In this document: positions 1 through 22,213 of the stretch, in pieces
Position numbering within the stretch: position 1 is the stretch's first letter
How the letters are laid out: the number at the start of each line of letters is the position of its first letter
NCBI GenBank assembly: GCA_023150835.1
Contig: JAKLKB010000118.1
Coordinates: 1-22,213, forward strand
Length of the DNA: 22,213 nt
Direction: 5' to 3'
From: Myxococcota bacterium
Lineage (GTDB): Bacteria; Myxococcota_C; UBA6777
The notes under the pieces: model-generated
Databases searched by the model: none
Told to the model about the DNA's origin: nothing
What the model saw: only the letters and a program-made list of their open reading frames with translations
Translations under genes and position numbers: made by a program

Positions 1-223
1 GGACTGCCCCTACATGGTTCGACCACATAACGGGCGGATCTCGGATTAGTTTGTGTAAACGCCCGATGGTCGGGCAGCCACAGGGGACTGCCCCTACATG
101 GTTCGACCACATAACGGGCGGATCTCGGATTAGTTTGTGTAAACGCCCGATGGTCGGGCAGCCACAGGGGGCTGCCCCTACATGGCCCGATCACATAACG
201 GGCGGATCTCGGATTAGCTTGTG
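1..223. repeat. 84-bp tandem REP-like array, about 2.65 copies
   Basis: Copies start at 1, 85 and 169. The first two are identical over all 84 bases; the third diverges slightly and stops inside the yqeY gene. Each full unit carries a perfect hairpin GCCCGA-tgg-TCGGGC and a second pairing AGGGG-actg-CCCCT, the make-up of intergenic palindromic (REP-like) DNA. The first unit begins at the window edge, so the array probably extends to the left. The unit includes the TTA that is the yqeY stop codon in the third copy, so the duplicated segment reaches about ten bases into the coding end of that gene. Confidence 0.9.
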
Positions 224-660
224 AGCATCGAGTCGACGAGAGGCTTGATATCTTTGGAGGGGTAGCGGCCTTTCAGCTTGGGCATGATCTCTTTCATGAC
301 CTTGCCGACATCTTTGGCAGTCGAAGCACCGAGGGCGGCGATGGCGTCTTGGACGATGGTACGGGCTTCTTCGGGGCTGAGTTGTTGGGGAAGATAGCCT
401 TCGATGATCTTGAGTTCGGCTTTTTCCTTGTCAGCAAGGTCCACGCGTCCCGCTTGGGAGAAGGCGTCGATGCTTTCTTGTCGGCGCTTGGCTTGTTTGG
501 AAAGAAAAGCGAGGGTTTCTTCTTCGTTGTGCTCGCGTTTGAGGTCGATTTGCTCTTTTTTGAGGTCGGCCAGCATCATCTTGAGCGTGGAGGTGCGCTC
601 GGCGTCACGGGCTTTCATCGAGGTTTTGAGGTCTTCGGAGATTTTAGCGAGCAGAGACAT
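214..660 (-). CDS. yqeY: GatB/YqeY domain protein
   Basis: A 148-residue protein of the stand-alone GatB/YqeY family, the usual length for it. It resembles the C-terminal helical tail of GatB, the tRNA-dependent amidotransferase subunit, and is thought to touch tRNA; its exact role is unsettled. Visible family features are the N-terminal DLKTSMKARD..RTSTLKMMLADLKK helix, the LPQQLSPEEA segment and the C-terminal GKVMKEIMPKLKGRYPSKDI block. The ATG at 658-660 is preceded by AGAAGGA nine bases upstream, which fixes the start. It is the last gene of a probable batD > bamD-like > yqeY run, 168 bases after the bamD-like stop. The 84-bp repeat unit begins within its last codons, so the final residues may have been altered by repeat expansion. 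Cytoplasmic, complete. Confidence 0.93.
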   Translation of the reverse strand: MSLLAKISEDLKTSMKARDAERTSTLKMMLADLKKEQIDLKREHNEEETLAFLSKQAKRRQESIDAFSQAGRVDLADKEKAELKIIEGYLPQQLSPEEARTIVQDAIAALGASTAKDVGKVMKEIMPKLKGRYPSKDIKPLVDSMLTS

Positions 661-690
661 CGTCTTGATCCTTCTGTATGGTTGGGAGAG

Positions 691-708
691 ATCGCACGTG
701 AGTGCGAT
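691..708. other. Inverted repeat in the yqeY leader
   Basis: ATCGCAC-gtga-GTGCGAT is a perfect 7-bp stem with a 4-base loop, about 30 bases upstream of the yqeY start. No T-run follows it on the minus strand, so it does not look like a terminator. An operator or a leader hairpin are both possible; nothing decides. Confidence 0.4.
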
Positions 709-828
709 ACTTGGGGAACATCAAAAAAGGTGAGCCTACAAACGGAGCGAGTGTGTATCGGGTTCGTTTTCAGAAAGCGATGTGGCGAAACGTCGATGGG
801 ATGGGAGAGACCGAAGAACTCGGCGAGC

Positions 829-1806
829 TCACATAGGTGCGCTGGTTTTGGTGGGCGTTGCGGTGGTGCTTGGTGCGGGAGGGAGCGTGGTTTTAGAAGG
901 CGCTTCTTTTTTGGCATCCGAAGCGGAAGCCGTCAAGACACGGGGCTTTTGTGTTTTATCGAGGGCAGCGATCGCGGTTTCGACCTCGGCAAGGGTCTTC
1001 TTGGCTTCGCTGGCTTCTTTGCTTTTGGGGTCTTTTTCGAGTAAGGCTTTGAGGGCTTCTTTGGCTTTTTGCGGTTTTTTCAGTTGGATGTAGGCTTTGG
1101 CCATACGCAAACGGGCTTCGGCGTTGAAGTCCGCAAGTGGGTAGGTCTTTAAGAGATGAGCCATCCGCCACACGACCGCTTGGTATTTGCCGCGAGAAGC
1201 ATAAAACTGTGCGACGTAGATCTCGTGTTGTGCGAGCTGTTGGATACAGATGCGCAACTCTTTTTTGGCTTCGATCGCCAGTTTGTGGTGGGGATATTGC
1301 GTGATGAACTCGTTGTAAGAAGCGATGGCTTGGCGGGTGGTGGTCGAGTCTTTTTCGTGGTTGGGCGGGATGAGAAACCATTCCCACGGTCGTTGCTTGA
1401 AGTAGCATTGTGCGATCTGGAACTGCGCGTAGGGATGTTTTTTGTGAGAAGGGTGCAGTTTGGCGAAGATCCGATACAGATCGACAGCTTGAAGATATTT
1501 TCCAGAATGAAAGAAGCTATCCGCGATGCCGATCTCTGAGAGCGTTGCGTAGCGGCTGAAAGGATAGGCCGTTTTTAGCTGACGAAAGATCTTGCGGGCT
1601 TGATCGTAGTTTCCGCCTTTGAGTTCTTTGTTGGCTGTTTCGTAAAAGTGCTTGGCATTTTGTGCGTAAGTGCGCTTTTTCGAGGCTTTGGGTAGATTCT
1701 CCAGCCCACGCAGATTGCATGTACTCGCCCCCATCAAAAGCGGCGAGAGCAACACACTCGCCCACAACAAAGAACCCGCAGAGGAGCCAAAAAAGAAACG
1801 TGACAT
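829..1806 (-). CDS. BamD-like outer-membrane assembly TPR lipoprotein/secreted protein
   Basis: A 325-residue exported TPR protein resembling BamD/ComL of the beta-barrel assembly machinery. The ATG at 1804-1806 has AAGGGA eight bases upstream; the 31 extra codons before it carry no signal. Residues 1-30 form a signal peptide ending ASTC30; this cysteine could be lipidated, but the preceding residues are not a canonical lipobox. Residues about 45-150 show the BamD pattern: YDQARKIFRQLKTAYPFSRY, then YLQAVDLYRIFAKLHPSHKKHPYAQFQIAQCYF. Further TPR-like helices follow at about 200-275 (KPQKAKEALKALLEKDP), and the last 40 residues are a Thr/Pro/Ala-rich tail absent from classical BamD (about 245 residues). 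Its partner would be BamA at the outer membrane. It lies between batD and yqeY. A general YbgF/TPR periplasmic protein is the alternative. Confidence 0.78.
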   Translation of the reverse strand: MSRFFFGSSAGSLLWASVLLSPLLMGASTCNLRGLENLPKASKKRTYAQNAKHFYETANKELKGGNYDQARKIFRQLKTAYPFSRYATLSEIGIADSFFHSGKYLQAVDLYRIFAKLHPSHKKHPYAQFQIAQCYFKQRPWEWFLIPPNHEKDSTTTRQAIASYNEFITQYPHHKLAIEAKKELRICIQQLAQHEIYVAQFYASRGKYQAVVWRMAHLLKTYPLADFNAEARLRMAKAYIQLKKPQKAKEALKALLEKDPKSKEASEAKKTLAEVETAIAALDKTQKPRVLTASASDAKKEAPSKTTLPPAPSTTATPTKTSAPM

Positions 1807-1858
1807 CGGTATATCCCTTCTTGATTCGGGGTGTTTGATCCGCGATCGGGCTTCAGGC

Positions 1859-1883
1859 AAAAAAGATGCCCATCTTTCGGGCA
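1859..1883 (-). terminator. Possible intrinsic terminator or attenuator after batD
   Basis: Read on the minus strand, TGCCC-gaaagat-GGGCA is followed by a short gap and six Ts. It lies 93 bases past the batD stop and 53 bases before the bamD-like start. The stem has only five pairs, so termination would be partial at best and the two genes may still be co-transcribed. Confidence 0.35.
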
Positions 1884-1975
1884 AAGACAAGCCGCTCAAC
1901 CTTGACGTGGATCAATGCGCCTGTCGGCAGTGGATAGCATAGGTCGATGTGAAGCGCAAGTTGAGAGAGACAAGC

Positions 1976-3799
1976 TCAGCGAGGACGAGGAGAGGGGGCT
2001 TCTTCGGGCAAGCGAGGAACCAGCGAAGAGAGATGATGCAGGATATGAGAAGCGGCATCGGGGCAAGGCCAAGGGGCAAAGCGCGCAAGATCGCATTGTT
2101 GGAGCAAAGGCTGGAGATCTTGGTGGAGCGTTTGTCCAAGGGGATCGCGCAGAAGAGAGGCTTGGAGTTCGTCGCGTGTGAGCGCACGTGTTGGGCGCAA
2201 CAACAGCGCTTGTAAGAGTTCGTGAAAAGTGGCCTCGATCCGCGACAATCCTTGCGGATCTGCGGGCAGTTTTCGTGTAGTCGCCCACTCGACAAGCAGG
2301 TTTTTGGCGTGGAGGTAGTGGTCGTGTTGTTGTTGGCGCTGTGCCTCCAACGCGGCCCGCACAAAACGCTCTCGCTGAAAGCGCCGCCATTGGGCGATCA
2401 GCACAACGCCCACGACCACCACACAAAAAAACAGCAACACCCACAGCGGATGCCTCTGCGAAAACAGCGGATGTTCGGGCTTCTTGCCAAAGGCCGCAGA
2501 GGACGGCTTGATCAAGGCCGAGACTTGGGCGCGCAAGGCAGGTTGAATCGACAGCGACTGCGGTGTTGTGGCGTAACGCACATACACCTTTTTCCAAGGA
2601 TCAAAAGCCCACCAGATCAGCGCAGGGATGGTGTAATCGCCGGACTTTTCGGCGCGCAACCACAGCGAGCGCACGATCTCTCCTTGGATCTGCGCGGCTT
2701 GTGGAGACAGTGAGACTTCTGTTCGTGCGGATATCTGGCGCAGTTGAGAAGAAAGAGAAAGCGAAGGTAGATTGATCTGCTTGAGGTTTCCGATACCTTG
2801 GAGTCGGATCTGAAGGGGGATACTTTGTCCAACGCGATACGGCGTCGAGGGCAAGGCGAGCGAAAGGTGAAAGCGCCCGACATCTTGCGATTGAAGCTGT
2901 GGAGGCTTTTCTTCCGATGGATGGGGCAGGATCGAAACAGTTTGTTCGGGGCTGCGTCGGATCTCTTCGCTGCTTGGGTCGCCGTTCATTTGGGGATTAA
3001 TCCGCAACGCAAGCGAATCGAGCGACAACTCCCCATCCCGCAGAGCAAACAGCGCATAACGCGAAACCAAGGTGTAGGCGTATTCTTTGTCGCCAAGGTG
3101 TCGATGTTTCCACGTCGCAAGCGCACGCGCACGAAAGATCTCTTCGACCCAAAAGCCCTCAAATCGGGGAAGTTGCGCATACGCGACGCTGCATGTCCCC
3201 CGCCGAAAAAAATAAAACGAGACGGTGATCTGTTGACCGACATAAGCGCGTTGCGGAGAGATCACAGGCAACAAAAAGAAATCGCCGCTCGGCTCGATCT
3301 GTGCGGGAAGATCGAGTTGAGGGCCGCTTGGCGCACGATCAATCGCGGCTTTGACTTCGATGCGCAAGGGCGGGGTTGTGTAGCGTTTGCCCTTGACGCG
3401 CACAGTGGCAGCGCGTAGTGTATGCGCCCCATCGCGTAGAGCGAGATAAGACACCGTAAAGATCCAAGTATATCGGGTGCTTGGATCTTTGCCTGCACGA
3501 TATATGGCATCTTGCCGATCTTGCTGTTCGGTCTTTTTTCGGCGCAAAGCGCGATGGCTCGGGAATTGAAGCCCCGAATAATACCGTGTGTCCGTCTCCA
3601 AAGTCCACCGCACGACGGCCATCTCGCCTCGCGAGACCACTCCGCGCACCACTTCCGCACGAAAGCTCGTCGCGGTTTCTGCTGCGGCTGTCTGTGCGTA
3701 CCAACCCACACAAGAACCCAGCACCCACAACCCGAGAGCCACACGCAAACCAACACCAGAAAAGAATGTCCGATTGTTTCGATTTGTTTGAAAGATCAT
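1976..3799 (-). CDS. batD: BatD-family protein (oxygen tolerance)
   Basis: A 607-residue envelope protein of the BatD family, which in Bacteroides-type bat operons acts with BatA/BatB von Willebrand proteins and MoxR ATPases in an ill-defined stress-tolerance complex. It has an N-terminal signal peptide with hydrophobic core VALGLWVLGSCVGWYA and a Q-T-AAA-E cleavage region. A BatD core follows, with the diagnostic YVGQQITVSFYFF and FEGFWVEEIF motifs and later beta-sandwich repeats (RVGQSIPLQIRL). A membrane helix (LWVLLFFCVVVVGVVLIAQW) precedes a cytosolic helical tail ending PSPRPR. The start is uncertain: the ATG at 3799 is used here, but a GTG at 3835 in the same frame has GAGGA three bases upstream. 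No batA, batB or moxR gene lies in the window. It heads the run toward the bamD-like gene; dispersed element copy A is directly upstream. Confidence 0.87.
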   Translation of the reverse strand: MIFQTNRNNRTFFSGVGLRVALGLWVLGSCVGWYAQTAAAETATSFRAEVVRGVVSRGEMAVVRWTLETDTRYYSGLQFPSHRALRRKKTEQQDRQDAIYRAGKDPSTRYTWIFTVSYLALRDGAHTLRAATVRVKGKRYTTPPLRIEVKAAIDRAPSGPQLDLPAQIEPSGDFFLLPVISPQRAYVGQQITVSFYFFRRGTCSVAYAQLPRFEGFWVEEIFRARALATWKHRHLGDKEYAYTLVSRYALFALRDGELSLDSLALRINPQMNGDPSSEEIRRSPEQTVSILPHPSEEKPPQLQSQDVGRFHLSLALPSTPYRVGQSIPLQIRLQGIGNLKQINLPSLSLSSQLRQISARTEVSLSPQAAQIQGEIVRSLWLRAEKSGDYTIPALIWWAFDPWKKVYVRYATTPQSLSIQPALRAQVSALIKPSSAAFGKKPEHPLFSQRHPLWVLLFFCVVVVGVVLIAQWRRFQRERFVRAALEAQRQQQHDHYLHAKNLLVEWATTRKLPADPQGLSRIEATFHELLQALLLRPTRALTRDELQASLLRDPLGQTLHQDLQPLLQQCDLARFAPWPCPDAASHILHHLSSLVPRLPEEAPSPRPR

Positions 3800-3840
3800 C
3801 AAATGCTCTGTCCGTCGTGTGAAGAAAGGTAACACAGATC

Positions 3841-3968
3841 CTCAAACCCCCCGTGTTCGAAGCCGTTCAAGCGGAGCAGTCGTTGGTTTGGAAAACAACG
3901 ACTGCTCCGCCAATACGGGGTCAAGGGGGCCGTGACCCCTTGTGGGGCGTGGGGTGAAACCCCACCAC
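3841..3968 (-). repeat. Dispersed three-hairpin element, copy A
   Basis: One of three full copies of a ~120-bp intergenic element (others at 6436-6556 and 18961-19078). In the order shared by all copies it has a long hairpin bounded by CCCCGTGTT..G and its complement, a CAAGGGG..CCCCTTG stem, and a GTGGGG..CCCCAC stem. In this copy the long hairpin has a perfect 15-bp stem, GCGGAGCAGTCGTTG at 3871-3885 against its complement at 3896-3910, around a 10-base loop. It occupies the gap between the divergent batD and NYN genes. Confidence 0.85.
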
Positions 3969-4129
3969 AGCGAGTTCCATTCGTCGTATCATACTCATCG
4001 AGGTGTCCGAACATTCGCTCACCGCAGCCTTCGTTGTATCACAATGCCGCAAATAGCGGTCAAGTTTCCTATGCCCACGACCCCTCAAGCAAGAGGGTCC
4101 ACGATCCCGCAAGATGCTAAGGAGAAAAA
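3969..4129 (+). promoter_or_regulatory. Leader of the NYN gene
   Basis: This is the rest of the 330-base gap between batD and the NYN gene; I see no gene in it. A GACCCCTC..GAGGGTC hairpin with one bulged base lies at about 4078-4099, and a strong Shine-Dalgarno TAAGGAG at 4118-4124 sits five bases before the ATG at 4130. TATCAT near 3989 could be a -10 box, but no convincing -35 accompanies it. Confidence 0.45.
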
Positions 4130-4945
4130 ATGACACGTGTGGGTGTTTTTGTTGATGTCGAAAATATTAATCGCACAGGTGGTTTTGGGATGCGCTACGA
4201 TATCTTGCGCCGATTCGCTTGCCGCGACGCTGCGGATCCTGTGCGATTGAACGCTTATGTCGCGTTTGATGAAGAACGCGCCCAAAGCGACCGCCCTTAC
4301 AAAAAGCGCGTTTTGGATTTTTACCTTGTGTTGCGGGATCTCGGCTACAAAGTGATCGAAAAGAAAGTCAAGTGGTTCAACGAACGCGGCACACGCTACG
4401 CAAAGGCCAACGTCGATCTGGATCTGGCCGTCGATGCGCTGCTTCAGTCCGAAGCGCTCGATCGGGTGTTGTTGGTGACAGGCGACGGAGACTTCGATCG
4501 GGTGGTGCGCGCCCTCCAAAACAAGGGCTGTCGTGTCGAAGTCGTGGCCTTTCGCAATGTGTCGCTTTCTCTGCGGCGTGAGGCCGACTTCTTTATGTCA
4601 GGTTATTTGATCCCCAACCTCTTACCGATCGACCGCGAACGAGCTTCGCCTGCCTCGTGGGGCGAAGCAGAATCTCGCGTTCGAGGCACTTGTTACTCGT
4701 TCAAAGAAAATTTTGGCTTTATGCGTTTTCTCGATCGCATCGGCTCCGATATCTGGATCACCGACTCACGCGACCAAGCCTCTCCCTACCAAACAGCTTT
4801 TGTTCATATCTCCGACTTTCCCCCCGGCTTCGATCCGTTTCTTCTTCCAAGCCGCGACTTTATTTTTGAATTCGACATCGTCCATTCCGAACGTGACGAA
4901 GGAAAACTTCAAGCCAAGAATGTCGAGCTGCTCTACCAGTATTAA
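4130..4945 (+). CDS. NYN-domain (LabA/DUF88) putative RNase fused to a cold-shock-like domain
   Basis: A 271-residue cytoplasmic protein. Residues 1-165 are a NYN domain, a PIN-like metal-dependent RNase fold of the LabA/DUF88 type. Its acidic site is present: FVDVEN with D9 and N12, DVDLDLAVDAL with D96/D98/D102, and TGDGDFD with D119/D121. Residues about 184-268 look like an OB-fold cold-shock-type RNA-binding domain: GTCYSFKENFGFMRF resembles RNP1, AFVHISDF resembles RNP2, followed by FEFDIVHSERDEGKLQAKNV. The likely role is RNA cleavage or RNA turnover with its own RNA-binding module; the target is unknown. The start has an excellent Shine-Dalgarno. It converges on kamA, and the two stop codons overlap in TTAA at 4942-4945. 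The NYN call is firm, the cold-shock call a little less so. Confidence 0.9.
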   Translation: MTRVGVFVDVENINRTGGFGMRYDILRRFACRDAADPVRLNAYVAFDEERAQSDRPYKKRVLDFYLVLRDLGYKVIEKKVKWFNERGTRYAKANVDLDLAVDALLQSEALDRVLLVTGDGDFDRVVRALQNKGCRVEVVAFRNVSLSLRREADFFMSGYLIPNLLPIDRERASPASWGEAESRVRGTCYSFKENFGFMRFLDRIGSDIWITDSRDQASPYQTAFVHISDFPPGFDPFLLPSRDFIFEFDIVHSERDEGKLQAKNVELLYQY

Positions 4946-5040
4946 GCGTTTCCGCTTCTGCCTTTCGGCGCTCTGCCAGTATCGGTCTTTTCAGCGTTTC
5001 CGTTCCTGCCTTTTGGCGCTCCGCCAGTATCGGGCTTTTG
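4931..5040. repeat. 48-bp tandem duplication at the NYN/kamA 3' ends
   Basis: Two 48-bp copies start at 4945 and 4993. The NYN gene end (CTCTACCAGTAT at 4931) matches the CTCTGCCAGTAT segment inside the unit, minus eight bases, so a third degenerate copy overlaps the last NYN codons. On the minus strand the unit is translated as a 16-residue repeat (core TDTGRAPKGRSGNA) that forms the C-terminus of KamA. Confidence 0.85.
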
Positions 5041-6324
5041 AGGAACCAACGGGCGGGTATCCAACCCCGCAAGCTGATCTGCCACTCCGCCACGCATCCG
5101 CCCACCGATCCCCGCCCGCTTGCCTTGTTCACCTTCAGCTTCCTGTGCGTTCGCTCCAACCATCGAAGCCGCCGAGATACGCGGTTCTGGATACGTGACG
5201 ATCCGCCCTTCAAAGTTGCGTAGCACCGTATACTCGGGAGACATACTCAAGATGTAGTTCGGCAAGATCGGGACTTTGCCACCGCCACGAGGAAGATCGA
5301 TCACATACTGCGGAATCCCCAAACCGCCCAACCGACCACGCAAGGCTTCCATGATCTGAATTCCTCGTGAGATCGGCGTGCGCAGATGCTCGATCCCTTG
5401 GACAAGATCGCTTTGGTGGAGATAGTACGGCTTGATCCGATTCATCAGCAGCTTGCGACACAACGCTTCGAGGATATCGGGATGATCGTTGATCCCACGC
5501 AACAAGACCGATTGGTTGTTGACGGGGACACCCGCCCGCAACAGACGATCACAAGCCTGTGCCGCTTGCGGCGTCAGTTCGCGTGGGTGGTTAAAATGCG
5601 TGACGACCCAGATCGGATGATAGCGTTCCAACATCGCGCAAAACTCGGGCGTGATCCGCATCGGCATCAACACAGGGATGCGCGTTCCGATACGGATGAT
5701 CTCAACGCTTGGAACCGACCGAACTGCCGCGATCACGCGCTCAAGCCGCCCGTCCGACAGCGTCAACGGATCTCCCCCCGACAAGATCACATCTCGAACA
5801 CTCGGCGTCTCCCGCAAATAACGCACCCACCCCTCGATCTGCTCGCTGCTTGCGGCTGCTTTCTCGATACCCACAAAACGCTTGCGTGTACAATGCCGAC
5901 AATACACAGGGCATAGACCATTCATCAACAGCACCACCCGATCAGGATAACGGTGGATCAATCCCGCAACAGGCCGATGTTCTTCTTCTTCCTCCGCAAG
6001 CGGATCACGAAACAACGCTGGTGCGTCATCTTCTTCTTCGGCCAACGGAATCGCCATCCGAAAGATCGGATCTTCGGGCGTAAATGACTCGATCAGCGAA
6101 AGATAATACGGCGTCACCGCAAAAGGATAACGCATCGAAACGCGCAACTGCCCATCCGATGGTTCAAATCCTTTCACCAACGCCTGAAGCTCCGACAGCG
6201 ATGTCAACCGATGTGTCATCTGCCAACGCCAGTCTGCGCGCTGCCAATCCCCCTCCCGCTTCAAAAGCCCCAACACTCCGCCTGTTTCTTCGACCCACTC
6301 AACACGTTGCACGACCCGCGACAT
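4942..6324 (-). CDS. kamA: L-lysine 2,3-aminomutase (radical SAM)
   Basis: A 460-residue radical SAM, PLP-dependent enzyme that converts L-lysine to beta-lysine in the cytoplasm, used for beta-lysine osmolytes or lysine fermentation. The SAM cluster motif CPVYCRHC gives C138/C142/C145. The PLP lysine is K350 in DLPRGGGKVP, and the substrate-amine aspartates are D306 (SDLVQG) and D343. These lysine-binding acids favour KamA over other family members. The C-terminal domain VLRNFEGRIVTYPEP is present. The ATG at 6324 has AGAGGA close upstream; longer in-frame starts would read through repeat element B. Oddities are an acidic insertion (AEEEDD...AEEEEE, residues 95-115) and about 75 residues of low-complexity tail that ends in a 16-residue tandem repeat. 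The typical family length is about 416-470. No acetyltransferase or fermentation partner gene is adjacent. Confidence 0.92.
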   Translation of the reverse strand: MSRVVQRVEWVEETGGVLGLLKREGDWQRADWRWQMTHRLTSLSELQALVKGFEPSDGQLRVSMRYPFAVTPYYLSLIESFTPEDPIFRMAIPLAEEEDDAPALFRDPLAEEEEEHRPVAGLIHRYPDRVVLLMNGLCPVYCRHCTRKRFVGIEKAAASSEQIEGWVRYLRETPSVRDVILSGGDPLTLSDGRLERVIAAVRSVPSVEIIRIGTRIPVLMPMRITPEFCAMLERYHPIWVVTHFNHPRELTPQAAQACDRLLRAGVPVNNQSVLLRGINDHPDILEALCRKLLMNRIKPYYLHQSDLVQGIEHLRTPISRGIQIMEALRGRLGGLGIPQYVIDLPRGGGKVPILPNYILSMSPEYTVLRNFEGRIVTYPEPRISAASMVGANAQEAEGEQGKRAGIGGRMRGGVADQLAGLDTRPLVPQKPDTGGAPKGRNGNAEKTDTGRAPKGRSGNA

Positions 6325-6675
6325 ACGATCCTCTTTCCAAGATGCCTTTGCCTCGCTACTATAGCCGCGCTCTTGCATATACGCGCTGGCCCCCAAAAGC
6401 AAGCCCTCGCCCCCAACGGCTTGTTCACTCGTTTTGTGGGGTTCGACCCCACGCCCCGCAAGGGGTCTTAGCCCCCTTGACCCCGTGTTGGCGGAGTGAA
6501 TAGACGTTTTCAAACCCACAGCAGCGCCGCTTGAACCTTCGCGAACACGGGGGGTTTGCAAACCGAGTCGCTTCTAAACAAGCCAGCCCAAAAAACGTTG
6601 CGCTCCGAAACACAACCTGCGCGAAACGACAGATTGTAGCGTTCATTCACCCCATCCCATGAGGCTTTAAGTACG
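6325..6675. other. Divergent gap between kamA and the penicillin acylase gene
   Basis: A 351-base region with no supportable gene. It holds repeat element B at 6436-6556 and the leaders of both neighbours. The kamA frame stays open to 6561, but the codons there are the repeat itself. I found no promoter with a convincing -35/-10 pair on either strand. Confidence 0.5.
6436..6556 (+). repeat. Dispersed three-hairpin element, copy B
   Basis: In opposite orientation to copy A. Visible parts are GTGGGG-ttcga-CCCCAC at 6436-6452, CCCCGCAAGGGG with a GCAA loop at about 6454-6465, CAAGGGG/CCCCTTG pairing around 6459-6479, then CCCCGTGTTGGCG at 6481 paired with CGCGAACACGGGG at 6540-6552. The loop of the long hairpin differs completely from copy A, while the paired arms are kept. 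Confidence 0.85.
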
Positions 6676-9348
6676 ATGAAAAGGAAGATCTGGCCTTGGC
6701 TCCTCTTGATCATGATCGTTGTTCTGCTGTTCCTTACACGCAGACCTGTCTGGCCCAAACAAGAAAAATCCCCAAATGCCGACGGCATCCAACGACAATG
6801 CAAGATCACCCGCGACAAATGGGATGTCCCCCACATCCAAGCAGACTCCGATCCTGCGGGCTTTTATTGTTGGGGATACACACAAGCCGCTGACCGCGTC
6901 TGGCAAATGGACTTCTTGCGCCGAACCGCTTATGGCAAGATGGCCGAAGTCTACGGCTTTTCGTATGTCCGCCAAGACTTCTTCTTCCGTCTACTCGATA
7001 TCGCCTCCGTCGCCAAACGCCTCACCGAAAACCTCCCCTCACAATCCCCTGAAACCCACCGTCTCCTGCGCTTTTTTGTCTGGGGCGTCAACGATGCCTT
7101 TGAAAAAGTTCGCCGCACTCCTTACATCCAGCGCCCTTATGCCTTGCGTGATGGTCAGCCCATCGAGCCTTGGAACCTCCAAGATACCGTCGTCGTCATG
7201 TTGCTCCAAAGCTTCTTCCAAACCAACAAAAGCTTCCTCGACGACCTGTCTCACGCAAGATTGCGCGTCCTGCTCGGAGAAGACCGATACAACGCACTCT
7301 ACGAAGGCACAAAAAAATACCGTCTGTTCGATGAAAGCATCATCAAACAAGGCGAACATTCCCTTGTACCCGCTCCATCGCCCTCCCAACCAACCCCTTC
7401 GACTTCTCAACCCGCTGCTCCACGCCAAATCTCGCCACAAAGTCCGAACCATCCGAAACATCCACGCACAATATCTCCTCAAACACCGATCAATCCGACA
7501 TCTCCACGCTCGGCCTCCCCGCAAACACCGACACCACGTCCGTCCGCCTTACAACAGCCGCCCTCTCCAGCTTCGCTCCCCGCCCTTCACCGACCCACGC
7601 CCCCAACAAGTCGCCCTGCGCTGTCTCCGCAAACCCCCAACACACCTCCAACAAGCCACCCCGCTCCAAGCAGATCTCCGCTGCCACGCGGCGCAAGAGG
7701 CTCTCTATTGCGCGCCCTAGACAAAGCCATCGCCTTTTTCCCACCCGATCGCGCAAATCTCGGACAAGGCAGCAACAGTTGGGTCGTCGCTCCTGCTCGC
7801 AGCCAAAACGGACACGCCATGCTTGCCAACGACCCCCACCTGCGCATCACCATCCCCTCCTTTTGGCACGAAGCCCACATCCGCACACCAAACTTCAACG
7901 CGATGGGCGTGGCCGTCCCGGGCGGTCCCTTCGTGATCTCTGGAAACAATGAACACGTCTCTTGGGGCGTCACCAACGGATACACCAACGTCGCCGATCT
8001 CACCCCGATCAAACTCGATCGCCAAGGCCGCTTCCATCTTGGCAAAAAAGCCTATCAAAGCCAGCACATCTCCCCTACCGTCTACGCACGTAGCGGCCCC
8101 TTCTACGTCCCGATCTTTTGGCAACGCTTCCGCACCACTCCGCTTGGGCCGATCCTGCCCATCCCATGGCCCAAAGAGCGTATGCTACTTTTGCAATGGA
8201 GCGGCCTCTCCCTCACCATCCACCCCTTCATCGGCCTTTTCCAACTTCTCAAAGCCAAAGATGCCCAAGATGTCGACCGCATCTTCCAGCACGTCCAAAC
8301 CCCTTGCTTTAACTTGGTCTTTGCCGACACAAAAGGGCAGATCGGCTACCGTCAAGTCGGCCTCTTGCCACGCCGTTTGGCCGGTCAACGCGGCCTGATC
8401 AACCCCGAAGATCCCCGCGAGTTCTGGCAAGACTTCCTCAAACCCCACGAAGTCCCCTTCCTTCTCCAACCCAAACGCGGCTTCATCGTCACCGCCAACA
8501 ACCGCACCTTCCCCCCCAACTATCCCTTTTATACGGGCGATTCCTTTACCCTCGGCTTCCGCGCCAAGCGCATCGAAACCCTCTTACAAGCTCGTCCGAA
8601 ACATACGCCCGAAACATTCCAAGCCATCCAAAACGACACCTACGTCCCCGACGCCCACTTCCTTCTCGACTTGATGCTTGGGCAGCTTCATCTCGCCCTC
8701 GGCAAAGACCTTCCCGATCCCCTTACCAGCGAAGCCATCCGCATCCTTCAGCGTTGGGATCGCCGCGCTGATCTCGAACAGATCGCCCCCACGATCTTCC
8801 GCACTTGGCTCAACCATTTCGAGAAGACCGCTTTTCAAACCGACCGCGTCGCCCCACCCACCGCTGCGATCTTGGCCCTGCTGCGCGGACAACTCAAAGC
8901 CGGCAACACCCAAACCACCCCGCAGATCCTCAAAAAAAGCTTTGCCGCTGCTTTGCAACAACTCAAAAAACACCTCAGCCCCAACATCCAGACATGGCAT
9001 TGGAAACGCTTCCACTCGCTCACCATGAAGCACCTGCTCAACACCACCGATCAGTGGAATCCTCCGCCCTTGCCCGTCTACGGGGACACCGAAACCGTCT
9101 CCCCCGCCAGTAGCCTCGGAAAAGGCCCCTTCTACAGCGAAGTCATGGCCTCTTATCGCCTCGTCACCGAGATGCGGCCCGGACGCATCCGCTCTTGGGG
9201 CGTCCTCGCTGGACGCCAGATCGACCGCGATCCCCTCAAACCCTCCGAACAACTCCGCCTCTGGCACAAAGGCCAGTACCGTCCTCGCCCCTTCTATCCC
9301 GATCAGATCCAAAAACACAAAAAAGCCGACTACCACATCAAGTTTTAA
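6676..9348 (+). CDS. Penicillin acylase family (S45) Ntn-hydrolase with long Pro-rich spacer
   Basis: An 890-residue exported Ntn-hydrolase of peptidase family S45 (penicillin acylase, AHL acylase, cephalosporin acylase). Residues 8-22 (WPWLLLIMIVVLLFL) form a signal/anchor helix. The alpha chain spans about 40-225 (DKWDVPHIQADSD, GYTQAADRVWQMDFLRR, GKMAEVYG). The beta chain begins at Ser366 in LGQGSNSWVV, the autocatalytic Gly-Ser cleavage site that exposes the nucleophile. Other beta-chain landmarks are NDPHLRITIPSFWHEAHI, VPGGPFVISGNNEHVSWGVTNG and the oxyanion-type TANNRT motif. The spacer is exceptional: residues 232-335 are almost only Pro, Ser, Thr, Ala, Gln and Arg, with SPQTP recurring. 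It should be excised on maturation. The substrate is not predictable; quorum-signal, beta-lactam or lipopeptide amides are candidates. The start is fair (GAGG 11-12 bases upstream). It converges on the DUF1810 gene with a 26-base gap. Confidence 0.93.
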   Translation: MKRKIWPWLLLIMIVVLLFLTRRPVWPKQEKSPNADGIQRQCKITRDKWDVPHIQADSDPAGFYCWGYTQAADRVWQMDFLRRTAYGKMAEVYGFSYVRQDFFFRLLDIASVAKRLTENLPSQSPETHRLLRFFVWGVNDAFEKVRRTPYIQRPYALRDGQPIEPWNLQDTVVVMLLQSFFQTNKSFLDDLSHARLRVLLGEDRYNALYEGTKKYRLFDESIIKQGEHSLVPAPSPSQPTPSTSQPAAPRQISPQSPNHPKHPRTISPQTPINPTSPRSASPQTPTPRPSALQQPPSPASLPALHRPTPPTSRPALSPQTPNTPPTSHPAPSRSPLPRGARGSLLRALDKAIAFFPPDRANLGQGSNSWVVAPARSQNGHAMLANDPHLRITIPSFWHEAHIRTPNFNAMGVAVPGGPFVISGNNEHVSWGVTNGYTNVADLTPIKLDRQGRFHLGKKAYQSQHISPTVYARSGPFYVPIFWQRFRTTPLGPILPIPWPKERMLLLQWSGLSLTIHPFIGLFQLLKAKDAQDVDRIFQHVQTPCFNLVFADTKGQIGYRQVGLLPRRLAGQRGLINPEDPREFWQDFLKPHEVPFLLQPKRGFIVTANNRTFPPNYPFYTGDSFTLGFRAKRIETLLQARPKHTPETFQAIQNDTYVPDAHFLLDLMLGQLHLALGKDLPDPLTSEAIRILQRWDRRADLEQIAPTIFRTWLNHFEKTAFQTDRVAPPTAAILALLRGQLKAGNTQTTPQILKKSFAAALQQLKKHLSPNIQTWHWKRFHSLTMKHLLNTTDQWNPPPLPVYGDTETVSPASSLGKGPFYSEVMASYRLVTEMRPGRIRSWGVLAGRQIDRDPLKPSEQLRLWHKGQYRPRPFYPDQIQKHKKADYHIKF

Positions 9349-9374
9349 CGTCCCGTGTCTTTCGTATTTATGCC

Positions 9375-9830
9375 TCACGCTTGCCGCTGCTGTGCTTCGA
9401 GGATCACGAGGGTTCTTGCATCCATCTCTTGTTCGTAATGCTTCTCGATGATCCGATGAAACACCGAGTTTTCGGGCGAGATGGCAGAAAAAAGCGTTGC
9501 GCATGAGCGAAGCTTTAGATCATCGGGGGAACCAAAAACATCGAACATCGAACGTCCCTCCGTCGCTAAAACAACCTCACAGATCCGCTGTAATCGCTCC
9601 CCAAGCAATGGGTGTTCGAGATACGCTCGCGCTTCCTCCGCCCCTGAGATCGCGTACCGCTGCGCCATATCGCTATACCCCAATCCCTCAATCTGCGGGA
9701 AAATATACCACATCCAATGCGAACGTTTCCTCCCATTCGAGATCTCCGCAAAGGCGATGTCATACACATTCGCCTGCGCCTCGATAAAACGTTGGAGATC
9801 GTGCGGATCAGAGGCTTGTAGTTCGACCAT
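9375..9830 (-). CDS. DUF1810 family protein
   Basis: A 151-residue cytoplasmic protein of the DUF1810 family (YPL225W/calpastatin-like in some databases), function unknown. Family hallmarks are DLQRFIEAQ, the strongly conserved GRKRSHWMWYIFPQIEGLGYS block (residues about 33-53), AYLEHPLLGERL and a C-terminal FGSPDDLKLRSCATLF segment. The ATG at 9828-9830 has AAAGG seven bases upstream and is preferred over a TTG ten codons further out. It lies 63 bases after the M20 peptidase gene on the same strand, so it is probably the last gene of that run. No catalytic residues can be named. Confidence 0.92.
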   Translation of the reverse strand: MVELQASDPHDLQRFIEAQANVYDIAFAEISNGRKRSHWMWYIFPQIEGLGYSDMAQRYAISGAEEARAYLEHPLLGERLQRICEVVLATEGRSMFDVFGSPDDLKLRSCATLFSAISPENSVFHRIIEKHYEQEMDARTLVILEAQQRQA

Positions 9831-9893
9831 GCTCAACCTTTCTTGCTTGGAGCCATCCAAGTCCCAAGCGGTAGCGTTGTTGGTTTGAAGAGA

Positions 9894-11174
9894 TTATCGG
9901 ACAGACGAGGGCTGATCGATGGCCGCGATGGCCGAAAGATAGAGGGTTTCCAAACGTAGCAGACTGGGGATGCTGACCCATTCAAAGGGGGCGTGGGCCT
10001 CTTCTCCACGCGGCCCAAGGACGACAACAGGCTTGTGCAATTCGCCACCGAAGCGGTTTTCATCGGCGACCGATACGCCCATGCCCCATTCGACAGGACA
10101 GTGGGTCTCTAAGGCTGCGAGTACCGTCCGAACAAACGGATCTTCGGGCGAGACCACATAAGGCAACAGCGGTGGCGTTGGTCTTGGGCGCAAGGAAACA
10201 TGGGGGCGCACAAGAGATCCTCCACGCTCGACATGGCGCAAGAGTCCCGTTTCAAGAGCTTCTTCGATCCACTGCTCCATCTGAGAACAAGCTTGTTGCG
10301 CGTTTTCTCCCGGAACCAAGACGCGGTTAACGATCAGTCTGGCACGTTCGGGTATCGAAAGCGCCCCCATGCCGCCTTCGATCCGCGTCACCAACACGCT
10401 CGAACGTACCGCCTGCGCACTGCCCGAAAAAGGAAAATAGGGCGCGTAGCCACGAGACTTTTCTTCGATCCACAAAGCCAACCGCGCTGCTTGCGAGATC
10501 GCGCTGACACGATCATCTCGATAAGGCTCCGCCCCATGCCCCCCTGTACCCGGCACATCCACCACCAACTCGCATCGGCCACAGCGTCCCAAAGTCACCA
10601 AACAACTCCCTGCGACGGGCTGGACAGCCGATTCTCCGACTTCGGGAACCATCACGCCGATCACATCTTCCCACAACGACGGGTCTTGACAAAGGACATG
10701 GCTCCCAAGCGACCAGAACTCCTCATCACAGCCCAAGATCAAACGCAATTTGATATGCTGCGGCTGGATCTGGGCAGCGACCCGCATCAAGACCGCCACA
10801 CCGCCTTTCATATCGTTGGCCCCCAACCCGATCAAGACTTCTTCTTGCTTGCCATCGACCCAACGAACCCCTCTGTGCGGCGTCAACGCTTGTTCGTAGG
10901 TCCACCCGTCTTTGACTTCGACCGTATCGACGTGGGCGTACAACACCAACACGCCCTCACCACGGCCTTTTTCTGCGATCAGATTCTTTCGCCCACCTCC
11001 ACAATCTTGCTCGCGCACCACCCATCCGACCGAACGAAGATGCGCCCCACAAGTCGCCAAGATCGCCGCCTCGTTTCCATCGATCTGCCACGTCCCATCG
11101 GGCTGCTGTTGCGCACGAAACGGATTGATCGAATCGATGGCGATCAGAGAAGCACACCACGCCACAACATCCAT
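9894..11174 (-). CDS. M20 family metallopeptidase/deacylase (ArgE/DapE/CPG2-like)
   Basis: A 426-residue dinuclear-zinc amidohydrolase of the M20 family, most likely cytoplasmic because no signal peptide is seen. Zinc and catalytic residues are in order: H81 and D83 in LYAHVDTVEV, D121 in GLGANDMKGG, the glutamate pair E151/E152 in GCDEEFWSLGS, E178 in VPEVGE and H394 in EEAHAPFEWV. The lid domain lies at about 190-310, with the family's GTGGHGAEPYRDDR motif. The substrate (N-acyl amino acid, succinyl-DAP, peptide or carbamoyl compound) cannot be told from sequence; ArgE, DapE and carboxypeptidase G2 all share this frame. The start is firm: GGAGG seven bases upstream of the ATG. That site overlaps the stop region of the upstream regulator gene (13-base gap), so the two are likely translationally coupled. 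Confidence 0.92.
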   Translation of the reverse strand: MDVVAWCASLIAIDSINPFRAQQQPDGTWQIDGNEAAILATCGAHLRSVGWVVREQDCGGGRKNLIAEKGRGEGVLVLYAHVDTVEVKDGWTYEQALTPHRGVRWVDGKQEEVLIGLGANDMKGGVAVLMRVAAQIQPQHIKLRLILGCDEEFWSLGSHVLCQDPSLWEDVIGVMVPEVGESAVQPVAGSCLVTLGRCGRCELVVDVPGTGGHGAEPYRDDRVSAISQAARLALWIEEKSRGYAPYFPFSGSAQAVRSSVLVTRIEGGMGALSIPERARLIVNRVLVPGENAQQACSQMEQWIEEALETGLLRHVERGGSLVRPHVSLRPRPTPPLLPYVVSPEDPFVRTVLAALETHCPVEWGMGVSVADENRFGGELHKPVVVLGPRGEEAHAPFEWVSIPSLLRLETLYLSAIAAIDQPSSVR

Positions 11175-11187
11175 CCCAAGCCTCCGA

Positions 11188-12930
11188 TCAGACGGTCTCT
11201 TCCATCGAGATGTCCAACAATTGACAAGTCTTTCGGATCACATCCAGCGCATCATCAGCCAAAGCATCCGCCCCTGTAAAACGAAACTGATCAGGAAAGC
11301 GACTGAGGAATGGTCCACCCACAAGGATCGGGATCTTTTGCATCCCTTGGCGATCCAAAAGTTGGCGGATGTAGTAGGTCATCTGCACGCCCGCTTCGGT
11401 GCGCAACATCAAGCAAAGCAGCGAAGCACCCGACGAAAGCGTCGCTTCCAAAAAGCGCGACGGCGTGACCCGCGACCCCAGATCGATCACTCCGAATCCA
11501 GCCGCCCGCAAGAAGTCCACCAGCATCTCTGACGATCCCGACTCACCGACAGGACGGCCCAAAACGATCATCCCATGAATGGGCGGTCGCCCCGCAAAAA
11601 ACGGCCACAGCCGCTCCATCACCATCCGCAACACACCATGCAGCGCGGGAAGCGGTGGAGGGAGTGTTCCTCCATGTGCCGCTGCTCCTTGCAAGATCCG
11701 CCAGATCCCACTGCCCAGCATCTTTCGATAGATGGACTCTGCCGAGGCCCCTTCATGGAAAGCCGCTTCGATCACCTGCACTACACGGGCTTCATCGCAC
11801 GCGATCAAGGCTTGCGCAAAGTCTTCCAACAACAACGGCTGCTTTTGTCGCCGTGGGGCTGGGCGACGGCGAGCGTCGACCAACAGCTCAAGATCGACAG
11901 GCAAAGCCTCTAACGCCCCGCTGGAGGCGACTTCGGACGCTTTGGCCGTCAGATATCCTTCGTCACGCAAAGTCAACAAAGATCCCAACACCGCCAGATC
12001 CGTCGCACCCTCCAACTTGTCGAGCAAAAATCGCAGAGAGACGCCTTCGCCCGTCTTTTGAAACACCTGCAAGCTCGATTGTGCAAGCTCTGAGAGATCC
12101 ATCGAAGACGGTTTTTCTGTTCGCAAAAACAGCACGTCGCGGCCCGGTAGGCGCTTTAACAAAAGCTCGTATTCATCGCGCTGGCGGATGCCTTCCATCA
12201 AAGCAAACTCCAACTGCGCCAAGGCCGCATCCCCCCCGATCTCAGCGAGTTCTTCTGCGCTCTCGCTGTGGAACAAGAAGTCTCCGCCCTCTTTTTGCAA
12301 CGCACGAAAAAGCGCTTTTTCCCCCCGTATTCCCGCAGGATACGCACGCACCTCCAACAACACCCCTTCGCGCAACACAAAGACATAGCGTTGCTTGCCT
12401 TGGTGGACTTCCAAACGGCCGCTGCGTCGGTTTTGATGAAGCACCTGCATCAGATCAGGCAACGAGAGATGCGCCAGATCGCCCTTGAGCCCGGGTTCAG
12501 CGACGACCTTTGGTTCGTGTGTCCCACCTTCGATCAAGGCTTGTACATGGGCCAACAGATCGGCGAGCGACTCTGGATCTCTTGGTTTCGGCAAAAAGAG
12601 ATCCGCGCCTTCTTGTGCGGAACCAAAGACCGCTTCTTCAGGTGCGCCGATCATCACAAAGGGCAACGAACGAAAACGCTCGTGGGATCGAACTTTCGAC
12701 AACAATTCCCCGCCGTCCATGTACGGCATCAGGTAATCACAGATCACCACATCCGGTTGCTTTTGACGGATCGACCACAACGCAGCGCGCCCATCTTGGG
12801 CGGTTTCCACGTCATACCCATGCTGCTCAAACGAAGATTCTAAACGCGAAAGCAATTGAGGTTCGTCCACCACCAACAAGATGCGCAGCGTTTGTTCTTG
12901 GATCGACTGTGGGTTTTCTTGTTGCGTCAT
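11188..12930 (-). CDS. Receiver-PATAN (DUF4388)-B12-binding-like regulator
   Basis: A 580-residue cytoplasmic signalling protein. Residues 16-135 are a CheY-like receiver with D22/E23, phospho-acceptor D65 (VICDYLMPYMDG) and K115 (LPKP). The usual Thr/Ser switch position is Gly95 (FVMIGAP). Residues 147-225 are a PATAN/DUF4388 domain (GLKGDLAHLSLPDLMQVL...SGRLEV). Residues 225-360 are helical and unassigned. Residues 366-450 resemble the helical cap of B12-binding proteins, and 452-575 the Rossmann B12-binding fold (LRAAGFGVIDLGSRV, IPILVGGP). The DxHxxG cobalt-ligand motif is absent: the equivalent stretch is GESGSSE. There is no DNA-binding or enzymatic output, so it probably works by protein contacts. 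The ATG has AGGAG eight bases upstream. It is followed directly by the M20 gene. Confidence 0.88.
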   Translation of the reverse strand: MTQQENPQSIQEQTLRILLVVDEPQLLSRLESSFEQHGYDVETAQDGRAALWSIRQKQPDVVICDYLMPYMDGGELLSKVRSHERFRSLPFVMIGAPEEAVFGSAQEGADLFLPKPRDPESLADLLAHVQALIEGGTHEPKVVAEPGLKGDLAHLSLPDLMQVLHQNRRSGRLEVHQGKQRYVFVLREGVLLEVRAYPAGIRGEKALFRALQKEGGDFLFHSESAEELAEIGGDAALAQLEFALMEGIRQRDEYELLLKRLPGRDVLFLRTEKPSSMDLSELAQSSLQVFQKTGEGVSLRFLLDKLEGATDLAVLGSLLTLRDEGYLTAKASEVASSGALEALPVDLELLVDARRRPAPRRQKQPLLLEDFAQALIACDEARVVQVIEAAFHEGASAESIYRKMLGSGIWRILQGAAAHGGTLPPPLPALHGVLRMVMERLWPFFAGRPPIHGMIVLGRPVGESGSSEMLVDFLRAAGFGVIDLGSRVTPSRFLEATLSSGASLLCLMLRTEAGVQMTYYIRQLLDRQGMQKIPILVGGPFLSRFPDQFRFTGADALADDALDVIRKTCQLLDISMEETV

Positions 12931-12972
12931 CGCCGCTTCTCCTGCTTCAACATGATCAACAACCCGCGCATC

Positions 12973-13086
12973 ATACCCCAGATATCTGTGTCGCGCTACT
13001 CTTACCTCAAAGGATTAGGTCGTTGTTGCATACCTCGGATATCTGTGTCGCGCTGCTCCAGATCAAAGAACGAGGACGTTGCTTGT
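12973..13086. repeat. 57-bp tandem duplication upstream of the regulator gene
   Basis: Two copies start at 12973 and 13030. The best-conserved core is GATATCTGTGTCGCGCT followed by R-CTC, then AGGWCGTTG near the end. In the first copy CAGATATCTG (12979-12988) is a perfect palindrome; the second has one change (CGGATATCTG). It fills most of the 164-base gap between the Sel1-like gene and the regulator gene, both on the minus strand. 57 is a multiple of three, but neither strand gives a convincing protein. Confidence 0.8.
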
Positions 13087-13094
13087 AGGAGAGT

Positions 13095-13862
13095 TTATGG
13101 GCGGGGCGAGGGTTCGATGCTTTTGCCCAACTGTCGGGCGCGCAGACATCCCTGACGAAACCCTTGTCGACACGAGCGCCGCAAGAAACGCAACGCCTCT
13201 CGGGGTTGTCCCTTGCGCATCAGCAACAGTCCCAAACGTGCGCATTCGATACTTCCGCCACGCAACGCACAACCGATGCGGAACAACTTTTCTGCGCGCA
13301 CCGCATCTTTGGACTTGGTTTCATAATGCCAACCGAGATAGCCGCAGCCGGGCGCGTATTTGAGTGTGCAAGCGCGTTTGAGCAACGGGATCGCCGCCTC
13401 TTCGCGCTTTTGTGCAAACAACAGCCGCGCCATCCGATGACATCCACGCCCGTCTCCGAGATGACAACCTTGTTGGTACAGCGCTGCTGCTTTTTGGCGG
13501 ATCGTCGGGTCGCTGGACTTGTTCGCGTACTCGCCTGCACTGGTGCATCCGTCGGGCTCTTTGAGCGAACAAGCCCGTTGATACAAGCTCCACGCTTCTT
13601 TGGGATCACTCAGCAACAGCGCCAACAGATAACACGACGTACCTTGTGGCTTGATTTGCGCAAAACAGGCTTTTTTGTAATAGATCGCGGCCTGCTTGAT
13701 CTGCTTTTTCTGTTCCAACAAGACGCCTGCTTGTGCGCATTGTAAGGCCATCCCTGCTTCGTCGCACTGCATCTGCAACAGCCCAAGATCGGGCTTTTTG
13801 GTTTGCGCCGATCCGCCCTCACACCACAGCAAACTACACAACCCAACCACCCAAAAACGCAT
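13095..13862 (-). CDS. Secreted cysteine-rich Sel1-like repeat protein
   Basis: A 255-residue exported protein made of Sel1-like (TPR-related) helical repeats. Residues 1-19 (MRFWVVGLCSLLWCEGGSA) are a signal peptide. At least seven units carry a paired cysteine signature about eight or nine residues apart: CDEAGMALQC, CFAQIKPQGTSC, CSLKEPDGC, CHLGDGRGC, CTLKYAPGC, CALRGGSIEC and CRQGFRQGC. The same layout is seen in Helicobacter cysteine-rich proteins, where each pair forms a disulfide within one repeat. That implies an oxidising location such as the periplasm. The role is probably a protein-binding scaffold; no enzyme site is visible. The start is firm, with AAGGAG six to seven bases before the ATG at 13862; upstream in-frame codons are ignored. 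It follows the metallo-beta-lactamase-fold gene by 50 bases. Confidence 0.9.
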   Translation of the reverse strand: MRFWVVGLCSLLWCEGGSAQTKKPDLGLLQMQCDEAGMALQCAQAGVLLEQKKQIKQAAIYYKKACFAQIKPQGTSCYLLALLLSDPKEAWSLYQRACSLKEPDGCTSAGEYANKSSDPTIRQKAAALYQQGCHLGDGRGCHRMARLLFAQKREEAAIPLLKRACTLKYAPGCGYLGWHYETKSKDAVRAEKLFRIGCALRGGSIECARLGLLLMRKGQPREALRFLRRSCRQGFRQGCLRARQLGKSIEPSPRP

Positions 13863-13912
13863 GGCTCTCTCCTTTCGGTGGGTTCGATGATTCCACGATG
13901 CTGCTTTGTGCA

Positions 13913-15139
13913 TCACGGATGGCAATCTCCCGCAGGAACGCGCCCTTTGCGCAGGGCTCGCTCACGCGAAGCAAAGGCCGCTCGTTGGGCCTCAGGAATG
14001 AACAGGCGTGAACGACAATCTGCACGATGAAAAAAGCGCGACTTCTTGTGGCCGATATAGCCTTTGGTGGCGGGAAAAGGGGGAGGATTGATCACGTCTT
14101 TTCCCAAGGCAGGTGTGCGATACCACGATCCGTCTTCTTGCATGGCTTGGGGTGCAGGAGCTGGCTTTTCGGGCCCTTGGTTGCGGCTGCTTGCGATGGC
14201 TCGGCCTGCATCATCGTCAGAGGGCAGTTCGTCCAGTCGGATGTTCGTTCCTGTAGCTCCCGATGTTTCCGACTGATCCGATGCGATAACAGGAGCTTGT
14301 TCCTGCCATCGCTCCAACAAGACATAGCCTTGTGTGTGGCGCTTGGCCGTCGATATCCAGACGGATCGCCCGTCGCTACGCAGCCACAGATGCCCTTCGC
14401 GGGCAACGCTTGCGATCTTTGTGCGCATCCCACGCAGTCGCGCAGAGACTTCTTCTGCAAGCGTAAACGCACCTTGCTGTGAAGTCGAAGCCACCGCCAT
14501 TTTTGCACCAACTGCACGCAGCAGGTTTTCAGGATTCGACGCCTCACGTCCAAATTCCGCCAGTTTCACGATACCGCTGCGCAACGCCGCACGTTTGCGC
14601 AACAGCCCACGCACACCGTCTTCGCGCAAAGCGCCAAGGAAAAGCACCGAAAAAACACCTTGTTCGATCCGCAAGATCAAAGAGCGCCCCTTCGTGCCAG
14701 AATCCAAGACCCGCAACTGAGCCGACCCCACCGAAAAGATCTCACCTTTGCGTGCGGGCTTCGTAGAGATCCGCCGTTTTCGCAATTTGCGCAAAAGCGC
14801 CTTGTAGCCGTCTCCTCGACGCCCGCCACGCGGCCCCAAAAACCGTTCCACCGAAAAAGCCTCCAAGATCGCCTTGCATCCGCCTGCTCGCAAACTATCG
14901 TGCTGAACGATCACCAACAGCGACAGTCGTTGGACGCCTTGGGCCTTTAACAGCTTAACCAGCCTACTTGCGGAAGACTCGGCCCCTGCGTTGATCAGGA
15001 CATCTTGCCCTCCCGCACGGATCAGCGTGGCCTCACCCGCCCCGATATCCAAAAGCTGCACTTGCACATCCGACGCCCACGAAGGCCACGCCATGCACAA
15101 CACCAAAATCGTCCATCCATACCCAACCAAGCGATGCAA
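13913..15139 (-). CDS. Secreted, degenerate ComEC-type metallo-beta-lactamase-fold protein with Ada-like zinc-binding tail
   Basis: A 408-residue protein read from a TTG start chosen because AAAGGAG lies nine bases upstream and a clean signal peptide begins there (LVGYGWTILVLCMAWPSWAS, residues about 4-23). The mature part starts like the ComEC/Rec2 hydrolase domain: VQVQLLDIGAGEATLIRAGGQDVLINAG. The metal site is lost. The place of THxHxDHxGG reads VQHDSLRAGG, the usual LIDAG is LINAG, and the later GD is LGALRED. A Pro/Ser-rich linker at about 300-350 leads to a C-terminal domain resembling the Ada-type metal-binding module (GYIGHKKSRFFHRADC...ERALRKGRVPAGDCHP), in which one of the usual cysteines is Ala. 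It is probably a non-catalytic binding protein. It heads the five-gene minus-strand run and is divergent from the nucleoside phosphorylase gene. Confidence 0.8.
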   Translation of the reverse strand: MHRLVGYGWTILVLCMAWPSWASDVQVQLLDIGAGEATLIRAGGQDVLINAGAESSASRLVKLLKAQGVQRLSLLVIVQHDSLRAGGCKAILEAFSVERFLGPRGGRRGDGYKALLRKLRKRRISTKPARKGEIFSVGSAQLRVLDSGTKGRSLILRIEQGVFSVLFLGALREDGVRGLLRKRAALRSGIVKLAEFGREASNPENLLRAVGAKMAVASTSQQGAFTLAEEVSARLRGMRTKIASVAREGHLWLRSDGRSVWISTAKRHTQGYVLLERWQEQAPVIASDQSETSGATGTNIRLDELPSDDDAGRAIASSRNQGPEKPAPAPQAMQEDGSWYRTPALGKDVINPPPFPATKGYIGHKKSRFFHRADCRSRLFIPEAQRAAFASRERALRKGRVPAGDCHP

Positions 15140-15148
15140 TGTTCTGCG

Positions 15149-15155
15149 CTCCTTT
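15149..15155 (-). promoter_or_regulatory. Ribosome binding site deciding the TTG start at 15139
   Basis: AAAGGAG on the minus strand, nine bases before TTG. No ATG or GTG with a comparable site gives the signal peptide intact, so this site is the main reason for the TTG start. Confidence 0.65.
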
Positions 15156-15234
15156 GTCTCTTCGTTAGGCAAGCCCTCCCCCAAACAACCGAATGATTCG
15201 ACGTTTTTTGCGAAGAATGCTTGCGCGACGGCGT

Positions 15235-15262
15235 ATTGTGGCACACCTCGCAGAAAAAACAA
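15235..15262 (-). promoter_or_regulatory. Possible sigma70-type promoter for the minus-strand operon
   Basis: On the minus strand TTGTTT (15262-15257) and CACAAT (15240-15235) are separated by 16 bases. Both boxes are imperfect. The site lies about 95 bases upstream of the TTG start at 15139. Confidence 0.35.
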
Positions 15263-15268
15263 GCGCGC

Positions 15269-15296
15269 TTGACATCGCTCCCCCCCGACATACAAT
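15269..15296 (+). promoter_or_regulatory. Sigma70-type promoter for the nucleoside phosphorylase genes
   Basis: A perfect -35 TTGACA (15269-15274) and a near-consensus -10 TACAAT (15291-15296) are 16 bases apart. Transcription would begin near 15303, leaving a leader of about 190 bases before deoA. It is the best promoter match I found in the window. Confidence 0.6.
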
Positions 15297-15490
15297 CGGA
15301 CCTTGCGCTTCTCTTGCCCTTTCTTCGATAGCTCTGTTTGCTGGCGGCAGACAAAACACAAGAAGCCGCTGTATTCGGCGATTTGGCAAAGCAAGCCACC
15401 GCTCGCGTGCGCTCCACCTTTTCTACACGCGCCTTCGGGATGTGGAGCATTGGGTTTCCCAATCAGACCCGTGGCATCTGGAGTTTTTTT

Positions 15491-16813
15491 ATGACGGTAT
15501 ACGAGTTAATCCGCAAAAAGAGAGACGGACAGCGCCTATCTTCCGAAGAGATCCGCACCTTTATTCAAGGCTACGCCAACGAGACCATCCCTGACTACCA
15601 AGCTTCGGCAATGGCGATGGCGATCTTTTTTCGCGGCTTGTCGGATCACGAACTGATGGCGTGGACACGTGCGATGCTCGAATCAGGCGATGTCTTCGAC
15701 CTTTCCAAAGTACAAGGCTACAAAGTCGACAAGCACTCGACAGGTGGTGTGGGCGACAAGACCTCTTTGATCCTTGCTCCGATCGTTGCAGCCGCCGGAT
15801 ACTACGTCCCGATGATCAGTGGGCGCGGCCTCGGACACACAGGCGGAACCCTCGACAAACTCGAATCCATCCCGGGGTTTTCGACCAACCTCCCCACCGA
15901 ACGCTTCCAAGAGATCCTCCAAACCTGCGGCTTTGTCATGGCCGGCCAAACCCGCAACCTCGTCCCTGCCGATCGCAAACTCTACGCACTGCGCGACGTG
16001 ACGGCCACCGTCGAATCGATCCCCCTGATCGCTTCAAGCATTATGAGCAAAAAGCTCGCGGAAGATATCAACGGCCTCGTCCTTGACGTCAAGTTTGGCG
16101 ATGGTGCCTTTATGAAAGATATCGATAAAGCCCGCGAACTTGCACAAAAACTCGTATCCATCGGCCTCTATATGCACAAAGAAGTGATCGCTCTGCTCAC
16201 CGATATGAACCAGCCGCTTGGAACTCACATCGGTAATAGTCTCGAAGTCGTCGAGTCCTGCGAAGTCTTGCGCGGTCGCGTTCGCAACGATCTCAGTGAC
16301 CTTTCCTTTCACCTTGCTGCCGAGATGATCGCGATGGCACGCGGCGACAAAGACCTAACCGATGCGCACAAACGCGTCCACGAACTGATCGCCAACGGCG
16401 CTGCCTTCCGCAAGTTCCAAGAGATCGTCACGGCCCAAGGCGGCGATCCCCGTAGTCTCGAAGATTACAGCCGATTGCCTCAAGCACGAGGCGTCACCGT
16501 ACTCACCAGCCCAAGCGACGGGTATATCGGTTCGATCTCCTGCGAAAAAGTCGGTAGACTCGCGGTCCAACTCGGCGCAGGTCGTGAGCGCGTGGAAGAT
16601 GGCATCGATCCTGCGGTCGGTTTCATCTTCCACAACAAAGTCGGGGCCAAAGTGCAACGCGGCGACCACCTTGTCACGGTCTATTACAACGACGAAGCCA
16701 AGATGGAGACCATCCGAGACGGCTTGCTCAGCAGCTTTCGCTTTCAAGAAGAACCCATCGAACCACCCGAATTGATCCGTGAACGTGTGATCGGCGAAAC
16801 CAACAGCCCGTAA
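15491..16813 (+). CDS. deoA: Thymidine/pyrimidine-nucleoside phosphorylase
   Basis: A 440-residue cytoplasmic enzyme that phosphorolyses thymidine or other pyrimidine nucleosides to base and (deoxy)ribose 1-phosphate; active as a dimer in the family. The N-terminal helical domain (MTVYELIRKKRDG) and the glycosyltransferase-family-3 phosphate-binding motif KHSTGGVGDKTSL (K81, H82, S83, S92) are present. So is the family signature ISGRGLGHTGGTLDKLESIPGF, with S110 and T120. R168, S183 and K187 in LRDVTATVESIPLIASSIMSKK match pyrimidine-binding residues of E. coli DeoA at a constant offset of three. The length equals that of E. coli DeoA. Whether it is thymidine-specific (DeoA) or also uses uridine (Pdp) cannot be told. 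GGAG lies eight bases before the ATG. The purine phosphorylase gene follows on the same strand after a tandem repeat. Confidence 0.95.
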   Translation: MTVYELIRKKRDGQRLSSEEIRTFIQGYANETIPDYQASAMAMAIFFRGLSDHELMAWTRAMLESGDVFDLSKVQGYKVDKHSTGGVGDKTSLILAPIVAAAGYYVPMISGRGLGHTGGTLDKLESIPGFSTNLPTERFQEILQTCGFVMAGQTRNLVPADRKLYALRDVTATVESIPLIASSIMSKKLAEDINGLVLDVKFGDGAFMKDIDKARELAQKLVSIGLYMHKEVIALLTDMNQPLGTHIGNSLEVVESCEVLRGRVRNDLSDLSFHLAAEMIAMARGDKDLTDAHKRVHELIANGAAFRKFQEIVTAQGGDPRSLEDYSRLPQARGVTVLTSPSDGYIGSISCEKVGRLAVQLGAGRERVEDGIDPAVGFIFHNKVGAKVQRGDHLVTVYYNDEAKMETIRDGLLSSFRFQEEPIEPPELIRERVIGETNSP

Positions 16814-16853
16814 ATCATCCCCGGCTTTCGGGCCGCATCGCTCACACAACAGC

Positions 16854-17018
16854 GAGCCGCCGTTCGTCTACAACCCACAAACGGTCTTGCGCTCACACAG
16901 ATACCCTTTGCGTACCTTGCCGAGCCGCCGTTCGTCTACAACCCATCAACGGTCTTGCGCTCATACAGATACCCTTTGCGTACCTTGCCGAGCCGCCGTT
17001 CGTCTACAACCCATCAAC
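16854..17018. repeat. 68-bp tandem array between the two phosphorylase genes
   Basis: Copies start at 16854, 16922 and 16990; the last stops after about 29 bases. Copies one and two differ at three of 68 positions. Each begins GAGCCGCCGTTCGTCTACAA. 68 is not a multiple of three, so this is non-coding expansion. It fills most of the 295-base gap. No promoter or terminator is obvious within it. Confidence 0.88.
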
Positions 17019-17093
17019 CCGTCGTTCGCACGCATCGCCTGTCGCTTTGTCATGTCGCGTCTCTTGTACTCTCCCCGCGAACGACCCCACCAC

Positions 17094-17098
17094 GGAGG
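17094..17098 (+). promoter_or_regulatory. Ribosome binding site deciding the GTG start of the purine phosphorylase
   Basis: GGAGG ten bases before the GTG at 17109. An in-frame ATG at 17052 has no such site, and its extra 19 residues do not resemble the family N-terminus. Confidence 0.65.
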
Positions 17099-17108
17099 GG
17101 AAATCACC

Positions 17109-18002
17109 GTGACTACACCTCTCGATGCTACCGCCTACTTGCACCAAATCGATGCAGCCGTCCGCTCCATCCGACAGATCAGCGATCAGATCCCTGAGAT
17201 CGGCGTGGTTCTTGGCAGTGGACTTGGCTATCTTGCCGAAGAAGTCGAACAAGCCAACACCATCCTCTACGAACAGATCGAAGGCTTTCCACTCACCTCC
17301 GTCCAAGGACACGCTGGAAAGCTCGTGCTTGGCGAACTTGGTGGGCGCAAAGTCGCCTTCTTTTGCGGGCGCGTCCATCTCTACGAAGGTTTCGCCCCCC
17401 ACGAAGTGGTCTTTCCGATCCGTGTCCTACGCAAACTCGGCGCACATACGCTCTTGCTCACCAACGCATCGGGCGGCATTAACCGCGATTTTGAAGCAGG
17501 CGACCTGATGATGCTCACCGATCACATCAACTACACCTGCCAAAATCCACTCGTCGGCCCCAACCTCCAAGACTTTGGCCCCCGTTTCCCCGATATGACC
17601 CACATCTACAGCCCCAACCTCCAACAAGTCGCCCGCCGTGTAGCCCTAGAACACGGCATCTCCCTTCGTGAGGGCGTCTACCTCGCCACCCTCGGCCCTA
17701 GCTACGAAACCCCCGCAGAAATCCGCTTTTTCCGCACCATCGGAGCCGATGCCGTCGGGATGTCCACTGTCCTCGAAGCCATCGCGGCTCGCCACGCACA
17801 GATGCAAGTCGCCGCCGTCTCTTGTGTCGCCAATCTCGCCGCTGGCGACCATCACGCCGAACTCACCCACGAAGAAGTCACCGAAGCCGTCAACGCAAGC
17901 CGTGAACCCTTTGCTGCCCTACTCAAGGGCTTGATCGCTGCCACTCCTACCCCCGATCCCCTTCCGCCCGCACTTTCACCCGTCTTTGGAACTCCGCTCT
18001 AG
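17109..18002 (+). CDS. punA: Purine nucleoside phosphorylase, trimeric (PNP-I/MTAP) family
   Basis: A 297-residue cytoplasmic enzyme that cleaves purine nucleosides with phosphate to free base and (deoxy)ribose 1-phosphate. Phosphate-site residues are S37 in GVVLGSGLG, R88/H90 in GRVHLYEG and S219 in GMSTVLEAIAARH. Purine-site residues are E200 in GPSYETPAEI and N242 in SCVANLAAG. H254 in LTHEEV corresponds to the conserved histidine near the ribose. The Glu/Asn pair points to 6-oxopurine (guanosine/inosine) preference in this family. The GTG start is set by the ribosome binding site. With the pyrimidine phosphorylase upstream it makes a nucleoside-salvage pair, probably one transcript. It ends 49 bases from the convergent CvpA-like gene; the last 20 residues are a Pro-rich tail beyond the fold. 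Confidence 0.94.
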   Translation: MTTPLDATAYLHQIDAAVRSIRQISDQIPEIGVVLGSGLGYLAEEVEQANTILYEQIEGFPLTSVQGHAGKLVLGELGGRKVAFFCGRVHLYEGFAPHEVVFPIRVLRKLGAHTLLLTNASGGINRDFEAGDLMMLTDHINYTCQNPLVGPNLQDFGPRFPDMTHIYSPNLQQVARRVALEHGISLREGVYLATLGPSYETPAEIRFFRTIGADAVGMSTVLEAIAARHAQMQVAAVSCVANLAAGDHHAELTHEEVTEAVNASREPFAALLKGLIAATPTPDPLPPALSPVFGTPL

Positions 18003-18051
18003 CCACGCTCCTTCTTCACGCTCCGTTACAACCCCCGATCCCTGCGCGTCC

Positions 18052-18903
18052 TCAAGCCCCGCCGTCCTGCTTTTTCGCCGCGCCTTTGTCTTTGTGCTGA
18101 TCGTATGGCGCGGGGGCCAGTCGTGCAAAGGTCGCCAACGCCTGTACGACTTCTGGATCACGAACAGCCTCTTGGTACGGTGATAACCACAACAGCAACG
18201 TCGAATCACGACGACCTTGGCGGCGTTGGTTGGCTTTGGTCAGCAGCGTCGTCTCTTGGCGGATGCGCTGGAGCTTGGGGCTGTCATACAGCGCTTTTAA
18301 CTCGGGATGTTGGCGCATCACCCGCGCCCGCACGGTGGCATTGGCTCGCAGATGTTGAAGCGCACGCAGTCCTTTCGCGGTGTCTTCCATCGCACGCAAC
18401 ACAGGTTCGTGTTCTTTCAGTAGCTTCATCGTAATGGAGGCTGGCTGGATCATCGCTGTTCCACGACCATCCTTGTACAAAAAGACCGGAATCAAGGCCA
18501 CCAACAGCGATACCACCCCCAAAAACAAGATCAAACCACGCACCGCCCCCAACAACAAGCCACCGATCTTCGGCATCACACCGCCTCGCACAACGGGGTT
18601 GCCTTCGTCGTCCACTTCGATCCGCACACCCGCCTCCGCTTCTCGCGGCATCCGCTTGATCAAGAACAACAGCCCCACATACAACGCAAACCACAAGATC
18701 GCTGTCGCCAAAAACTGCCCACCCAACGGGCCGATCTTCGCTATCCCCCCAACCATCGGCCCCAACGGACCCGCCAACAAACGCGCCCCAATATAGGCCA
18801 ACACCAACGCCACCAAACTCATCACCTCATACACCGCTCGGCGTTTCCATCCCAAAACCGCCGCCATCGTCACCCAAAGGCACGTCAACACGTCCGCAAG
18901 CAT
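18052..18903 (-). CDS. CvpA-family inner-membrane protein with long C-terminal extension
   Basis: A 283-residue protein whose first ~170 residues match the CvpA (colicin V production) family. It has four predicted membrane helices: LADVLTCLWVTMAAVLG, the VYEVMSLVALVLAYIGARLL segment with the CvpA-like KRRAVYE turn, FLATAILWFALYVGLLFLI, and LLGAVRGLILFLGVVSLLVALIPVF. In E. coli CvpA is linked to colicin V export, purF expression and envelope stress; its biochemical role is unsettled. The C-terminal ~110 residues are soluble, charged and helical and end in a Lys/Gln-rich tail; classic CvpA is about 160-180 residues, so this part is an addition of unknown role. The ATG at 18903 has AGGAGG five to six bases upstream. 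Dispersed element copy C lies directly upstream. Confidence 0.83.
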   Translation of the reverse strand: MLADVLTCLWVTMAAVLGWKRRAVYEVMSLVALVLAYIGARLLAGPLGPMVGGIAKIGPLGGQFLATAILWFALYVGLLFLIKRMPREAEAGVRIEVDDEGNPVVRGGVMPKIGGLLLGAVRGLILFLGVVSLLVALIPVFLYKDGRGTAMIQPASITMKLLKEHEPVLRAMEDTAKGLRALQHLRANATVRARVMRQHPELKALYDSPKLQRIRQETTLLTKANQRRQGRRDSTLLLWLSPYQEAVRDPEVVQALATFARLAPAPYDQHKDKGAAKKQDGGA

Positions 18904-18960
18904 CGTTCCCTCCTGTTTCTTTTTCTTTCCTTGGCCGAATCTCGCAGTTCGATAGGCGAA

Positions 18961-19078
18961 GTGGGCCGCTGCCCCACGCCCCGCAAGGGGTTGCAAACCC
19001 CTTGACCCCGTGTTGGCGAAGAGATCACAGGGGTTTCAAAACAACGACCCCGTCGCTTGAAGGTGCGCGAACACGGGT
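18961..19078 (+). repeat. Dispersed three-hairpin element, copy C
   Basis: Same orientation as copy B. GTGGG-ccgctgc-CCCAC at 18961-18977, CCCCGCAAGGGG at about 18979-18990, CAAGGGG..CCCCTTG pairing at 18983-19004, then CCCCGTGTTGGCG at 19006-19018 paired with GCGCGAACACGGG at 19064-19076. It fills the gap between the CPBP gene stop (19108) and the CvpA-like gene start (18903). Confidence 0.85.
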
Positions 19079-19107
19079 CTCTCTCCTATGCGGAACGCCT
19101 CGCTTTT

Positions 19108-20076
19108 TCAGGTTTTTCCCAAATATACCGCAAGCAAGGCGATCCAATTGTTCACGCTATGCAAAAAGATCGGTAGCCACAAGGAGCGGCTTTGCGCATA
19201 CGCACGCGCCAACAAATAGCCCAAAAATCCCAACGGCAAGATCGTTCCCATTTCCAGATGCACCAAACCAAAGATCAATCCACTCCCCAACGCGGCGCGT
19301 TGCATCCCCCACATCGGCTCAAGCGCGTGAAACAAAACCCCCCGATACAACAGCTCTTCTGCGATCGGCGCTCCCACCACCACCATCACGATCGCCAACA
19401 AATGCAGATAGATCGGATTGCTTGCATGAAACAGCCCTGCCACCGCTTGTTTGGGGGATGCTATCCCCAACTGACCCAGAACAAAGACATACACCCACGA
19501 AAACAACATCATCGACGGAAAAAAGATCAGCACCCACCACAACGTCATCCGCAAGGTCGGCCACCCCCAAAACATCTCCTCCCACGTCAACCCTCGGATA
19601 TTCCGCCCGATCTGGACATACAACCACGCGATCACGATCTGCCCACCCAACGACAACAACACCAAGCCTGTATAACCCAACACGCTGCTTGGCTTCGCCT
19701 GCGGAAAAAACGCCGTCCACAGCGCATACAAGATCAACTGCACAAGAAAGTTGATCACAAAGATCAGCACAAAGTCCGTCCACCAAAAGCGTCCTTGCCG
19801 CAACCAAGACGGCGGTGTCATCGACCAAACAAAACCACCCCAACCTCCTCGACGTTGCGCACGTTCCAACAACGCTTGGCGCTCCAACAAGCGGTCGGCC
19901 TCTTCGGTAGCATCGGCTTCTTCGGTGGCATCGGCCTCTTCGACACTATTCGTGGCATCGGTGTGTGCTTGCCTTCGCAAAAGCATCTCTTTGGAGAGAT
20001 CCTGTGTGACGGAATATGCGCCGTTAGGCCAACGGGAAGGCTCACTTCCCTGATCTTTTGTTTCTTTTGGTTCCAC
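19108..20076 (-). CDS. CPBP family intramembrane metalloprotease (Abi/CAAX-type)
   Basis: A 322-residue membrane protein of the CPBP (CAAX protease and bacteriocin-processing; Abi) family. The three signature motifs are intact: EELLYRG (EExxxR) at about 247-253, FGLVH (FxxxH) near 275 and HSVNN (HxxxN) near 305. About seven to eight hydrophobic segments span residues 100-320. The first ~95 residues are soluble and acidic, with EADATE repeated in tandem (18-bp units). A GTG at 20076 with AGAGGG about five bases upstream is chosen; two ATGs at 20103-20106 without a clear site would add about nine to ten residues. Targets in bacteria are mostly unknown; bacteriocin self-immunity, pheromone processing and envelope roles are known in the family. 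The CCA-type gene ends about 155 bases upstream. Confidence 0.88.
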   Translation of the reverse strand: MEPKETKDQGSEPSRWPNGAYSVTQDLSKEMLLRRQAHTDATNSVEEADATEEADATEEADRLLERQALLERAQRRGGWGGFVWSMTPPSWLRQGRFWWTDFVLIFVINFLVQLILYALWTAFFPQAKPSSVLGYTGLVLLSLGGQIVIAWLYVQIGRNIRGLTWEEMFWGWPTLRMTLWWVLIFFPSMMLFSWVYVFVLGQLGIASPKQAVAGLFHASNPIYLHLLAIVMVVVGAPIAEELLYRGVLFHALEPMWGMQRAALGSGLIFGLVHLEMGTILPLGFLGYLLARAYAQSRSLWLPIFLHSVNNWIALLAVYLGKT

Positions 20077-20230
20077 AACACCCTCTCTTATGATCCGACA
20101 CATCATCCCCAATGCGATGGGCAAAGATCCCCTTTCGCACTTCGTTTCGCGTGCGCAACCTGCACGCTTCCGCGTTGCAGTTCTACCCCAAAGCCGACCG
20201 CAGCGCAAAGAAGATCTTTTGTCTTGACGG

Positions 20231-21517
20231 CTACTCTTCGCGGGGGTAACTGCGTTCTAACCAAGAAAGCGCGGACGCCTCATCACAGATCTCCCCCGTC
20301 AGTTGCGCATCTTCGAGCGCCAAAAGCATCTCCTTAAAGCGTGGGCCTGAGCGATACCCCAACCGCTTGAGCGCGTTGCCATCGAGAAGACGCGGAGGCG
20401 AAAGAGCTTGCTCATCCCACAACGAAAGTTGCTCTTGTGCCAAGACGATGGGCGCTTCAGGAAAGCCCTCGGCCTTCACCAAGATCCGCGCAATCCCAAG
20501 GATCTTCTGTATCAACGGGCGTCTCAAAAAGCGCTTTTGCTCTGCGATGCCCATCTCTCTGAGGCTCGGGAGCAGGCGAACCCCCGCCAAAAGATCCAGC
20601 GTTTCGCGGATCTCTGGGTTAGAAAAACGCAGATGACGCAGCCCTTGTTCTGCTCGATCCAACGGCTCGTGCGACAGCAACGTCGCCAAAGCCATCGAGA
20701 TATCCCGATACGCCGATTCTTCGAAGGCTTGAAAACGCAACAATCGCAGCGGATCCGACGACGTATTCGGCAAGATGTGGGCAAACAACCCTGTCTCTTC
20801 AAGCAAGCGCACTGCCAAGCAAGGATACAAGCCCGTCAACATCCTCGTGAGTTCTTGCTGGATGCGCTCCACGCTCACCTCGACGATACGATGCGCCATC
20901 GATTGGATCGCCTCAAACGTCGCTTGATCCATCGTAAAATTCAAACGCCCCACAAAACGGATCGCTCGCAACATCCGCAGCCGATCCTCGGAAAATCGTG
21001 CGTACGGATCGCCGATCGTGCGCAAGCGCTTTCGGTCCAAATCCTCGATCCCACCGACGTAATCTAACACCTCCTCCGCGATCGGGTCGTACAACAAACC
21101 ATTGATCGTAAAGTCCCGCCGCTTCACATCTTCGCGAACATCCACACCATCAAACGTCACCTCTGTAGGACGACGCCCATCTTCATAACGCCCTTCTGAT
21201 CGAAAGGTGGTCACTTCAAACGTCAGCCCATGACGCACCACCATGATCGTGCCGAATTCTCGGCCCACGTCCGCCGTATGATAATGTGGCTTGCGAAACC
21301 AAGCCTCGGTCTCTTCGGGTTTTGCGCTGGTCGCAACATCGTAATCTTTGGGCGGCTCTCCCAACAACATATCGCGAATCGATCCCCCCACAAGATAAGC
21401 CGCAAATCCCGCCCTTCGTAAGATCGAGACGATCTGTGCTGCCTCTTCAAACAATGCACCTTTCGGCACACCCAACCACCGACGTATCGGCTCTCCAAGC
21501 AACGCGCTCTCTACCAT
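20231..21517 (-). CDS. cca: CCA tRNA nucleotidyltransferase / poly(A) polymerase (class II)
   Basis: A 428-residue cytoplasmic class II nucleotidyltransferase that adds CCA, or in some members poly(A), to RNA 3' ends. The head domain shows YLVGGSIRDMLLGEPPKDYDVAT (GG44-45, R48D49, catalytic D58/D60) and the GTIMVVRHGLTFEVTTFRSEGRYEDGRRP stretch. RRDFTING (133-140) and EDRLRMLRAIRF (177-188) complete the active site. The helical body and tail follow without an HD phosphohydrolase domain. The GTI-type loop after DVGREF and the lack of an obvious PAP-specific signature favour CCA addition, but this is not decisive. The ATG at 21517 has GGAGGAG about eight bases upstream; the longer in-frame ORF to 21610 runs into a repeat. 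No encoded CCA end can be checked because the window has no tRNA. Confidence 0.92.
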   Translation of the reverse strand: MVESALLGEPIRRWLGVPKGALFEEAAQIVSILRRAGFAAYLVGGSIRDMLLGEPPKDYDVATSAKPEETEAWFRKPHYHTADVGREFGTIMVVRHGLTFEVTTFRSEGRYEDGRRPTEVTFDGVDVREDVKRRDFTINGLLYDPIAEEVLDYVGGIEDLDRKRLRTIGDPYARFSEDRLRMLRAIRFVGRLNFTMDQATFEAIQSMAHRIVEVSVERIQQELTRMLTGLYPCLAVRLLEETGLFAHILPNTSSDPLRLLRFQAFEESAYRDISMALATLLSHEPLDRAEQGLRHLRFSNPEIRETLDLLAGVRLLPSLREMGIAEQKRFLRRPLIQKILGIARILVKAEGFPEAPIVLAQEQLSLWDEQALSPPRLLDGNALKRLGYRSGPRFKEMLLALEDAQLTGEICDEASALSWLERSYPREE

Positions 21518-21580
21518 CCAAACACTCCTCCCATGCAACAAACCACGACACAAATTCCACCAAACCGGCTCGTTAAAAAT

Positions 21581-21640
21581 CCCCGTGTTCGCAGACTGCT
21601 CAAACAGCACCGTTGTTCATTTGAAAAACGGGCGTTGCCT
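21581..21640 (-). repeat. Partial copy (D) of the dispersed element
   Basis: CCCCGTGTTCGCAG followed by TCAA-C-G, then GTTGTTCATTTGAAAAAC, lines up with the first half of copy A read in the same direction (CCCCGTGTTCGAAG, TCAAGCGG, TCGTTGGTTTGGAAAAC). The closing arm and the other two hairpins are missing. It sits upstream of the cca gene. Confidence 0.5.
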
Positions 21641-21647
21641 TCAAACC

Positions 21648-21661
21648 CCCGATGGTTCGGG
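21648..21661. other. Hairpin 3' of the FGE-fold remnant
   Basis: CCCGA-tggt-TCGGG, a 5-bp stem with a 4-base loop, 36 bases past the stop codon of the remnant at 21698-21838. Diversity-generating retroelements need a short hairpin just downstream of the variable repeat, and the spacing would be loosely compatible. A closely similar hairpin (GCCCGA-tgg-TCGGGC) is in the 84-bp array at 1-168, so a REP-type origin is equally possible. Confidence 0.45.
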
Positions 21662-21668
21662 CCGCAAA

Positions 21669-21691
21669 CGGTAAAACGGTAAAACGGTAAA
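21669..21691. repeat. 8-bp microrepeat, three copies
   Basis: CGGTAAAA is repeated at 21669, 21677 and 21685 (the last truncated by one base), between the stop of the FGE-fold remnant and the hairpin. Confidence 0.85.
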
Positions 21692-21697
21692 CCGCAA

Positions 21698-21838
21698 CTA
21701 GGGGCTCGATCTGACGACACGGAAACCGATGCCGAGGTAGCGGTCCGTCAGCGTGTAGTGGTAACGCCGCGCCGCCCGCACATTGCCGACGTTGTCGTAC
21801 CAACAGCCACCCCGCCGCACGCCCTTTCCCCACATCAT
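21698..21838 (-). pseudogene. C-terminal remnant of an FGE-sulfatase (SUMF1/C-type-lectin-fold) protein, DGR-target-like
   Basis: Forty-six codons (first ATG at 21838, preceded in frame by TGA) encode the typical end of an FGE-sulfatase domain: VRRGGCWYDNVGN, RAARRYHYT, then DRYLGIGFRVVRSSP. The complete domain is over 200 residues, so the 5' part is missing. The neighbouring minus-strand frames upstream do not continue it. The RGGxW...RAAxR...R...IGFR frame is the one used by many variable proteins of diversity-generating retroelements. Positions commonly Asn (AAC) in template copies are here TAC GAC AAC (14-16), TAC CAC TAC (26-28) and GAC, TAC, CTC, GGC (32, 34-36). That is the pattern left by substitution at adenines. 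No reverse transcriptase or template repeat is in the window, so the retroelement link is an inference. The FGE family call is firm. Confidence 0.75.
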
Positions 21839-21844
21839 TCACAG

Positions 21845-22025
21845 ACCAATATCGCAAAGGCAAGACGCCGCCGATGCTCTCGTCCGACTCGCCGACCTCT
21901 GGAAAAACAATTGGAAAGAGGCCGAAGGCCGCTCCAAGATCACCCTCGACATGATACAACGCGCCGCCACCGATGGCGCTCGCTTCCTCGCTCACCTCGA
22001 CAAACAACCCACACAACTTCAATAA
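21845..22025 (+). pseudogene. 5'-truncated gene end, unknown family
   Basis: An open frame ends in TAA at 22023-22025. Its last ~55 codons (from RQDAADALVRLADLWKNNW through RAATDGARFLAHLDKQ) have the C-ending codon bias of the real plus-strand genes nearby and a helical, charged composition. There is no start codon with a ribosome binding site, and 5' of about 21845 the frame runs antisense through the FGE-fold remnant. It therefore looks like the 3' end of a gene cut at a junction. I do not recognise the family. A short real gene with a non-ATG start cannot be excluded. Confidence 0.4.
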
Positions 22026-22096
22026 GCCGCTCTAATGCGCCAAAAAGCATGGAGCTTCCTCGACCTAGCCCTCACTAACATCAGTTCAAAACATCG

Positions 22097-22213
22097 TCCC
22101 GTCGTTGTCAAAACAACCGTTTTCGATTCAAAAAACCCTCCCGTCGTTGTCAAAACAACCGTTTTCGATTCAAAAAACCCTCCCGTCGTTGTCAAAACAA
22201 CCGTTTTCGATTC
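22097..22213. repeat. 42-bp tandem array running off the window
   Basis: Copies start at 22097, 22139 and 22181; the third is cut by the window end, and copies are identical where they overlap. The unit begins TCCCGTCGTTGTCAAAACAA and contains GTTGT-caaa-ACAAC, a small hairpin. All three plus-strand frames are open through the unit. One, starting at ATG 22035, reads PVVVKTTVFDSKNP per 14-residue unit, but it has no clear ribosome binding site. Confidence 0.9.

Follow-up and report, generated by a model that had tools for sequence, protein, structure and literature searches.

A diversity-generating retroelement variable repeat in the apparently severed 3′ end of an FGE-fold gene, with its template and damaged reverse transcriptases on other contigs

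The diversity-generating retroelement (DGR) of Treponema denticola includes HRDC as a known accessory, and both remote targets and leftover ones that lack a core are known from it (PMC4891356). In Thiohalocapsa PB-PSB1, several DGR loci share one large genome, and these include degenerate loci and remote targets (PMC10907252). The DGR of Bordetella phage BPP-1 combines a template repeat (TR) and variable repeat (VR) pair with adenine mutagenesis, Avd and a conserved VR 3′ end, and needs a stem-loop close to the VR, with an 8-bp stem and a GRNA loop (PMC3240598).

Judged from sequence, the system described here appears closest to the T. denticola DGR and, for its scattered and partly broken loci, to that of Thiohalocapsa PB-PSB1. 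It shares with the former (TvpA, PDB 2y3c) the HRDC accessory and targets of the FGE/C-type-lectin fold; among solved structures, the FGE domain matches this T. denticola variable protein best (2y3c, E = 2e-37). It differs in having a second core with Avd, a Ser/Thr kinase on at least two of its targets (contigs C118 and C221) and damage to both reverse transcriptases (RTs), and in belonging to another, sparsely sampled phylum. The Thiohalocapsa loci likewise have kinase or CLec/FGE domains among their targets, but in that genome every class includes one complete locus, and reads revealed activity, whereas no complete locus was found here. The features of BPP-1 listed above recur, except that the target of BPP-1 is a phage tail protein diversified in cis and that the hairpin found here has a 5-bp stem, lies 50 nt from the VR and is not a general feature. 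These findings place a multi-target DGR whose targets include kinase-FGE sensor genes in a phylum represented by five genomes in the collection searched.

The window, that is, the whole stretch of DNA analyzed, is one complete contig (C58) of 22,213 bp. It belongs to a 7.56-Mb assembly of 239 contigs that is estimated to be 93% complete. Its relevant features are as follows.

20231 to 21610, minus strand: neighboring gene (open reading frame), which from our own reading of the sequence we take to be tRNA nucleotidyltransferase/poly(A) polymerase-like; 97% identical over 258 bp to contig C440 of the congener G001, where its 5′ part identifies the orthologous locus.
21648 to 21661, minus strand: hairpin CCCGA-ACCA-TCGGG with a 5-bp stem, starting 50 nt after the end of the VR.
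21666 to 21691, no strand assigned: 8-bp tandem repeat (AAACGGTA, 3.2 copies) in a 3′ tail common to the sibling genes, from repeat analysis and sibling comparison.
21698 to 21838, minus strand: 46-residue open reading frame (ORF) that contains the VR, the predicted C-terminal end of an FGE-fold target protein, from its sequence and a weak PF03781 match.
21712 to 21822, minus strand: DGR variable repeat of 111 bp, pairing with positions 10–120 of template TR2 on contig C185.
21822 to 21823, no strand assigned: putative deletion junction with no bases shared at the join, from match boundaries and sequences.
21823 to 22075, plus strand: stretch that recurs upstream of sibling FGE genes on C221 and C211, and also on C97 and C3, at 93–97% identity over parts.
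22085 to 22213, no strand assigned: 42-bp tandem array in which the contig ends; the array beside the same element on C3 is related to it.

The ORF at 21838–21698 (minus strand) translates as MMWGKGVRRGGCWYDNVGNVRAARRYHYTLTDRYLGIGFRVVRSSP, followed by a TAG stop codon at 21698–21700. It aligns with positions 215–255 of the PF03781 profile, the C-terminal end (E = 0.009); because the fragment is so short, its score lies under the family cut-off. A second stop codon stands immediately 5′ of the ATG, and there is therefore no in-frame remainder of the FGE domain. The initial annotation had described here the residue frame of an FGE-fold DGR target, NNC codons at the usual variable positions and a short hairpin, all of which are present on the minus strand.

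A DNA search of the genome with 21648–21900 gave 16 matches, one of which, on C185, is a template rather than a target. This template, TR2, is 120 bp long (C185:9754–9873, minus strand) and starts a few bases past the end of an RT reading frame that terminates in RRYLRYMDDMLLFG...RRSLLGIEKG. It retains the VR reading frame and has asparagine (AAC) codons at every variable position. The window VR, from which the first 9 bp are absent, is 80% identical to TR2. Nearly all mismatches had been expected at template adenines; over the 111 bp, 18 of 33 adenines are changed, compared with 4 of the 78 remaining positions (Fisher p = 1.6e-8). The NNC codons that the initial annotation had named sit exactly at the AAC codons of TR2, which have become TAC, GAC, AAC / GGC, AAT / TAC, CAC, TAC / GAC / TAC, CTC, GGC in the window. 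The VR and the exact AAC positions of an unseen template had thus been correctly inferred from one raw sequence. We put the probability at roughly 95% that 21712–21822 (minus strand) is a DGR VR left at the cut-off 3′ end of a gene for an FGE-fold target, diversified from a TR2-type template and later truncated. One of the four non-adenine mismatches, T to G in a CGT codon, is common to several siblings, and the window VR may therefore have been written from a template slightly unlike TR2. The genome's other template, TR1, was rejected as the source: of its mismatches in 100 bp, 16 are at adenines and 19 elsewhere, compared with 18 and 4 for TR2.

The same bias was seen in the sibling VRs. Mismatches to TR2, given as adenine/other, number 20/0 (C221b), 13/1 (C221a), 14/2 (C118), 21/6 (C9), 23/8 (C211), 15/6 (C99) and 19/14 (C13), with 14/9, counted by alignment, for C120. 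In the congener G001 they are 19/0 (C293), 25/2 (C515) and 16/5 (C440). As a control, the gene bodies were compared over the 100–320 bp that immediately precede the VRs, and they had no adenine excess (p = 0.27–0.98), which suggests that the change is confined to the VR and leaves the rest of the gene unaffected. The siblings match both PF03781 and 2y3c, so that the VR encodes the C-terminal portion of a C-type-lectin/FGE-fold protein. VRs paired with TR1 have counts of 23/3 (C182) and 19/7 (C204). Between the two templates themselves, only 3 of 35 adenines differ, compared with 17 of the 78 remaining bases; templates thus retain their adenines, and targets lose them.

The initial annotation had also called for a genome search for a template, a DGR-type RT and Avd; a template repeat, RT pieces and Avd were found, together with an HRDC domain. 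Beside TR2 on C185 lies the C-terminal part of a DGR-type RT (RT2, with the motif YMDD), with the HRDC domain upstream of it (PF00570, E = 5e-18). A second core, on C63 (12542–14055, minus strand), comprises Avd, an RT (RT1, with the motif IGNLTSQ), TR1 and then an FGE gene. Its Avd scores 86.9 bits against NF033474 (cut-off 80) and also passes PF22296. Both RT pieces lie directly upstream of their templates and align with RTs of many phyla, in which relatives occur at 41–54% identity; these properties point to DGR-type enzymes. In template, VR-limited change, fold, RT and accessory, the system appears to possess the defining DGR features that were tested, current activity aside.

Both RTs are damaged. 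Alignment with intact relatives shows a gap of about 8 residues in RT1, between LDHAAKE and CMDD, where the frame also shifts. RT2 has lost its N-terminal part and starts shortly before RYMDD. Both lesions fall within about 15 codons before the catalytic YMDD motif (C63/L054 12660–13100; L048 6880–7260). Searching the genome by query returned no intact DGR RT, nor any DGR RT besides these two, and at the thresholds applied the phylum's four other genomes yielded none either. Current activity is doubtful because both RTs are damaged just before YMDD. The DGR system is probably decaying, with templates and targets surviving and the RTs apparently broken; a sequencing error or an unassembled intact copy would be a less simple reading.

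The earlier proposal was that the gene end "was, or is" a DGR target. The past tense fits better, the copy being a severed remnant. A VR that is still live would need an intact RT, unassembled or in other cells, or lesions that are sequencing errors, so that rewriting in trans continues. Several VRs (C221b and, in G001, C293 and C515) are nearly perfect at non-adenine positions, which suggests recent action, and the completeness estimate of 93% is compatible with a missed gene. In Thiohalocapsa PB-PSB1, moreover, incomplete loci were diversified in trans, and strain variants have intact RTs (PMC10907252). On the other hand, both RTs are broken in this assembly, the TR2 locus of the congener keeps its template and has lost the RT and nearly all of HRDC, and the window VR is without both its first 9 bp and its gene. 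We consider a live target unlikely.

What was lost from the window copy can be judged from its siblings. On C221, a Ser/Thr kinase domain (PF00069, E = 1.5e-48) is followed by the FGE domain (PF03781), and the VR closes the gene, beyond a frameshift. The C118 gene has the same kinase-FGE architecture (88.6% over 560 aligned positions) and looks like an intact target. The window copy lacks all target-gene sequence 5′ of the VR and keeps the VR, the stop codon and the 3′ tail. It appears to be a relic, the severed 3′ end of a sensor-type target gene; that gene probably once had an N-terminal Ser/Thr kinase like its siblings, and what remains would have lost the capacity to make a working protein.

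At 21822/21823 the VR, on the left, meets DNA whose other copies precede kinase-FGE genes; its identity to C221, C211 and C97 is 94–97%. This right-hand stretch (21823–22075) includes the end of an ORF at 21783–22025. On C221 the two joined points are about 1.9 kb apart, and the window copy would fit a deletion that began in the upstream region and took the first nine bases of the VR with it. A smaller deletion has removed the kinase from the C211 sibling. A second severed VR end, with part of the VR lost, was observed on C3 (piece C3:11000–24000, about 5850–5925, plus strand). It adjoins a related 42-bp array and the element that abuts the VR in the window. The window's own array (22085–22213) is the probable cause of the assembly break.

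The proximity of that break invites another explanation, in which the junction is an assembly chimera and the full gene stands at this locus. The contig does end only 260–390 bp further on, within the tandem array, and both of the joined pieces recur in the genome. However, deletions are common in such genes (the kinase of C211, the middle of the congener copy and the truncated VR end on C3), and the join has no shared bases, whereas mis-assembly usually occurs inside shared sequence. We regard a chimera as improbable, and less credible than continued rewriting of the VR. Two further proposals are more speculative and seem to us far-fetched. In one, the two RT remnants, of which one extends to shortly before YMDD and the other begins there, would be complementary parts of a split RT acting in trans. 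In the other, the severed VRs of the window and C3 would form a silent archive that still exchanges sequence with the intact kinase-FGE sensors. Least tenable is the reading of the ORF as an ordinary FGE-family paralogue end that reflects normal divergence at the surface of the C-type lectin fold, without any retroelement: PF03781 (FGE-sulfatase) has 50 matches in the genome, only about a dozen of them related to TR1 or TR2, and it is on this surface that paralogues with the fold vary, but the mismatch count and the template beside an RT refute it, since surface selection is not limited to template adenines (20/0 in C221b, 19/0 in C293 of G001 and 18/4 in the window), the gene bodies are free of bias, and template, RT, Avd and HRDC are present.

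The reading that we favor, diversification from a TR2-type template followed by truncation, would proceed as follows. Error-prone reverse transcription would read adenines in the RNA of a TR2-type template as random bases, and the mutated cDNA would replace the VR, presumably by homing. Because template and enzyme are on other contigs, this would have taken place in trans. A later deletion of about 1.9 kb would then have removed the gene start, the kinase and most of the FGE domain, leaving the VR, the stop codon and the 3′ tail. The homing mechanism, the action in trans and this order of events are the parts of the scheme that we infer.

The corresponding locus of the congener allows DGR action to be compared with ordinary divergence. 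On C440 of G001, the 3′ tail and VR again come after the neighboring gene; the orthology of the two loci rests on this shared flank. The congener copy retains the kinase (92.5% over 255 amino acids), despite damage to the middle of the gene. Between the two VRs, 23 of 33 template-adenine positions are different, compared with 9 of the 78 others (p = 2e-9). Outside the VR, the differences amount to 8 in 258 (3%) in the coding flank and 6 in 67 in the 3′ tail. This pattern suggests that adenine-specific diversification continued after the species split, unless one VR was later replaced from a paralogue. On C506 of G001 (about 380–561), the TR2 locus runs from the first HRDC codons straight into the template, with the RT absent; this template is without three bases.

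The hairpin had been advanced as the kind that DGR homing requires. The structure is real, but its match to characterized homing hairpins did not hold up. Those of phage type have a stem of 7–10 bp and a GRNA loop, 4–34 bp from the VR (PMC3240598), whereas the stem here is 5 bp, the loop is ACCA and the distance is 50 nt. The stem is kept in four other copies in the genome, with ACAA or TTTA loops, and several targets have no hairpin. We therefore downgraded it as evidence of homing, as it is unlike the characterized type and missing from several targets.

Two other RTs in the genome were not accepted as DGR enzymes: that on C183 is only 30% identical to the query, and that on C85 was not recovered by the RT query. 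On both contigs, template matches consist of short, chance-level pieces. The C183 enzyme (2476–5118, plus strand) is an ORF of about 880–904 residues that begins with an RT domain (YADD) and continues into a long additional C-terminal region. That of C85 (4035–6200, minus strand) is a 721-residue ORF with two tandem RT domains, whose motifs are not DGR-like. The left end of the contig (window positions 1–224) resembles the right end in being a repeat array, here with a translated unit in about three copies.
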